Of a stretch of DNA of 64,000 nt, positions 1-64,000 are shown piece by piece. The DNA comes from Poseidonibacter ostreae. GTDB lineage: Bacteria > Campylobacterota > Campylobacteria > Campylobacterales > Arcobacteraceae. The notes beneath the pieces were generated by a model that made no database searches, was not told the DNA's origin, and saw only the letters and a program-made list of their open reading frames with translations. The stretch lies in assembly GCF_009208075.1 (NCBI RefSeq), contig NZ_WFKJ01000007.1:1-64000 (forward strand), given 5' to 3'. The translations under genes were made by a program, and so were the position numbers. Numbering within the stretch: position 1 is the first letter of the stretch; every line of letters starts with the position of its first letter.

Positions 1-16
1 TTTTACCTTTAGTCAT
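1..16 (-). CDS. 5' fragment of an unidentified gene running off the left edge
   Basis: An ATG at 16-14 on the minus strand opens a frame reading M-T-K-G-K before the window ends. It is preceded by an A-rich stretch with only a weak GAA-type ribosome site. It lies in the same direction as the carbonic anhydrase gene, about 115 bases downstream of that gene's stop. Too little sequence is present to assign a family, and the start itself is only a guess. Confidence 0.3.
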
Positions 17-132
17 ATTTTTAATTCTTTTTTAAATGAATTAAAGTATAACATAAAAATAGTAATATAGTTGTTTATTAAATTTTTAAAGTAGGCATAT
101 ATACAGAAAAAATTCTGTATATATTTTTTTAA

Positions 133-882
133 TTAGTCTAGAATAGTTCTAGCGTTTATTTTTTGAAGAGGTCTATTGTTTGTTGGCATTACTGCATCAA
201 AGTCAGCTAATTGACTTTTTGAAATTCCAACAGGTGTTTTTAATACGAACCATTTAACACCCTCACTACAAGGAGGAGTTGTTAAAGAACCATTAAATCT
301 ATAATAATCTTTATTTGATGGTAAAATATCATATCCTAAAACTTCAGATTTTAATCTATTTTTATCACCTTTATTTTCAGGTAAGTTTCTTAATAGTTTA
401 TTTAAAACTAAATTGTCTTCTATAATCTCAAACATTACAGCAACAACAGCTAAGTTTCCTGCGCTATTTGCATGAACTAAGTGAGCTTCCATAGGGTATG
501 AAGTTCCATTAATTTGATTTTCACTTGGTGTATGAAAATGAATTTGTTTTAAGTAATATTTTTCATTGTCAATTGCTAAAGAGTTAGCACTTGTAAAGTT
601 TACTTGAAGTGAATGACCATTATTTTCAAATGTTGTTGCTTTTGCACTACCTTCAAACTCTAAAGGATTTAACTTTGCAGGTATTACATTGGTAATATTG
701 ATTGGTGATTGATTTAAACCATTTTCACACATACTATATTTTTCATCAAGATTAGCCCATTCTTTTGGTCCTAAATCTTCAGTATAATCCCAATGTGCGC
801 CTTTTTCTTCAGAAGTCCCACTTAACATAAGTGCAACAACAAAAACAATAAAAATACTAATTATAGTGTTCTTTAAACTCAT
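133..882 (-). CDS. Alpha-class carbonic anhydrase, exported
   Basis: Interconverts CO2 and bicarbonate in the periplasm. The 249-residue protein starts with a lysine followed by a hydrophobic signal segment (about residues 7-22). The alpha-class zinc ligands are visible: two histidines in the HFHTPSENQ motif and a third in EAHLVHAN. The active-site threonine region LTTPPCSEGVKW is intact, and its cysteine probably pairs with the one in the N-terminal SMCENG segment. The length is normal for bacterial alpha enzymes. The start codon overlaps the end of the upstream CNNM transporter by four bases (ATGA type), so the two are probably translationally coupled. A role in CO2/bicarbonate balance or pH homeostasis together with that ion transporter is inference. 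Confidence 0.95.
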   Translation of the reverse strand: MSLKNTIISIFIVFVVALMLSGTSEEKGAHWDYTEDLGPKEWANLDEKYSMCENGLNQSPINITNVIPAKLNPLEFEGSAKATTFENNGHSLQVNFTSANSLAIDNEKYYLKQIHFHTPSENQINGTSYPMEAHLVHANSAGNLAVVAVMFEIIEDNLVLNKLLRNLPENKGDKNRLKSEVLGYDILPSNKDYYRFNGSLTTPPCSEGVKWFVLKTPVGISKSQLADFDAVMPTNNRPLQKINARTILD

Positions 883-1925
883 TTATATTCCTTTTCTTTT
901 TCTTTTCTTTTTGCTTTCATTTTATTTAAAGCAAGTCTTCTCATATCAGCAGTTGTATCTGATTCATCCATGATTTCTAAACCTAATAATGTTTCTATAC
1001 AATCTTCAAGTGTAACAATACCCTCAGTTTGATCATAAGAATCATAAACTACAAACATATGCTCTTTCTTTTGAATAAACATATTTAAAGCTTTTGAAAC
1101 AGGTATGTTTTCATTTATAGGTATAGCTGGTTTCATAATAGTCTCTACTGCAACACCTTTATCAATAAGAGCTTGTTTAAATAGTTTTTTTGTTAATACG
1201 ATACCAATGATATTATCAATAGTATCTTCATAAATAGGAACTCTCGAAAACTTAAAAGTTCTCTTATCTTCAATAATATCTTTAATAGGTGTGTTTTTAT
1301 CTATTGCATACATAACTGATCTAGGAGTTAATATTTCTCTAACTTTCATATTATTTAAAGTTAGAGTATTTTCAATAATATCAGATTCTAAATCTCCAAT
1401 AACCCCTTCTTCTTCACTTAATAGTGTAGAGTGAATTAGCTCTTCTCTTGAAATTGTATCACTCATATTTGAACCAATTTTTTTAGTTACAAATTGTGTA
1501 ATTAAAATAATAGGGTAGGTAATAAATATGAATATATTAATAATTCTTGCTGCATAAGGTGCTAGTTCTTTCCAATAAACAGCTCCAATTGTTTTAGGTA
1601 TTATTTCTGCAAAAAATAAAATCATAAATGTCAAAATAATAGAAACTACCATTACAATAGTTTTATCACCATCAAATACATTTTGTGCTTGAACTCCAAT
1701 AGCAGTAGCACCTAAAGTATTAGCAATTGTATTTAAAATTAGAATTGAAGCAATTGAAACATCTATGTCAGTTTTTAATTTTTTGAGTAATTGTCCTGCT
1801 TTTTTATTTTTCTTTTCAAGAACAGATACATACGATAGATTTGTAGAAAGTAGAATAGATTCTAAAATAGAACATAAAAATGACACTCCTACAACAGCAA
1901 TAAATAGTAAGATTAAAATATCCAT
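879..1925 (-). CDS. CNNM/CorC-type transporter (DUF21 plus CBS pair)
   Basis: Membrane protein of the CNNM/TlyC family, often linked to Mg2+ (or Co2+) export. The first ~160 residues hold about four hydrophobic segments of the DUF21 domain. Next come the acidic linker beginning SSEEEGVIGD-like (LLSEEEGVIGD) and two CBS repeats (about 185-310), with MKVREILTPRSVM as the first CBS signature and GIVTLEDCIETLLGLEI closing the second. The usual C-terminal CorC_HlyC domain is missing: after residue 320 there is only a lysine/glutamate-rich tail. Its stop overlaps the carbonic anhydrase start. A short leader with a nested hairpin precedes it. The exact ion is not determinable from sequence. Confidence 0.88.
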   Translation of the reverse strand: MDILILLFIAVVGVSFLCSILESILLSTNLSYVSVLEKKNKKAGQLLKKLKTDIDVSIASILILNTIANTLGATAIGVQAQNVFDGDKTIVMVVSIILTFMILFFAEIIPKTIGAVYWKELAPYAARIINIFIFITYPIILITQFVTKKIGSNMSDTISREELIHSTLLSEEEGVIGDLESDIIENTLTLNNMKVREILTPRSVMYAIDKNTPIKDIIEDKRTFKFSRVPIYEDTIDNIIGIVLTKKLFKQALIDKGVAVETIMKPAIPINENIPVSKALNMFIQKKEHMFVVYDSYDQTEGIVTLEDCIETLLGLEIMDESDTTADMRRLALNKMKAKRKEKEKEYK

Positions 1926-1951
1926 TTTTTCTCACTCTTAATTAAATCACG

Positions 1952-1977
1952 CCTTCGGGAATTATCTTCCAATAAGG
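1952..1977 (-). promoter_or_regulatory. Nested hairpin in the leader of the CNNM gene
   Basis: Between the predicted -10 box (2007-2012) and the ATG at 1925 lies a stem made of CCTT/AAGG (1952-1955 with 1974-1977) enclosing GGAA/TTCC (1958-1961 with 1967-1970) and a five-base loop. It is by far the most GC-rich spot in an AT-rich leader. No known riboswitch class was recognised. A metal- or pH-responsive leader is only a hypothesis. Confidence 0.35.
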
Positions 1978-2006
1978 ACTCCTTTATTTTTGAAAGTTTA
2001 TAGCTA

Positions 2007-2012
2007 ATAATA
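2007..2012 (-). promoter_or_regulatory. Promoter -10 box for the CNNM/carbonic anhydrase pair
   Basis: Read on the minus strand, a T-run is followed by GATATTAT; TATTAT at 2012-2007 is the -10 with an upstream TG-like extension. The same T-run/GATATTAT arrangement precedes ubiX and fliP in this window, and it fits Campylobacterota sigma-70 promoters, which rely on the -10 and T-rich upstream DNA. Confidence 0.55.
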
Positions 2013-2041
2013 TCAAAAAAAACTTAATAATTAAATTTTTT

Positions 2042-2071
2042 TTGACAAAATATTTGAAATTGATGTATAAT
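2042..2071 (+). promoter_or_regulatory. Sigma-70 promoter of the small unknown gene
   Basis: TTGACA at 2042-2047 and a perfect TATAAT at 2066-2071 are separated by 18 bases. About 30 bases further on is the AAAGGAG ribosome site of the gene at 2112. A consensus -35 box is uncommon in this group, so this is probably a strong promoter. Confidence 0.7.
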
Positions 2072-2111
2072 TATTAAAAGAGATAAATTGATTTAAAGAA
2101 AGGAGCTTATT

Positions 2112-2456
2112 TTGGAATATGGTTTAATGTCAAATATTAATCAGTTTAGTGATAATAAACTTGTACAAGCACAGCAAATTCAATCAATTAATACAAGTTC
2201 TAATTTAGATCAACAATCTAAATTAAAAGAGGTTCAAAAAGAACAATTTACAAATACACAAGCTGTTTCAAATGTTGAAAAAACAAGTAGTGAAACAACA
2301 AAAGTTCATCATGAGATTGTACTTACAAACACTAATTTTGGTTTTAATGATTCATCAAAAGATTTTTTTGTAAAAGCAGTTAGAGGAAATAGTGAAAATC
2401 AATATCCAACAGAAGATATGATGCGATTAAAATCTTATTTAATGGGATTAGAATAA
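2112..2456 (+). CDS. Small unknown protein, 114 residues
   Basis: Starts with TTG seven bases after a strong AAAGGAG site (2099-2105) and sits behind a near-consensus promoter, so it is a real, expressed gene. The first ~70 residues are rich in Gln, Asn, Ser and Thr and look unstructured. The C-terminal ~35 residues (DFFVKAVRG, then QYPTEDMMRLKSYLM) look like a compact conserved domain. There is no signal peptide or membrane segment. I do not recognise a named family. The disordered head with a short folded tail resembles small flagellar accessory proteins, but that is a weak analogy. Confidence 0.75.
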   Translation: MEYGLMSNINQFSDNKLVQAQQIQSINTSSNLDQQSKLKEVQKEQFTNTQAVSNVEKTSSETTKVHHEIVLTNTNFGFNDSSKDFFVKAVRGNSENQYPTEDMMRLKSYLMGLE

Positions 2457-2467
2457 TCCCTTGAGAT

Positions 2468-3838
2468 TTATAAACTAGAAGCTAATACTACTTGATTTCT
2501 TCCCTGCTGTTTTGCTTTATATAAAGCATTATCTGCATTTGCTAGAATATCTTTTAGCGTCAACTCTTTCTTTGCTTCAGAAACACCAAATGAAGCAGTA
2601 ACTTTTCTTATTTTAAAATCATACTCTTCAATTAGTTTTTTAAGTCTTAAAGCAATTACTGAGGCATCTTTTTCTGTAGTGTTTTTACAAATAATTAAAA
2701 ATTCTTCGCCACCCCATCTTCCAATTTCATCATTTTTATTTAGACTATTTTTTAATAGACGTGATAATTCAACTAAAACTTTATCTCCTTCTAAATGTCC
2801 ATGGATATCGTTTATTTCTTTAAAGTGATCAATATCTAAAAGAATTAATGAATATTTTTTGTTTTTAGAATCATTTAATAGTTCATCTAGTTTTCTTCTA
2901 TTATGAAGATTTATTAAAGAGTCTGTAGTTGATAGCTTTTTTAATTTTTTATTATATTCTCTTAAGTCTTTTTGTTTAAATGAATAAAATAAAATTGCAA
3001 GTAAAATCAAAATCAAAATTTGAACTAAATATTCATATCCAACAAATGTTTTATCAAACTTAACAATAAGCCATTGCCTAATAATACTGTTTTTATCTTC
3101 AGGACTTAACATAGCAATATGTTTATTTATAATTGTTTGTAGTTGTTTATAATCTTTTCTAATCATAAAAGAAACATGAACTTTATGTTCACTTGTTCCT
3201 GATATCTTAAGATTATAATAGCCATTTACAGAAATTAAATGAGCAATTGTTGGTAAAATATCAACTGCAGCTTCAACTTTTCCTGCACTTAAAAGCTCTA
3301 AAGCTTCTTTTGTATTTTTTACTGTTACAAAATCAATATTAGGAAAATGCTCTTTTAAAATATTATGAGAACTGTAGTTTTCTCCAACTGCAACTTTTTT
3401 GCCTTCTAAAAATGAAGCATTTGGAATAAATCTTTTATCAAACAGTGTGGCAAAGGCTATAGGAAAAGATATATAAGAGCTTGTGAAATTTGCATAATCT
3501 AGTTTGTTTTTGTCATAAGATGTACCAATTGTAATATCAGCTTCTTTATTTTTTATGGAATTTAAAACATGATTCCAATCTTTTGCAGTTACTATTTCTG
3601 AGTTAATATGTGCACGCTCTTTAATCTTATTCCAAAAATCAATAGCAATCCCACTTAATTCATCTTTATCATTATACATATTTATTGGTGCCCAGGTATT
3701 TGATGTAATAACTTTGATTTTTGTGTTTCTTAAGAAAGCTTCTTCTTTAGGAGTTAGTTTTACATAATCAATTATTTCATTTGCAAATAAGCAGTTTGTA
3801 AATATTAAAAAAAACAATAAAAATTTGACTTTATTCAT
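2468..3838 (-). CDS. Diguanylate cyclase with periplasmic solute-binding domain
   Basis: Makes cyclic di-GMP in response to a periplasmic ligand. Signal peptide (1-19), then an SBP_bac_3-type domain (about 30-260), one transmembrane helix (about 266-286) and a GGDEF domain (about 300-456) with the active-site motif RWGGEEF. The binding domain resembles those for amino acids or other small solutes. The usual RxxD inhibitory site five residues before the GGEEF motif reads N-K-N-D, so product inhibition through a classic I-site is probably absent. The gene lies downstream of uvrA and the DUF309 gene on the same strand with a 27-base gap. The ligand cannot be told from sequence. Confidence 0.92.
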   Translation of the reverse strand: MNKVKFLLFFLIFTNCLFANEIIDYVKLTPKEEAFLRNTKIKVITSNTWAPINMYNDKDELSGIAIDFWNKIKERAHINSEIVTAKDWNHVLNSIKNKEADITIGTSYDKNKLDYANFTSSYISFPIAFATLFDKRFIPNASFLEGKKVAVGENYSSHNILKEHFPNIDFVTVKNTKEALELLSAGKVEAAVDILPTIAHLISVNGYYNLKISGTSEHKVHVSFMIRKDYKQLQTIINKHIAMLSPEDKNSIIRQWLIVKFDKTFVGYEYLVQILILILLAILFYSFKQKDLREYNKKLKKLSTTDSLINLHNRRKLDELLNDSKNKKYSLILLDIDHFKEINDIHGHLEGDKVLVELSRLLKNSLNKNDEIGRWGGEEFLIICKNTTEKDASVIALRLKKLIEEYDFKIRKVTASFGVSEAKKELTLKDILANADNALYKAKQQGRNQVVLASSL

Positions 3839-3865
3839 ACATGTAAACCTTTGACTTTACTATAG

Positions 3866-4210
3866 TTAATTATTAATTAAACTATTCTTTTTAATCAATA
3901 ACTCTTTTGCATAATAAAATCTGTCCTTATTATCTAATGAAACTTCATCTAATAAAGGCATATATTTATTAAAAACAGGCCAAACTTTTTCATAGCCACT
4001 TGGTCTTTTCTTTTCAAAATACAAGGCTAGGGCAGTAGCCCCATTTATTAAGCCTTTTAGTACTAAAGCTTTATTTTTTTCGCCAATTTTTTTGTATTCA
4101 TTCCAATCATCTTCTAATAGTTCATGTGCTTCAACGTAAAAATTATTTTCAACTGCATAAATAAATCTATCAATTGCTAAATCTTGTGTAAATTTTGTTT
4201 TGTCATACAT
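3866..4210 (-). CDS. DUF309 family protein
   Basis: A 114-residue all-helical protein. The central segment NNFYVEAHELLEDDWNEYK carries the family's conserved His-Glu pair (HELLE) and a following Trp, and KALVLKGLINGATALALYF matches its second helix pair. The biochemical function of DUF309 proteins is unknown; the conserved His/Glu residues suggest a metal or small-ligand site. The ATG comes directly after the uvrA stop codon, so it is almost certainly co-transcribed with uvrA. Whether that implies a DNA-repair role is open. Confidence 0.85.
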   Translation of the reverse strand: MYDKTKFTQDLAIDRFIYAVENNFYVEAHELLEDDWNEYKKIGEKNKALVLKGLINGATALALYFEKKRPSGYEKVWPVFNKYMPLLDEVSLDNKDRFYYAKELLIKKNSLINN

Positions 4211-7021
4211 TTATTTAATCTCTTTTGCTAAATAATAACCTGTATGTGAACCAGATTTTTTATGATTTGCGGCAAGATGTTCTGGTGTTCCTTCATCAAC
4301 AAGTAAGCCACCTTTATTTCCACCCTCAGGTCCCATATCAATAACCCAATCAGAGTTTTTAACTACATCTAAATTATGCTCAATTACAATTACAGAGTTT
4401 CCTAAATCAACCAAATGGTGTAATACTTTTGTAAGTCTATCAACATCTGCAAAATGAAGTCCAGTTGTTGGTTCATCTAAAATATATAGAGTATTTCCTG
4501 TATCTTTTTTACTTAATTCTTTACTTAGTTTAATTCTTTGTGCTTCTCCACCACTAAGAGTTACAGCATTTTGTCCTAAAGTAATATATCCAAGTCCCAC
4601 ATCACTAAGTGTCTGAAGTTTTGCATGGATTTTTGGAATTTTTATAAAGAATTCAAGAGCTTCATCAACACTCATATTTAAAACATCAGAAATACTTTTA
4701 CCCTTATATAATATTTCTAAAGTTTGAGCATTATATCTTTGACCTTGACAATCATCACACTTAACCATAATATCTGGTAAGAAGTGCATTTCTATTTTAA
4801 TTTCACCTTCACCTTGACATTTTTCACAACGACCACCTTTAACATTAAAAGAGAAACGTCCTATTTTATAGCCTCTAATTTCTGCTTCTTTTGTTTTAGA
4901 AAATAGAAGTCTTAATTCATCCATTAATCCTGTATATGTTGCAGGATTACTTCTTGGAGTTCTTCCTATTGGACTTTGGTCTAGATAAATTACTTTATCA
5001 AGTTTTTCTAGTCCTTCAATCTCTACACCATCAACTTTTTTAACTTTTCTAGCATGGTTTAGTAACTCTTTTGCTACAGGTAAAAGTGTTTGCAAGATTA
5101 GTGAAGATTTTCCACTTCCTGAAACTCCTGTAATTGCACATAAGTTTTTTAAAGGTATTTGTAAACTTAAATCCTTAATATTATTGATTGATACATTTTT
5201 TATCTCAATAAACTCTTCTTGTGGTCTATTATGTAAATAACTTATTTTTTTTTCACCTGTTAAGTATTTTGCAGTTAAAGTCTTTGCTTTATACATCTGA
5301 TCTAGTGTTCCATCAAATACAATTTCACCACCAAATTTTCCTGCATGTGGACCAATATCTACAATATAATCTGCAGCTTCAATAGTCTCTTTATCATGTT
5401 CAACTACAATTACAGTATTTCCTTTTTCTTGTAGAGCACGAAGTGTTTTAATAAGTTTATTTGTATCTCTTTCATGAAGACCAATTGATGGCTCATCTAA
5501 AACATACATAACTCCTGTTAATCCTGAACCAATTTGTGAAGCAACTCTAATTCTTTGAGCTTCTCCTCCTGAAATTGTTCTAGCATCACGTCCAAGTGTT
5601 ATATATCCAAGTCCAACATCATATAAGAAATAGACTCTTTCTTGTACTTCTTTTAATATTGGTTTTGCAATTAATTTACTTTGATCTGATAAGTATTTGA
5701 AGTTTTCACTATCTTGGAAAAACTTATGAGAGTCTTCAATAGGAACATTTAAAATATCTCCTATTGTTTTACCTGCGACATAAACGCTTTGAGATGATGG
5801 TTTTAATCTATTTCCATTACAATCATCACATGCTTTTTCAGTCATGTACTCAGCCATTTCTTTTTCATCTTTTATCATGTCATAGGCTATTTTTACAACA
5901 CCTTCCCATTTTCTTTTTAAAGTATGTTTTTTCCATACAAATTTTGCTTCTTCAATACCACCATGTAAAATAGCTTTTCTTTGATACTCTTCTAAATCTT
6001 TAAAAGGAATCGTCATATCAATATCAGATGCTTCACAAAAAGCAGTAAGCATTTTAAAGTAAAAACCTTTGTTGAAACCATATATTACTCTAACAGCTCC
6101 CTCTTCAATTGGAAGTTCTTCATTGATTACTTTTTTCATATCTAAAGCATATCTAATACCTAAGCCATCACAAGACGAACATGCACCTTTTGGTGAGTTA
6201 AAAGAAAATGATAAAGGCTCTAAGGGTTCAAAAGAGATTTTACAATCAAAACATGCCATATGCTCGCTGTAGTGGATGTGTTTTTCAACTCCAACATCTT
6301 CATGATTTAGTACTTCAATTTCTAGCTCACCAAAACTCTCTTTTAGTCCTTTTTCAACATCTTGAGCAATTCTTTCTTTGTTTTCTTCTTTTACTACAAC
6401 TCTATCAATTACAACTTTAATAGTATGCATTTTTGATTTTCCAAGTTCTATCTCTTCATCAAGTCTAACCATTACTCCATCAATCATGGCTCTAACATAA
6501 CCTTTTCCTCTTAAAGATTCAAGTAAGTCTGCAAATGTTCCTTTTTTTCTATTGATAAGTGGAGCTAGTATTACAATTTTTGAATTTTGAGGAAGTGTTA
6601 AAACTTGTGAAATTACATCAGATGCACTCATTTGTGAAATTGGTTCTCCACATTTATGACAATGTTGTTTTCCAATTCTTGCATATAAAAGTCTTAGGTA
6701 ATCGTAAACTTCAGTAATAGTTCCAACAGTAGAACGTGGATTTTTTGAAGTAGTTTTTTGATCAATTGCAATTGCAGGTGTTAATCCCTCAATTCTTTCA
6801 ACATCAGGTTTTCCTACTTTATCTAAGAATTGTCTAGCATAAGCAGATAAAGACTCTATATATCTTCTTTGTCCTTCTGCATAAAGTGTATCAAAAGCAA
6901 GAGTAGATTTCCCACTTCCTGATAGTCCTGTAAATACGATTAGTTTATTTTTTGGTATTTCTAAATTAATATTTTTTAAGTTGTTTTCTTTAGCGTTAAA
7001 AATTTTTATAGTATCTGTCAT
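4211..7021 (-). CDS. uvrA: Excinuclease ABC subunit A
   Basis: Damage-recognition ATPase of nucleotide excision repair, working with UvrB and UvrC. At 936 residues it is full length. Two ABC modules are visible: Walker A motifs GLSGSGKST (about residue 33) and GVSGSGKSS (about residue 632), with signature motifs TISGGEAQRI and TLSGGEAQRI. Zinc-binding CxxC pairs occur at CHKCGE, CFDCK and CDDCNG, and in the second module at CEKCQG and CDDCQG. Walker B regions end in VLDEPSIGLH and ILDEPTTGLH. It is first in a minus-strand operon with DUF309 and the diguanylate cyclase. No SOS box was recognised upstream. Confidence 0.98.
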   Translation of the reverse strand: MTDTIKIFNAKENNLKNINLEIPKNKLIVFTGLSGSGKSTLAFDTLYAEGQRRYIESLSAYARQFLDKVGKPDVERIEGLTPAIAIDQKTTSKNPRSTVGTITEVYDYLRLLYARIGKQHCHKCGEPISQMSASDVISQVLTLPQNSKIVILAPLINRKKGTFADLLESLRGKGYVRAMIDGVMVRLDEEIELGKSKMHTIKVVIDRVVVKEENKERIAQDVEKGLKESFGELEIEVLNHEDVGVEKHIHYSEHMACFDCKISFEPLEPLSFSFNSPKGACSSCDGLGIRYALDMKKVINEELPIEEGAVRVIYGFNKGFYFKMLTAFCEASDIDMTIPFKDLEEYQRKAILHGGIEEAKFVWKKHTLKRKWEGVVKIAYDMIKDEKEMAEYMTEKACDDCNGNRLKPSSQSVYVAGKTIGDILNVPIEDSHKFFQDSENFKYLSDQSKLIAKPILKEVQERVYFLYDVGLGYITLGRDARTISGGEAQRIRVASQIGSGLTGVMYVLDEPSIGLHERDTNKLIKTLRALQEKGNTVIVVEHDKETIEAADYIVDIGPHAGKFGGEIVFDGTLDQMYKAKTLTAKYLTGEKKISYLHNRPQEEFIEIKNVSINNIKDLSLQIPLKNLCAITGVSGSGKSSLILQTLLPVAKELLNHARKVKKVDGVEIEGLEKLDKVIYLDQSPIGRTPRSNPATYTGLMDELRLLFSKTKEAEIRGYKIGRFSFNVKGGRCEKCQGEGEIKIEMHFLPDIMVKCDDCQGQRYNAQTLEILYKGKSISDVLNMSVDEALEFFIKIPKIHAKLQTLSDVGLGYITLGQNAVTLSGGEAQRIKLSKELSKKDTGNTLYILDEPTTGLHFADVDRLTKVLHHLVDLGNSVIVIEHNLDVVKNSDWVIDMGPEGGNKGGLLVDEGTPEHLAANHKKSGSHTGYYLAKEIK

Positions 7022-7054
7022 AATTATATTAGCCTTTAAATTTTTGAAGCTAAT

Positions 7055-7065
7055 ATTATATTATA
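7055..7065 (-). promoter_or_regulatory. uvrA promoter -10 region
   Basis: On the minus strand the segment reads TATAATATAAT, giving two overlapping TATAAT boxes 35-45 bases before the uvrA ATG. No -35 consensus is evident, as is usual in this group. Confidence 0.5.
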
Positions 7066-7212
7066 CTCTTAACTAATTACTGATTAAATATTCTATGCTT
7101 TTATATAAATTATAAACTTATGTTCTAATTCTAAAGTTTAAATTATTTATAATAAATTATTAAAGAAAATTTAGATACTTTTTACTTAATAAAATGTAGA
7201 GGATAAAGAGCT

Positions 7213-9687
7213 TTGAATAGATTTTTAAATAGTTTTGAATTCAATGAAAAAAAATATTATTACTGTGATTTAGAAAAAGTATATGAATATTTTCCAAAAT
7301 TAAAAAAACTACCTTATTGTTTAAAAGTTTTGCTTGAAGCAAATATTAGAAATGCAGATGAAAATGATGTTAATGATATTATAGATGTTTTTATAACAAG
7401 AAATCATTTAAAACAAATTAGCTTTAATGCAAATAGAATTATAATGAATGAATTTAATGCTGTTCCTACTTTAGTAGATTTTATTTCAATTAGTGAAAAT
7501 ATATCTAAAAAACTAAAAGTAATGATTGATGTAGTTATTGATAATGTTGATAGTATTAATAATAAAGAAGAAAAAAATAAAGAAAGATATAGCTTCTTAA
7601 AATATATTGGAAATACTTTTGAAAATATATCTATTATTCCTCCAAATGATAATCCTTTAAAGCAAGTGAATTTAGAATATTTATCAACTATGCTTTCTTT
7701 AAAAAGAGAAGAAGACAAAGTTGTTCTTTTCCCAGAATCAATAGTAGGAACTGATTTACACAGTTCAATGCTAAATTCACTTGGAGTACTCTCTTTATGT
7801 GTTAGTCGAATTGATATACAATCAGTTATGCTAGAGTCTTCAGTTTTTTTAGAATTACCTAAAACTATAGGAATTCAAATCAAAGGTTCTTTAGCTCAAG
7901 GAACGAGTTTTAATGATGTTTTATTAACATTGAAAAATCTTGTTATACACAATAAAATAGATGGAAAGATTGTAGAGTTTTATGGTGAGGGCTTAAAAAA
8001 TATATCTTTAGAAGATAGAACTATCTTATCTAATTTAATTTTAGAATATAGTGGAATTGGAGGATATTTTCCTGTTGATAATAATACAATCTTTTTTATA
8101 GAACAAACAAGAGGTGTTGATGCATCTTTAATCAAAACATATTATGAAAAACAAGGTTTGTTTTTATCAAAGGATTTATTAAATAATTCAATGGAGTATG
8201 AAGAGTTTTTAGAACTTGATTTATCAAGTGTTCTACCAATAGGAGTTCTTGTAAAAAACTCTTACGAAGAGTTTTTTGTAAGTGATGTATCTAAAAAATT
8301 AAAGACTTTTAAAAAAGGAAATTTTGTAAAAGATAATGATATCGTTTTAGCACTTATTGATATTTGCTCAAATACAACAAATCCTTCTTTATTAATTCAA
8401 GCTTCTTTAATTGCAAAAAAAGCATGTGGTTTAGGTATTAGTATAAATAAAAATATTTCTAAGTTTATAACTTTTCATTCGCAAGTGCAAAAACAGTTTT
8501 TAGAAAAACTTGATTTACTAAAATACTTAGAACAATTAGGTTTTCTTATTGTTAAAAAAGAAGAAATATCTATAAGTGAAAGTATCTCTTTAGATGTAGA
8601 AAAATTTAACTTAGATGTGTCATATATCTCATATTCAAATAATATGGAAAAGATTTTAGATAATAAATTTGTAAAATCTAAATGGATATTTTCGCCTGCT
8701 TTAGTAATTGCATATTGTTTAAAAGGAAATATGGACTTTGATATAACTAAAGAAAATATTTCACAAGATATTTACTTAAGTGATATTTGGCCAAGTATGA
8801 CTGAAGTGAATGAGTATTTAGAAAAACTTGATTACTCTATTTATAAAGATTTATATGAATATATTTTTGTAGGTAATGAGTATTGGCAATCATTAACTTT
8901 TGATAAATCTGATACTTATACATGGGATAAGAACTCTACATATCTTTGTAAAACTGAACTTTTTGATAAAAAAGATAGAAATGTTATTGATATAAAAAAC
9001 TTAAGAATATTAGCACTTTTTGATGAAGATATCTCATCTGAACAAATTTCTCCAAAAGGTAAAATATCTTCATACTCTTCAACAGCATTATTTTTAAAAT
9101 TAAAAGGCTTACTTCCTGATGAATTTGATACTTTTGAAAATAGATATGCAAACTCTCTTGTAATGACAACATCAATTTTATCAGATAGTAAACTACAAAA
9201 TAAAATAGTAAAACCAAAAGAGGGTGGATATACAAAAGATTTTGAAACTAGTGAAATTATGTCAATATATGATTTTTGTACTAAAATAAAAAATAATAAT
9301 ACCCCTTTAATAATATTTTCTGGAAGTAGTTTTTGTATTGAAGATAAAAATGACTGGACTGTAAAAGGATTAAAATTATTAGGTGTTGATGTTATTGTCG
9401 CTAAATCTTTTTCAAAAAGTTATAAAAATGATCTTCTTAAGCTTGGAATTTTACCCTTAGAGTTTATTGATGATGATATTGAATCTTTAAAGTTAAAAGG
9501 AGATGAGATTATCAATATTCAATCAAAAAGATTAAAAGCAAATGATAAAATAGAGTTAGAGATTTGTAGAAGTGAACAATGTAAAGTCATTACTGTTTTA
9601 TCAAAAATACAAAATGATAGGGAATTAGAATATTATAAAAATGGTGGGGTTTTAGAATACTTATTAAAAGATACTTTAATAGATTAA
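7213..9687 (+). CDS. Aconitase A-like protein with degenerate active site
   Basis: Collinear with the AcnA/IRP family over its whole 824 residues: KLPYCLKVLLEANIRN (32-47), RYSFLKYIGNTFENI, QVNLEYL (151-157), GTDLHSSMLNSLG (179-191), EYSGIGGYFPVD (278-289), CSNTTNPS (385-392), DIYLSDIWPS (519-528), and a swivelling domain with YDFCTKIKNNNTPLI and DWTVKGLKLLGV (714-725). Key residues are gone. Only C385 of the three Fe-S cysteines survives; the canonical CTTCIGNSG segment is replaced around 447-458. The DHS motif is D-N-V (110-112), the catalytic GSSRD is I-E-D-K-N-D (709-714), and the NRNFEGR motif is not preserved. Starts at TTG with GGA/AGAG upstream. Monocistronic between divergent uvrA and a double terminator. 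Probably not an aconitase; an RNA-binding or scaffold role is inference. Confidence 0.8.
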   Translation: MNRFLNSFEFNEKKYYYCDLEKVYEYFPKLKKLPYCLKVLLEANIRNADENDVNDIIDVFITRNHLKQISFNANRIIMNEFNAVPTLVDFISISENISKKLKVMIDVVIDNVDSINNKEEKNKERYSFLKYIGNTFENISIIPPNDNPLKQVNLEYLSTMLSLKREEDKVVLFPESIVGTDLHSSMLNSLGVLSLCVSRIDIQSVMLESSVFLELPKTIGIQIKGSLAQGTSFNDVLLTLKNLVIHNKIDGKIVEFYGEGLKNISLEDRTILSNLILEYSGIGGYFPVDNNTIFFIEQTRGVDASLIKTYYEKQGLFLSKDLLNNSMEYEEFLELDLSSVLPIGVLVKNSYEEFFVSDVSKKLKTFKKGNFVKDNDIVLALIDICSNTTNPSLLIQASLIAKKACGLGISINKNISKFITFHSQVQKQFLEKLDLLKYLEQLGFLIVKKEEISISESISLDVEKFNLDVSYISYSNNMEKILDNKFVKSKWIFSPALVIAYCLKGNMDFDITKENISQDIYLSDIWPSMTEVNEYLEKLDYSIYKDLYEYIFVGNEYWQSLTFDKSDTYTWDKNSTYLCKTELFDKKDRNVIDIKNLRILALFDEDISSEQISPKGKISSYSSTALFLKLKGLLPDEFDTFENRYANSLVMTTSILSDSKLQNKIVKPKEGGYTKDFETSEIMSIYDFCTKIKNNNTPLIIFSGSSFCIEDKNDWTVKGLKLLGVDVIVAKSFSKSYKNDLLKLGILPLEFIDDDIESLKLKGDEIINIQSKRLKANDKIELEICRSEQCKVITVLSKIQNDRELEYYKNGGVLEYLLKDTLID

Positions 9688-9695
9688 AGACAAGT

Positions 9696-9723
9696 TTTAA
9701 ATACAATTGCAGTTGTATTTAAA
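9696..9723 (+). terminator. Perfect 11-bp inverted repeat after the aconitase-like gene
   Basis: TTTAAATACAA at 9696-9706 pairs perfectly with TTGTATTTAAA at 9713-9723 around a six-base loop, nine bases after the stop codon. Its A/T-rich flanks make it usable in either direction. Confidence 0.65.
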
Positions 9724-9731
9724 AAGAAGAT

Positions 9732-9759
9732 AAAAAAGATTGTTCGCGTAATCTTTTTT
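9732..9759. terminator. Second, bidirectional hairpin terminator
   Basis: AAAAAAGATT (9732-9741) pairs with AATCTTTTTT (9750-9759) around a GC-containing loop. T-tracts on both strands make it suitable for both the aconitase-like gene and the converging tauE operon. Confidence 0.75.
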
Positions 9760-9833
9760 ATTTAAATTAATGTCTGTAAGAGAATTATACATAATTTTAA
9801 TTACAAGATGATTACAAAACAATTAAACTATAA

Positions 9834-10565
9834 TTAAAATGTTTTATAAATCATAGTCACTAAAATAATACTATTTAAAACTAGAATATATTTTTTATAT
9901 GAATTTGAATGAACTTTATTTTTAAGCATAATTCCAAAGTAAACACCTATTAAAGAACAAACTCCAATAATAGCACCTTGAGTATAAAGCATATGTCCAC
10001 TTAATGATAAAGATGTAAATCCAGCAACAGATGAAAATATTACAAAGAATAAAGCAAGTGCGGTTGCTGCTTTTAAATCATATTTTAAAAAACCAATTAA
10101 AATAGGAGTTAAAATTACAGAACCACCAACTCCAATACTCATAGCAACTATTCCTGTAAAAAAACCAATAATAAAAAGTGTAAGTTTATTTTTTGATTTT
10201 TTATCGCAATCATGCTCTGCTGGAGTTATAAATATTTTTATTATTGAGTAAAGTAAAATAAGAATAAAAAGATATTGTAAAGTCTCATTAGATACATTTG
10301 TTACAATATATCCACTTTGTAAACCTCCAACAAAACCACCAATTCCTATAATAATTCCGTCTTTTATGACATAAGTAAATTTTTTAGAGTTTAAAAAAGA
10401 ACCGTAAATTGATGAAAATACCATTTGCATAATAGAAATGGCAACTGCTTCTTTCATTACAAAGCCTGAAAGTAAAAGCATTGGTACAAGTATCATACCT
10501 CCGCCAACTCCAAAAAAGCCTGATATAAAACCTGTAATAATTCCAAAAGCAGCTAAATCATACAT
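9834..10565 (-). CDS. Sulfite exporter TauE/SafE family membrane protein
   Basis: A 243-residue protein with about eight hydrophobic helices and the family's two internal repeats, each with a glycine-rich loop: GFISGFFGVGGGMILVPMLL near residue 13 and GIVAMSIGVGGSVILTPIL near 137. Members export sulfite, sulfonates or other anions across the inner membrane. It is the last gene of the ubiX-to-tauE operon, six bases after cysE, so a link to sulfur or cysteine metabolism is reasonable but unproven. The substrate is unknown. Confidence 0.85.
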   Translation of the reverse strand: MYDLAAFGIITGFISGFFGVGGGMILVPMLLLSGFVMKEAVAISIMQMVFSSIYGSFLNSKKFTYVIKDGIIIGIGGFVGGLQSGYIVTNVSNETLQYLFILILLYSIIKIFITPAEHDCDKKSKNKLTLFIIGFFTGIVAMSIGVGGSVILTPILIGFLKYDLKAATALALFFVIFSSVAGFTSLSLSGHMLYTQGAIIGVCSLIGVYFGIMLKNKVHSNSYKKYILVLNSIILVTMIYKTF

Positions 10566-10570
10566 CTAGG

Positions 10571-11329
10571 TTATTTTTTCTTTATAGAATTCATTGCATT
10601 AATGAATTTATTATAATCTTCTTCAAGTTTTTTATCTTTTTTACTTACATCAATTCCATCTTCTTCTTTAACAGCAGTTTCTAAGACATGAATTCTTTCA
10701 ATTAGATATTTAAACATCTCTTTATTAATATCAGGTAAGTCATCATGAGTAAATCTACAATCTTTATTATCTCTTTTAAGAATTTTTGCAGGAACTCCTA
10801 CCGCTGTTGAGTTTTTTGGAACATCACAAACTACAACTGAATTAGCTCCAACTTTTGAGTTTTTCCCAATTGTTATATTTCCTAAAACTTTTGCACCACT
10901 TCCAATAACTGCATTTGATTTTACAGTTGGATGTCGTTTCCCTTTATCTAAACTTACTCCACCTAGAGTTACACCTTGATAAATTAGTACATCATCTTCA
11001 ATAATAGTAGTAGCTCCTATTACAACTCCAATTGCATGATCTATAAATACACGTCTTCCAATTGTTGCTGCTGGATGAATATCTGTTTTTGTAAGTAATG
11101 AAGATATTCCTCCTAATACTCTTGCTGTTCTTTTCCATCCGTTTGTATATAACTTGTTTGTAACTCTATGATTAATAATAGCCCAAACACCTGGATAGTT
11201 AAAAAATAGCTCTATACTTGAATCTAGTGCTGGATCATTTAATTTAGGGACAAGAAAGTCTTCTTTTATTTGAGCCCAAAAAGAAATACTATTATCTTTT
11301 TCTTCTTGTTTCTCATTCTCTTTAGTCAT
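10571..11329 (-). CDS. cysE: Serine O-acetyltransferase
   Basis: Transfers acetyl from acetyl-CoA to L-serine, the first step of cysteine synthesis. An N-terminal helical domain is followed by left-handed beta-helix hexapeptide repeats from about residue 85 (DIHPAATIGRRVFIDHAIGVVIG, shown as DIHPAATIG...DHAIGVVIG). The catalytic histidine lies in the DHAIGVVIG loop, and YQGVTLGG and RHPTVKSNAVIGSGAKVLG follow. After the acyltransferase fold there is a charged, lysine-rich extension of about 60 residues beyond the usual end. The start overlaps the end of speA by eight bases. Neighbouring tauE suggests a sulfur context. Confidence 0.94.
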   Translation of the reverse strand: MTKENEKQEEKDNSISFWAQIKEDFLVPKLNDPALDSSIELFFNYPGVWAIINHRVTNKLYTNGWKRTARVLGGISSLLTKTDIHPAATIGRRVFIDHAIGVVIGATTIIEDDVLIYQGVTLGGVSLDKGKRHPTVKSNAVIGSGAKVLGNITIGKNSKVGANSVVVCDVPKNSTAVGVPAKILKRDNKDCRFTHDDLPDINKEMFKYLIERIHVLETAVKEEDGIDVSKKDKKLEEDYNKFINAMNSIKKK

Positions 11330-13127
11330 TATAACTCCAAATTGTTTTTAAATAATTGTTTTCGTTTAGATACTTTTCTAATATTTTGTATGTGTTTATA
11401 TCTAAATTTTCTTTAAGTCTATTTTTAATATCACTTGTATCATAATCAATATCTTCAAGAATATCAATAATAGTTTGTGATTCAATAACTTTTTCAAGTA
11501 CAACTTCTTCATCTTTAAATACAACATTTACTTCAGTTGGATGAGAAAATAGATTATGCTTCATTCCTAAGGTATCTTGATAAGCACCAACATTAAAGAA
11601 ACCTAAAAAGTATTCTTCTTTATTTAAATCTATATCATGTAAATATAAAGCTTTTTTTGAATCAAAAGGTAACTCTCCATCACTATCACAAGTAATATCC
11701 CATAAAGATGCAGATCTTGTTGGTTTCTTATTAAGATGTGTTAATGGCATAATTGGAAACTCTTGGTCTATTCCCCAATAATCAGGAAGAGATTGGAACA
11801 TAGAAAAATTAAGTAAATATTTTTCTTGTATATTTTCATCTAATCTTTTTAACTCTTCATAATCTTCAACTTCAAGTTGAGAAATTGCCTTTTTAATAAT
11901 TTGATGAGTTAAAATTTCAGCATTTGATCTATCTTGTAAATCAATATAACCTAAATCAAATAAAGTTAATAATGATTCCATATGATCAATTGCATCATGC
12001 ATATACTCATAAGATGTTTTCTTTACCATATCTTTAAAAAGTAAATTTAACTCTTCAATTAAAGGAGGGTTGCTTTCTTTTAGTTTTAGATGCTCTAAAT
12101 CATATTCTGAAGAAAAAAGTTCTAATACAGGAGTTACTAAAACTGTAGATGCAGCTGAAATAAATCTTCCTGATTCTGTAAAAATATTAGGCTCATCAAC
12201 ACCTTTTTGCTTAGCAATATCTCTTAATGTAAAAATTACATCACTTGCAAACTCTCTTAATGAATAGAATCTATTTCTTTCATAAGCACTATATTCAACA
12301 GCTAATCCACCACCAATATTAATAGCGTTTAAATTCTCTGCTCCAAGATTCTTAAGTTCTGCATATATATGACCAGATTCTCTTAATGCTTTTTTTAATG
12401 GTTTAATTGAATTCATAGCTGAACCAATATGAAAATGAATCATTGTTAAATACTCAATCATTTCATTTTCTTTTATCATTTCATAAGCTTCAAGTATCTC
12501 AGTTGATGTTAATCCAAACTTAGAATTAATCCCACCACTTTTAGCCCAAATACCACTTCCACCACTATGAAGTCTAACTCTTAATCCAATATTAGGACAA
12601 GGAAGATGTGTTTCTTCTTGTATCCCTATTATTGTTTCCAGTTCATTAATACCTTCAATAATAAGTGTTATATTATGGCCCTTACTTCTTGCAATAAAAG
12701 CTAAATGAATCATTTCTTTGTCTTTAAATCCATTAACTGTTATAGGGGAATTAAGGTTGTTATATGTCATTGCAATTACAAGTTCAGCCTTACTTCCAGC
12801 TTCTAAACCATAATTATATTCTTTACCATTTTGTATAAGTGGATGTATGAAAGTAGGCAGTTGATTTACCTTTAAAGGAAAGACTGCATTAAATGTTCCA
12901 TTATAATTATATTCGTCAATACTTGTATTAAAAGTATCATAAAGTGTAGTTATTTGTTTTTTTGTTATATGTGGAAATCTTAAAAGTAAAGGACCTTTAA
13001 AGTCTTGTTCTCTTACTTCTTTAACTATAGATATCAATGATGGTTTACTTTTAAAATTTACTTTTGCAAGTCCTTTTTCTATTACAAAGTTATCATCACT
13101 CCATATATCAATTCCATAATTATTCAA
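11322..13127 (-). CDS. speA: Biosynthetic arginine decarboxylase
   Basis: PLP-dependent fold-III decarboxylase that converts arginine to agmatine for polyamine synthesis. At 601 residues it is in the range of shorter SpeA proteins. The PLP lysine lies in FPLKVNQ (K86), the phosphate-binding and barrel motifs include YGLEAGSKAEL, NINGGGLAVEY-like (NAINIGGGLAVEYS) and TESGRFISA, and the C-terminal active-site half has IDQEFPIMPLTHL and TCDSDGELPFD. It begins two bases after the hisS stop and overlaps cysE by eight bases, so it is fully operonic. Confidence 0.95.
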   Translation of the reverse strand: MNNYGIDIWSDDNFVIEKGLAKVNFKSKPSLISIVKEVREQDFKGPLLLRFPHITKKQITTLYDTFNTSIDEYNYNGTFNAVFPLKVNQLPTFIHPLIQNGKEYNYGLEAGSKAELVIAMTYNNLNSPITVNGFKDKEMIHLAFIARSKGHNITLIIEGINELETIIGIQEETHLPCPNIGLRVRLHSGGSGIWAKSGGINSKFGLTSTEILEAYEMIKENEMIEYLTMIHFHIGSAMNSIKPLKKALRESGHIYAELKNLGAENLNAINIGGGLAVEYSAYERNRFYSLREFASDVIFTLRDIAKQKGVDEPNIFTESGRFISAASTVLVTPVLELFSSEYDLEHLKLKESNPPLIEELNLLFKDMVKKTSYEYMHDAIDHMESLLTLFDLGYIDLQDRSNAEILTHQIIKKAISQLEVEDYEELKRLDENIQEKYLLNFSMFQSLPDYWGIDQEFPIMPLTHLNKKPTRSASLWDITCDSDGELPFDSKKALYLHDIDLNKEEYFLGFFNVGAYQDTLGMKHNLFSHPTEVNVVFKDEEVVLEKVIESQTIIDILEDIDYDTSDIKNRLKENLDINTYKILEKYLNENNYLKTIWSYND

Positions 13128-13129
13128 TA

Positions 13130-14365
13130 TTAAAATTCCTCTAGTTTAATAGTTTTTTCTTCTTTTGTATCTAGGTTTTTAAGATAGATAGTTCCTTCTT
13201 CAAGCTCTTTCTCTCCAATTACTGCAAATATATTAGCATTCGCTTTTTCTGCTAGTTTAAAGTGTTTTGAAAAAGCTCTTGGTGTATATTCTACTATTGT
13301 AGTAGTTGTTTTTCTTTTCGAGTTTGCTGTTTTTAAAACTGTATTAAGTGAAGTTTCATCTAAAGCACCCATGTAAATGATGTCTTCTTTTACTTCTTTC
13401 ATAATAACTAGTTCAAGTAATCTCTCTATTCCTATAGCAAAACCAATACCAGGAGTTGGACGACCTCCTAGGAATTCTACAAGTTTATCATATCTTCCAC
13501 CACCAGCAATTGCGCTTTGTGCTCCAATTTCATCTGAAACAAACTCAAATGCAGTTTTTGAATAATAGTCTAATCCTCGAACTAAATTTGTATCAATTTC
13601 ATATTCAATATTATTAAAGTCTAAAATCTCTTTTAGTTTTTCAAAGTCAGTATTACATGCTTCACATAGATTATCAGTGATTTTTGGTGCATTGGATAAC
13701 TTTAATTGACAGTTTTCATTTTTACAATCTAATACTCTAATAGGATTCTTGTCAATTCTTACCTGACAGTCTTCACATAATTCTTCTCTAAAAGAAGTTA
13801 AATGTTTTACAAGATTTTCTTTATATTGAGGCATACAATTTTCATCACCTAATGAGTTTAATTGTAATTTAAATCCAATATCAAAGAAGTCTAAAATCTC
13901 TTTTATCATCATAATAATATTTGCATCTTCAATAACAGAAGCTACTCCAAATACTTCACAACCAAATTGATGAAACTCTCTTAACCTACCTTTTTGTGGT
14001 CTTTCATATCTAAACATAGGTCCATAATAATACCATCTTTGAGTTCCACCAGCACGATCTAGTTTCTTTTGTACAAAGTGTCTTACAACTCCTGCAGTTC
14101 CTTCAGGTCTTAAACAAACTTCATGTTCACCTTTATCTGTAAAGTTATACATCTCTTTGTTTACAATATCTGAACTCTCACCAACTGATCTTTTAAATAA
14201 AGCAGTCTCTTCTAAAATTGGTGTTTCCATATAAGAAAATCCATATCTTTTAGCAATTGCTGATGCATTATCAACAAAATATGTAAATAATGTACTCTCA
14301 TCATTTACAATATCTTTCATACCTCTAAGACTTTGTATAATTGCCTTTTTTTCAACCTTACTCAT
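13130..14365 (-). CDS. hisS: Histidyl-tRNA synthetase
   Basis: Class II synthetase, 411 residues, charging tRNA-His. Motif 2 region LRPEGTAGVVRHFV and FRYERPQKGRLREFHQFG, the histidine-specific motif RGLDYYSKTAFEF, and motif 3 GGGRYDKLVEFLGG...GIGFAIGIERL are intact. An insertion with four CxxC-type cysteine pairs (about 195-240: CEDCQ, CKNENC, CEAC) suggests a zinc-binding module, as seen in many Campylobacterota HisS. The C-terminal anticodon-binding domain is short. It overlaps tmk by eight bases. Confidence 0.97.
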   Translation of the reverse strand: MSKVEKKAIIQSLRGMKDIVNDESTLFTYFVDNASAIAKRYGFSYMETPILEETALFKRSVGESSDIVNKEMYNFTDKGEHEVCLRPEGTAGVVRHFVQKKLDRAGGTQRWYYYGPMFRYERPQKGRLREFHQFGCEVFGVASVIEDANIIMMIKEILDFFDIGFKLQLNSLGDENCMPQYKENLVKHLTSFREELCEDCQVRIDKNPIRVLDCKNENCQLKLSNAPKITDNLCEACNTDFEKLKEILDFNNIEYEIDTNLVRGLDYYSKTAFEFVSDEIGAQSAIAGGGRYDKLVEFLGGRPTPGIGFAIGIERLLELVIMKEVKEDIIYMGALDETSLNTVLKTANSKRKTTTTIVEYTPRAFSKHFKLAEKANANIFAVIGEKELEEGTIYLKNLDTKEEKTIKLEEF

Positions 14366-14924
14366 TTAAAAAATCCTCTATTTGTTTTTCTATATCTTCT
14401 ATTTTTTTTCCTGCATCTATAAAAAGATGATTCACTCCAAGCTTAATTATTGTTTCTTTCATTCTATTTTGAATATTAATTAAGTACTCAATTCCTCTTA
14501 ACTCAATTGCATCATTTTCTTTTTGAGAAAGTCTATATTCAAGCTCTTTAGGTGATAATTCTAATAAAATTACATGACTTGGTAATATATTATTTGTAGC
14601 TAATAAATTAAGTTCAATCATCTTTTCTAATGGAAAAGTTGATGCATAAGCAATTCCTGAAATCATAGATCTATCAGAAATTACAAGTTTTTGTTTATTA
14701 GTAAGTATTACTTCTTCAATATGCTCAGCACGATCTGCTAAAAATAAAAACATTTCAGCAATTGGTGATTTTGCTTCACCATTTAAAGCCATTGACCGTA
14801 GTTTTAGACCTATATCCGTACCACCTGGCTCTTTTGTAAAGATTGCATCTGTATATTTTTTTTGTAATAAATCTAATTGTGTTGATTTTCCAGCTGTATC
14901 AATACCCTCAACAACTACATACAT
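14358..14924 (-). CDS. tmk: Thymidylate kinase
   Basis: Phosphorylates dTMP to dTDP. It has a P-loop VEGIDTAGKSTQ at the N-terminus, the substrate-binding TKEPGGT motif, the DR motif ISDRSMISGIAYA (dTMP binding) and a LID region with KELEYRLSQ. At 188 residues it is slightly shorter than the typical ~205. It overlaps coaD upstream by ten bases and hisS downstream by eight. Confidence 0.96.
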   Translation of the reverse strand: MYVVVEGIDTAGKSTQLDLLQKKYTDAIFTKEPGGTDIGLKLRSMALNGEAKSPIAEMFLFLADRAEHIEEVILTNKQKLVISDRSMISGIAYASTFPLEKMIELNLLATNNILPSHVILLELSPKELEYRLSQKENDAIELRGIEYLINIQNRMKETIIKLGVNHLFIDAGKKIEDIEKQIEDFLNE

Positions 14925-15418
14925 TTTAAAACTTCTTTGGGAACTAGATGCTGAAATTTTCCATCAAATCTAATAATTTCTCTTACTATTGTAGAAGATA
15001 CAAAGGCATTTTCAAGTGTTGGCATTAAATAAAGAGTTTCAATTTTATCATTGATTGAAGCATTTGCATAACCCATTTGTAGTTCAAACTCAAAATCTGA
15101 AACAGCTCGTAAACCCCTTATAATAGTGTTTACATTTAATTGTGTTGCAAGGTCAACAAGTAATGTATCAAAACCTTCTACTCTAACATTTGGAAGGTGA
15201 TGAGTTGCTGCATTAACAAACTCTACTCTTTTTTCATGAGAAAACATAGGACCTTTTAATTCACTTTGTGCAACAGCAATTATAACTTCATCAAATATAT
15301 TTGCAGCTCGAGCGATAATGTCTAAATGTCCATTTGTAATAGGGTCAAAAGTACCACTGTATATGGCTTTTCTATAAGATTCTCTATCTATTATATTTCT
15401 AGGCATGTTTATTTCCAT
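14915..15418 (-). CDS. coaD: Phosphopantetheine adenylyltransferase
   Basis: Penultimate step of coenzyme A synthesis (4'-phosphopantetheine plus ATP to dephospho-CoA). SGTFDPITNGHLDII carries the nucleotidyltransferase TxGH motif, and RGLRAVSDFEFELQM and SSTIVREI are the other family signatures. The frame opens at 15418, but an in-frame ATG four codons on (15406), preceded by GATGGAAA, gives MPRNIIDRESYRK and is an equally good start. The gene overlaps both ubiX and tmk. Confidence 0.96.
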   Translation of the reverse strand: MEINMPRNIIDRESYRKAIYSGTFDPITNGHLDIIARAANIFDEVIIAVAQSELKGPMFSHEKRVEFVNAATHHLPNVRVEGFDTLLVDLATQLNVNTIIRGLRAVSDFEFELQMGYANASINDKIETLYLMPTLENAFVSSTIVREIIRFDGKFQHLVPKEVLKCM

Positions 15419-15963
15419 CTTTTATATAAATTATTGTCAATTTTTAGTAAATCAAACCATTTACCAATTAAAAAGTTTTCCATCTCTTCTAATGTTTGCT
15501 GTGTTGAATAATACCCAAGAATAGGGGGTGCTATAGTAACTCCTAAGTTAGATAATTTCAACATGTTTTCTAAGGCAATTGAATTAAGAGGCATTTCTCT
15601 AGGTGCTAGAATTATATCTCTTTTTTCTTTTAACATAACGGTAAAAGCTCTTGTAATAAGGGAATCTGAGATTCCAACTGCACATTTTGCAAGTGTGTTC
15701 ATTGAGCATGGAAGGATAATCATCTTATCTACTTTGAAAGAACCAGAAGCAATAGGTGCTGCAATATTTGTATCTAAAAATATTTTAACATTTTTATAAT
15801 CTTCAAAACTCTTCTTAACAGACATCCCATTTTCTAACTTCAATGCAATTTTTGCACTTTTTGAAAGTACTAAAAATACTTCAATATCCTTAGGAATATT
15901 TTTAACAAATGTAAGCCCTAAGTTAGCTCCACTTGCCCCTGAGATTGCGACAGTGATTTTCAA
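15409..15963 (-). CDS. ubiX: Flavin prenyltransferase UbiX
   Basis: Prenylates FMN to make the cofactor used by UbiD decarboxylases in ubiquinone or menaquinone synthesis. AISGASGANLG at the N-terminus is the FMN-binding motif. The middle holds MIILPCSMNTLAKCAVGISDSLITRA, a family signature (MIILPCSMNTLAK), and LAPREMPLN is the conserved R-E-M-P loop. At 184 residues it is standard length. It is the first gene of the operon running to tauE, about 34 bases downstream of a -10 box. Confidence 0.95.
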   Translation of the reverse strand: MKITVAISGASGANLGLTFVKNIPKDIEVFLVLSKSAKIALKLENGMSVKKSFEDYKNVKIFLDTNIAAPIASGSFKVDKMIILPCSMNTLAKCAVGISDSLITRAFTVMLKEKRDIILAPREMPLNSIALENMLKLSNLGVTIAPPILGYYSTQQTLEEMENFLIGKWFDLLKIDNNLYKRWK

Positions 15964-15996
15964 AAGATACCTTTCTCATCGTATATATTTAAAAAG

Positions 15997-16002
15997 ATAA
16001 TA
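15997..16002 (-). promoter_or_regulatory. Promoter -10 box of the ubiX-to-tauE operon
   Basis: On the minus strand a T6 run is followed by GATATTAT, with the -10 TATTAT at 16002-15997, 34 bases before the ubiX ATG. It matches the arrangement seen upstream of the CNNM gene and fliP. Confidence 0.55.
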
Positions 16003-16209
16003 TCAAAAAAAGGCTTTTAATTCAAACTGTATAATTATATGTGTAAAGACATATTTGATAAATGGGGAATATTGGGCATTTATATTGATTAAATTAAGCT
16101 TAATTTAATAAGTTATTTGTTAACATTTTGTATAAACTTTAAATATATATAATTAAACATTATGTTTTTATGTATTTAAATAATATACTTAATGTTAAAG
16201 GATTAAATC

Positions 16210-16851
16210 ATGTCAAATGTTTTCACGTATACTCGAATAAACAAAAATAATGAAAAATATACTGAGCAACAAAAAGTTATATTAGATAGTTATGTTAAAA
16301 AACATAATATAGATATTTATAAAAATATTGAGATAGATATAAGTACTCCAAGTGATGAAAAAAACATTCTAGAATTACTAAAAAATTGTGAAAAAAATAC
16401 AACAATTATAGTTTATGACTTAAATGTTTTTGGGAGAACAATTGAAACAATTTTAGAGATTGTAAAATTTCTTTTATCTAATAAAATAAGAATATTAGTA
16501 GTGAATCAAAATCTTGATTTAGTTGATGATAAAGATATGCTAACTCAAATGATTCTAGGAATGATTTCTATGACTATTGGATTAGAAAAGGATTTAATGA
16601 GTTTACGAACAAAAGAAGCATTAACAGCAAAAAAACTATCTGGTGTTGCTTTAGGTAAACCTGTTGGAACTATTCAAAAATCAAAATTTGATAAGCAAAG
16701 AGATAAAATTGAAGAGTTACTATCAGTTGGTTTATCTGTTAGAAAAATTGCAAAGCTATTAGGATATAACAATCATATTGGTTTAAATAATTATGTTAAA
16801 AAAAGGAATATTAGACAAAATTTGCCTAATACTCTTGATATTGCAAGTTAG
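16210..16851 (+). CDS. Serine-recombinase homologue lacking the catalytic serine
   Basis: 213 residues with the resolvase/invertase layout: an N-terminal strand VFTYTRIN (4-11), the central sheet TTIIVYDLNVFGRTIETI (64-81), the long helix MILGMISMTIGLEKDLMSLRTKEAL, a G-x-x-L/V-G-K-P-x-G hinge (GVALGKPVGT) and a C-terminal helix-turn-helix (SVRKIAKLLGYNN). In active enzymes the motif is Y-x-R-V-S; here it is Y-T-R-I-N, so the nucleophile is Asn11. The LDRLGR motif reads LNVFGR, losing the Asp and first Arg and keeping only the last. It is therefore probably a DNA-binding regulator rather than a recombinase. It sits upstream of rplI with no inverted repeats resembling an invertible segment. Confidence 0.8.
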   Translation: MSNVFTYTRINKNNEKYTEQQKVILDSYVKKHNIDIYKNIEIDISTPSDEKNILELLKNCEKNTTIIVYDLNVFGRTIETILEIVKFLLSNKIRILVVNQNLDLVDDKDMLTQMILGMISMTIGLEKDLMSLRTKEALTAKKLSGVALGKPVGTIQKSKFDKQRDKIEELLSVGLSVRKIAKLLGYNNHIGLNNYVKKRNIRQNLPNTLDIAS

Positions 16852-16946
16852 TAAAACTATATTTAAAATAGCAAGAGTAGTATGATTTATTCTTACTTCA
16901 TATAACTTATAGTAAAATACTGCCAATTTAGATATATGGAGAAAAT

Positions 16947-17393
16947 ATGAAAGTTTTATTAATTAAAGATGTTCAAGGTACTGGAAAAGCTGGTGAAGTT
17001 AAAGAAGTTAAAGATGGATATGGGAAAAACTTTCTAATTGGAAAAGGTTTAGCATTACATGCAACAAACGATGTACTAGCAAAATACAAAGCTGAGCAAA
17101 AAAGAAAAGATGCAAAAGAAGCGGAAGAATTAGCTGCTGCAAAAGAGTTAGCTGAAAAATTAAATGCTACAAAACTTACTATCAAACATAAAATTGGTGC
17201 AAATGGTCACTTAATTGGTTCTGTTACAAATAAAGAGATTTCTGAAGAGTTAAATACTCAATTCTCAATTGAAGTTGATAAAAAGAATTTATCTTTAGAT
17301 AAAAAAATTAAAGCTGAGGGTACTTTTACTGTTGATTGTAAATTAGGTCATGGCATTCATGCTGATTTAGAAGTTATAATTATTGGAGAATAA
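16947..17393 (+). CDS. rplI: 50S ribosomal protein L9
   Basis: Full-length L9 (148 residues): the N-terminal rRNA-binding domain with [19 protein letters not shown] (the family signature region), a long charged connecting helix (about 42-75) and the C-terminal domain ending in the VIIIGE strand. A GGAG site precedes the ATG. It heads the rplI-hslV-hslU cluster with five bases to hslV. Confidence 0.98.
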
Positions 17394-17398
17394 GCAGA

Positions 17399-17935
17399 AT
17401 GTTTGATGCTACTACAATACTTGCTTACAAGGGCAAAAATAAAGCTGTAATTGGAGGTGACGGTCAAGTTACTTTTGGTAATACAGTTTTAAAAGGTAAT
17501 GCTACAAAAATCAGAAAACTTTACAAAGATCAAATACTTTCTGGTTTTGCAGGAAGCACTGCTGATGCTTTTAATCTTTATGATATGTTCGAAACTCATC
17601 TTGAAAGTACAAAAGGTGATTTATTAAAAGCTGTAATTGCTTTTTCTAAAGAGTGGAGAAAGGATAAAGTTTTAAGACGATTAGAAGCTATGATGATAGT
17701 TTTAAATAAAGATCATATTTTTATTTTATCTGGAAATGGTGATGTTGTTGAACCTGAAGATGGAGCTATTGCTTCAATTGGTTCTGGTGGAAACTTTGCT
17801 ATTTCTGCTGCTAGGGCTCTTGCAAAACATTCTGACTTAGATGAAGAAGATGTTGTAAAAGAGTCTTTAATGATTGCAGGTGAACTATGTATTTACACAA
17901 ATCAAAATATTAAATTATTGAAAATAGAGGACTAA
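17399..17935 (+). CDS. hslV: ATP-dependent protease peptidase subunit HslV
   Basis: Proteolytic chamber subunit of HslUV, a proteasome-like threonine protease. In most HslV proteins the catalytic threonine directly follows the initiator Met. Here the N-terminus is M-F-D-A-T-T-I-L, so the nucleophile would be Thr5, exposed only after removal of a four-residue propeptide. The conserved [19 protein letters not shown] and [16 protein letters not shown] segments are intact. Seven bases before hslU. Confidence 0.96.
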
Positions 17936-17941
17936 TAAAGT

Positions 17942-19270
17942 ATGGATTTAACACCAAAGCAAATTGTTGCATACTTAGATGATTATATTATTGGACAAAC
18001 TAATGCTAAAAAAACAATTGCATTAGCTTTAAGAAATAGATATAGAAGAATGAAAGTAGAACCAGAATTACAAGAAGAGATAATGCCAAAAAATATTCTT
18101 ATGATTGGTAGTACTGGTATTGGTAAAACTGAAATTGCAAGAAGATTAGCAAAAATGATGTCATTACCATTTGTAAAAGTTGAAGCTAGTAAATATACTG
18201 AAGTTGGATTTGTAGGTCGTGATGTTGAGTCAATGATTAGAGATTTAGTATATGAATCAATAAATATTGTAACAAGAGAATATGAAGACAAAATCAAAGA
18301 TAAAATTGAAGATGAAGTTCATAAAAAAATTATAGAAATACTTGTACCTCCACTTCCACAAACTGCTACAGATAATGCAAAAGAGTCATTTATCAAAACA
18401 TATAATGTGATGGAGAAAAAACTTCTTGATGGCTCTTTAGATGATAAAAAAATTGAAATAGAAGTTTCTAAAAAAGCACATGTAGAAATTTTAGATTCTA
18501 ATATGCCAATGGATATGAGTTCAATGCAAGAAAGCTTAAATAAAATGCTTGGCGGACTTAATAAAGATAAAATTAAAAAAGAAGTTAGTATAAAAGATGC
18601 AAAGGTTTTATTAAGAGATGAAGCTAGTGAATCTTTACTTGACCAAGAAGCTATTAAAATTGAAGCTGTTAAAAGAGCTGAAAATGGTGGAATTGTATTT
18701 TTAGATGAAATTGATAAAATTGCATCTGGTAAAACTAATCAAAATCAAGATCCAAGTAAAGAGGGTGTTCAAAGAGATTTATTACCTATTGTTGAAGGTA
18801 GTACTGTTCAGACTAAATTTGGTCAAGTTAAAACTGACCATATCTTATTTATTGCAGCTGGTGCATTCCATGTTTCAAAACCAAGTGATTTATTACCAGA
18901 ATTACAAGGAAGATTTCCTTTAAGAGTTGAACTTGAATCATTAGATGAAGAATCTTTATATAAAATTTTAACTAATACAAAAAACTCTTTATTAAAACAG
19001 TATCAAGCACTATTAGCTGTTGAAGAAGTAGAATTAGAGTTTGATGATAGTGCAATTAGAGCCTTTGGAAAGTATTCTGTAACAGCAAATGAAATGACTG
19101 AAGATATAGGTGCTAGAAGATTACATACTGTAATTGAAAAAGTTATTGAAGATATCTCTTTTGAAGCGAATGAAAAAAAAGGTGAGAAAGTAATCATAAC
19201 AAAAACTTTAGTTGAAGATAAACTAGATGAGATTGTAGATAACGAAGATACAGCCAGATATATACTGTAG
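17942..19270 (+). CDS. hslU: HslU unfoldase ATPase
   Basis: AAA+ partner of HslV. Walker A GSTGIGKTEIARRLA (about 59-73), the pore motif region KVEASKYTEVGFVGRDVE, the intermediate domain (about 110-225), Walker B GGIVFLDEIDKIA (about 248) and sensor residues near ITEDIGARRLHTVIEKV (MTEDIGARRLHTV). The C-terminus ends ...DTARYIL, the tail that docks into HslV. 442 residues, normal length. Confidence 0.97.
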   Translation: MDLTPKQIVAYLDDYIIGQTNAKKTIALALRNRYRRMKVEPELQEEIMPKNILMIGSTGIGKTEIARRLAKMMSLPFVKVEASKYTEVGFVGRDVESMIRDLVYESINIVTREYEDKIKDKIEDEVHKKIIEILVPPLPQTATDNAKESFIKTYNVMEKKLLDGSLDDKKIEIEVSKKAHVEILDSNMPMDMSSMQESLNKMLGGLNKDKIKKEVSIKDAKVLLRDEASESLLDQEAIKIEAVKRAENGGIVFLDEIDKIASGKTNQNQDPSKEGVQRDLLPIVEGSTVQTKFGQVKTDHILFIAAGAFHVSKPSDLLPELQGRFPLRVELESLDEESLYKILTNTKNSLLKQYQALLAVEEVELEFDDSAIRAFGKYSVTANEMTEDIGARRLHTVIEKVIEDISFEANEKKGEKVIITKTLVEDKLDEIVDNEDTARYIL

Positions 19271-19330
19271 TTTTGAAATTAATAATCTTTTAGATAGAAT
19301 AAACTATTAAAGAAATTTAGGAGATTTTAT

Positions 19331-19636
19331 ATGAATATAATTACATTTTGTGAAATTGATGATTCATTATTTAATGATGATCATAAAGTTGAACATTTTC
19401 ATAGTGGCGTGAGTGAAAAAGCAGATATTATAATTTTGAATATTGATTCAATTTTTGAATTTGAAGAAAATAAATCTGAAGTTTGTAAAGTAAAGTCTGT
19501 TTCTGTAGCCGTTATTGATGATGAAGAAGATTATGATGCATTTAAAAACTTTGGTATTGATGCATGGATTTTAAATTCTGATTTATCTGAAATAAATGGA
19601 TTATTAAACTTACTTGAAAAAAGGTTTTTAGTATAA
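19331..19636 (+). CDS. Small acidic unknown protein overlapping tatD
   Basis: 101 residues, strongly acidic, with AGGAG upstream (aaatttAGGAGattttatATG). Alternating hydrophobic strands (ADIIILNIDSIF, KSVSVAVIDDEEDYDAF, GIDAWILNSDLSEI, NGLLNLLEKRF) suggest a small alpha/beta fold like a truncated response-regulator receiver domain, but the canonical phospho-acceptor pattern is not clear. I recognise no named family. Its stop TAA (19634-19636) is embedded in the likely tatD start, so translation of tatD probably depends on it. Confidence 0.72.
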   Translation: MNIITFCEIDDSLFNDDHKVEHFHSGVSEKADIIILNIDSIFEFEENKSEVCKVKSVSVAVIDDEEDYDAFKNFGIDAWILNSDLSEINGLLNLLEKRFLV

Positions 19637-20421
19637 TTATAGATACACATTGTCATTTAGACAACAAACAATATTATGAAGATGTTGATGCAGTAATTAA
19701 AAATGCCTTAGATCATAATGTAAAAGGCTTTTTAATTCCTGGTGCTGATTTTAATGATCTTCCACAAGCTATTAAGCTTGCTGAAAAATATGATGAAGTA
19801 TTTTTTGCTGTTGGAATTCATCCTTATGATATTCATATGTATGATGAAAAAGTTTTAGAAGAGTATATTAATCATCCTAAATGTATTGCCGTAGGTGAGT
19901 GTGGTTTAGATTATTTTAGACTTCCTGAAGATGAAGAAGAAAAAAAAGCTAATATCGCAAAACAAAAAGAAGTTTTCATAGCTCAAATAGAGTTTGCTAA
20001 AAAAGTAAATAAACCTTTAATTGTTCACGTTCGAGAAGCTTCAAATGATTCAAAGCAGATATTAATTGATTATGATACAAAGCAAGTAGGTGGAGTACTT
20101 CACTGTTATAATGCAAGTGAGCATTTACTACCACTAGCTGAGCATAATTTTTACTTTGGAATAGGTGGTGTTTTAACTTTTAAAAATGCTAAAAAACTAA
20201 TAGAGGTTTTACCTAAAATCCCAAAAGATAAACTAATTATAGAAACAGATGGACCTTATTTAACTCCTCATCCTTTTAGAGGAAAAAGAAATGAACCTTA
20301 CTATACAGTTTTTGTAGCTGATAAAATGGCTGAATTATTAGAAATGACTAGAGAAGAGATTGATAATCTTACTACAAAAAATGCTATTAAATTATTTAAA
20401 GAGTTTTCTAGCCTATCTTAA
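19633..20421 (+). CDS. tatD: TatD family metal-dependent hydrolase, non-standard start
   Basis: 3'-exonuclease/deoxyribonuclease-type TIM-barrel hydrolase. Metal ligands: DTHCHLDN at the N-terminus, the glutamate in GECGLDYF, histidines in VHVREA and LHCYNAS, and the aspartate in ETDGPYLTPHP. The first ATG in frame (19837) would delete the DTHCH motif and about 68 residues, so the true start must be upstream. An in-frame TGA at 19615-19617 leaves no ATG, GTG or TTG before the motif. The codons ATA-ATT-ATA (19633-19641) directly precede GAT-ACA-CAT; homologues begin M-I-I-D-T-H. An ATA or ATT start behind AAAAAAGG is most likely, giving about 262 residues. A sequencing error or a frameshift from the upstream ORF is the alternative. 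Confidence 0.85.
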   Translation: MIIDTHCHLDNKQYYEDVDAVIKNALDHNVKGFLIPGADFNDLPQAIKLAEKYDEVFFAVGIHPYDIHMYDEKVLEEYINHPKCIAVGECGLDYFRLPEDEEEKKANIAKQKEVFIAQIEFAKKVNKPLIVHVREASNDSKQILIDYDTKQVGGVLHCYNASEHLLPLAEHNFYFGIGGVLTFKNAKKLIEVLPKIPKDKLIIETDGPYLTPHPFRGKRNEPYYTVFVADKMAELLEMTREEIDNLTTKNAIKLFKEFSSLS

Positions 20422-20456
20422 AAAGGATATCTAGTAATACTAAAATAGGATGTTAT

Positions 20457-21842
20457 TTGAATAAGATATTATTAATTATATTTTTATCTCTTAGCTCCTT
20501 TTCTTTTAATTTAAGTGCAGTTGCATTTACAAAAAAAGATTATCAGGTTTTAAAAGATTTAGATATAGAAAAATCTTTTGTACATGATGAACATCTTCAA
20601 GATTTATATAATGAACTATCAAATAAAAACCATTTATATATATACAAAAGAAATTTAAAAAAATCATCAATCTATATTTCAAAAATAAAAGAAGTTTTAA
20701 ATCAAGAGGGTTTACCCTCAAGCTTTTTATACTTATCAATGGCAGAATCAAATTTTAGAGTTGATGCTAAATCTTCAACAAATGCTCTTGGCTTATGGCA
20801 ATTTATGCCTCAAACTGCGAAAATATATAATTTGAGAAATGATGAATATGTTGATGAGCGATTAGATTTTATTAAATCAACACATGCAGCTTCAAAATAT
20901 TTAGGAGCACATTATAAGAGATTTGGTAAATGGTATTTAGCAATTTTGGCATATAATTGTGGTGAGGGTAGAGTAATTGAAGCACTTACAAGAGCTAGTA
21001 TTGATAAATATATAGAACGTTATCCTGATAAAAAAAACTCTTTAAAAATTAAAGAGTACAGAAATATTATCAAAGAGTATTTACGAACTAAAAAAAATTT
21101 TTATAAAATCAACAATATCTATAAAGATTTAGGAGATTTAAATATTCATGTAACTGCACGAGATCTTTTAAAAATACAAGAAAAATTAGATAGACAATAC
21201 TTACCAAGAGAAAGTCGTATTTACTTAAGAAAAATTGTAGTTTTAGCAATGATAGCTAATAGAAACTTTTTAAAAAAAGGTTATATTTTTGATAGAGATA
21301 TAAACTCTACAATTACAACTGTAAAATTAAAAGGTGGATTACACTTAAGAAGTATTTCAAAAGTATTAAATATGAAATATAGTACTTTATCAAAAATGAA
21401 TTTGCATATAAAACAGCAGATTTTGCCTTTTGATGTAAAAAGTTATGATGTTAATATTCCTTATTCTAAATTAGGTATTTATAGTAAAAATAAAAATAAA
21501 ATAAAAAATGAATCTTTTGTAATTTATAGAGTAAAAAAAGGTGATACTTTATCAAGTATTGCATATAAATATAAAGTAAAATATAGTTTAATAAAAAAGT
21601 TTAATGAATTGAAATCAAATCGTTTATCTTTAAAACAAAAACTTGTTATTCCTGTTATTAAAAATAAGTCAAAAAACACAAGAAGAAAAATAGCAAATAA
21701 GAGATTGTATAAAGTAAAAAAAGGCGATTCTTTAAGTACAATTGCACATAAATTTAATATTAGTGTAAAAAAAATAAAAAAAGACAATAGTCTAAAATCA
21801 AATAAAATAAAAATTGGAGATAAAATTGCAATATATAAATAA
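20457..21842 (+). CDS. mltD: Membrane-bound lytic murein transglycosylase D-like, with LysM repeats
   Basis: Cleaves peptidoglycan glycan strands. TTG start after TAGGA; signal peptide 1-23. An SLT lysozyme-like domain (about 80-210) carries the catalytic glutamate in [13 protein letters not shown], with [15 protein letters not shown] and [13 protein letters not shown]. Two C-terminal LysM peptidoglycan-binding repeats follow, [16 protein letters not shown] (about 357) and [16 protein letters not shown] (about 420). The 3' end overlaps rlpA, so the two cell-wall genes are coupled. Confidence 0.93.
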
Positions 21843-22722
21843 ATTTTTAAAATACGGAACAATAACTAGTTTAGTAATAGTAGCATTTTTAATAACAGGT
21901 TGTTCATCAAAAAAATATAAAGTAAGCTCTTCTGATATAAATAAGATATATAAAAATACATCAAATAGTAAAATTAGAAATTCAAAAGCAATGCATAGAG
22001 CAACACTTCGTCCTTATACAGTATTTGGAGAGAGATATTATCCTTTTATAGCAAACGTAAATGATGAGTTTACAGGAATTGCATCTTGGTATGGGCCAAA
22101 TTTTCATGCTAAAAAGACTTCAAATGGTGAAACTTATGATATGTATGCATTAACTGCTGCACATAAGACTCTGCCTATGAATACAGTTGTAAGAGTTGAT
22201 AATCTTGAAAATGGTAAGAATGTAGTTGTACGAATTAATGATAGAGGACCTTTTGTTGATGGAAGAATTATTGATTTATCAAATACAGCTGCACATGCAA
22301 TTGATATGGTAAGAAAAGGTACTGCAAGGGTAAAAATAACTGTTTTAGGATATAATGGCGAAATACAAAATTATAATGCTCCTATTAAGCAAGCATATAA
22401 AGCACCTATTGTTCCTAAGAAAGTAGTTCCAGTAGTTAATCCAATTACTCCTGTTTCTTCAATGGCAATAGAAGAGAAAACTATAATTCATGATAATTAT
22501 AATTTACAAGTTGGTGCTTTTTCTAAACTTGAGGGTGCATTACAAACAAAAAGAAAATATGAAACAATGTTAAATAATCAATATAAAATTGATATTGTAA
22601 AAGTAGTTTCTAATGATAGATTTTTACATAAAGTTTTAATTAGAGGTTTTAATTCACAAAATCAAGCACAAATATTTAAAGATTCAAATGGCTTAAATAG
22701 TGCAATTATAATAAGAAAATAG
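21826..22722 (+). CDS. rlpA: RlpA-like septal lytic transglycosylase lipoprotein
   Basis: Lipoprotein with a double-psi beta-barrel domain (about 80-170: [28 protein letters not shown] and the catalytic-type [17 protein letters not shown]) and a C-terminal SPOR domain (about 220-298) that binds denuded septal peptidoglycan. The lipobox is LITGC. The frame extends to a TTG at 21814, but the TTG at 21826 sits six bases after a GGAG and is the better start (298 residues). Overlaps mltD by 17 bases. Confidence 0.92.
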
Positions 22723-22730
22723 GGTTAAGA

Positions 22731-23303
22731 ATGGTAGAACAAAATAGAAAAACAAAAGAAACAGATATTAAATGTAAACTAGATGTAAATGGTAGTGGAA
22801 AGTCTAATATTAATACTGGTGTAGGTTTTTTTGACCATATGTTAGAAGCTTTATCAAAACATAGTGGAATTGATATCGATTTATCTTGTGATGGGGATTT
22901 ACATATTGATGCACACCACACAGTTGAAGATTGTGGAATTGTTTTAGGAAAAGCCTTAAAACAAGAAATATTTCCTATTGAAGCAGTTGAAAGATATGGA
23001 AATGCAACCGTTGTAATGGATGAAGCAGCAACTACTTGTGCCTTAGATTTATCAAATAGACCTTATTTAGTTTATGAAGTAAATGTAAGTGGAAAAGTTG
23101 GAGATTTTGATGTTGAATTAGCTGAAGAGTTTTTTCACGCCTTAAGTGGAAATGCTGGATTAACTGTTCATATTATTCAAGATAGAGGAAGAAATAAACA
23201 CCATATTTTAGAAGCAAGTTTTAAAGCCTTTGCTGTGGCCTTACGTCGAGCACTAGTTAAAAATGAAAGATTAGGAATTCCTAGTACAAAGGGTGTTTTA
23301 TGA
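22731..23303 (+). CDS. hisB: Imidazoleglycerol-phosphate dehydratase
   Basis: Sixth step of histidine biosynthesis, as the monofunctional 190-residue enzyme without the phosphatase half found in E. coli. The two metal-binding repeats are clear: GVGFFDHMLEALSKHSG with DAHHTVEDCGIVLG, and EEFFHALSGNAGLTVHI with NKHHILEASFKAFA. Overlaps kdsC by four bases (ATGA). Confidence 0.97.
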   Translation: MVEQNRKTKETDIKCKLDVNGSGKSNINTGVGFFDHMLEALSKHSGIDIDLSCDGDLHIDAHHTVEDCGIVLGKALKQEIFPIEAVERYGNATVVMDEAATTCALDLSNRPYLVYEVNVSGKVGDFDVELAEEFFHALSGNAGLTVHIIQDRGRNKHHILEASFKAFAVALRRALVKNERLGIPSTKGVL

Positions 23304-23797
23304 TTGAACTTATTGTATTAGATGTTGATGGTACATTAACAAATGGACAAATAACATATACTAATTCAGGAGATGAGTTAAAATCTTTTGATGTAGCAGA
23401 TGGTTTAGCAGTAGCAACTTGGACAAAAAAGCTTGGAAAAAAAGCTGCTATTATTACAGGAAGAAACTCTTTAATTGTTGAACGTCGTGCTAAAGATTTA
23501 AAAATAGAACACTTACATCAAGGAATTCATAATAAAGATGAAGTCTTACAAAAAATTCTTGATGATGAGGGACTTTCATGGAATCAAGTTGCAGCAATTG
23601 GTGATGATTTAAATGACTATAAAATGCTCAAAAAAGCAGGACTTTCATTTACTCCTTTAAATGGAACACAATACTTAAAAGATTTTGTACATGTAGTTTG
23701 TAAAAATCAAGGTGGTAGTGGAGCTGTTAGAGAAATGATTGAGCATATTTGTAAAGAAGATGGACTTGAAGAGGATTTTTTAAACGCATGGATATAA
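23300..23797 (+). CDS. kdsC: KDO-8-phosphate phosphatase (HAD family)
   Basis: Dephosphorylates 3-deoxy-D-manno-octulosonate-8-phosphate in LPS core synthesis. Small cap-less HAD protein (165 residues): motif I LDVDGTLTNGQI, motif II ITGRNS, and motif III/IV AAIGDDLNDYKML. It lies directly before lptC and lptA, matching the usual LPS-export cluster. Confidence 0.93.
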   Translation: MIELIVLDVDGTLTNGQITYTNSGDELKSFDVADGLAVATWTKKLGKKAAIITGRNSLIVERRAKDLKIEHLHQGIHNKDEVLQKILDDEGLSWNQVAAIGDDLNDYKMLKKAGLSFTPLNGTQYLKDFVHVVCKNQGGSGAVREMIEHICKEDGLEEDFLNAWI

Positions 23798-24321
23798 AGT
23801 TTTTTAATTATTCATTATTGCTTTTAGCTGTTGGAGCATATTTTATTCCAGTTGATAATGTAGCTAAGAATAGTGATATTAAAGATATTCCCTTAGTAAT
23901 ATTTGAAAAGCCATTAATGTATACATTAAATGATAAAAACTTATCAAGAGTAGTTGATGCAAGTCATGCAGTAAGATATAAATCAAGAGATGAAATGTAT
24001 GATGCTAATATTCTTTTGAAAAATAATTTAGAAGAAAAAGATTATAAAGTTGAAACTTTAAAGGCTCAAGTTATTATAAAAAAAGGTGATGATTTAACAT
24101 TACGAAAAGATGTTAAATATAATAGAGATGATTTTATAAATCTAAATACTGACGCCTTAGATTATAATATAATAACAAAAGTAGCAAAAAATAGTGTGCC
24201 TTATGATGGGTATTATTATAACAATACTATAAAAGGCACAAACTTATATTTAGATGGAACAAAAAATTATATGAAATCTAATAAAGTTCATTTTGAAGTA
24301 GAAGTAAAAAATAAAAAATAA
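23788..24321 (+). CDS. lptC: LPS export protein LptC
   Basis: Bitopic inner-membrane protein that passes LPS from LptBFG to LptA. It has one N-terminal transmembrane helix (about 6-22) and a periplasmic beta-jellyroll of about 150 residues with weak primary-sequence conservation (ETLKAQVIIKKGDDLTL, DALDYNIITKVAKNSVPY). The identification rests on size, topology and position between kdsC and lptA. It overlaps kdsC by ten bases. Confidence 0.85.
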   Translation: MDIKFFNYSLLLLAVGAYFIPVDNVAKNSDIKDIPLVIFEKPLMYTLNDKNLSRVVDASHAVRYKSRDEMYDANILLKNNLEEKDYKVETLKAQVIIKKGDDLTLRKDVKYNRDDFINLNTDALDYNIITKVAKNSVPYDGYYYNNTIKGTNLYLDGTKNYMKSNKVHFEVEVKNKK

Positions 24322-24330
24322 AGGTAAACA

Positions 24331-24816
24331 ATGAAGTTTTTAGCAGGTTTATTAGTATGTTCAACACTTTTATTAGCACAAACACAACAGCTTATAATTG
24401 ATGCACAAAATTTTGAAGCAAATGATAAAAAAGGTATTTCAACTTTTACAGGAAATGTTAAAATACAAATGGGAAAAGATAGATTAAATGCCCAAAAAGT
24501 AGATATATATTTTGTTACTAAGAAAGGAAGTACAGGAAAGGTTCCTTCAAAATATATAGCAACAGGAAAAGTAGATTTTGAAATTGTAACAGATGTAAAA
24601 CATTATGCGGGAAAAGGAGATAAAGTTATATATTCTCCAATAAAGCAAGAGTATACAATACTTGGAAATGGCTTTTTACAAGAAAAAAATGATGATAAAA
24701 AGATTTATGGTGAAAAGATTTATGTAAATCAATTATCAGGTGAAGCAAAAGTAAATGGAAGTGGTAATAAACCAGTAAGATTTATTATAAATATTGAGCG
24801 TGGCTCACAAAAGTAA
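24331..24816 (+). CDS. lptA: LPS transport periplasmic protein LptA
   Basis: Forms the periplasmic LPS bridge. Signal peptide 1-16 ending in LLLAQ; OstA-type repeats IIDAQNFEANDKKGISTFTGNVKI (DAQNFEANDKKGISTFTG), KDRLNAQKVDIYF and AKVNGSG. 161 residues, normal length. Nine bases downstream of lptC. Confidence 0.92.
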   Translation: MKFLAGLLVCSTLLLAQTQQLIIDAQNFEANDKKGISTFTGNVKIQMGKDRLNAQKVDIYFVTKKGSTGKVPSKYIATGKVDFEIVTDVKHYAGKGDKVIYSPIKQEYTILGNGFLQEKNDDKKIYGEKIYVNQLSGEAKVNGSGNKPVRFIINIERGSQK

Positions 24817-24828
24817 GGAAAATATTAA

Positions 24829-25431
24829 ATGAGAATAGTTGAAGCAAATTTTATGGAATCAGCTCAAAGCATTCAGGACTCACCAAGTCCAGATAAAGCA
24901 GAAGTTGCTTTTTTAGGTAGATCAAATGTAGGAAAATCCTCTTTATTAAATACATTAACACATAGAAAAGGTTTAGCTAAGTCATCATCAACTCCTGGTA
25001 AAACTCAACTAATTAACTATTTTAATATTAAGTTTAAAACTGATAAAGAAGAAGTTCCTTTTCTTTATGCAAGATTTGTGGATTTACCTGGATTTGGTTA
25101 TGCAAAAGTTTCTAAAAGTTTAAAAAAAGATTGGAATTCTAATTTAACAGGTTATTTAGAGCAAAGACAATGTTTACAGATTTTTGTACACTTAATTGAT
25201 TCTAGACATACTGATTTACCAATTGATAAAAATGTTGATGAGTTTTTAAAAGCTAATAAAAGAGGCGATCAAATTATTATTAATGCATTTACAAAAATAG
25301 ATAAATTAAAACAAAATGATTTACAAAAATTAAAAAGAGAAAATCCTGATGGGATATTTATCTCTAATTTAAAGAAAAAGGGTGTAGAAGCTCTTCAAAA
25401 TAGAATTACGGAGTACTTATTTGGAAGTTAA
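24829..25431 (+). CDS. engB: Ribosome-biogenesis GTPase EngB/YsxC
   Basis: GTP-binding protein needed for large-subunit assembly. G1 GRSNVGKSSLLN, G3 DLPGFGYAK, G4 FTKIDKLK and G5 ISNLKKKGV are all in place, and the KSSSTPGKTQLINYF switch region is typical of the family. 200 residues. Its 3' end overlaps the acetyltransferase gene by 11 bases. Confidence 0.96.
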   Translation: MRIVEANFMESAQSIQDSPSPDKAEVAFLGRSNVGKSSLLNTLTHRKGLAKSSSTPGKTQLINYFNIKFKTDKEEVPFLYARFVDLPGFGYAKVSKSLKKDWNSNLTGYLEQRQCLQIFVHLIDSRHTDLPIDKNVDEFLKANKRGDQIIINAFTKIDKLKQNDLQKLKRENPDGIFISNLKKKGVEALQNRITEYLFGS

Positions 25432-25882
25432 GTTTTATAAGCCTGATGTAACTTCAATAGCTTCAATGCAAGAGCTTGTTAAAGCAGAAGTTGAAAATGG
25501 GAATATTCTTTTAAGAACTGAAGATGAAATGGCTAATACAATTAGATCATATACAATTGTAGAAGTTGATGGTGTTATGGCAGGTTTTACAGCTTTGCAT
25601 ATTCACTCTGCACGACTTGCTGAAGTTAGAAGTTTAGTTGTATCTAAAAAGTTTAGAGGCTTAGACCTTGGCTTAAGACTTGTTGAAGAGTGTATTAAAG
25701 AAGGAAGAGTATATAAGTTAGAACAAGTATTATCCTTAACTTATGCACAAAGTTTTTTCGAAAAAGCAGGCTTTCGAGTAATTGAAAAAGAAGCCATTCC
25801 TGAACATAAAATATGGGCTGATTGTATTCGTTGTAAACATTTTCCTGTTTGTGATGAAATTGCAATGGTCTTTGATTTATAA
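25421..25882 (+). CDS. argA: Short-form N-acetylglutamate synthase
   Basis: GNAT-fold acetyltransferase, 153 residues, proposed to acetylate glutamate for arginine synthesis. The acetyl-CoA motif is VRSLVVSKKFRGLDLGLRLV, followed by a helix ending ...SFFEKAGFRVIEKE. The C-terminus carries the short-NAGS signature HKIWADCIRCKHFPVCDE with three cysteines. The TTG start lies after an ACGGAG site inside the end of engB. It could instead acetylate another amino acid, but the C-terminal motif favours NAGS. Confidence 0.82.
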   Translation: MEVKFYKPDVTSIASMQELVKAEVENGNILLRTEDEMANTIRSYTIVEVDGVMAGFTALHIHSARLAEVRSLVVSKKFRGLDLGLRLVEECIKEGRVYKLEQVLSLTYAQSFFEKAGFRVIEKEAIPEHKIWADCIRCKHFPVCDEIAMVFDL

Positions 25883-25928
25883 AAAAAGGCTAACAATCTA
25901 TTAAACATTATAGATTAATAGCCTTTTT
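25883..25928 (+). terminator. Rho-independent terminator after argA
   Basis: AAAAAGGCTA (25883-25892) and TAGCCTTTTT (25919-25928) pair, with an inner AATCTA/TAGATT stem (25895-25900 with 25911-25916). It directly follows the stop codon and ends the long plus-strand cluster. The ~220 bases after it, up to the Sel1 gene, are plain AT-rich DNA with nothing I could identify. Confidence 0.85.
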
Positions 25929-26150
25929 ATTTCATAAATTTAAAAAATAATTTTATACTTTTTATAATCTCAAAAAAAGTAATTAATCCATAATCACAAG
26001 TAAATAGTTTTATATAAGCAATAATCACTCAAATTTAAACTTTTTTATATAATATAATAATATATTTAGATATTTATAATTTATTTATAACTTGTTAAAA
26101 TAAGAAAAATAGTTAAGTACTATTTAATAAGATTTTACTAGGAAATAAAT

Positions 26151-26978
26151 ATGAAAATAATAATATTAATACTTCTATTTATCTTGAATTTAAATTCAAG
26201 CAACTTAACAATGGGTAATGAAGCTTATTTAAAAGCTGATTATGAAAAAGCTTACTCTTTTTATGAAGATGCTTGTGCTGAAAATAGATATGTAGCTTGT
26301 TATAATTTGGGCTTTGCTTATGAGAGTGGACATACAAAACAAAAAGATTATAGTAAAGCAGTAGAATACTATAAAAAAGCATGTGATGGCGATGTTTATA
26401 ACGCTTGCTATAACTTAGGATTGTTGTATGATAAAGGAAAGGGTGTTTTTGAAGATAAGTTAAAAGCAATAAAATTATATACAAAATCATGTGAGGGGGG
26501 AGCTTATAGAAGTTGTCATAACTTAGCTTCTTTATATACAAAAAAAGAGTATCAAGATTATAAAAAAGCAAGTGTTTACTTTAAAAAAGCTTGTGATAAT
26601 GATGTAAATTACTCATGTATGAATTTAGGTGTTTTATACAAACAAGGTTTAGGTGTAAAGCAAGACTATAAAATTGCACATGATTTATATGAAAAAGCAT
26701 GTAATGCAGGAATTGATATAAGTTGTTATAATTTAGCTTTATTATATGCAAAAGGAAAGGGCCTTAGTAAAAACTATAATATAGCAAATAAACTTTATAA
26801 AAGAGCCTGTGATAACAATATTTCAAATGCTTGTATGAATTTAGGAGTTTCTTATTATGAGGGAAGAAGTATTGAAAAATCAAAAGTAAAAGCAAAAATA
26901 TTATTTAAAAAAGCTTGTACTCTTGGATATGTAAAAGCTTGTTCTTACTCAAAAGCTTTAGAAGACCAAGGCTTCTAA
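26151..26978 (+). CDS. Exported Sel1-repeat protein with paired cysteines (Hcp-like)
   Basis: 275 residues: signal peptide (1-16) followed by seven Sel1/TPR-like repeats of ~36 residues. Each repeat has the pattern A/C-x7-8-A-C-x-N-L-G/A, for example DACAENRYVACYNLG and KACDGDVYNACYNLG. The two cysteines per repeat are eight residues apart, as in Helicobacter Hcp proteins, where they form disulfides that staple each helix pair. It is thus a rigid periplasmic or secreted solenoid, probably a protein-binding scaffold. It stands alone between a terminator and the converging RND operon. Confidence 0.88.
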   Translation: MKIIILILLFILNLNSSNLTMGNEAYLKADYEKAYSFYEDACAENRYVACYNLGFAYESGHTKQKDYSKAVEYYKKACDGDVYNACYNLGLLYDKGKGVFEDKLKAIKLYTKSCEGGAYRSCHNLASLYTKKEYQDYKKASVYFKKACDNDVNYSCMNLGVLYKQGLGVKQDYKIAHDLYEKACNAGIDISCYNLALLYAKGKGLSKNYNIANKLYKRACDNNISNACMNLGVSYYEGRSIEKSKVKAKILFKKACTLGYVKACSYSKALEDQGF

Positions 26979-26988
26979 GACTTTTTTA
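26958..26988 (+). terminator. Terminator overlapping the end of the Sel1 gene
   Basis: TTAGAAG (26958-26964) pairs with CTTCTAA (26972-26978), followed by GACTTTTTT. The second arm includes the stop codon region, so termination is built into the gene end. Confidence 0.55.
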
Positions 26989-28641
26989 GATGATTTTATG
27001 TAGTTGATTTTTTATAATTACAGGAACAAAGAACATTGATACAATATATGATATTAATGTTCCTCCAATTAAAGCAACTCCTAATCCTCCAAAAACAGCA
27101 TCAGTTGCTAAGAGAGAACTTGCGAATACCATTGTAAGAACTGTTAATATTATAGGCTTAGAACGTGTTGCTGTTGCACGTGCAATTGCTTGGTTAATAC
27201 TTAAGTTTTCTTCTTTTACTAATTGTTTTGAAAAATCTATTATTAGTGTAGAGTTTCTTGAGTTAATTCCAATTAGTCCAATAAATCCTATCAAAGATGT
27301 TGCTGTTAAATAAAAAGTATCTTCTGTGATTATATCCATAATAACATGAGCAAAAATTACTCCAACTATTGATATAAAACTTGCTAAAACAATTCCACCT
27401 GAAAGAGCAAAACTTTTATAATACATTACCATTAAGAAAAAAATCAGAACTAAAGCAATGATAAAAGCTCCACCTAAATCTATAAAGGTATCAATTGTAA
27501 CTTTTAATTCTCCATCAAAAACTAAATCAAACTTTTCCTTTGTATTTTTATCTTCAAATGAAAGATTTAACATATTTGTTTTTGTAATTATAAACTCTTT
27601 TTCTAACTCTTTTAACATCTGATTTCTTGAATCTAAAAGAGGATAAATTTGACTATCTTTATTTGTTTCAGCTATTACATTTATCATCATATTTAGATTT
27701 TTTGATGTAAGTGTTGGCTCTTTAATAATCTCTTTTATTGTAATAAAAGAGGCTAAATTTATCATAAATCCTTGATTATTTACTAGTTTTAAAGTTTGTA
27801 GTTTACTTTCTAAACTTTTCTTTGTAGAGTTTTCTAAAAGTCTTGAGTCATCTAATCTTAAAAATATTGGTATTTGATTCTCTGCTTTTTCTTCATTTAC
27901 AACAGAGATTTCCATACCTTCATATGCTAAGTAAAGGATATTCTTTACCTGCTCTAGACTAATACCACTTTTTATGATTTTATTATTATCAAGTTCTAAT
28001 TGATATTTTATATAATCTTTATCAGCCATTACATCAATATCAACTAATGTAGCTTGTTCTTTTAGAATCTTTGCTATTTTTAAAGAAAAATTTCTTCTTG
28101 TTTCAAAGCTATTACCCCCATAAATCTCTGCAACTATGGAAGCAAGTACAGGAGGACCAGCTGGAAGTTCTATAAACTTTATATTTGCCTCATATAAAGA
28201 ACAATTTTTTTGAATATTTTCTCTAATATTACTAATTAAATTATAACTTGTAATTTCTCTATTTTCTGCTTTTTTAATGTTTACCATTATTTCAGCTTGA
28301 GATTGCTTATCTTTTAAAGCACTTTGCTTAACCATTGCTGCAAAATCTAAAGGTTGGCCTTCTCCTATGAAAATAGAAATATTAGTAACAAATTCATTTT
28401 TTTGAAGCTTTGAAGAAATACATCTTGTAACTTCTTTAGTTTGTAACTTACTTGAACCATCTTTTAAATCTACATAAATAGAAAAAGTATCTGAGTCTTT
28501 ACTTGGTAACATTTTTGCTTTTATAATTTCATTTGGGAAAGTTGCAATACTTAAAGCAAATAATACAAAGGTTATAAAATAGACTAAAAAAGATTTTGCC
28601 TTACTTTCTAAAATATTAAATATAAAGTTTTCTAATTTCAT
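26986..28641 (-). CDS. RND efflux pump, C-terminal half as a separate protein
   Basis: Corresponds to the second repeat of an AcrB/HME-type RND transporter: TM7 at the N-terminus (about 17-33), the periplasmic porter/docking region (about 40-380) and TM8-12. The TM10 segment GLIGINSRNSTLIIDFSKQL has Arg where AcrB has the proton-relay Lys940. The start is the ATG of an ATGA overlap with the upstream N-half, with its own AAGG site eight bases before it, so this is a coupled gene and not a frameshifted fragment. It must assemble with the N-half to make a functional pump. 551 residues. Confidence 0.88.
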   Translation of the reverse strand: MKLENFIFNILESKAKSFLVYFITFVLFALSIATFPNEIIKAKMLPSKDSDTFSIYVDLKDGSSKLQTKEVTRCISSKLQKNEFVTNISIFIGEGQPLDFAAMVKQSALKDKQSQAEIMVNIKKAENREITSYNLISNIRENIQKNCSLYEANIKFIELPAGPPVLASIVAEIYGGNSFETRRNFSLKIAKILKEQATLVDIDVMADKDYIKYQLELDNNKIIKSGISLEQVKNILYLAYEGMEISVVNEEKAENQIPIFLRLDDSRLLENSTKKSLESKLQTLKLVNNQGFMINLASFITIKEIIKEPTLTSKNLNMMINVIAETNKDSQIYPLLDSRNQMLKELEKEFIITKTNMLNLSFEDKNTKEKFDLVFDGELKVTIDTFIDLGGAFIIALVLIFFLMVMYYKSFALSGGIVLASFISIVGVIFAHVIMDIITEDTFYLTATSLIGFIGLIGINSRNSTLIIDFSKQLVKEENLSINQAIARATATRSKPIILTVLTMVFASSLLATDAVFGGLGVALIGGTLISYIVSMFFVPVIIKNQLHKII

Positions 28642-30224
28642 TTTTTAACCTTATAAATTTTTTTAATTAAATATGGAGTAAAAGCATAAGCTACAAATAA
28701 GGACATAACAAGTGAGATAGATATAAAAATTGGAAGAGGGTGCATAAATTGTCCCATCATTCCACCTACAAAAAACATAGGTATAAAAGTCATTACTATT
28801 GCTAAAGTTGCAATATTTGTAGCATTACCAATTTCATTTGTGGCATTTATAGCAAGTATTGATATATCAGTACCAGGCTTCTCTTTTCTATGTCTATGAA
28901 TGTTTTCAATTACAATAATTGCTGCATCAACAAGCATTCCAAGAGAGACTAAAAGTGCAAATAAGGTAATTCTATTGATTGTTTCATCTAGTAAAAAACC
29001 TGCAAATAGTGTTAATGATAAAATCATAGGAACTGCAAGTGAAACAATCATAGCTTCTTTAAATCCTAAAGTAAAAATAAGTAAAATAGCAATAATTACA
29101 ATAGAAATAAGTAAGTTTTGAACAAGAGAATTTACTGCATTATTTGCAGTATATCCATCATCTCTTGTAATTGTAAAGGCAATATTTTTTTTAATTAAAT
29201 CCTCTTTTATTAAATTCATATATTCAAATATTTTTTCATTTATAACTACTGAGTTTGAACCATTTAATTTTGAAATACTCATTGTAACTTGCTCTATCTC
29301 TTCATAAACTCCTTGTGAGTTTTTTTGATAAATCTGTGCTTCTTTATTATTTTGAATATCATAAGATCTTTGAACACTTGCTATATCTTTTAAATAAATT
29401 GCAACACTATTTTGATATGAAACAATTATATTTTCTATATCTTTTTTAGATTCAATAGCTTGTTTTATCCCAAAAACAACAATATCTCCAGCTTTTGTAT
29501 TTCCTTTTATATTTGCAGTTTTATATGATAATGCTTGTACTTGTTTCATAACTTGAGCAATTGATAAGTTATATGCAGAAATTTTATTTGAATCAATTAA
29601 AATATTATATTGCTCTTTTTTTTCACCCTTTAAATCAACAAGTGCTACATTTGTGATTTTATTTACTTCTTTAGTAATCTTATTTACTTCTTTATAAAGT
29701 TGAGTTTGGCTTATTAAATCTTTACCATCTTTTTTCATTGAATAAAAAGCCATAGTTGCTATTGGTATATCTGTATCAATATCCATTGTCTTTATAATTG
29801 GCTGCATTGCTCCGCTTGGCATTAAATCCATATTTCTCATAACTTGGTCATAAAGTTTAAGATTTGATTCTTCTTTATCTTGTCCTATAAAGTATTGTGC
29901 TTGAACAATTCCCATTGAATCTTTAGCAAAAGAGTAAATATTTTCAACACCTTTTATCTCTTTAATTTTTTTCTCTAAAGGCTCGATTATAACTTTTTGT
30001 ATTTCACTAGGACTTGCCCCTGGAAGTACAACTATAACAGCACCTCCACTTACTTTTATTTGAGGGTTCTCTTCTCTTGGCATAAATACTAAAGAGATAT
30101 AACCAAGAATTAAAATAAATATTCCAAAGATAAGTGTCAAAGGATGATTTATAAACGAAAGTGATAATTTTCCTGCAATATTTAAATCTTTATCAATAGT
30201 ATCTTTAAACTCTTTATTTTCCAT
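28638..30224 (-). CDS. RND efflux pump, N-terminal half as a separate protein
   Basis: First repeat of an RND pump: TM1 (about 28-48) with the FMPREENPQI motif, the periplasmic part containing PGASPSEIQKVIIEPLEKKI, and TM2-6 (about 360-520). The TM4 proton-relay motif is LVDAAIIVIENIHRHR: one of the two usual aspartates (DD in AcrB) is Ala, as is common in heavy-metal-type or other RND branches. The protein ends cleanly in TM6 plus a short lysine tail, exactly at the cytoplasmic junction between the two pseudo-repeats. 528 residues; nine bases after the adaptor gene. The substrate is unknown. Confidence 0.88.
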   Translation of the reverse strand: MENKEFKDTIDKDLNIAGKLSLSFINHPLTLIFGIFILILGYISLVFMPREENPQIKVSGGAVIVVLPGASPSEIQKVIIEPLEKKIKEIKGVENIYSFAKDSMGIVQAQYFIGQDKEESNLKLYDQVMRNMDLMPSGAMQPIIKTMDIDTDIPIATMAFYSMKKDGKDLISQTQLYKEVNKITKEVNKITNVALVDLKGEKKEQYNILIDSNKISAYNLSIAQVMKQVQALSYKTANIKGNTKAGDIVVFGIKQAIESKKDIENIIVSYQNSVAIYLKDIASVQRSYDIQNNKEAQIYQKNSQGVYEEIEQVTMSISKLNGSNSVVINEKIFEYMNLIKEDLIKKNIAFTITRDDGYTANNAVNSLVQNLLISIVIIAILLIFTLGFKEAMIVSLAVPMILSLTLFAGFLLDETINRITLFALLVSLGMLVDAAIIVIENIHRHRKEKPGTDISILAINATNEIGNATNIATLAIVMTFIPMFFVGGMMGQFMHPLPIFISISLVMSLFVAYAFTPYLIKKIYKVKK

Positions 30225-30233
30225 ACAAATACC

Positions 30234-30992
30234 TTATCTTAAAGGTTCTATAAGTAGTTTAGCATACATACCAGGATAAACTTTTAACTCTTTTTTATCA
30301 AAAGAAATTTTTAAAATAAAAGAGTGAGTAACTGTGTTTATATTAGGAATTATTGCATCAATTTTACCTCTTGTTTCTAAATTAATTGAGGGAATAGAAA
30401 CTTTCACTTCTTGATTAATTTTTATTTTTCCTAAGTTATTTTCTGAAATATCTGTTTTTATTTTTAAACTTGAAAGGTCTGAAAGAATTAATGCAGGTGC
30501 ACTTGGCATTGACATTTCACCAGCTTTTATTGATTTTTTTATGATGAGTCCATCATTTGGTGCTTTAATTTTTAAATAATTATATTGAAAGTTTACTTCT
30601 TTTAGTTTTGCTTTTGCAATTAAAATCATATTTTTCATATTTATAAGATTAAGTTCTAATTGTTCTACATCATATTTTGGAACTAAATCTTGCTTATATA
30701 AACGTTTGTATCTATTGTAATTTACTTTTATATTTGCTAGTTTGTTCTCTTGCATCTTAAGATTTAGTAAGGCCTCTTGTTTTAAAGAATCAATACTTGA
30801 AGAATCAATCTCATAAAGTAACTGGCCTTTTTTTACAAAAGAACCTTCACTTACATATACATCTTTTATAAAGCCCATATTTCTGCTTGTAATTACTTTT
30901 TCATTATCAGATATTACAGTTCCTGATAACTCTATATTATTTGCGAATATATAAATAGTTGAAATACAAAGTATTAATATATTTTTTATCAT
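30234..30992 (-). CDS. RND periplasmic adaptor (membrane fusion protein)
   Basis: Links the inner-membrane pump to a TolC channel. Signal peptide (1-17), a split lipoyl domain (SGTVISDNEKVITSRNMGFI and the returning APNDGLIIKKSIKAGEMSM), a helical hairpin between them (about 65-130) and a beta-barrel domain (about 165-250). At 252 residues it is short for the family and lacks most of the membrane-proximal domain. It overlaps the TolC-like gene by four bases. Confidence 0.9.
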   Translation of the reverse strand: MIKNILILCISTIYIFANNIELSGTVISDNEKVITSRNMGFIKDVYVSEGSFVKKGQLLYEIDSSSIDSLKQEALLNLKMQENKLANIKVNYNRYKRLYKQDLVPKYDVEQLELNLINMKNMILIAKAKLKEVNFQYNYLKIKAPNDGLIIKKSIKAGEMSMPSAPALILSDLSSLKIKTDISENNLGKIKINQEVKVSIPSINLETRGKIDAIIPNINTVTHSFILKISFDKKELKVYPGMYAKLLIEPLR

Positions 30993-32359
30993 TTTATTAC
31001 CTTTAAAATTGTGTTATTACTTAGAAAACTATTTCCACTTATTAGATTTATTTTTGCAAGTGCTAAAGATTTTTCATATTTTGCAGCTATTAACTGTGTT
31101 TTTGTATTTCTTAAATTTGCTTCTTGTTGTAGTAAATCTGTCATTGCTATTAAATGATTCTTATACATAAGTTGTGATTGTTTATAAATATCATTTGCCA
31201 AAACTAGTGTTTCTTCTCTCTCTTTTAAGATTTTTTCTTTTATTTCTAAATCAAGAAGTGCTTTTTGTAATTGTAGTTTAATAGCATCTTTTAATTTTTC
31301 ATAATCAAAAAGAGATTTTTTATATTGAATCTGACTTTTTTGCATATCTACATCTCTTGTATTATCAAAAATAGTGTATTTTAATCCAAGAACTGCATTG
31401 TAATAATCTTTTTTTGAATCAAGTGTTAATTTATCGTCATTAAATCCATACTCTAAATGTGAATAAACTGTAGGGTAATATTCTGCTTTTGATATCTCTA
31501 TGTTTTTCTTTTTTGCTTTTATATTAATATCTTGCATTCTTAATTCATCTGCATTTTTTAAAGCATTTTCATATAAGACATTAAAGTTAGAATATTTTAT
31601 TTTTATATATTTTAATTTTTCTACATCATTTATTTCATTTTTTGATGTTAAAAATTTAAGATATGCAAGAGCTAGTTGAAATTTATTTTCAGATTCAAGG
31701 TTCTTCGTATTTATATTTAATTCATGTACTTGTGCTTGTTTAACATCAATTTTTGTAACTAAACCCTCTTTATAAAAAGCATTTGCAGATTTAACTATAA
31801 AAGCAATTGATTCTTTTGCTTTTTTTGTAGTTTTTATAAACTCTTTTGCAAGAACAGCTTGGTTGTAAGCTTTTAATACCTCATAAGATAGTTGTCTTTT
31901 ATCTAAATTGTATTTAACTTCATTTGCTTTTTTTTGAAGTTTTAAAATCTCCTTTTGATTTGATAACTTAAAACCTGTAAATAAGGGAATATCATAATTT
32001 AATTTTGTATTAAAGTTATTTCTATCCTCTGGATTATTTAAATCTTCTGCTATAACTCCTAAATTATTTGGATCAAATTCACTTGCTCCAAAATCATTAA
32101 AACTAGCTTCTCTTGATGAAAGTTTTGAATTAAATACATATCCAGCATGATTTGTTCTGTTTATTTGCTCTTCAAAGGATAGTTTTCCATAAGAAATGGA
32201 ATTTACTTTTTCTATATTTAAATTTGCTACTTCTATATCTAATTTTTGTTTTTTTAAATCCTTATTATTTTTAAAGGTAAAATTTAAAGCTTGTTCAAAA
32301 TTAACTGTTTGAGCATAAGTAAATGATGTTAGTAGTAATGATAAGTATATCTTATGCAT
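30989..32359 (-). CDS. TolC-family outer-membrane efflux channel
   Basis: First gene of the tolC-adaptor-RND(N)-RND(C) operon. Signal peptide (1-16), then two repeats of long amphipathic helices with beta-strand hairpins typical of outer-membrane efflux proteins (YDIPLFTGFKLSNQKEIL as strand/helix start, NAVLGLKYTIFDNTRDVDMQ in the second repeat). 456 residues. A good AGGAAAG ribosome site lies nine bases before the ATG. Confidence 0.9.
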   Translation of the reverse strand: MHKIYLSLLLTSFTYAQTVNFEQALNFTFKNNKDLKKQKLDIEVANLNIEKVNSISYGKLSFEEQINRTNHAGYVFNSKLSSREASFNDFGASEFDPNNLGVIAEDLNNPEDRNNFNTKLNYDIPLFTGFKLSNQKEILKLQKKANEVKYNLDKRQLSYEVLKAYNQAVLAKEFIKTTKKAKESIAFIVKSANAFYKEGLVTKIDVKQAQVHELNINTKNLESENKFQLALAYLKFLTSKNEINDVEKLKYIKIKYSNFNVLYENALKNADELRMQDINIKAKKKNIEISKAEYYPTVYSHLEYGFNDDKLTLDSKKDYYNAVLGLKYTIFDNTRDVDMQKSQIQYKKSLFDYEKLKDAIKLQLQKALLDLEIKEKILKEREETLVLANDIYKQSQLMYKNHLIAMTDLLQQEANLRNTKTQLIAAKYEKSLALAKINLISGNSFLSNNTILKVIK

Positions 32360-32530
32360 AATAATAGCTTTCCTAAATGTATATTTTATTTATTATATAG
32401 TAAAAAAGTAAATAAATTACTTCATTTTAGCTTTTATATTATAAATAAAAGTTATATATAGTTTCTTTATTTTTATTATAAAATTAACTTATTTAATTTT
32501 TTATATTTTATGGATAAAGTAATTTCTAGC

Positions 32531-32536
32531 TATAAT
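32531..32536 (+). promoter_or_regulatory. -10 box upstream of the sensor kinase
   Basis: TAGCTATAATAAAAG contains a consensus TATAAT (32531-32536), 28 bases before the ATG, with T-rich DNA upstream. Confidence 0.55.
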
Positions 32537-32564
32537 AAAAGTAAATTATTAGAAAGCCTTTCTT

Positions 32565-34897
32565 ATGATAAAAATATTATTTATTCTAAATTTTTTCTTG
32601 ATATCTTTATTTTCTTCTTCTTTTGACAAAGTTTATACTGTAGCTTTTTTAAAAGATTGGAAACCTTATTATATAACTAACAATAAAGGTGAGATTGATG
32701 GTTATGTATATGAATTATTTGAAGAAATATCAAAAAAACAAATCTAAAATTTGAATATAAAATAGTAAATACTTGGCAAGAGATATTTGAGTTAGCTAAA
32801 AATAATAAAATTGATATAGTTCCAAATATTGGAATTACAAAAAATAGAGAAGAATTATTTAACTTTTCGCAACCTACAGATACTTTAAAAATCAAACTTT
32901 TTAAAAGAAAAGACTCTTATGATATTACAAAAATCGAAGACTTAAAAACAAAAAAACTAGGGGTATTACTTAATAATATTTGTAATGTACTTATTTCAAA
33001 AGAAATCACTGATAATAAAATTGTTTTATTTGATTTATCAAGAGCTATTTCTTCTTTAACTTCTGGTGAGTTAGATGCTCTTTGTTATCCAGACTCTTCT
33101 TTAAATATGAAGTTAAAAGAGTTAAGTTTAGAGAATAAAATAGTCTCTTTTGAAAAGCCTTTAATTGAAGTAAAAAGAGGATTAGGATTAACAAAAGAAA
33201 ACTTTGATTTATTGCCACTTTTAGATGAAGCAATTACTGATTTAAAAGTTGAGGGTACTTTTCAAACAATATATTCACATTGGTTTTCACAAAAAGATAT
33301 CAATACAATATCCCAAAGTACTTTTTATAAAATCCTAATAATATTAGTAATAGTTTTAATCATATTATTTATTTATATATATGGGAATAATAAGTTAAAA
33401 GAACAATATAAAAAACAAAAAAAACTAGAAAAAAAATTAAATAGTGCTCAAGAAATTGCAAAATTAGGGCATTACTCTTACTCTTTTAATAAAGACCTTT
33501 TTGTATGTTCTAAGCAAATTGATGAAATTATTGGTATAGAAGAGAATAGTGTAAAAAATGTTGATTTATGGATAAAGTGTATTCATCCTGATGATCAGCA
33601 AAGAGTTGCACTTTATTGGGCTTCTTGTCTTAATAAAGGAGTTGATTATAAAATAGAGTATAGATTTATTAATCAAAAAACAAAAGAAATCATTTGGGTT
33701 GTAGCTTTAGGTGAGATTTCAAGGGATAAAAATCATAATCCTATAACTATGTTTGGAACAATACAAAATATAGATGAAAGAAAAAAGACAGAAGAAGAAC
33801 TTACTCAAGCTATGATGGTATTTGAAAATACAAATGATGGAATACTAGTAACTGATAAAAACACTAATATTATTAATGTAAATAAATCTTTCGAAATTAC
33901 AACAGGTTATAGTTTAAAAGAAGTTATAAATAAAAAACCAAGTATGTTAAAAACTGATTTAAATAAAGATAGTTTTTATAAAAAAATGTGGAGTGATTTA
34001 AATACTAAAGGTGTTTGGAGTGGTGAAATAATAAATAAGAAAAAAGATGGAAGTAATTATTATGAGTTTTTAACTATAAATGTAATTTATGGGATTAACA
34101 AAGAAGTAAATGGCTATATAGGAATTTTTAGTGATATTACACAACAAAAATCTGATGAAAAAATGCTTATGACTCAATCAAAAGTAGCCGCAGTTGGAGA
34201 AATGCTTGGAAATATATCTCATCAATGGAGACAACCTTTATCTGTTATTAGTACTCATGCTACTGGTATCAAATTAAAATTAGAACTTGAAGCAAATTTA
34301 GAAAAAGAAGAAATTTGTGAATCAATGGAAAATATCAATAAACAAGTACAATACTTATCAAAAACTATAGATGATTTTAGAAACTTTTTTAAAGGTGATA
34401 CAAATGATATTCAAGAGTTTACTTTAAAAGATGCTTTTAGTAAGTTAGAGCAACTAACAAAAGATAGTTTGCATAATAATTATATTAAATATGAAACAGA
34501 AATTGAAGACTTAACTCTAGTATTAAATGAAAATCTTTTTATTCAAGCTTTGATTAATATTTATAATAATGCAAAAGATGCAATGGTTGATAATATAGAA
34601 AATAGTGATGATAGATTTTTATTTGTTGAAACAAAAGTAGTTAATGAAAAATTAGAAATCTTAATAAAAGATACAGGATATGGAATACCTTTAAATATAA
34701 TCGATAAGATATTTGAGCCATACTTTACAACTAAACACTCATCAGTTGGAACAGGTATAGGTCTTTATATGACAAACCAAATTATAACAAAACAGTTTAA
34801 TGGACAAATATTTGTAAGTAATATTGAGTTTGAAAACAATAGAAAAATCTTAAGTGGAGCAGAGTTTAGAATAGTTTTACCCTTAGAAAAGAAGTAA
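32565..34897 (+). pseudogene. Sensor histidine kinase interrupted by a -1 frameshift at an A7 tract
   Basis: Signal peptide plus a solute-binding (SBP_bac_3) domain, one TM helix (about residue 255), a PAS/PAC pair (around GHYSYSFNKDLF and GILVTDKNTNIINVNKSFEITTGY), HisKA with NISHQWRQPLSVI, and HATPase_c with N box NIYNNAKDAM, IKDTGYGIP, FEPYFTTK and GTGIGLYMT. The first 60 codons (32565-32747) end at TAA just after TCA-AAA-AAA-CAA. Re-reading one A within the A7 run (32732-32738) joins them to K-T-N-L-K-F-E-Y-K and on through the entire kinase. The heptamer A-AAA-AAA is a valid slippery site, so frameshifting or transcriptional slippage could restore it. Otherwise it is a recent mutation or a read error. 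It would sense a periplasmic solute; no response regulator is adjacent. Confidence 0.85.
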
Positions 34898-34964
34898 AGT
34901 TATTTTAGTTGATATTTTATCTTAAACATTATATAGTTCGTAAATTAAAATTAGGAGGCGATTA

Positions 34965-35387
34965 ATGCCTATTGAAATAAATCAAACAGTTAAAATTATG
35001 TTTGAAGTTAGAGTTGATGGTGAATTAGTAGATGGAAGTAGAAGCAATAAACCTTTTGAGTTTTCATTTGGAGTAGGGCAAGTAATTGCTGGACTTGAAA
35101 AAAGAATAATAAATATGAACGTAGGTGAAGCTGCAAGTATTAGAGTTCCTGCTGCTGAAGCTTATGGTGAGTATGATCCTTCTGCCATTCAAGTATTACC
35201 TATAGAAGAGTTCGCGAATATAGAAAATCTAAAAGTTGGAATGCAAATTCAAGGTGAAGATGATGATGGTGAACTTACTCAAATTATTGTAAAAGAGATA
35301 AATGAAACACAAGTTACTGTTGATTTTAATCATCCTCTAGCTGGAAAAGATTTAGATTATAAAGTTAAGATTGATTCTTTACTTTAG
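34965..35387 (+). CDS. FKBP-type peptidyl-prolyl isomerase, SlyD-like
   Basis: Cis-trans isomerase and chaperone. The FKBP strand pattern VDGELVDGSRSNKPFEFSFGVGQVIAGLEKRI (motif PFEFSFGVGQVIAGLE) is followed by an insert-in-flap domain (about 70-125) and the NHPLAGKDLDYKVKI ending typical of SlyD. The metal-binding His/Cys tail of E. coli SlyD is absent. Strong AGGAGG site upstream. 140 residues, cytoplasmic. Confidence 0.92.
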   Translation: MPIEINQTVKIMFEVRVDGELVDGSRSNKPFEFSFGVGQVIAGLEKRIINMNVGEAASIRVPAAEAYGEYDPSAIQVLPIEEFANIENLKVGMQIQGEDDDGELTQIIVKEINETQVTVDFNHPLAGKDLDYKVKIDSLL

Positions 35388-35409
35388 TAAAAGAGTGTTT
35401 TTTAGCCCA

Positions 35410-36138
35410 TCACTTAAAGGACTGGGCGAGATTTCCAATAATTAATTGCCAACCATCTATTACAATAAAGAAGATGATTTTAATAGGTAAGGATATCATT
35501 ACAGGAGGTAACATCATCATACCTAAGGACATAAGAATAGAGGCTACAATAATATCAATAACTAAAAATGGTAAGAAAATTAAAAACCCTATCTCAAAAG
35601 CTGTTCTAAGTTCACTTACTATAAATGCAGGCATTAATAATGTTAAAGGAACATCATCTATATTTTTAGGATTTGGTTCTTTTTTTATACGGTAAAATAG
35701 GGCGATATCAGATTCTCTTGTGTTTTTTATCATAAACTCTTTAAAAGGTTTAATACCCCTTTCAAATGCTAATTCATAACCAATTTTTTTATCCATATAT
35801 GGTTCAATACCATCTTCCCATGATTTTTTTGCATAAGGTTCCATAATAAAAATAGTTAATATTAATGCAAGAGAGATTACTATTTGTGTTGGAGGTGTTT
35901 GCTGTAGTCCCATAGCTTGTCTTAAAAGTGAAAAAACGATTACAATTCTTGTAAATGATGTAACCATTAAAATTAGCGTTGGAGCTAGTACAAATAGTGT
36001 TAAAATAATTGCAATATTGATTGTTTTTACAAACTGTGCTGGGTCATCAAGCGCTGCAACAGAAAGGTTTACAATAGGAGCTGTATCAGCAGCAAAAGTG
36101 TATACAGTAAAAAGTAATAGTGTTAATAAAAGTTTCAA
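35410..36138 (-). CDS. fliP: Flagellar export apparatus protein FliP
   Basis: Core of the flagellar type III export gate. N-terminal signal sequence (1-17), then helices with the signatures SFTRIVIVFSLLRQAMGLQQTPP and LALILTIFIMEP, and in the C-terminal half FIVSELRTAFEIGFLIFLPFLVIDIIVASILM plus MMLPPVMISLPIKIIFF (given as separate motifs ELRTAFEIGF and MMLPPVMISLP). 242 residues. It is a single gene with its own -10 box, not part of a flagellar operon here. Confidence 0.96.
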   Translation of the reverse strand: MKLLLTLLLFTVYTFAADTAPIVNLSVAALDDPAQFVKTINIAIILTLFVLAPTLILMVTSFTRIVIVFSLLRQAMGLQQTPPTQIVISLALILTIFIMEPYAKKSWEDGIEPYMDKKIGYELAFERGIKPFKEFMIKNTRESDIALFYRIKKEPNPKNIDDVPLTLLMPAFIVSELRTAFEIGFLIFLPFLVIDIIVASILMSLGMMMLPPVMISLPIKIIFFIVIDGWQLIIGNLAQSFK

Positions 36139-36165
36139 AAAAATTCCTATGTAATAATTAAAATC

Positions 36166-36171
36166 ATAATA
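36166..36171 (-). promoter_or_regulatory. fliP promoter -10 box
   Basis: The minus strand reads a T7 run, GA, then TATTAT (36171-36166), about 28 bases before the fliP ATG. It matches the promoters of ubiX and the CNNM gene. Confidence 0.5.
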
Positions 36172-36183
36172 TCAAAAAAATAG

Positions 36184-37962
36184 TTAGTTTCTACTTTTTA
36201 TATATCCCATCTCATAAAGCTTATCGTATATTTTACTTACAACTTCACCTGCTGCTGAACCACCATGTCCTCCATGTTCTACTAATACATTTACAACATA
36301 TTTAGGATTTTTATAAGGTCCATAAGTAGTAAGCCATGCATGTGATCTTTGAAAGTATTTAAGTTCACTCTCTTTCATTCTTACTTTTTCTGATTGAGGA
36401 ATACTAACAACTTGTGCTGTTCCTGTTTTCCCTGCTATTGCTATTTTTGTTTTAACATATTTAGTAGCTGTTCCTTTAGGATGATGAATTACATCATACA
36501 TTCCACGTCTTAAGGTATTTAATTGTGCTTCAGGCATTTTTAAATCTTCTGGTTCTTCATAATTTGCTTTATAAAAATGTGGTTTAGGAAGTTTTCCTGT
36601 AGCAATAAAAGCAGTATATCTTGCCATTTGCATAGGAGTTACTAGCATATTCCCTTGTCCAATAGATGTAATAACTGTCTCACCTACATACCAAGGTTGT
36701 TTAAACTTTTTTTCTTTCCATAATTTATTTGGATTTACACCAAAAAACTCATTTACTTGATCAACACCTGTTTGTCTACCAAAGCCAAATTTATCTAATG
36801 TTTGAGATATTTTATTAATTCCAATTCTAAGACTACCTTTATAAAAGAAATCATCACAACTTTCTCTAATAGCTTTTCTAAAATCTACTTTTCCATGTCC
36901 AAATCTTTTCCAACATCTAAAGTTTCTATTTCCTATTCTAATAGAACCAGAACAATTAATAGTATAATTATCTTCTATTCCATTCTCTAAAAAGGATAAG
37001 GCAACTCCCATTTTAATAATAGAACCTGGAGGATATAACCCATTAATTAGTTTATTTGTAAAAGGATGATTAAGGTCATTTCTCATAATATTCCACTCTT
37101 TAACCGAGATTCCAGAAGCAAAAATATTATTATCAAACTCAGGCATAGAAGTTGCAGATAATATTTCACCATTATTTGCATCCATTACAATAATTGCACC
37201 ACTTCTTTTCCCAAAAATCTTTTGAATATATTTTTGAAGTTCGATATCTAATGATATTTTAATACTATTGTCAATTGAGGGTTCTTTTTCATCAATTATT
37301 GCAATTTCTTTATTTAATGCATTTACTTTAATATCTTTGTATCCAATTTGCCCTTGAAGCTTGTCATTATAAAACTTTTCTAAACCATTTTTACCAATAA
37401 TTCCATTATGAGCTGAAAGTTCATTTTTCAAAATATCTAATCTTGAAGCTTTTCCTACATAACCAATAACATGTGAAGCTGCTTTTCTATATGGATAAAA
37501 TCTTTTTACAGCTGATTCAATTTTCATTGAATCTTTTGATGAAAATAGAGTATATTTAGGAAAAAAATCTTGATAAGGAATATACTCCACAACTTTTACA
37601 AAATCGTGATTATAAGCTGAGTTTTTTCTGTTATATGTTTTTAGAAGTTTTTTCTTTTCAATATCTGGAAAGTGTTCAACTATTAAATCAAGTGCATCTT
37701 CTAGTTTTTGTTTATTTTTTTTAGAGTTTAAGTGTGGCTTGATAAGAATTGAAAATCCCATTTGATTTACAGCTAATTTTTTTCCATGTCTATCTTCAAT
37801 AACTCCTCTAACAGGAATTTTTTGTACTCTACTAATATAGTTTCTTTTTGATAGTTCTTCATAGTAAGTATTTGATTTTATACTTAAAAAATATACTCTT
37901 GAAAGTAAAGTAATCATAATAATAATAATAAATAAAAATATAATATTTAGTCTGTTTATCAA
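36184..37962 (-). CDS. mrdA: Penicillin-binding protein 2
   Basis: Transpeptidase of the elongation (rod) complex. One N-terminal TM helix (about 7-27), a pedestal dimerisation domain, then the transpeptidase domain with active-site Ser in LYPPGSIIKMG (SxxK), SCDDFFY replacing the usual SxN as is common in PBP2, and KTGTAQ. 592 residues, complete. It overlaps the upstream membrane-protein gene by four bases, the expected mreD-mrdA arrangement. Confidence 0.95.
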   Translation of the reverse strand: MINRLNIIFLFIIIIMITLLSRVYFLSIKSNTYYEELSKRNYISRVQKIPVRGVIEDRHGKKLAVNQMGFSILIKPHLNSKKNKQKLEDALDLIVEHFPDIEKKKLLKTYNRKNSAYNHDFVKVVEYIPYQDFFPKYTLFSSKDSMKIESAVKRFYPYRKAASHVIGYVGKASRLDILKNELSAHNGIIGKNGLEKFYNDKLQGQIGYKDIKVNALNKEIAIIDEKEPSIDNSIKISLDIELQKYIQKIFGKRSGAIIVMDANNGEILSATSMPEFDNNIFASGISVKEWNIMRNDLNHPFTNKLINGLYPPGSIIKMGVALSFLENGIEDNYTINCSGSIRIGNRNFRCWKRFGHGKVDFRKAIRESCDDFFYKGSLRIGINKISQTLDKFGFGRQTGVDQVNEFFGVNPNKLWKEKKFKQPWYVGETVITSIGQGNMLVTPMQMARYTAFIATGKLPKPHFYKANYEEPEDLKMPEAQLNTLRRGMYDVIHHPKGTATKYVKTKIAIAGKTGTAQVVSIPQSEKVRMKESELKYFQRSHAWLTTYGPYKNPKYVVNVLVEHGGHGGSAAGEVVSKIYDKLYEMGYIKSRN

Positions 37963-38399
37963 ATAAATACTCCAAAAAATAATAAATCAATAATAATATT
38001 TACAAATATTATAGCAATAAAACTATCAGACATTCCAATTGTCATAACCCAAATAAAAAATACACCAAGGTAAAAAATTAAAATATAAATATATTCATTT
38101 AATTTACTAAAGGACATCATTCTATCGATATTTGGAATAATAAAAATATAAATAAATAGTGATAATAAGGTTAAAGATAAAGGTCTTAACCCTGAGTTTA
38201 TTTCTATAAAAATAAATGTTAAAACTATAAAAAAAAGTGAATAAAGATATTTTCTTTTAAGACATACATAAAATGAAATAAAAGTAACTCCAGCAATCAT
38301 AATCAATAAAAAATGTATTGAAGATATCGTATTTATAGTAATTATTACTAGTAATAAGGTAAATAGAAAAATAGGATTATCTAAATTGTTTCGAGTCAT
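37959..38399 (-). CDS. Small polytopic membrane protein, MreD-like by position
   Basis: 146 residues, almost entirely hydrophobic, with five or six predicted helices (for example FLFTLLLVIITINTISSIHF and YIYILIFYLGVFFIWVMTIG). No sequence signature is certain, but size, topology and the four-base overlap with mrdA fit MreD, the rod-shape determinant. mreB and mreC are not in the window. Confidence 0.6.
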   Translation of the reverse strand: MTRNNLDNPIFLFTLLLVIITINTISSIHFLLIMIAGVTFISFYVCLKRKYLYSLFFIVLTFIFIEINSGLRPLSLTLLSLFIYIFIIPNIDRMMSFSKLNEYIYILIFYLGVFFIWVMTIGMSDSFIAIIFVNIIIDLLFFGVFI

Positions 38400-38464
38400 A
38401 AAATATAATACTTCTTTTTAATTTATCGCGATTATATTATAAAGAGTCTTATACCTATATCAAA

Positions 38465-38758
38465 TTACTTTTTATTTTTATTAGATAAATCATAAATAAA
38501 AGAGAATACTTCAGCAACTGCTTTATACATACTTCCAGGTATTTCTTTATCTATATCAATTTGAGATAAAAGCTCAACTAAATCTTCATCTTTTTTAATT
38601 GGAATATCATGTTCATTTGCAAGTTTAATAATATTTGAGGCAGTTTCACCTTTTCCTTTTGCAAGAATACTAGGTGCATTGTCTTTTTCAATATCATATT
38701 TTAAAGCAACAGCTTTAGCAGGAGTACTTTGGTTTTGTTTTATATTTTTTTCTTCCAT
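38465..38758 (-). CDS. FhlB-like protein (FlhB C-terminal domain homologue)
   Basis: 97 residues matching only the cytoplasmic C-terminal domain of FlhB, the substrate-specificity switch of the flagellar export gate: KAVALKYDIEKDNAPSILAKG, ANEHDIPIKKDEDLVELLSQI, IPGSMYKAVAEVFSFIYDL. It has no membrane helices and lacks the self-cleaving N-P-T-H sequence (QSTPAKAVAL instead). It begins one base after the FliK-like gene ends, suggesting the two products work together, perhaps in setting hook length or switching export. Confidence 0.85.
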   Translation of the reverse strand: MEEKNIKQNQSTPAKAVALKYDIEKDNAPSILAKGKGETASNIIKLANEHDIPIKKDEDLVELLSQIDIDKEIPGSMYKAVAEVFSFIYDLSNKNKK

Positions 38759-38759
38759 T

Positions 38760-40748
38760 TTAAACTCTTATATCAACACTTGTACTATTTTGATTATTGT
38801 AAGGATTTACAAAGGCATCAGTTTTTTTCTCTATATTTGTTTTTTCATTATCTTCTTTTAAATCAAGAAGTTTTATATTTACAGGTATTAAATCTACATC
38901 ATTAAGAGCTTTTTTTAGATTTATAAGATTGTCTCTTACTGCTACTTTAAAATGTTCTCTTTGAGCATGAATAGTTAAATCAATCTTATTTTTATCATAT
39001 AAAGCCATCATTAAATCAACTTTTCCAAAATCTTTTAGTGTTAAATCAATCTGACAGTAAAACTTTTCTTCTTCAGTTTTTTTCATGCTTATTGTTCCAT
39101 CTTCTAGCATATCCCATAAAAAAGGAACATAAACATTATTAGAATTTCCAGAATGAGATAGAAGTTGATGATAATCTATTTGTGTTAACATCTTATCTAC
39201 TTGCTTAAACATCTCTTGTGATTTTGGATCAAGTTTAGAAGCTAAATCATCTTGCATTTGTAATAGAACTGATTTCATATCATTTGATATGGGGTTTGTC
39301 TCATTTCTTGTAAGATTTTGTCCTAAGTTTGTATTTGTAATATTTTCTCTAAGTATATTTTCGATTTTATCAACAACTTTTAGTAAACTATTTTGAGTAT
39401 TAGAGTTGTTTTGATTAGTAGATAAATTTGTTATATCTTCTTTTAAAGATAATAGTAATGTAGATAAATTTGATGCAAAATTATTTGTAAAGGTACTTAT
39501 ATTATTTAAATTACTTGAAATATTTGTTTGTAAATTAGAAATTGGATTTTCTATTTTTGAAAAAAGAGTTTGGATATTTTCAAGTTTTGAAATCATTTGA
39601 TTTAAAGATTTACTATCAATATTGTTCATATTAGATAATTCTGTTTTTAATTGTCCTAAGTTTTGCTTTAAATTATCTATTAGTGATACTTTATCATTTA
39701 CTATTGTTTGTGAATTTAATACTTTTTGTTCTAAGTTTGTTATTTCACTAGAAATATTTTTTAGGTTTAAAACTAAAGATGAAATATTACTGTTTGTATT
39801 AGAAGCATTTTTTATTTCATTTGAATTTATAAGTTGATTTAATAGTACTTTTGGCTCAATTAATTTATCACTTTTTGTAAATAAATCATTTGTTTTAATT
39901 AAAGAATCTATTTGTGATAAAAGGTTTTTAGTTTGATTTTGAGGATTGTTGCTTAGAACTTCATTTTTAATTTGTGATAATAGCTCTTTTGTTTGACTAT
40001 TTAGTGTGTTTTTATTCTCTATTAATTGGCTATTTTGAGATGTTTGCATTTTAGATTCTACTAAAGAACCTTTGTTAATCAAAGAGCTTAATTGATTTGT
40101 TAAATTTGATAAATTTTGTGTTCCTTTATCTGCTATTGAAGTACTTAAGTTTTGTAATAATGAAACTAAACTTTTCATATTTGATAATTGATTTGTATTT
40201 GTTGTTTGATTATTTGGTGTTGTTAGTTTTGTAATTAAATCATTTATTTGTTTTGTTTGTGGTGAATTTATATCTTTTATAATATTTTGTATTTGACTTA
40301 ATATTTTATCTACACCGCTACCTAATCCTTTTTGTGCATTTTGAGAAATTTTTGATTCAAGAAATACTCCTGATTTTCCTAATTGTTCTTTTAAACTATT
40401 TGCATCTAAATTTTTAATATCTTTTAAAAAGTTTTCTAATAATGGCTTGAATTTTGCAAGACTACTATTTGAATCAATTTGATTTAAAAGTGTAGTTGTA
40501 GCTTTAGAAAAAGAGCCTAAGTCTTTAAATAAAGAAGAGTTTTTAAGCATATTTTCAATTGTTGAGTTTGCTTTTGAGTCACCTTTTACTTGGTCAAATA
40601 GATTTTTTAATACCTGAGCAGGTGAGGCTGATTCTTTTTGTACCATTTGTTGAAGTGTTTTTGCATCAGCTTCTTTAAGTACAGTTTTAAGAGCTTTATT
40701 CTCTTTTGGTAAAAGTATATTTAATAATGGATTCTGGGCAACTAACAT
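38760..40748 (-). CDS. FliK-like hook-length control candidate
   Basis: 662 residues of low-complexity, Asn/Ser/Leu/Gln-rich helical sequence (about 1-500: many heptad-like repeats such as LLSQIK and NLSNLTNQL), followed by a folded C-terminal domain (about 525-640: FYCQIDLTLKDFGKVDLMMALYDKNKI, KVAVRDNLINLKKAL). Beta-strands followed by a helix are what FliK's C-terminal (Flg_hook) domain looks like, and that domain contacts FlhB-C. The adjacent FhlB-like gene supports this reading. A long extendable ruler with a switch domain is thus likely, but the sequence match to FliK is weak. It might act alongside a separate true FliK. Confidence 0.65.
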   Translation of the reverse strand: MLVAQNPLLNILLPKENKALKTVLKEADAKTLQQMVQKESASPAQVLKNLFDQVKGDSKANSTIENMLKNSSLFKDLGSFSKATTTLLNQIDSNSSLAKFKPLLENFLKDIKNLDANSLKEQLGKSGVFLESKISQNAQKGLGSGVDKILSQIQNIIKDINSPQTKQINDLITKLTTPNNQTTNTNQLSNMKSLVSLLQNLSTSIADKGTQNLSNLTNQLSSLINKGSLVESKMQTSQNSQLIENKNTLNSQTKELLSQIKNEVLSNNPQNQTKNLLSQIDSLIKTNDLFTKSDKLIEPKVLLNQLINSNEIKNASNTNSNISSLVLNLKNISSEITNLEQKVLNSQTIVNDKVSLIDNLKQNLGQLKTELSNMNNIDSKSLNQMISKLENIQTLFSKIENPISNLQTNISSNLNNISTFTNNFASNLSTLLLSLKEDITNLSTNQNNSNTQNSLLKVVDKIENILRENITNTNLGQNLTRNETNPISNDMKSVLLQMQDDLASKLDPKSQEMFKQVDKMLTQIDYHQLLSHSGNSNNVYVPFLWDMLEDGTISMKKTEEEKFYCQIDLTLKDFGKVDLMMALYDKNKIDLTIHAQREHFKVAVRDNLINLKKALNDVDLIPVNIKLLDLKEDNEKTNIEKKTDAFVNPYNNQNSTSVDIRV

Positions 40749-40866
40749 AGAAGAAGTATATCATAAAAGACTAAGTTAATAAAATTAATAATTCATAAAT
40801 TTATTATTAGAATATTAAGAATTATTTTTATACAATGTAATAACAAAATTATTCTAAGGCAAATAG

Positions 40867-41241
40867 ATGAAGTTTGAAGTTGCTGTACCTCTTGATGGTT
40901 TTAAAGATGAAAAAGAGTTTATTTTTAAAAAAGTCGATGACTTCTTTTCTACAATCACTACAATAGAAGAGCAAAAAGAGATAAGACTTATGAGCTTTGG
41001 TGCTTTAAAGAATATATCTTTTACCTTACCTGATGAATTTATGAATAAATTAGAAATTACAAATATGGATGATATCTCTATTTATTATGTATTTGTTCTG
41101 CAAGGAACAAATAGTGAAAACTCTTTAAATACTTTTTCTCCAATAATTTTAAATAATAAAAGTTTAAAAATGGGACAAATCCACTTAGATGCAAATGATT
41201 TAGGTTTAGAAAACTTTGATGCTTTACTTCCAAAATTATGA
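40867..41241 (+). CDS. fliW: Flagellar assembly factor FliW
   Basis: 124 residues. FliW binds the translation regulator CsrA and flagellin, coupling flagellin levels to flaA translation. The best match is the C-terminal segment NTFSPIILNNKSLKMGQIHLD, corresponding to the family's N-x-x-x-P-I-v-x-N core; DISIYYVFVLQGT is the preceding strand. The N-terminus is more diverged than usual. It is divergent from the FliK-like gene. Confidence 0.75.
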   Translation: MKFEVAVPLDGFKDEKEFIFKKVDDFFSTITTIEEQKEIRLMSFGALKNISFTLPDEFMNKLEITNMDDISIYYVFVLQGTNSENSLNTFSPIILNNKSLKMGQIHLDANDLGLENFDALLPKL

Positions 41242-41294
41242 TTTAATAATTTTTATGATAGAATCTTAAAATTTTTTATTACGGAGTGTTTTAT

Positions 41295-42179
41295 ATGATT
41301 AGAGGATTTTTATTACTTTCAATTGGTGCAAGCTTATTTGCGAGCTCAGATTATGTACCTTTTAGCAAATTTTCAAAAGAAAAACAAGTTGAATATAACT
41401 TTATTAAAATTGAAAAAAATAGTAATGAAAAAATTCCAGAAGTAAAAAAAATCAAGAAAACACAAATTAGAAATTATAAAAAAGCTAATGAAGCAAATCT
41501 AATTAAAAAAAGTCAAATTAGAAAACAAATATCTCAAAATACTGTAAATATTAAAAACAGTGAAGCTATAAAAGAATATAAAAAAGAAAATATTTTAAAT
41601 GATAATACAAAAATCACAAATAATACTTTTATTAAAGATATTAAAATAACTCCAAAACTTTCATATATGCATGTATCCTCATCAATAGAAGATGAAGATA
41701 CTGATAAAACGCATGAAATTATTCCTGAAATATCTTTTACATATAAAAATCATACTTTAAAGGCTGATTATTTTAATGTAAATAGAAAATTACTCAATTC
41801 CTTTAATTATGATACTGATTGGTATCGTTTGATATATTTGCATAAAATAGAGAACCTAAATGTTGGTTTAGGATTTAATTCTTTAAAATTAGAATTATCT
41901 TTATTAGGGATATCTGATAAAAATTCAGAAAAATTTCCCACATTTGAATTTCATATGAAAAATAATCGAGATCGATTTCTTGTTGAGTATGGTGGATTTT
42001 ATGGAAAAAATAGTGATGAAATCAAAAGTGCATATGAATATTATTTAAATCTCGGATATAAAATATTTAATAATGATAATTTAATTTTTAACCTTGGATA
42101 CAAAAATAGAACAGTTGATTATGATAATACAAAACTTGAATTTAAAGGCCCAACTGTAGGAATTAGCACAAGCTTTTAA
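41295..42179 (+). CDS. Unknown exported protein, outer-membrane beta-barrel candidate
   Basis: The frame opens at a GTG (41286), but the GGAG site overlaps that codon, so the ATG at 41295 is the start. Signal peptide M-I-R-G-F...SLFAS, a very lysine-rich segment (about 20-105), then ~190 residues of alternating polar/hydrophobic strands (KITPKLSYMHVSSS, HTLKADYFNVNRKLL, NLNVGLGFNSLKLELSLLG, NLIFNLGYKNRTVDY). It ends in TVGISTSF; a C-terminal Phe after a strand is the outer-membrane insertion signal. An eight-stranded barrel with a basic periplasmic head is the likely structure. No family recognised. Confidence 0.75.
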   Translation: MIRGFLLLSIGASLFASSDYVPFSKFSKEKQVEYNFIKIEKNSNEKIPEVKKIKKTQIRNYKKANEANLIKKSQIRKQISQNTVNIKNSEAIKEYKKENILNDNTKITNNTFIKDIKITPKLSYMHVSSSIEDEDTDKTHEIIPEISFTYKNHTLKADYFNVNRKLLNSFNYDTDWYRLIYLHKIENLNVGLGFNSLKLELSLLGISDKNSEKFPTFEFHMKNNRDRFLVEYGGFYGKNSDEIKSAYEYYLNLGYKIFNNDNLIFNLGYKNRTVDYDNTKLEFKGPTVGISTSF

Positions 42180-42231
42180 TATTAAACATTACAAAGTGTA
42201 ATAATTTTATATACTATAAAAAACTTTTAGC

Positions 42232-42237
42232 TATAAT
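42232..42237 (+). promoter_or_regulatory. -10 box upstream of arsC
   Basis: TAGCTATAATCAC contains TATAAT, 32 bases before the arsC ATG and flanked by T-rich DNA. The TAGCTATAAT string is identical to that before the sensor kinase. Confidence 0.5.
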
Positions 42238-42269
42238 CACAATAATTATAGAAAAAGGTTTATTTAAAT

Positions 42270-42629
42270 ATGGAAGATATAACAATTTGGCATAATCCTA
42301 GATGCTCAAAATCAAGAAATGCTTTAAACTTAATAGAAGAAAAAAAGATAAATAAAAAAGTATTTAAATACTTAGAAGAAAATCCTTCAAAAGAACAAAT
42401 CACAAATGTTTTAAAATTGTTAAAAATCAGCGCAAAAGAGCTTTTAAGAACTGGAGAAAAAGTTTATAAAGAATTAGATTTAAAAAATGTTGATAATGAA
42501 GATGAACTAATTACTGCAATGTATGAAAACCCAAAGTTAATTGAAAGACCAATAATTATAATTGCTAATGAAGCAGTAATTGCAAGACCAATTGAAAATA
42601 TGGAGTTATTATTAAAGAAATACATGTAA
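42270..42629 (+). CDS. arsC: ArsC-family arsenate reductase
   Basis: Glutaredoxin-coupled thioredoxin-fold reductase. The catalytic cysteine lies in HNPRCSKSRNAL near residue 12. The conserved arginine region is NPKLIERPIIIIANEAVIARP. 119 residues, normal. It could be a YfgD/Spx-like relative acting on other substrates: no ars operon genes (arsB/arsR) are nearby, so an arsenic role is uncertain. Confidence 0.88.
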   Translation: MEDITIWHNPRCSKSRNALNLIEEKKINKKVFKYLEENPSKEQITNVLKLLKISAKELLRTGEKVYKELDLKNVDNEDELITAMYENPKLIERPIIIIANEAVIARPIENMELLLKKYM

Positions 42630-42682
42630 AACAGCTAAGAATCAGATATATAAGAGTTTCAGAAAAATTCTTTACTAGAACA

Positions 42683-42973
42683 GTGTCTTTATTAAAATTA
42701 GAGAATTTTGACCATGAAAAATTTAAAATTAGAACAATAAAAAACTATGAAGATTTTAAAAAAGCTGAAGAAATGGAACTATACTCTTCTTACATGACTG
42801 ATATAAAAAACTTTATTGAGAAAACAATGATGTTTGTAAATGAACACTCAAAAACTTTTGAGAATGAAAGAGCTATTTTATTAAAAGATGCAAACCTTTT
42901 ACAAAAACAAAAGAACAATCAATCTTATAGTAAAGACAAACATAAAAACAATAAATTTAATGATGAATACTAA
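42683..42973 (+). CDS. Unknown small charged protein before recD2
   Basis: 96 residues from GTG 42683, helical, with a lysine/asparagine-rich tail; its TAA overlaps the recD2 ATG by one base. No ribosome site precedes that GTG. The frame remains open upstream as a plausible peptide (K-E-I-H-V-K-Q-L-R-I-R-Y-I-R-V-S-E-K-F-F-T-R-T-V-style text) into the arsC 3' end, but without ATG, GTG or TTG. An ATT at 42611 six bases after a GGAG is a possible rare start adding 24 residues. I do not recognise the family. It is probably co-translated with recD2. Confidence 0.6.
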   Translation: MSLLKLENFDHEKFKIRTIKNYEDFKKAEEMELYSSYMTDIKNFIEKTMMFVNEHSKTFENERAILLKDANLLQKQKNNQSYSKDKHKNNKFNDEY

Positions 42974-45291
42974 TGGCCAAAGAAGAAGAATATAAAACCT
43001 TCAAACTCTCAGGAGTTATAAAAAAAGTACTTTATACAAATGAAGAGACTAAGTATATAATTGCAGTTTTAGAAAATAATCAAAAAATCTGTGGTGCATA
43101 TTTTGATACAGATATTGAAAAAATTGTTGGAGAAGAAGTTGTTTTAAAAGGAAACTGGACTACTCATAAAAAATATGGAGTTCAATTTGAATTTGATACT
43201 TTAGAGCTTAAAGAAGCAGAAATATTCTTTTTTTTAACAAAAATTGTAAAAGGTGTTGGTAAAAAATTTGCAAAAGAATTAGTTGATAAATATTCTGAAG
43301 AAGAGTTAGTAAAAATACTAAATGAAAAGCCAGAAGAGTTATTAAAATTTAAAGGTATAAAAGAGAAGAAACTTAATATGATTGTTTCTTCTTGGCAAAA
43401 ATTTAAACACTTAAGAGAACTTGGCTCTTTTCTAGCAAAATTTGGTGTAACTTCAAATTTAATCACGCGAATATACTCAAGTTTAGGTGAAGTAGATAAC
43501 TTAATAGAAAAAATCAAAAAGAATCCATATCTTTTAATTAATATAAAAGGAATAGGTTTTAAACGTGCAGATGAAATTGCAAAAGCTTTAGGAATTGACC
43601 CATATTCAGAATTTAGAATAATGGCTTGTTTAAATTATACTTTAAGAGAATATTGTGATAACAATGGTAACTCTTCTATTGATAAATTTCATTTATATAA
43701 ACTTTTAGATGATTCTTTAAGATTTAGTGACAAAAATGATTTATATGAAGAATCACTTACAAAAATGCTAGTTGAAGAAGAGATTTTTGTAACAAAAGAG
43801 AATCGTTATGCACCTTCAATATTATATTATGCAGAAAAAAGAATTTTAGAGTTTTTTCAAAGAAGAGAAGGAGAACTTAATCGTAAAATTATTGCTTCTT
43901 TTGATGATTATTTAGTTAAAAAGCAATTAACCTTAGGCTTTGAATTAAGTAGCGAGCAAAAGAAAGCAGTTGAGCTAATAAATAAGGGGCATAATACACT
44001 TTTTTTAATAGGTTACGCAGGAACTGGTAAATCAACATCAAGTAAAGCAATTTTACAGTTACTTGAAGAGGTTGTTTCTTATGATGATATTATTACTATT
44101 GCCTTAAGTGGAATAGCTTCTCAGAGAATTTCTGATACTACAGGTTATGCATCTGCAACAATTCAATCTTTATTAGTAAAACACAAAGAAAAAGATTTTT
44201 TTCCTTATAAAGTAATTTTACTTGATGAAGCCTCAATGGTTAACTCAGTAACTTTTTATCAAATTATTTCAAAAATTGATGATGATACTGTCTTTATAAT
44301 TGTTGGTGATGATGGACAATTACCTGCAATTGGAGCAGGAAATATTTTAGCTGATTCTATAAAATATGATTTAGCTCCTATTTGTAAATTAACAAAAATA
44401 TATCGTCAAAATGAAAATCAAGCAATAGCAGTTATTGCAAATGATATAAGAAAAGGTGAGGTTCCTAAATATGATGAAGATTATGAAGATTTCAAGTTTG
44501 TAAATGTTTCAATTGCAAATTATTACTCACAAAAAAACTCTAATTCTTCAAATGAATTTGCTGACATTAGAGGTGAAAATTCAGAATATATTTTAAATAA
44601 TATATTAAATATTTCTGCAACTTATATTCAAAACTATTTTGATTTAATAAAAGGTAAAAAAATAAATAAAGCCTTAACTTTATTTCAAGTAATTACACCA
44701 ATGAAAGGTGGATTATTAGGAGTTGAAAACTTAAATATGCAACTTCAAAAACTTTTTAATCATACAAAAGGAAAAGCATATTCTACTAAGCTTTATGAGT
44801 ATAAAATTACTGATAAAGTAATACATATCAAAAATGAAAATATGCGTTCACAAACTATGAGTATGTATAAAAGTGGTTCAAGTGATTTTATTGAAAAAAG
44901 AGTATTTAATGGACAATTAGGATTAATAATTAAGTTAGATTTTGATGAAAATAAATGTATTGTGTTATATCCAAATGATGATATGGTAGTCTTTTATGAC
45001 TTTGATACTGTTGCATCATTACTTTCATTAGCTTACTGTTTAACTATTCATAAAACACAAGGAATGGAGTATGAAAATGCTTTAATTCCAATGAGCTTTT
45101 CACATTACATTATGCATAATACAAAGTTACTTTATACTGCAATTACAAGAGCTAAAAGAATGTGTTTTATAGTAGGGGAAGAAGAGGCTTTTATTAGTGC
45201 TTGTAAAAAATTAGAAATTACAATTAGAGAATCTGTTATTAATGATTTATTATCTAAGCCACAAATTAAAAATAAACTAATAGATCTTTAA
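42973..45291 (+). CDS. recD2: RecD2-type ATP-dependent DNA helicase
   Basis: 5'-3' superfamily 1B helicase. An N-terminal OB-like domain and helix-hairpin-helix motifs (GVGKKFAKELVDKY near 90, IKGIGFKRADEIAKALGI near 190) are followed by the motor: motif I IGYAGTGKSTSS (about 353), motif II VILLDEASMV, motif III VGDDGQLPAIGAGN, and the C-terminal LTIHKTQGMEYENALI plus LLYTAITRAK. 772 residues, similar to RecD2 and lacking RecBC partners, so it works outside RecBCD, in repair or fork maintenance. Confidence 0.93.
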   Translation: MAKEEEYKTFKLSGVIKKVLYTNEETKYIIAVLENNQKICGAYFDTDIEKIVGEEVVLKGNWTTHKKYGVQFEFDTLELKEAEIFFFLTKIVKGVGKKFAKELVDKYSEEELVKILNEKPEELLKFKGIKEKKLNMIVSSWQKFKHLRELGSFLAKFGVTSNLITRIYSSLGEVDNLIEKIKKNPYLLINIKGIGFKRADEIAKALGIDPYSEFRIMACLNYTLREYCDNNGNSSIDKFHLYKLLDDSLRFSDKNDLYEESLTKMLVEEEIFVTKENRYAPSILYYAEKRILEFFQRREGELNRKIIASFDDYLVKKQLTLGFELSSEQKKAVELINKGHNTLFLIGYAGTGKSTSSKAILQLLEEVVSYDDIITIALSGIASQRISDTTGYASATIQSLLVKHKEKDFFPYKVILLDEASMVNSVTFYQIISKIDDDTVFIIVGDDGQLPAIGAGNILADSIKYDLAPICKLTKIYRQNENQAIAVIANDIRKGEVPKYDEDYEDFKFVNVSIANYYSQKNSNSSNEFADIRGENSEYILNNILNISATYIQNYFDLIKGKKINKALTLFQVITPMKGGLLGVENLNMQLQKLFNHTKGKAYSTKLYEYKITDKVIHIKNENMRSQTMSMYKSGSSDFIEKRVFNGQLGLIIKLDFDENKCIVLYPNDDMVVFYDFDTVASLLSLAYCLTIHKTQGMEYENALIPMSFSHYIMHNTKLLYTAITRAKRMCFIVGEEEAFISACKKLEITIRESVINDLLSKPQIKNKLIDL

Positions 45292-45349
45292 CTAATATTC
45301 AAGCAAATCTTTAGTAATATAACTAAAATTTTTAAGAGGATTATATTTT

Positions 45350-46813
45350 ATGATTACGTGGATGCAAAGACATAAAAGATGGCTTGTGATTACAATTTGG
45401 ATAAGTACTATAGCGTTTGTAGGAGCTGGCTTTGTGGGCTGGGGTTCTTATGATTATGGAAAAGATGGCGGAACAGTAGCCGTTGTAGCTGATAGAGAAG
45501 TTTCTGTTGAAGAATATCAACAAGAGTACTCAAGTCTTTATGATCAATATGCAAGATTATTTGGTGAAACATTTAACAAAGATATGGCTGATAAATTAAA
45601 TTTAAAAGATGTTGCATATAAGCAAGTAATTCAAAAAAATCTAATTTTATCTTATGCTGATTCTTTAGGTTTAGATGTAACAGATCAAGATATTGCAAAA
45701 GAGTTATTAAAATATAATGCCTTTATGGTAGATGGAAAATTTGATAAAGCAACTTATGTAAAAGTTTTATCTCAAAATAGAACTACTCCTGTTAAATTTG
45801 AAGATTCATTAAAAAGAAATATTCTATTACAAAAAGTTCAATTATTATTTGATATTAAACCAAATAGTGTAGAAGTTGAAAACTTAAGTAAGTTATTATT
45901 CATTGAAGATGATATCTCTTACAAAATCTTAAATATCAAAGATATTACTGTAAATCCTACAGAGGATGATTTAAAGAAACATTGGGAAGCTAATAAAAAT
46001 GCTTATATGTCAGAAGTTTCTTATGTTTTTGAAAGAGTAGATGTTCCTGTTGTAAGTTCGAATTCAAGTGCTGAAGATATTGAAAAACATCATAGTAAAT
46101 TTAAAACTGATTATAAAAAAGAAGATGGAAAAATTAAATCTTTCGATGAAGCAAAAGCTGAAGTTATAAAAGAATTAGATAATAAATTTACAAAAAAAGA
46201 AGCATTGAAAAAATATCTAAAAGTAAAAAAAGCTGAAGAAACATTAACTGCTTCAACTACAATTGATGAAAGTAAGCTTCCATTCTCTACTCTTAATAAT
46301 CAAAAGATAATTGATTCTAAGCCAGGTGATTTACTTAAGCCATTTTTAGAAGATGATAAGTTTGTTATTGTAAGAGTACTTGCTAAAAATGAATCAAAGC
46401 CTTTATCTTACGAAAAAGCATTAGAAGATGTAAAGGTTTCATATGAAAAAGTTGCAAAAGCTAAAAAACTTGATGAATTAGCACAAAAAGAACTAGAAAA
46501 TTTTGTTGGTACAGAAGTTAAAGGTATTACAAGACAATCAATTGCAAAAATTGCAGGATTAGAGCCTCAAGAAGCAGCAGATTTCTTAAGTAGATTATTT
46601 GTAGCTACAGAAAAAACTGGAACAATAAAAGTTAATGATAAAGTTGTATTATTTAGAATTGATAATTCTAAATTTGGAACTTATGATAAAGCAAGAGATG
46701 AGTCTATTAAAAGCACAATTGTACAATTACAAAGTGAAGAATTAATGAATAATCTTGTAAAAAGATTAGAAAATAAATACGAAATACAATCATCTATAGA
46801 AATAAAGGAATAA
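45350..46813 (+). CDS. PpiD/SurA-like periplasmic folding factor
   Basis: 487 residues anchored by one N-terminal helix (about 13-31, WLVITIWISTIAFVGAGFVGWG). The SurA_N-like chaperone domain (about 45-190) includes KQVIQKNLILSYADSLGLDVTD; the centre should hold a parvulin PPIase domain but is diverged. The layout matches PpiD, which helps newly exported proteins leave SecYEG. Ends three bases before ftsA; AGAGGA site upstream. Confidence 0.85.
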   Translation: MITWMQRHKRWLVITIWISTIAFVGAGFVGWGSYDYGKDGGTVAVVADREVSVEEYQQEYSSLYDQYARLFGETFNKDMADKLNLKDVAYKQVIQKNLILSYADSLGLDVTDQDIAKELLKYNAFMVDGKFDKATYVKVLSQNRTTPVKFEDSLKRNILLQKVQLLFDIKPNSVEVENLSKLLFIEDDISYKILNIKDITVNPTEDDLKKHWEANKNAYMSEVSYVFERVDVPVVSSNSSAEDIEKHHSKFKTDYKKEDGKIKSFDEAKAEVIKELDNKFTKKEALKKYLKVKKAEETLTASTTIDESKLPFSTLNNQKIIDSKPGDLLKPFLEDDKFVIVRVLAKNESKPLSYEKALEDVKVSYEKVAKAKKLDELAQKELENFVGTEVKGITRQSIAKIAGLEPQEAADFLSRLFVATEKTGTIKVNDKVVLFRIDNSKFGTYDKARDESIKSTIVQLQSEELMNNLVKRLENKYEIQSSIEIKE

Positions 46814-46816
46814 TAA

Positions 46817-48199
46817 TTGAATAATACTCTTTTAGCAATTGATATTGGTTCATCTGCAATAACAGCTGTTATTGCAAAGCATGATTTAGAATCTAATATT
46901 AATATCCTTGGTACTGGCGTACAAAAGAGTGAGGGTGTTAATAAAGGTATAATCATAAATATAGAAGAGGCTTCTAAAGCTATAAAAGATGCCATTAATA
47001 TAGCAAAAAGAAGTTCTACAGAAGTTATTGATACCTCTGTTGTTTCTATTTCAGGTTCTTACACAAAAAGTATTAGAAGTTCTGGTTCTGTAAATGTTCC
47101 AAATGGTCTAATTACTGAAACTGAGATTAATCAAGTAATGCAAATGGCATTATATAATGCAACTATAGTTCCTGAGTATGAAGTAGTTCACGTTGTACCT
47201 ATATTCTTTAAAGTTGATGATTCTGTTGATGTTGATAATCCTCTTAACATGAATGGTTCAAGACTTGAAGTTTCTGTATATATTGTAACTGCAAAAAGAA
47301 CAGCATTAACTAACATAAAATCTGCTCTTAAAATATCAGGTGTTGATATTACTAGATTTGTTTTAGATGGTTATGCATCAGCAATCTCTATTTTAGATGA
47401 ACAACAAAAAAAGTTTGGAGCAACTGTTATTAACATAGGTTCAACAACAACTGAATTTGTATGTTATAAAGGTAACTCATTAATTTATAATGGATTTATT
47501 CCAGTTGGATCAAATCATATAACAAATGACTTATCTGTAATGCTTCATACACCACCAGCAGCAGCTGAAAAAATTAAAACAGAATATGGTTCTTTAACAA
47601 AAGATTACTCTTCATCAAATGATTTAGGTGTTACAAAAGTTAAAATACCTAGAATCGGAGATGAAGATACACATTCTGAAGTGGCATTAGACCATATCCA
47701 AACAATTATTCATGCAAGAATAGAAGAGATATTAATTCTTGTGAAAAATCAATTAAAGAAAAGTGGAATTCTAGATAATGTAGGCTCAGGAATTGTTATA
47801 ACTGGTGGGATGAGTAATCTTGAAGGTATTAAATCTCTTGCTGTAAAAATTTATGATGGAATACCTATTTCTTTATCAAATCCAAAGAATATTGAAAATG
47901 GATATATGAGTTTTGATGATCCAAAGATGTCAACAATTATAGGATTACTTGTATACTCTTTAGGAATTAACAGAAGTTACGAATTAGACTCAAGTAAAAA
48001 ATTAATGAAACCAGTTAAAAAACAGGCTATTGCTGAAGAAAAAGTAATAAACAATGATTCAATTAATACTAAATCTACTCCTAACAATCACAGAGAAGAT
48101 TTAAACTTAAAAGATGATCCCACAGTTTTAACACCTTTAAGAAAAGATAAGAAAAAAGGTGTTTCAAAATTCTGGAGTAAAGTATCGGAGTGGTTTTAA
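46817..48199 (+). CDS. ftsA: Cell division protein FtsA
   Basis: Actin-like ATPase tethering FtsZ to the membrane. TTG start after AAGGAA. Phosphate-1 motif AIDIGSSAITAVIA, the 1C domain, the phosphate-2 region VINIGSTTTEFVCYKGNSL and adenosine motif IVITGGMSNLEG. The C-terminal amphipathic helix GVSKFWSKVSEWF is the membrane-targeting sequence. Its stop overlaps the ftsZ ATG by one base. Confidence 0.96.
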   Translation: MNNTLLAIDIGSSAITAVIAKHDLESNINILGTGVQKSEGVNKGIIINIEEASKAIKDAINIAKRSSTEVIDTSVVSISGSYTKSIRSSGSVNVPNGLITETEINQVMQMALYNATIVPEYEVVHVVPIFFKVDDSVDVDNPLNMNGSRLEVSVYIVTAKRTALTNIKSALKISGVDITRFVLDGYASAISILDEQQKKFGATVINIGSTTTEFVCYKGNSLIYNGFIPVGSNHITNDLSVMLHTPPAAAEKIKTEYGSLTKDYSSSNDLGVTKVKIPRIGDEDTHSEVALDHIQTIIHARIEEILILVKNQLKKSGILDNVGSGIVITGGMSNLEGIKSLAVKIYDGIPISLSNPKNIENGYMSFDDPKMSTIIGLLVYSLGINRSYELDSSKKLMKPVKKQAIAEEKVINNDSINTKSTPNNHREDLNLKDDPTVLTPLRKDKKKGVSKFWSKVSEWF

Positions 48200-49329
48200 T
48201 GGATAACTTATTTAAAGTAGAAGATATAAAAGAAGATATGCCAAATAAAGTTTTATCAGACAATGTAGCAAAAATTGCTGTTATTGGAGTTGGTGGTGGT
48301 GGTTGTAATATGATTAACCACATGATTAAAGAAGGTTCTCATAAAATTGATTTAATCGCAGCTAATACTGATTTACAAGTTTTACATATTTCAAAAGCAC
48401 CTAAAAAAATCCAATTAGGACTTAAACTTACTAAAGGTTTAGGTGCTGGTATGAAACCAGAAATTGGTAGAGATTCTGCTGTTGAATCATATGAAGATAT
48501 TAAAACTGCACTAAAAGGTGCTGATATTATCTTTATTGCTGCTGGTCTTGGTGGAGGTACTGGAACTGGAGCTGCTGCTATTATTGCAAAAGCTGCAAAA
48601 GAAATAGGAGCACTTACTGTTTCTGTTGTTACTAAACCATTTACTTGGGAAGGTAAGAAAAGAGCAGGCTTAGCAAACTTAGGTCTGGAAGAACTTAAAA
48701 AAGTATCTGATTCAATTATAGTTGTTCCTAATGATAGATTACTAGAAATTATTGATGAAAATGTTGGTATGAAAGATGCTTTCAAAATTATTGATAATAT
48801 TTTATTCCAAGCAGTAAATGGAATGTCTGAGGTTATTTTAAATCCAGGAAATTCAGATATTAATACAGATTTTGCTGATGTTAAAACAATAATGCAACAT
48901 CGTGGTATGGCTTTAATGGGAATTGGTAAGGCAAAAGGTGAAGACGCAGCTCAAAGAGCTTTAGAAGATGCTATTGATTCTCCTTTACTTGATAAAGTAT
49001 CATTAAATGGTGCAAAAGGTATTTTAATACACTTTAATATCCATCCTCAAGTATCACTATTTGCTATTAATGATGTAATGGGAACTATAAATGATAGAAT
49101 GGATTCAAATGCTGAGATTATCTTTGGAACTACTTCTGATTCAACACTTGAAACAGATGAAGTTAAAATTACAATAGTGGCAACTGGATTTGAATCTAAA
49201 AATGATGAACATGAAGAGAGTACTGAAAATACAGAAGAAGGAACACAAAATACTATGTCATCTGCTGATGATAATTATTTAGATGTACCACCATTAATGA
49301 GAGACTACGTAGTACAATATCAATTATAA
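48199..49329 (+). CDS. ftsZ: Cell division protein FtsZ
   Basis: Tubulin-like GTPase forming the Z ring. GTP-binding loop GLGGGTGTGAA, N-terminal IGVGGGGCNMINHM, and T7 synergy loop NTDFADVKTIM. The C-terminal tail LDVPPLMRDY is the FtsA-binding peptide. The frame opens at GTG 48190, but the GGAG site lies on that codon, so the ATG at 48199 is chosen (376 residues). Followed by a bidirectional terminator. Confidence 0.98.
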   Translation: MDNLFKVEDIKEDMPNKVLSDNVAKIAVIGVGGGGCNMINHMIKEGSHKIDLIAANTDLQVLHISKAPKKIQLGLKLTKGLGAGMKPEIGRDSAVESYEDIKTALKGADIIFIAAGLGGGTGTGAAAIIAKAAKEIGALTVSVVTKPFTWEGKKRAGLANLGLEELKKVSDSIIVVPNDRLLEIIDENVGMKDAFKIIDNILFQAVNGMSEVILNPGNSDINTDFADVKTIMQHRGMALMGIGKAKGEDAAQRALEDAIDSPLLDKVSLNGAKGILIHFNIHPQVSLFAINDVMGTINDRMDSNAEIIFGTTSDSTLETDEVKITIVATGFESKNDEHEESTENTEEGTQNTMSSADDNYLDVPPLMRDYVVQYQL

Positions 49330-49342
49330 GACTACAAAAATA

Positions 49343-49374
49343 AAAATGAAGAATTAATCTTCTTCATTTTTTTC
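49343..49374. terminator. Bidirectional terminator between ftsZ and hspR
   Basis: AAAATGAAGAA (49343-49353) pairs with TTCTTCATTTT (49360-49370), with T-runs on both strands. The hspR stop codon is in the loop, so both convergent genes can use it. Confidence 0.8.
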
Positions 49375-49746
49375 TACAATTACAATATCAAAAGAAGTTT
49401 GTTGAACAACTAAGGCTTTTGTATCTGGAACTACTGCTAAATTATTTATATTTTTTATTTTTACTTTGTATGCATGTATCTCTTCTTCTAAAGAAGCTAT
49501 TCTTTCATTTAACTGTAAAATCACATCAACACCTGCTAGATTAACTCCAAGCTTTCTTGTTAGTGTTAAAACATATTTTATATGGTCTATGTCTTTTTGA
49601 GAATAGAGTCTTATTTTACCATTTGTCCTAGAGGGAGTAATTAATCCCTCTCTTTCATATTGTCTTAAAGTTTGAGGATGAATATCTAAAATTTCAGCAA
49701 CTGCTGATATTAAAAAAACAGGTTCAACATAACTATTTGTTTCCAT
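49354..49746 (-). CDS. hspR: MerR-family heat-shock repressor HspR
   Basis: 130 residues with an N-terminal winged helix: FLISAVAEILDIHPQTLRQYEREGLITPSRTNGKIRLYSQKDI (motif HPQTLRQYEREGL), followed by a coiled-coil dimerisation helix (about 68-95). HspR represses chaperone genes by binding HAIR sites. It lies 12 bases after cbpA, and a near-perfect HAIR site covers the operon promoter. Confidence 0.94.
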   Translation of the reverse strand: METNSYVEPVFLISAVAEILDIHPQTLRQYEREGLITPSRTNGKIRLYSQKDIDHIKYVLTLTRKLGVNLAGVDVILQLNERIASLEEEIHAYKVKIKNINNLAVVPDTKALVVQQTSFDIVIVEKNEED

Positions 49747-49758
49747 TGATTAATCCTT

Positions 49759-50622
49759 TTAGTTTTCTGGAAGTTTCTCTTTTAGAACTTCAATTAAATC
49801 TTCATCTAAGTCTTCAACTTTAGGTAATATGATATTTGCTTTTAAGTATAAATCACCTTTAACCCCAGCTTTTCTATTTAAAACTCCAAGCTCTTTAACT
49901 CTAAATTTTTGGTTTTGTTTAGTATTTTGTGGAACTTTTAAAGTGATATCTTTATGAATTGTTTTGATTTCAACTTTTCCACCAAATAATGCAACTTTTA
50001 AAGGAATATCAAACTTTTTGATTAAAGTATCATCTTCTCTTTCATATTCAGGTGAGGGTGCTACAACAATCTTTAAGATTAAATCTCCTCTTTGTCCTTG
50101 ATAAGACTTCCCTTTTCCTTTTGCTCTTATTTTTTGACCATCTTGAATCCCCTCTGGAATTTTAATATCAAAAGAGTCGTTATTTAAAGTTACATGTTGC
50201 TTTCCACCTAAAACTGATACATCAAAAGCAATAGTAAGTTGTGCACTTGTATCTAAATCTGGTTCATTAAAGCCACCAAAACCGCCTTGAGAGAAACCAC
50301 CACCTCCAAAGCCACCTCCACCTTGACCAAACATTTGTCTTAAAATATCATCTAAATCTGCATTTGAACCTTGTCTTTGTGCAAAGTCATGGAAGTTTTG
50401 ATCTCCAAACATTGAGTCACCATGTTGATCATATTGTAGTTTCTTTTGCTCATCACTTAATACTTCATAAGCAGCATTTATCTCTTTAAATTTTTCTTCT
50501 GCTTCTTTATCTTTATTCACATCTGGATGATATTTTCTTGCTAGTTTTCTATATGCTTTTTTTATTTCATCTTTTGATGCATTTTCACTAACTTCAAGTG
50601 TCTCATATAAACTTTTTGCCAT
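49759..50622 (-). CDS. cbpA: CbpA/DnaJ-type co-chaperone
   Basis: 287 residues: J domain (1-70) with the HPD motif in [11 protein letters not shown], a Gly/Phe-rich linker (about 95-135) and DnaJ C-terminal substrate domains without the zinc-finger cysteines, hence CbpA-like. The frame extends 33 codons further upstream, but the ATG at 50622 ([10 protein letters not shown]) has a TAGGA site eight bases before it and is the true start. First gene of the operon with hspR. Confidence 0.95.
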
Positions 50623-50667
50623 TTTTTTTCCTATAAAATTTAAATATATTTTCTTAAAATTTTCTTT

Positions 50668-50696
50668 ATTATATCTAATACTTGAGTCAAAGTCAA
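50668..50696 (-). promoter_or_regulatory. Sigma-70 promoter of the cbpA-hspR operon
   Basis: On the minus strand, TTGACT (50696-50691) and a perfect TATAAT (50673-50668) are 17 bases apart, about 46 bases upstream of the cbpA ATG. The HAIR operator overlaps the -35 and spacer. Confidence 0.75.
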
Positions 50697-50701
50697 TCAA
50701 G
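50681..50701. promoter_or_regulatory. HAIR operator for HspR
   Basis: CTTGAGT (50681-50687), seven bases, AATCAAG (50695-50701): one mismatch to the HAIR consensus CTTGAGT-N7-ACTCAAG. It covers the -35 box of the operon encoding HspR itself, the classic autorepression layout. Confidence 0.88.
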
Positions 50702-50826
50702 TTTAGAATTAATATTAGCAATTATATCTATTAATTGATAATTTTTTATAAAAACTTTAGTGTTTAAGCCTTATTTTCTAAGTATTTAGTTAGGATTTTA
50801 GCAATTTATAGTAATAGGTATTTAAA

Positions 50827-51153
50827 ATGTTTGAAAAAGATGAGTGGACACAACAAGAGTTATACAAATATTCAAAGCAATTAGAAAAAGAGGATATACA
50901 AGTTATTCTTATTGATACTATTTTAAAGCCACTTGATAGAATTGAGACTATTACTTACAACCCTTATGAAATGAATTTAATGCCAAAAGGCTCTATTTTT
51001 GTCTTTTATTGTGATACTGGAAAAACTACAAAAGAGAGATTATCTTATTATAAAAAGAAGTTTCCTGATTATAAATGTATAAGTTTACGAGGTGGAAGAG
51101 GGTACTGGCGACCTAATTATCAATTACTTGATGAAATGGATAAAAATGTCTAA
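50827..51153 (+). CDS. Small rhodanese-like protein
   Basis: 108 residues. The order of elements fits a rhodanese domain: strand GSIFVFYC, an active-site loop starting at C62 (C-D-T-G-K-T), then KCISLRGGRGYW, equivalent to the usual s-L-x-G-G-x-x-x-W. The N-terminal part is short, so it is a minimal domain. The active cysteine suggests sulfurtransferase or thiol chemistry. The 3' end overlaps the FAD oxidoreductase start by eight bases, hinting at a shared pathway. Confidence 0.75.
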   Translation: MFEKDEWTQQELYKYSKQLEKEDIQVILIDTILKPLDRIETITYNPYEMNLMPKGSIFVFYCDTGKTTKERLSYYKKKFPDYKCISLRGGRGYWRPNYQLLDEMDKNV

Positions 51154-52342
51154 TCAAGAAGAGTATGACTATGTAATTGTTGGTGCTGGAATTGCAGGAA
51201 GTTCAACTGCATATTTTTTATCTAAATACTCCAATTCAATTTTGCTTATTGATAAAAATGAAAAAGTTGCTTTTGGAGCAAGTGGAGCTGCAGGTGCTTT
51301 TTTATCACCATTATTAGGTAAACCTAATAAGTTTAAAGATTTAATTAGTAAATCTTTAAACTTTTCAACTAGCTTCTATAAAGAAATCAAAAGTAAATCT
51401 TTTAAAAATGATGGTGTCTGTAGAATTCCTAAAAATGAGGAAGATAGAGAAAAGTTCAACTCTTATAAACCTTATATGGATTTTGAATATAGAGACTTAA
51501 ATGATGGCTATTTTTTTGATATTGGTTCTTGGATTAATCCTTTAGAAGTATGTGATTTACTTACAAAAGATATTAATAAAAGATTATCCTATGATATTTC
51601 TTTAATTGAGAAAAAAGAGAATTTATGGATTTTAAATAATGAGATTAAAACAAAAAATCTTATCCTTTGTACAGGTGCAAATACAAAACTGATAAAAGAA
51701 AAATATTTTTATATAAGAGCTGTTTGGGGACAAAAAATAGATATTACAACTAGTACTAATGTTCTTATGAATTATCATAAAGAGTGCTCAGTTTCAAAAG
51801 CTATAAAATCTGATAATGAAAAATTATTTAAAGTTTCTATTGGTGCAACACATCATAGGTTTGATTGTGATAAAAATATTTGTAACTATTGTGTGGAAGT
51901 TGCAAATCTTAATAAAGATTGTGCTAAATGTTATTCAAAACAGATAGTGGATAAAGACTCACTAAAATTAATAAAATTAGCTAATGATATTATAAAATTA
52001 GATGATGTAAATGTTATAGATGTTAAAATTGGAGCTAGAGCTTCAAGTACTGATTATTTTCCAATGCTTGGAAAATTAATTGACTCAGAAAAAAGTTTTT
52101 TAAAGTTTCCCCATTTAATAAACGGAACACATATAAAAGAAGAGATGTTAGAAAAAATTGAAAGTCTTTATGTCCTTAATGGAGTAGGTGGTAGAGGCTT
52201 TGTTTTATCCCCATACTTAGCAAATGAGCTTGTTGAAAATATAATAAATAATAAAGAGATTGAAGATAGCATATCTACATATCGTTTATTTAAAAGATGG
52301 GCAAAAAAACAAAAAAACAAAAGAACAAAAATCAATAATTAA
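51146..52342 (+). CDS. MnmC-like FAD oxidoreductase with extra Cys cluster
   Basis: 398 residues from ATG 51146; the open frame extends upstream but only inside the rhodanese gene. Dinucleotide motif VIVGAGIAGSSTAYFL (10-25), then GASGAAGAFLSP (44-55) and a C-terminal GVGGRGFVLSPYLANEL, as in the DAO domain of MnmC, which makes mnm5U in tRNA wobble positions. A segment at 236-262 adds His236-His237 and cysteines 241, 246, 249, 259 and 262 (two CxxC pairs), resembling a zinc ribbon or Fe-S site. The methyltransferase half of E. coli MnmC is missing. Other glycine-oxidase-like roles are possible. Confidence 0.8.
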   Translation: MSNQEEYDYVIVGAGIAGSSTAYFLSKYSNSILLIDKNEKVAFGASGAAGAFLSPLLGKPNKFKDLISKSLNFSTSFYKEIKSKSFKNDGVCRIPKNEEDREKFNSYKPYMDFEYRDLNDGYFFDIGSWINPLEVCDLLTKDINKRLSYDISLIEKKENLWILNNEIKTKNLILCTGANTKLIKEKYFYIRAVWGQKIDITTSTNVLMNYHKECSVSKAIKSDNEKLFKVSIGATHHRFDCDKNICNYCVEVANLNKDCAKCYSKQIVDKDSLKLIKLANDIIKLDDVNVIDVKIGARASSTDYFPMLGKLIDSEKSFLKFPHLINGTHIKEEMLEKIESLYVLNGVGGRGFVLSPYLANELVENIINNKEIEDSISTYRLFKRWAKKQKNKRTKINN

Positions 52343-52361
52343 AATAATAGGAATATAGATA

Positions 52362-52940
52362 ATGATAAATACTTTGAAAATAGTTTTTTTAGGAATAGTA
52401 GGTTTTGGATTATTGGTATATTTAACTGCACCAGAACAAGAAAATAAAAGTGAAATAGTAAAGAATACTGATTTAAATACCTCTTTATTTCCAAGTCATT
52501 TTGAAGTTGTTGGTGTTGGAGGATATGTAAAAAAATATGATTTATTTAAAAAAGTTGATAGAAAATATATTATTGTTTTAAATCACGACTCTTTATCACT
52601 AGTTGAGCCTTTAAAGCTAAAGAATAGAAAAGATATAGTTTTAGTTGCAAATATCTCAAAAACTCCATGGTTTATTAAAAAACTTGCAGTAAATGGTAAA
52701 TTAGAAGAATTAAATGCAAATTCAAATATCCCTATGATTAATGATACTAGTGGAAAATTCACTAAGTTATTAAATATTAATGATGATACTCAAACTAAGT
52801 ATTTTATATTTAAAATTCAAGATGATAGCTCAATAATAAAAATAAAAGAATTAGAAGTAAAAGAAGGTGCATTAGAATTTGGTATCACAAAAGAAGAATC
52901 AAATAAATATATTTCAGAATTACTTTTATCATTAAAATAG
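52362..52940 (+). CDS. Unknown membrane-anchored periplasmic protein
   Basis: 192 residues: one N-terminal helix (5-23, LKIVFLGIVGFGLLVYL) and a periplasmic domain of about 165 residues with strands KYIIVLNHDSLSLVEPL, DIVLVANISKTPWFIKKLA and KYFIFKIQDDSSIIKI. The strand-helix order recalls thioredoxin-like folds but there are no cysteines. No family recognised. Twenty bases after the MnmC-like gene and about 140 before the SCO1 gene. Ribosome site AGGA. Confidence 0.7.
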   Translation: MINTLKIVFLGIVGFGLLVYLTAPEQENKSEIVKNTDLNTSLFPSHFEVVGVGGYVKKYDLFKKVDRKYIIVLNHDSLSLVEPLKLKNRKDIVLVANISKTPWFIKKLAVNGKLEELNANSNIPMINDTSGKFTKLLNINDDTQTKYFIFKIQDDSSIIKIKELEVKEGALEFGITKEESNKYISELLLSLK

Positions 52941-53078
52941 TTTATGAAATTATTTTCTTTTTAATAAAAATTATTTATTAAAAAAACTTATAAATAAACT
53001 TGTTTTTAAAGACAAATAATGATAAAGTTTAGTTATAAAAGATAAATTATGTCTTATTAAAATACAAGGCTTTAAAAT

Positions 53079-53651
53079 ATGAATATATTTAAATCAAAAA
53101 AGTTATATGGAATACTCTTAGTACTTATAACTTTTTTTATGTTTTTTTTTATTAATTCTATTTTATTGTTTTTTAATGATAGTGGAAAATTAGAAAAAAA
53201 AGTAGCTACAAACTTTAAGTTTTTACAAAAAGAACAAAAGCCTATTGTTCTTTTATATTTTGGATATACACATTGTTCAGATGTTTGTGTAATGGCCTTA
53301 AATAGGCTAAATAAACTCTATCCTCTATTAGAAAAAGAAAAAGTTTCTATTTATTTTATAAATCTACTTGATGATGTATCTGAAAAAGATACAGAAGATT
53401 ATGTCTATTCATTTAATAAAAATTTTAATCCTGTAACTCTTAATAAAAAAGAACTTTCATTAGTTACTAGTAAATTAAAAGTAAACTTTTCTAAATCTAT
53501 ATTTAATGAAAAAGAGATGAATCACTCAAGTTTTTTATATCTACTTGTAAACGAAAAAGACAATTACATTCAAAAATATGTGTATCTTAGTAGTTCTTAT
53601 GAACTTAATATGATTAAAGATGACATAAATGAAATTTTAAAGGATTACTAA
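53079..53651 (+). CDS. SCO1/SenC-type copper-binding thioredoxin-fold protein
   Basis: 190 residues, one N-terminal TM helix (about 11-32). Copper-ligand motif C-x3-C in [14 protein letters not shown] (C66, C70) and the distal histidine in [11 protein letters not shown] (H149) are all present. SCO proteins deliver copper to the CuA site of cytochrome oxidase or act as redox sensors. Its stop and the MCP start overlap (TAATG), which is unusual for a SCO gene. Confidence 0.88.
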
Positions 53652-55360
53652 TGTTAAAAAAATTATTTGCTTTCTTTCCTATAACAATGAATTTAGATAA
53701 AAAGATAAAAGAGGCTTTAATAAATGATTATGCAAAAAGTGACAAGTATATATTAATACTTTCTGTTATTTTATTTGCTATTGTTTCAACAGTTTCAGCA
53801 GTACCTTATGATACTTATTTAATTGGTATTGTATGTGGAGCGCCATTACTTTTAATCTCTTTTATCTCTTATAGATTTTTTAGAGGAACAGTTGTTTCAA
53901 GAGCAGTTGCTGGTATTGTTATGATGAGTTATCCATCAATAATGATTATTCAAAATATGGGAATGATTGAAATGCACTTTGGTTACTTTATTTTAGCTGC
54001 TGCATTAACTGTTTATAAAGATTTAACTGCAATTTTAACAGCAACCTTAACAGCTGCACTTGGACATATTATATTTACTTTTATTCAATTAAATCAAGTT
54101 CAAATAAATGGTTATGACCTTTTATATTTTAGTTATGGATGTAGTTGGGAAATCACATTTGTACATATTGTAATGTTTGCAATTGAAGTGATTTTATTAG
54201 CCTATATTGTTTATTCAACTATTGAACAGTTTATTTTAGCTCAAAGTTTACAGTTAGAATCTGAAGACTCTATGGATAAGATAAATCAAGAACAAAAAGA
54301 GAGTGAAGTAATTATTAATTCAACTATTGATATTGTTAAAGAAGTTAACAAAGGTAATATGGCAAGTAGAATTAAGGGAAAAACATCTAATGAAAGTGTT
54401 GAATTACTAAAAAATCTTTTAAATGATATGTTAGATAATCTTGAGTCTTTAGTAGGAAAAGATTTAACAAAAATAACAGATGTTTTATCTAAATACTCTC
54501 AAAGAGATTTTACAGCTAACTTAGACCCTAAAACATCTGGTGATATTGGTAATAAAATTATAGAAATGAATCAAATGATTACAGAGATTTTACAAACAAA
54601 TCAAAAAGATGGAATGTTACTTCAATCAAGCGCAGATGAGCTTACACGAAATGTAAGTACCTTATCAAACAATGCAACATCACAAGCTGCAAGTTTAGAA
54701 GAGACAGCTGCATCAATTGATGAAATAACAAGTAATATTGAGCAAACAAGCCAAAAAGCTCAAGAAATGTCAAATATTTCAAATGATACAAAATCTTCTG
54801 CAAATGAAGGACAAAAACTTGCTAGTGACACAGTAAAAGCAATGGAAGATATTAATAATACAGTTATTTATATTAATGAATCTATTTCTGTAATTGATCA
54901 AATTGCTTTCCAAACAAATATTCTTTCATTAAATGCAGCTGTAGAAGCAGCAACTGCAGGTGAGGCTGGAAAAGGTTTTGCTGTTGTTGCACAAGAAGTA
55001 AGAAATCTTGCAAGTAGATCTGCTGAAGCTGCTAAAGAGATAAAAGAGTTAGTTGAAAGTGCAACTGATAAAACAAATACAGGTAAAAGAATTAGTTCTG
55101 AAATGATTGAAGGCTTCACTTCTTTAGAAGAAAAAATTACTGCAACTAATAAATTAATTGATGATGTTACAAATGCTGCTAAAGAGCAAAGTATTGGTAT
55201 GACACAAGTTTCAGATGCAATTAATCAATTAGATAGCTTTACTCAAGAAAATGCTTCAGTTGCTGATAGAGCAAATTCAATTGCTAAAGAGACTAATCGT
55301 ATAGCACTTGATGTTGTTGAAAATGTAAATAAAAACAACTTTGATGGTAAAAATTCTTAA
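53651..55360 (+). CDS. Six-TM methyl-accepting chemotaxis protein
   Basis: 569 residues. The N-terminal ~200 residues form about six TM helices without a periplasmic ligand domain; helix four begins [14 protein letters not shown] (H109), a pattern like the M-H-F motif of membrane-embedded sensor domains. A short linker leads to the signalling domain with the hairpin tip [22 protein letters not shown] and ...[25 protein letters not shown] (split here), which contacts CheW/CheA. The tail lacks the CheR-docking pentapeptide. Coupled to the SCO1 gene, so sensing of copper or oxygen/respiratory state is a hypothesis. Confidence 0.9.
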
Positions 55361-55386
55361 GTAACTAATTATAGTTACTTAAGGTT
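55356..55386. terminator. Bidirectional terminator between the MCP and XRE genes
   Basis: CTTAAGTAACT (55356-55366) and AGTTACTTAAG (55373-55383) form an 11-bp perfect stem with an AATTAT loop, T-rich on both sides. Confidence 0.75.
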
Positions 55387-55797
55387 TTTATATTCTGTAT
55401 ACTCTATAAATCTTTTATAAAAATGAAAAAATCCCCATCCTATTAAAATATATGGAAACCATAAATTCTCACTATTTGTACTTAAATTTAATACTATTAG
55501 AAATATATTTATAATAAGAAATTTAAATGTCTTAGTACTGCTTTTTAGATATAAAAAGAAGCTCTTATCCTCTTTTTTACTAGCTTTTACTTCATCGCTA
55601 TTTATATTTTTCTTATTCATAATATTTTCAAGTTCATTTACTTCTATTTCAAATACTTTTGCAATTGCAGTCAATGATTCGCAACTTGCTTTATTATCTT
55701 TTTCAATTCTTTGAATAGTTCTTGAACTTAAATTAGAAAGTTCAGCTAATTGTTCTTGCGATAAACCTTTTTTTATTCTTAAGTTTTTTATACTCAT
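55375..55797 (-). CDS. XRE-type regulator with C-terminal membrane domain
   Basis: 140 residues. HTH_3 domain at 5-58 (IKKGLSQEQLAELSNLSSRTIQRIEK) and two hydrophobic segments at about 93-125 (a 2TM-type domain), so a membrane-bound DNA-binding protein. Its own upstream region holds inverted and direct TGACAA/CGACAA repeats, suggesting autoregulation. The target genes are unknown. Confidence 0.85.
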   Translation of the reverse strand: MSIKNLRIKKGLSQEQLAELSNLSSRTIQRIEKDNKASCESLTAIAKVFEIEVNELENIMNKKNINSDEVKASKKEDKSFFLYLKSSTKTFKFLIINIFLIVLNLSTNSENLWFPYILIGWGFFHFYKRFIEYTEYKNLK

Positions 55798-55842
55798 TGT
55801 CTTCCTTTATATTAATAAACGAATAGTACAGTTTTTTTAAGC

Positions 55843-55879
55843 TTGTCGGTTACGAAAATACACGACAATATATGACAAT
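55843..55879. promoter_or_regulatory. Candidate operator of the XRE regulator
   Basis: TTGTCG (55843-55848) and CGACAA (55863-55868) are perfect inverted half-sites, and TGACAA follows at 55873-55878, exactly ten bases (one helical turn) after CGACAA. All lie within 80 bases upstream of the XRE start codon. Confidence 0.5.
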
Positions 55880-55929
55880 GACTATTCCATAGGCTTTGCA
55901 AAATTAATATATAAATTAGATTTTAGTAA

Positions 55930-56184
55930 TTATATCTTATTTAGTATTTTTTTCATAAAGAATTTTGAAGAAAATATGAATAATAATATTGAAAAAATAG
56001 CCATAGAAAAAATCAATAATGCATGAGTCGTATATGATAATTCATTAAAGTTTTGTTCTAAAAAATTTGATATATATGAGATTGGTTTTATTAAAATATT
56101 TCCAATAGTAGGAGAAAGTTGTAAGGCAATAAAAAGTGCAAAAAGTGGAATTGAAATACCAATAATAAATGTTAATAGTTTCAT
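55930..56184 (-). CDS. Small two-helix membrane protein
   Basis: 84 residues with N- and C-terminal hydrophobic helices (FIIGISIPLFALFIALQL and HALLIFSMAIFSILLFIFS) and a short loop. AAAGGATT lies eight bases before the ATG. No family recognised. Located between the XRE regulator and pgm. Confidence 0.65.
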   Translation of the reverse strand: MKLLTFIIGISIPLFALFIALQLSPTIGNILIKPISYISNFLEQNFNELSYTTHALLIFSMAIFSILLFIFSSKFFMKKILNKI

Positions 56185-56252
56185 TAATAATCCTTTATAT
56201 TAAAAAATATTTTATAATATAAAAGTTTATTAATTGTGTAATTGAGTATTTA

Positions 56253-57887
56253 TTAGTTTTCTATACTTTTACTAACTAAAGCCTGTGCTTCTTTTATAAG
56301 TAGTTCTAAATGCTCTTCATTTATAAAGCTTTCTGCATAAATCTTATAGATGTCTTCAGTACCTGAAGGACGTGCAGCAAACCAACCATTTTTAGTTGTA
56401 ACCTTTAGTCCACCAATACTTGCATTATTTCCGCTTGCATTTGTATATATATTTTCTATTTCTTCATTTGCTAATGTTTTAGATGTAATATCTTCTACAC
56501 TTAGATTTTTTAATTTTGCTTTTTGTTCAAAACTAGCAGGTGCATCAACTCTTCTATAATAAGATTTCCCAAACTCTTCTTCAAACTCTTGGTAAATTTC
56601 ACCTGGGTCTCTTTTTAGTTTAGAAGTCATTTCAGCAGCTAAAAGATTTAAAATGATGCCATCTTTATCTGTAGACCAAACACTTCCATCTTTTCTTAAG
56701 AAAGATGCTCCAGCACTCTCTTCTCCACCAAAAGCTAGTGTTCCTTTATATAAACCATCAACAAACCATTTAAATCCCACAGGTACTTCATATAGCTTTT
56801 TATCTAAAGAATTAACAACTTTATCAATCATAGAACTTGAAACTAAAGTTTTACCAATACCTAAATCTTCTCCCCAATTTCTGCTTGAGAATAGATACCA
56901 AATAACAACTGATAAGTAGTGATTTGGATTCATAAGTCCTACACTTTTTGTAACTATTCCATGTCTATCAAAATCTGGGTCATTAGCAAATGCAATATCA
57001 TATTCCTTGGCTAATTTAATTAGTGAAGCCATTGCATATTTTGAGGAACAATCCATTCTAATTTTACCATCATGGTCACAAGACATAAAAGAGAAAGTAG
57101 GGTCAATTTTTTCATTTACAATATCAAGTTTGATTCCATAAATCTCTTGTATTTTTTTATAAACTTCTAATCCAGAACCACCTAAAGGGTCAACTCCAAT
57201 TTTAAGATTTGCTTCTTTTATAATATCCATATCAATAATTGTGTCTAATGCTTTTACATAAGGAGTTATAAAATCACAAACTTCTAAAAATGAAGAGTTA
57301 AATATCTCATCTTTACTTATAAGTTTTACATCTACAAGATCGTTTTGAAGTATTTGGTTCGCTCTATTTTCAATTAGTGAAGTTACATCTGTATCAGCAG
57401 GTCCACCATTTGGCATATTGTATTTAAATCCACCATCACTTGGAGGATTATGTGAAGGTGTTATAACTACACCATCATTTAAAATATCAGTGTTTTTATT
57501 TGATTCTAAAATTGTAAAAGACAATACAGGAGTTGGTGTATACTCCTCTTTTTTTGCTATTTTACAAGCTACTTCATTTGCTAAAAATACTTGTAAAGCA
57601 GTAATTTGCGCAGGAGTGGATAAGGCATGTGTATCTATTCCTATATGCATCACACCAGTTATTCCAGCATTTTTTCTATATTCACAAAGAGCTTGAGTGA
57701 TTGCTAAAATATGATTTTCATTAAAACTTGATTTTGTAGAACTTCCTCTATGTCCAGAAGTTCCAAAAGTAACTTTTTGAGTTTGTTCCTTTGCATCAGG
57801 TTTATTAGTATAATAGCTTTTTAATAATGCATCTATCTCTTCTAGAATCTCTTTAGGTGCTTGTTTACCTGCTAATTCATTTATCAA
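56253..57887 (-). CDS. pgm: Phosphoglucomutase
   Basis: Alpha-D-glucose-specific phosphoglucomutase, 544 residues, interconverting glucose-1-phosphate and glucose-6-phosphate. N-terminal TFGTSGHRGSS, the phosphoserine loop VITPSHNPPSDGG, metal-binding DPDFDRHG, sugar-specificity GGEESAGAS and the phosphate-binding RPSGTEDIYK. Last gene of the glucosylglycerate operon (75 bases after galU). It links the operon's glucose-1-phosphate with central metabolism. Confidence 0.95.
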   Translation of the reverse strand: MINELAGKQAPKEILEEIDALLKSYYTNKPDAKEQTQKVTFGTSGHRGSSTKSSFNENHILAITQALCEYRKNAGITGVMHIGIDTHALSTPAQITALQVFLANEVACKIAKKEEYTPTPVLSFTILESNKNTDILNDGVVITPSHNPPSDGGFKYNMPNGGPADTDVTSLIENRANQILQNDLVDVKLISKDEIFNSSFLEVCDFITPYVKALDTIIDMDIIKEANLKIGVDPLGGSGLEVYKKIQEIYGIKLDIVNEKIDPTFSFMSCDHDGKIRMDCSSKYAMASLIKLAKEYDIAFANDPDFDRHGIVTKSVGLMNPNHYLSVVIWYLFSSRNWGEDLGIGKTLVSSSMIDKVVNSLDKKLYEVPVGFKWFVDGLYKGTLAFGGEESAGASFLRKDGSVWSTDKDGIILNLLAAEMTSKLKRDPGEIYQEFEEEFGKSYYRRVDAPASFEQKAKLKNLSVEDITSKTLANEEIENIYTNASGNNASIGGLKVTTKNGWFAARPSGTEDIYKIYAESFINEEHLELLIKEAQALVSKSIEN

Positions 57888-57962
57888 ATATTATCCTTTT
57901 ACTATTTTAAATGCTTGTTTATAAAGTTTTTGTAATTTTACCAAAATCATCTATATATTAGT

Positions 57963-58799
57963 TTATTTTTTCTTTTCTAAGTTATAAAAATAGTTTGTAG
58001 CTTCAACAAAACCATCAACTGAACCACAATCAAATCTTTTACCTTCAAACTTATAAGCTAAAACCATTCCATTTTTAGCTTGTTCACAAAGGGCATCAGT
58101 AATTTGTAACTCTCCATTTTTCCCAGGTTTTGTTTTCTTAATAATTTCAAAAATTTCAGGTGTTAATATATATCTTCCAATTACTGCAAGATTTGAAGGT
58201 GCTTTATCATTATCAGGTTTTTCAATCATATTTGAAACTATATGAACATTGTTTTCCATAATTTTACCTTCAATTACACCATATTTATGAACATCTTCTT
58301 TTGGCACTTCCATACAAGCAACGATACAACACTTGTATTTTTCATAAAGTTTAACCATTTGAGTTAAAACACCATCACCTTTTGGATTCACACATAAATC
58401 ATCTGCTAGAATTACTGCAAAAGGATTATGCTCACCTACAAGAACTTTACCTTTATAAATAGCATCTCCTAAACCTTTCATCTCATTTTGTCTTGTATAA
58501 GTAAATGTACACTTATCAATTATATTTCTAATATCTGATAACATCTTTTCTTTAGATGAACCTTGTATTTGGTGTTCAAGTTCATAAGAAATATCAAAAT
58601 GATCTGTAATAGCTCTTTTCCCACGTCCTGTAATAATTGACATTACGTCACATCCAGCTTCTATTGCTTCCTCAACTCCATATTGAATTAATGGTTTAGT
58701 TAGAACTGGTAACATCTCTTTTGGCATTGCCTTTGTTGCTGGTAAAAATCTTGTACCGTATCCTGCTGCTGGGAATAAACACCTTGTAATATCACTCAT
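57963..58799 (-). CDS. galU: UTP-glucose-1-phosphate uridylyltransferase
   Basis: Makes UDP-glucose from glucose-1-phosphate and UTP. N-terminal nucleotidyltransferase motif FPAAGYGTRFLPATKAMPKEMLPV (AAGYGTRFLPATKAMPKEML), VILADDLCVNP, and AIGRYILTPEIFEI as VIGRYILTPEIF. 278 residues. It follows the phosphorylase gene by 25 bases, so it can use glucose-1-phosphate from that enzyme directly and supply UDP-glucose to the upstream GpgS-like transferase. Confidence 0.96.
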   Translation of the reverse strand: MSDITRCLFPAAGYGTRFLPATKAMPKEMLPVLTKPLIQYGVEEAIEAGCDVMSIITGRGKRAITDHFDISYELEHQIQGSSKEKMLSDIRNIIDKCTFTYTRQNEMKGLGDAIYKGKVLVGEHNPFAVILADDLCVNPKGDGVLTQMVKLYEKYKCCIVACMEVPKEDVHKYGVIEGKIMENNVHIVSNMIEKPDNDKAPSNLAVIGRYILTPEIFEIIKKTKPGKNGELQITDALCEQAKNGMVLAYKFEGKRFDCGSVDGFVEATNYFYNLEKKK

Positions 58800-58824
58800 T
58801 TTTTCTCCTTAAAATTTTATATTT

Positions 58825-60540
58825 TTATATTTTTCCCTTAAGCCACATAATTTGGTATGGCTCAAGTGTAATTGTTGCTTCTTGTTTTTCTGTACTTTCA
58901 TCACAAAAGTTTGAACTTAAAATATCGCATAATGGTAACTTTATCTCTTTTGGAAGAGTAATAGTGATTTTTTCATTACTATAATTATTTAATGCAAGTA
59001 TTCGTGTTGTTTTTTCAATATTAAACTTATCTATTGCAAAAACTCTTTGGTCTAAGTCTAAAAAGTTAAACTCTCCAAAAGGATTAAAAGCTTCTTCGTT
59101 TATTCTAATTGAAATCATTCTTTTGTATGAATCAAAAATAGTTTTTGCTAAGCTTCCTAGAGTTGAAAGCTCTTTTTCTAGCCAATCAATATTATGTTTT
59201 TCTCTATTTATTGTTCTATTTATTCCAGAGTGTTTAACTCCGTCTTTATAGTTTTGAGAACCTACTATTGAGTGGAAATAAATACCAGGAACCCCAGGCA
59301 TTGCTAAAACAGTTGCTTGCGTTACAAGCATACGTTTTATTCTTAGAAGTTGGTCTTCTTTTGGACTTGTTAGAGCATCTATGTAACTACAGTTTAATTC
59401 ATAAGGACTTTTACTTCCATCTTCTTCTGATCTATATGAAACTAAACCTCCATTATTTTCAACATTTTTTACAATATCATTTATCTCACTATCATCTAAT
59501 AAACCTTTTACTGGTCTTAGACCAATACCATCATGACTTGCTGTAAAGTTAAAGAAACACACTTTATTACTTGGTAGTTCCAATGTTTTAGCCCATGAAG
59601 TTAATTTATTAGTATTTGCATGAATTATTGAGTTTAATAAAAGTGGAGGCAACGCAAAGTTGTAAACCATTTGTGCTTCATCTTCTCCACTTCCAAAATA
59701 TGAAATATTTTCATGATGAGGAACATTTGTTTCTGTTATTATGATTACTTCAGGAGCAACTTCATGTAAAACATCTCTCATTAATTGAATTAATTCATGA
59801 GTTTGTGGTAAATGAACACATTGTGTTCCTATCTCTTTCCAAATAAATGCAATTGCATCAAGTCTAATAAGTGTTGCACCTTTTTCAATATAATAAAACA
59901 TTGCATCAAGTACAGAACATAGAACTTTGTAACTTTTATAATTTAAATCAACTTGGTCTTTACTAAATGTTGTCCAAATATTATGTATCTTTCCATCATC
60001 ATCTAAATACTCATGTAATAAAGGGCTGGCTCTTGGTCTTACAACTTTAGATAAATCAGTTGTAGGGTCTAGTTCAATAAAGTAATCATCATACTCCTTA
60101 TCACCTGCTAAATAAGCTTTAAACCATGATGAGAATTGAGAAATATGATTTATAACTCCATCTACCATTATTCTATAATCAGCTGATAAATGCTCAACTT
60201 CTCTCCATGAACCCATATGAGGATCAACTTCTACATAATCAACAACAGAAAAACCATCATCAGAAGAGTAGGGATAAAAAGGAAGAATATGAACTGAGTT
60301 TATAACGCCTTTTAAGTGATTATCCATAAACTCATTTAGTGTTTGTAATGTTGGCTCACTATTTCTTGAAACTTGATCTCCATAAGTTATTAAAATAATA
60401 TCTTTTTGACTTAAGTGATACTCTTTTGATTTTATTGTAAGTTTGTATTTGTTAACTAACTTATCAATGCTTTTAAAAGCTTTTTGTGCTGTTTCTTCTG
60501 GATATAATTTAGCTAATCTATTACTGATTTTTTCATTCAT
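58825..60540 (-). CDS. GH13_18 phosphorylase, probably glucosylglycerate phosphorylase
   Basis: 571 residues with the sucrose-phosphorylase-type TIM barrel: HILPFYPYSSDDGFSVVDY (catalytic-site strand), nucleophile D228 in IRLDAIAF, acid/base E270 in IITETNVPH, and transition-state stabiliser D337 in ASHDGIGLRP. Retaining phosphorolysis gives glucose-1-phosphate plus an acceptor. GH13_18 includes sucrose, sucrose-6-phosphate, glucosylglycerol and glucosylglycerate phosphorylases. The length exceeds classic sucrose phosphorylase (~500), and the adjacent glycerate kinase and GpgS/GpgP-like genes argue for glucosylglycerate. Overlaps the transferase gene by four bases. Confidence 0.85.
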   Translation of the reverse strand: MNEKISNRLAKLYPEETAQKAFKSIDKLVNKYKLTIKSKEYHLSQKDIILITYGDQVSRNSEPTLQTLNEFMDNHLKGVINSVHILPFYPYSSDDGFSVVDYVEVDPHMGSWREVEHLSADYRIMVDGVINHISQFSSWFKAYLAGDKEYDDYFIELDPTTDLSKVVRPRASPLLHEYLDDDGKIHNIWTTFSKDQVDLNYKSYKVLCSVLDAMFYYIEKGATLIRLDAIAFIWKEIGTQCVHLPQTHELIQLMRDVLHEVAPEVIIITETNVPHHENISYFGSGEDEAQMVYNFALPPLLLNSIIHANTNKLTSWAKTLELPSNKVCFFNFTASHDGIGLRPVKGLLDDSEINDIVKNVENNGGLVSYRSEEDGSKSPYELNCSYIDALTSPKEDQLLRIKRMLVTQATVLAMPGVPGIYFHSIVGSQNYKDGVKHSGINRTINREKHNIDWLEKELSTLGSLAKTIFDSYKRMISIRINEEAFNPFGEFNFLDLDQRVFAIDKFNIEKTTRILALNNYSNEKITITLPKEIKLPLCDILSSNFCDESTEKQEATITLEPYQIMWLKGKI

Positions 60541-61748
60541 TCATTATCCTTCTTTACATAAAGATTGAATTTATCAGAAAAGTCAGGTAATACTGATCTT
60601 ACAGTAATCCAAGGAGATAAAGATGGTACTCCCATTGGGTCTTCATAATATTCATCTGAAGCCTCTTTAATAGCTTCTTGGAAAATCTCAACTGCATTTA
60701 TCTCTTTTTCTCGAATAAAATCTAAACCATTTATTTTACTAAGTGCATTATATTTTGATATTTCAAATCTTGACTCTTGGAAGTAGGTTGCTAGTAGTGT
60801 TTTAAATGTTGAAGTTGAGAAAATAACTCCTTCTTGTGCCATTACTCTAAAAATTGTTTTTGCAATATCATTTGCCATTTTATAAATACCACCACCAGAG
60901 TCTACTGATCCTAATTCTTGATGTTTATGCTCATACGTATCCATAATTTGAGTTTGACAGATTCTTCTATTAGATGTATTTTTATATACCTCACTTAATG
61001 TTGATACTTCAAGTCCCCATGTTGGAGAAATAGCAATACCTCTACCCATTGACCTAATAAATGAAAATTCTCCTGATAAGGCATATCTAAAGCTTTCCAT
61101 ATACTCTAAGTATCTACTTTGTCCATGTACTTTTTTTAATGAGTTAATTAAAGGACTATAAAGTAATCTTGTAGCTCTTCCATGAAGTTTATCAGTTACT
61201 CTTGAGTAATAACCTTTATTAAATTCAAAATCAAGAGCAGGGTGGATTATTGGATAAAATAGTCTTGCAGGAACCTCTCTTGTATAGTTTACAATATCAC
61301 AATCATGAAGAGCAAAAGCATATGCGTCTTTATCTGTTAATCCATAACCTAACATTGTCCATACATTTCTTCCTTTTCCTGGTGTATCAAGACCTGGAAA
61401 ACCTTCTTTTGTAAGTTCAGAATATAACTCTTTAATTCTTGGTCCATCATTCCATAAAACATCAACTTTGCATGGAAGTACTGACATAAGTTTTTTTACT
61501 TCTTCAAACTGCTCTTTTGTTGCTTGATCAAGTCCTAATACTATTTTATATAGATATCTAACATTTTTAAGCTCTTCAATAATTGTATGCATAGCTGGTG
61601 TTTGGAATTCTGAATATAAAGCAGGCAATAAAAGAACCATTCTTCTTCTTCGACTAAATCTTACAAGCTCGTCTTCTATATCTTCTAAGCTTCTTTCACC
61701 TAGATTTTGTAAAGTTGTAATTACCCCGTTTTGAAAAAAATCTGACAT
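60537..61748 (-). CDS. gpgS: GpgS-like glucosyltransferase (GT81 type)
   Basis: 403 residues; probably transfers glucose from UDP/NDP-glucose to 3-phosphoglycerate, giving glucosyl-3-phosphoglycerate. GT-A fold: LPALYSEFQTPAM (40-53), PGKGRNVWTMLGYGL (123-137), metal-binding D-x-D as HDCDIVNY (D149, D151), and RLFYPIIHPALDFEFNKGYYSRV (motif FNKGYYSR). SRRRRMVLLLPALY and GWGLEVSTL-type GTWGLEVSTLSE (SPTWGLEVSTL) are family-like. The acceptor is inferred mainly from neighbours. Confidence 0.82.
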   Translation of the reverse strand: MSDFFQNGVITTLQNLGERSLEDIEDELVRFSRRRRMVLLLPALYSEFQTPAMHTIIEELKNVRYLYKIVLGLDQATKEQFEEVKKLMSVLPCKVDVLWNDGPRIKELYSELTKEGFPGLDTPGKGRNVWTMLGYGLTDKDAYAFALHDCDIVNYTREVPARLFYPIIHPALDFEFNKGYYSRVTDKLHGRATRLLYSPLINSLKKVHGQSRYLEYMESFRYALSGEFSFIRSMGRGIAISPTWGLEVSTLSEVYKNTSNRRICQTQIMDTYEHKHQELGSVDSGGGIYKMANDIAKTIFRVMAQEGVIFSTSTFKTLLATYFQESRFEISKYNALSKINGLDFIREKEINAVEIFQEAIKEASDEYYEDPMGVPSLSPWITVRSVLPDFSDKFNLYVKKDNE

Positions 61749-61760
61749 TTATTATTCTCC

Positions 61761-63056
61761 TTAATCTTTTTGTTTTTCTATATTTATTATTAGTACATCT
61801 AGCATATTGTTGTGGCTAGGTCCTGTGTTTATTAAATCATTAGTTTTTTCAAAGAACTCATTTGAATTAAATTCTTTTAAATACTTTTTAATATCAAGAT
61901 TTAATACTTTTGTTTTTTCTAAACTTTCTTTATTTATAACTGCACCTGCACTATTTGAGTTTCCATCTATTCCATCACTTGCGGCACTTAATATTGTAAT
62001 TGTCTTATCTATTGGAAATTTATTTAAAAAAGATAAAATAAGGTGTTGATTTCTTCCACCCTTACCATTTGAAGTAACTTTTACTAAAGCTTCTCCTCCA
62101 AAAATAAAACAACCTTCTTTTTTTGTTTCAATAAAAGAGAGTAAATCCTCTACCACTATATTTACATCCTCTTCAATTTTTTTATCAATAATACTAGCAG
62201 TTATATTTTTTGAATGTAGTTCTTTTTTTATATCATTTAATAGTATTTCATTAGAAGCTATTAAAAAGTGTTTAATATTTTCTTTTGGTGTTTTTGGAGT
62301 GTCTTGAATTTTTCCTAATTGTCCTAAACTCAAGTATTCTTTTACTTTTTTTGGAATTACATCTAATAAGTCATATTTTTCTAAATATTCTACAGCTGTT
62401 TGAAAACTTGAAGTGTCACAATACAATGGTGCTGAACCAATTGCTTCTAAGTCATTTGAAATAACATCACTTAATACTAAAACAATTCCTTTTGCTTTAC
62501 AATTCTCTACTAATCTTCCCGCTTTTACTTGTGAAAGATGTTTTCTTATACAGTTCATTGCAACAATTGGCATAGAACCTTTTAACATCAAATCTGTAGT
62601 TTCTTGAAACTCTTCCATTGATATCTCTTCAACTGGTAGTTCAATTAAAGCTGAAGTTCCACCTGAAAGTAAATAAATAAAAAAATCATCTTCTTCTAAA
62701 CTTTCCATTGATTCTTTTAAATATTCTGCTGCAATTAAGCTTTTATTACTTGGGATTGGATGACTACTTTCTAAATAGGTTAAATTCTTTTTATCTATAC
62801 TATTTTTATAAGGACCTACAAGTACAGCTTTTTCTATTTTGTCTTCAATATTTTCATAAATACCAAGAGCCATACTCAAAACTGCTTTCCCTGAACCAAA
62901 AAGATGTATTTTCTTATCTTTGGGTAAAGATATTATTTCATCATTAATAATTATTTCATTTTCTTTAAATATGCACTTATTATTAATAAGTCTTTTTGGC
63001 TCAATATTTTTTAAAACTTCAAAAAATGAATCTTTTAGTATCTGTTTTACTTGCAT
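61761..63056 (-). CDS. MOFRL-type glycerate kinase
   Basis: 431 residues of the GckA/TtuD class: GSGKAVLSMALGI, ESSHPIPSNKSL, FIYLLSGGTSALIELP and the C-terminal MOFRL segment GGRNQHLILSF...ILSAASDGIDGNSNSAG. It phosphorylates D-glycerate, usually to 2-phosphoglycerate. In this operon it would recapture glycerate released by the phosphorylase. The start overlaps the HAD phosphatase gene by ten bases. Confidence 0.93.
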   Translation of the reverse strand: MQVKQILKDSFFEVLKNIEPKRLINNKCIFKENEIIINDEIISLPKDKKIHLFGSGKAVLSMALGIYENIEDKIEKAVLVGPYKNSIDKKNLTYLESSHPIPSNKSLIAAEYLKESMESLEEDDFFIYLLSGGTSALIELPVEEISMEEFQETTDLMLKGSMPIVAMNCIRKHLSQVKAGRLVENCKAKGIVLVLSDVISNDLEAIGSAPLYCDTSSFQTAVEYLEKYDLLDVIPKKVKEYLSLGQLGKIQDTPKTPKENIKHFLIASNEILLNDIKKELHSKNITASIIDKKIEEDVNIVVEDLLSFIETKKEGCFIFGGEALVKVTSNGKGGRNQHLILSFLNKFPIDKTITILSAASDGIDGNSNSAGAVINKESLEKTKVLNLDIKKYLKEFNSNEFFEKTNDLINTGPSHNNMLDVLIINIEKQKD

Positions 63057-63829
63057 AAAATTCCTTTTAAAGCTTCATTCCAACCAGCAGGTCCAATGGC
63101 TTGAGTTTTTATTAAATCTTTTTTATCATAATCGATAAAGGATCCATCAAACTTTTTAATTAGTACTGAAATATCTGAAATATCAAGCATTGATTTATCA
63201 TTTTCACCATCACCTAAAGCAATAGTTGTAAATTTTTTATGATATTTTTCTTCATATAAATTTTTAAGTTTTATTAAGGCATTTGCTTTATCTTGACCTT
63301 GTGTAATTAGATGATAAAACCTACCACCTTTAACAATATCAAAGCCTTCTTTTAAACTAAGTTTTTTAAGTTCTTCAATTTTTGATTCATCTTCAATTAT
63401 AAAAGGTTCACAAAAATCTCTTTTTTTTGCAAGTATTGAGCTTTCTATATCAAGTCCAGTTAGACTTGAAACTAGCTTATCACTCATATCAAAAAAACTT
63501 TTAATATTAAATTTTTCTCTATATTGATTAAGAAAGCATAATGTTTCACTGTAAGTTTTTCCCATATTTATTTGTTTGAAATATTTATCCTCAGGTAAGA
63601 AAATACCTGCACCATTTTCAACAATAAAAGGGTAATTTATATCAAGTTGTTTTCGAAGTTTTAAAATTTCTTGTTTTGTTTTACTCGTAACTATAATTAG
63701 TGGAATATTTTTTAATTTAAGATATTCAAGCATCTCTTTTGCATCATCTGTACTATACGTATTATGATCAAGTAATGTTCCATCTAAATCTGTAAAAATA
63801 AGATAATTTTTTGTTTTTGTTTGTAACAT
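63047..63829 (-). CDS. GpgP/MpgP-type HAD phosphatase
   Basis: 260 residues, HAD-IIB/Cof-like with a C2B cap: motif I IFTDLDGTLLDHNTYS (D14, D16), motif II VTSKTKQEI, motif IV ALGDGENDKSML. ENGAGIF and RFYHLI are features of mannosyl-3-phosphoglycerate phosphatases, which also accept glucosyl-3-phosphoglycerate. It is first in the operon and makes the non-phosphorylated solute from the GpgS product. Upstream lies a repeat-rich promoter region. Confidence 0.9.
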   Translation of the reverse strand: MLQTKTKNYLIFTDLDGTLLDHNTYSTDDAKEMLEYLKLKNIPLIIVTSKTKQEILKLRKQLDINYPFIVENGAGIFLPEDKYFKQINMGKTYSETLCFLNQYREKFNIKSFFDMSDKLVSSLTGLDIESSILAKKRDFCEPFIIEDESKIEELKKLSLKEGFDIVKGGRFYHLITQGQDKANALIKLKNLYEEKYHKKFTTIALGDGENDKSMLDISDISVLIKKFDGSFIDYDKKDLIKTQAIGPAGWNEALKGILCK

Positions 63830-63834
63830 AATTT

Positions 63835-63869
63835 AGTATATCGTATAAATTCTAGTATATCAATTCTAG
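63835..63869. promoter_or_regulatory. Tandem repeats upstream of the glucosylglycerate operon
   Basis: AGTATATC occurs at 63835-63842 and 63854-63861, and TTCTAG at 63850-63855 and 63864-63869, all within 41 bases of the operon's first ATG. AGTATATC copies are 19 bases apart, about two helical turns. A regulator-binding site is likely but the protein is unknown. Confidence 0.4.
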
Positions 63870-63951
63870 ATTGTATAAAAAATATATATCTGTATGGAAT
63901 ATTTTATATGCAAGTGATATATTAATAAAAAGTGTTTAATAAAGGAAAAAA

Positions 63952-64000
63952 CTATTCATTTTTTCCTGTAGCTACATTAACTTTTCCAATAGCGCATGAT
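63952..64000 (-). CDS. 3' fragment of a gene running off the right edge
   Basis: A minus-strand frame ends at TAG (63954-63952) and reads S-C-A-I-G-K-V-N-V-A-T-G-K-N-E before the stop. The peptide looks coding, but 15 residues are too few to assign a family. If real, it is the gene upstream of the glucosylglycerate operon, 122 bases away. Confidence 0.35.
   Translation of the reverse strand, partial: SCAIGKVNVATGKNE

Follow-up and report, generated by a model that had tools for sequence, protein, structure and literature searches.

A selected, probably non-catalytic aconitase paralogue of the Arcobacteraceae whose active site is dismantled differently from lineage to lineage

Apo-aconitases are classic moonlighting proteins. 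AcnA combines regulatory and catalytic jobs, and its non-catalytic role is hard to study because both jobs sit in one molecule. In active aconitases, domain 3 carries the three cysteines of the iron-sulphur cluster. Among bacteria, the apo-AcnA of Mycobacterium tuberculosis binds an IRE-like element in the cwlM mRNA (PMC7527780), AcnA of Streptomyces has a regulatory action (PMC3912134) and apo-AcnB of Escherichia coli binds its own mRNA (PMC4150767). Paralogues without catalysis are a known kind as well. IRP2 is an earlier example of such a paralogue, its role being regulatory only (PMC4112806), and YbhJ of E. coli has been described as catalytically inactive, its deletion rendering cells sensitive to H2O2 (PMC4054840). 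Here we analyze a gene of Poseidonibacter ostreae in a stretch of 64,000 nucleotides (the window) that very probably encodes another selected, non-catalytic paralogue, maintained in the Arcobacteraceae. Its family lies on a branch of its own and appears to be undescribed; our literature search, which covered open-licence papers, found no paper on an Arcobacteraceae pseudo-aconitase family.

The gene and its domains are arranged as follows, the boundaries having been mapped onto the window protein from what we take to be the domain limits of IRP1:

7213..9687, + strand: coding sequence of the pseudo-aconitase, 824 aa, TTG start, AcnA/IRP1 type (Pfam, NCBIfam, PDB sequence search, AlphaFold, Foldseek)
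7213..8250, + strand: domains 1-2, residues 1-346 (boundary via IRP1 alignment; pooled pN/pS 0.19)
8251..8796, + strand: domain 3, residues 347-528, with one cysteine remaining in the window protein (pooled pN/pS 0.15)
8797..8982, + strand: interdomain linker, residues 529-590, the part under the lowest constraint (pooled pN/pS 0.35)
8983..9684, + strand: domain 4, corresponding to Aconitase_C, residues 591-824 (Pfam; pooled pN/pS 0.17)

The end-to-end alignment with aconitase A claimed in the initial annotation was borne out. The Pfam domains Aconitase and Aconitase_C match residues 68-505 (2e-58) and 625-751 (1e-14), respectively, and the NCBIfam AcnA models span residues 6-822, yet score below their cut-offs; thus, TIGR01341 reaches 569 bits, under the AcnA equivalog threshold of 945. 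The nearest solved structures found by a PDB sequence search are those of IRP2 and IRP1 (2b3x, 3snp, 6vcd). An AlphaFold model based on 15 sequences, used instead of one based on 10 sequences (pLDDT 67), has a mean pLDDT of 86.8 and a pTM of 0.86, and Foldseek placed the AcnA model 9a4j at the top of its matches, followed by IRP1 (3snp, 2b3x, 3sn2) and IRP2. We are confident that the predicted structure represents a full-length fold of the AcnA/IRP1 type. The window protein thus shares domain order, full-length alignment and fold with AcnA and cytosolic aconitase (TIGR01341, NF006757), but remains below the curated cut-offs and is devoid of the catalytic and cluster residues. YbhJ is likewise a bacterial aconitase paralogue without catalysis, but it belongs to a different subfamily (27.8 bits for the window protein against the NF008503 cut-off of 641), and the likeness does not imply an orthologous function. 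AcnD, the 2-methylisocitrate dehydratase of the methylcitrate pathway, is a member of the same superfamily in which no cluster or catalytic residue is missing and which groups in a clade of its own; the window protein scores 325 bits with TIGR02333, whose cut-off is 1420, and its gene is not located at prpF/prpC.

To describe the active site we scored 21 catalytic and cluster residues, with the numbering of the pig mitochondrial enzyme transferred via conserved motifs. All 21 are present in four canonical AcnAs, including one from the same family, Arcobacteraceae (L051), whereas the window protein retains nine: D100, D165, H167, N258, E262, C358, N446, S571 and R580. The positions that stand out in the alignment are:

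7540..7545, + strand: D110-N111, in place of the catalytic pair D100-H101
7660..7662, + strand: K150, in place of H147
8365..8367, + strand: C385, the equivalent of C358 and the sole cluster cysteine left
9142..9144, + strand: R644, the counterpart of the substrate-binding Arg580, invariant in all 34 orthologues
9343..9351, + strand: D711-K712-N713, in place of the catalytic S642-S643-R644

Replaced are H101, H147, R447, R452, D568 (by E), C421, C424 and S642-S643-R644, and Q72 and S166 have become N and L. Hence, among D100/H101, H147, R447/R452 and S642/S643/R644, D100 alone is left. The initial annotation had called the site dismantled, and every lesion that it listed is correct: two of the three cluster cysteines (C421 and C424) are gone and Cys385 is present, the DHS motif reads DNV, the cluster-adjacent histidine is Lys150, the catalytic Ser-Arg loop has been replaced, and the arginine motif NRNFEGR is lost, N446/R447/R452 reading N-N-L. 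It overlooked the survivors D165, H167, N258, E262, S571 and Arg580 (residue 644 of the window protein). From the missing ligands we infer that the window protein would be cluster-free.

The genome of P. ostreae (G000, 2.96 Mb) provides for aconitase chemistry elsewhere, since it encodes both an AcnB (C35), for which the initial annotation had suggested looking, and an AcnD. The latter is a canonical AcnA-type protein (L002) encoded between prpF and prpC, a context that identifies it as AcnD. The window protein, which is 29% identical to it, represents a third, extra copy, and this rules out that it is the only aconitase of the cell. For Arcobacter butzleri, AcnB has been described as the enzyme of the TCA cycle and AcnD as that of the methylcitrate cycle (PMC2147049).

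A six-frame search over 100 relatives, a scan of GTDB genome contigs and a further search over 104 Arcobacteraceae yielded at least 34 orthologues with open frames, found only in Arcobacteraceae; in the search of 100 relatives, other families of the order gave matches at the level of LeuC only. Full or nearly full length (783-850 aa) is preserved in 32 of the 34, and the other two lack domain 3. In a protein tree, the pseudo-aconitases are separated from AcnA and AcnD with a support of 100/100. Loss of catalysis with preserved architecture, as initially proposed, is a property of the whole family: all 34 sites are damaged, each lineage differently, and no two lineages share the same set of remaining residues, which ranges from 18/21 (L059) and 16/21 (L042) down to 3/21 (L171). 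No orthologue has an intact S642-S643-R644, and S642 persists in one; R452 and C424 are retained in four each and C421 in 13. At least one cluster cysteine is missing in 31 orthologues, and all three are present in L042, L047 and L059; L059 and L042, which keep much of the site, could carry a cluster. The best preserved positions are Arg580 (34/34), D100 (28/34), S571 (27/34) and D165 (26/34). Parsimony on the tree assigns 2-11 changes to 20 of the 21 sites, R580 being the exception; these counts are approximate, because unordered parsimony equates gains with losses and the alignment of the cluster loop is partly uncertain. On the simplest reading of alignment and tree, S642 and R452 disappeared at the root of the family or close to it, and the cluster and the remaining sites followed later, repeatedly.

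The damage does not single out the active site. The family retains 49% of the active-site residues and 54% of the other residues that are invariant in the four reference AcnAs, so special targeting of the site for change was rejected and nothing points to a newly built one. About 55 columns are invariant across the 32 full-length members, and the invariance of R580 alone is therefore no proof of ligand binding. The family has fifteen near-invariant residues of its own, for example N44, F60, E175, E267, K308 and I784. In genome G048, the gene of one of the canonical AcnAs immediately follows nifH-nifD-nifK and precedes those of a TOBE protein and a molybdate-type ABC transporter, which places an intact aconitase inside a nitrogen-fixation cluster (L051:3727-15369; G048:C5). 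Descent of the family from this nif-linked AcnA was considered; the tree gives no supported sister placement.

Selection was assessed from dN/dS (Nei-Gojobori) in eleven close orthologue pairs, with bootstrap intervals for a subset. The values lie between 0.06 and 0.27, and the intervals, where computed, are far below 1. Close pairs with dS of 0.2-0.5 give 0.12-0.21, the window gene and its nearest relatives 0.25-0.27, and three further pairs 0.06-0.14. In the pairs used for the bootstrap, AcnD has 0.09-0.24 and uvrA 0.03-0.05; the pseudo-aconitase exceeds its active paralogue AcnD in most pairs and uvrA about 4-6 times, and it evolves faster than its neighbours. In this AT-rich gene, one in 15 single-base changes creates a stop, so that roughly 34-104 stops would be expected neutrally in the close pairs; none is observed. 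The 34 orthologues contain no stops or frameshifts down to about 35% identity. The view that the intact frame of 824 codons is kept by selection is thus upheld, the search for relaxed selection and frequent frameshifts among orthologues having revealed neither, and a pseudogene is rejected. Shared by 34 orthologues and accompanied by purifying selection, the damaged condition goes beyond chance. Domains 1-2, 3 and 4 are constrained to a similar degree and the linker less so; purifying selection thus covers the folded protein as a whole.

The orthologues occupy one site in nearly all members, with uvrA in divergent orientation on one side and tauE-cysE-speA-hisS in convergent orientation on the other; this shared location speaks for vertical descent. 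An operon partner was sought at these loci and none was found; the gene is a monocistronic unit, and its neighbours are unrelated. Two features lie upstream:

7022..7212, no strand: divergent intergenic region between uvrA and the pseudo-aconitase gene, 87-90% identical among near relatives
7160..7181, + strand: promoter-like motif TTAAAGAAAATTTAGATACTTT, from comparison of orthologue upstream regions

Among near relatives the intergenic region is better conserved than the gene is at its third codon positions (67-68%), and related promoter-like motifs are found 48-62 nt upstream of most orthologues. The exact pattern of the motif has a single match in the genome, and hence a regulon could not be inferred. 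As the motif was defined after the sequences had been seen, its count in shuffled sequence serves as a guide only. An inverted repeat, TATTAGC...GCTAATA, lies beside the uvrA start within the same region.

Conservation of the gene does not mean that it is needed everywhere. It is absent from many genera, and in a congener (G005), whose genome is small, uvrA and tauE are separated by 186 nt in which no trace of the gene was detected (L093:4346-4531). The loci L093, L099 and L101 are clean empty sites with a uvrA-tauE distance of about 100-190 nt; genomes G020 and G034 have empty sites similar to that of G005. Truncated or broken copies occur in L022, L069 and L072, of which L069 and L072 are reduced to C-terminal parts; for the broken copy of G007 an assembly error is possible, since the same contig shows a truncated cysE frame. 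Given the clean deletions in relatives, the initial annotation has to be corrected: the gene is dispensable and its role non-essential, and the lesions differ by lineage, forming no single new conserved site. Two orthologues have lost a segment in frame, L071 (619-622 aa, depending on the start) window residues ~342-536 and L171 (671 aa) window residues ~348-546. The breakpoints nearly match, and the missing part corresponds almost exactly to domain 3. L071 and L171 are 49% identical, and two independent deletions were not established, as a single shared deletion is compatible with the AU test (p 0.765). In the case of a single deletion, the frame of the short form would have remained open during a long divergence, which would show that the role has no need of the cluster domain.

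That the active site has been dismantled differently by species and the gene is still kept argues that selection acts on something besides catalysis. We propose that an AcnA paralogue confined to the Arcobacteraceae and vertically inherited would have lost its Ser-Ser-Arg/Arg452 chemistry early, with the Fe-S ligands and other site residues disappearing later and separately in each lineage, as alignment and tree suggest. AcnB and AcnD, whose genes are present and whose roles are those reported for A. butzleri (PMC2147049), would be able to do the isomerase work in the host species, and the pseudo-aconitase probably acts through its fold. As to how, we tentatively put first an apo-like, locked protein with RNA as its ligand and an influence on mRNA stability or translation, because mRNA binding by the cluster-free form is a documented non-catalytic activity of bacterial AcnA; we regard this step as doubtful. 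The IRP1-style RNA regulator suggested in the initial annotation lacks support so far. Among the IRE contacts of IRP1, a list that is partly our assumption, S681, P682, D781, W782, N298 and N439 are kept, some of the first four belonging to structural motifs, and R269, S371, K379, R713 and R780 are replaced by I, V, E, Y and N. Binding of the IRP1 type was therefore set aside, several contacts being lost. An Rfam scan of the window gave no match, including none to an IRE-type RNA family. The window protein has an acidic pI of 5.1, its family as a whole is not basic either, and domain 3 appears dispensable in L071 and L171; RNA binding is possible but unsupported. About as likely is a protein-protein role, in which the fold would be kept for an interface with, for example, AcnB, AcnD or isocitrate dehydrogenase, and no firm choice between a metabolic partner and RNA can be made from sequence alone. 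The top fold match, 9a4j, shows AcnA assembled with isocitrate dehydrogenase in an integrative model, which indicates that AcnA scaffolds do bind metabolic partners, and both the constraint across domains 1-2 and 4 and the persistence of domain-3-less forms would suit such a role. Within the family searched at genome scale, AcnD is encoded in nearly all genomes that bear the gene, yet also in many without it, an association confounded by phylogeny and genome size, and the monocistronic gene shows no genomic link to a partner.

The remaining alternatives are less probable. That the gene is a decaying relic, an AcnA copy redundant with AcnB and AcnD whose frames are open only because the erosion is recent, would agree with its absence from many genera, the clean deletions, the truncated and domain-3-less copies and its faster evolution than its neighbours; we consider it unlikely in view of the low dN/dS in all eleven pairs, the 34 open frames at identities down to about 35%, the family-specific invariant residues and the maintained upstream motif. 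Even less probable is a changed enzyme, a hydro-lyase or isomerase of another substrate with a cluster-independent mechanism based on Arg580 and the partly kept D100, D165 and S571. Arg580 is never lost, and AcnD has a histidine at this position, but the site is not conserved in the family, and the tree requires 2-11 changes at its other positions. With some 55 invariant columns, a single site residue without variation is not remarkable, and domain 3 can be lost. Least credible of all is a working aconitase with unusual ligands, for which the full-length fold and the 18 of 21 residues of L059 could be adduced: the window protein is without C421/C424, H101, H147, S642, S643, R644, R447 and R452, and the structures 1c96 and 1b0m are of S642 and R644 single mutants made as inactive forms. 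These two mutants we take to have lost activity.

We think it conceivable, somewhat short of an even chance, that the repeated, parallel dismantling of the aconitase site on a scaffold under purifying selection constitutes a natural experiment that separates an ancestral fold-only function of AcnA from catalysis; the dismantling goes as far as the loss of the whole cluster-bearing domain in one or two lineages. A family without catalysis but with the fold offers a direct route to the non-catalytic role and to the protein parts that it needs, and the graded series from 18/21 to 3/21, together with the domain-3-less forms, constitutes a set of ready-made comparisons. For annotation, a domain match will label these proteins aconitase, though none should be active.

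The neighbourhood of the gene varies. At 2468-3838 the window encodes a diguanylate cyclase (GGDEF) that also has an SBP_bac_3 solute-binding domain; about half of the loci have it in the same position. Extra genes adjoin the pseudo-aconitase in L037-L041, L047-L050, L165 and L166 (clusters 17, 20, 23, 24, 26, 27 and 30), so that the intergenic site looks prone to frequent insertion. Next to the truncated copy of L072 lies a small ORF of 180 aa (L072:5431-5973) that starts with MKTIFLKECIMSNKQNVFISYHHDND and by eye resembles TIR-like or effector-type domains.
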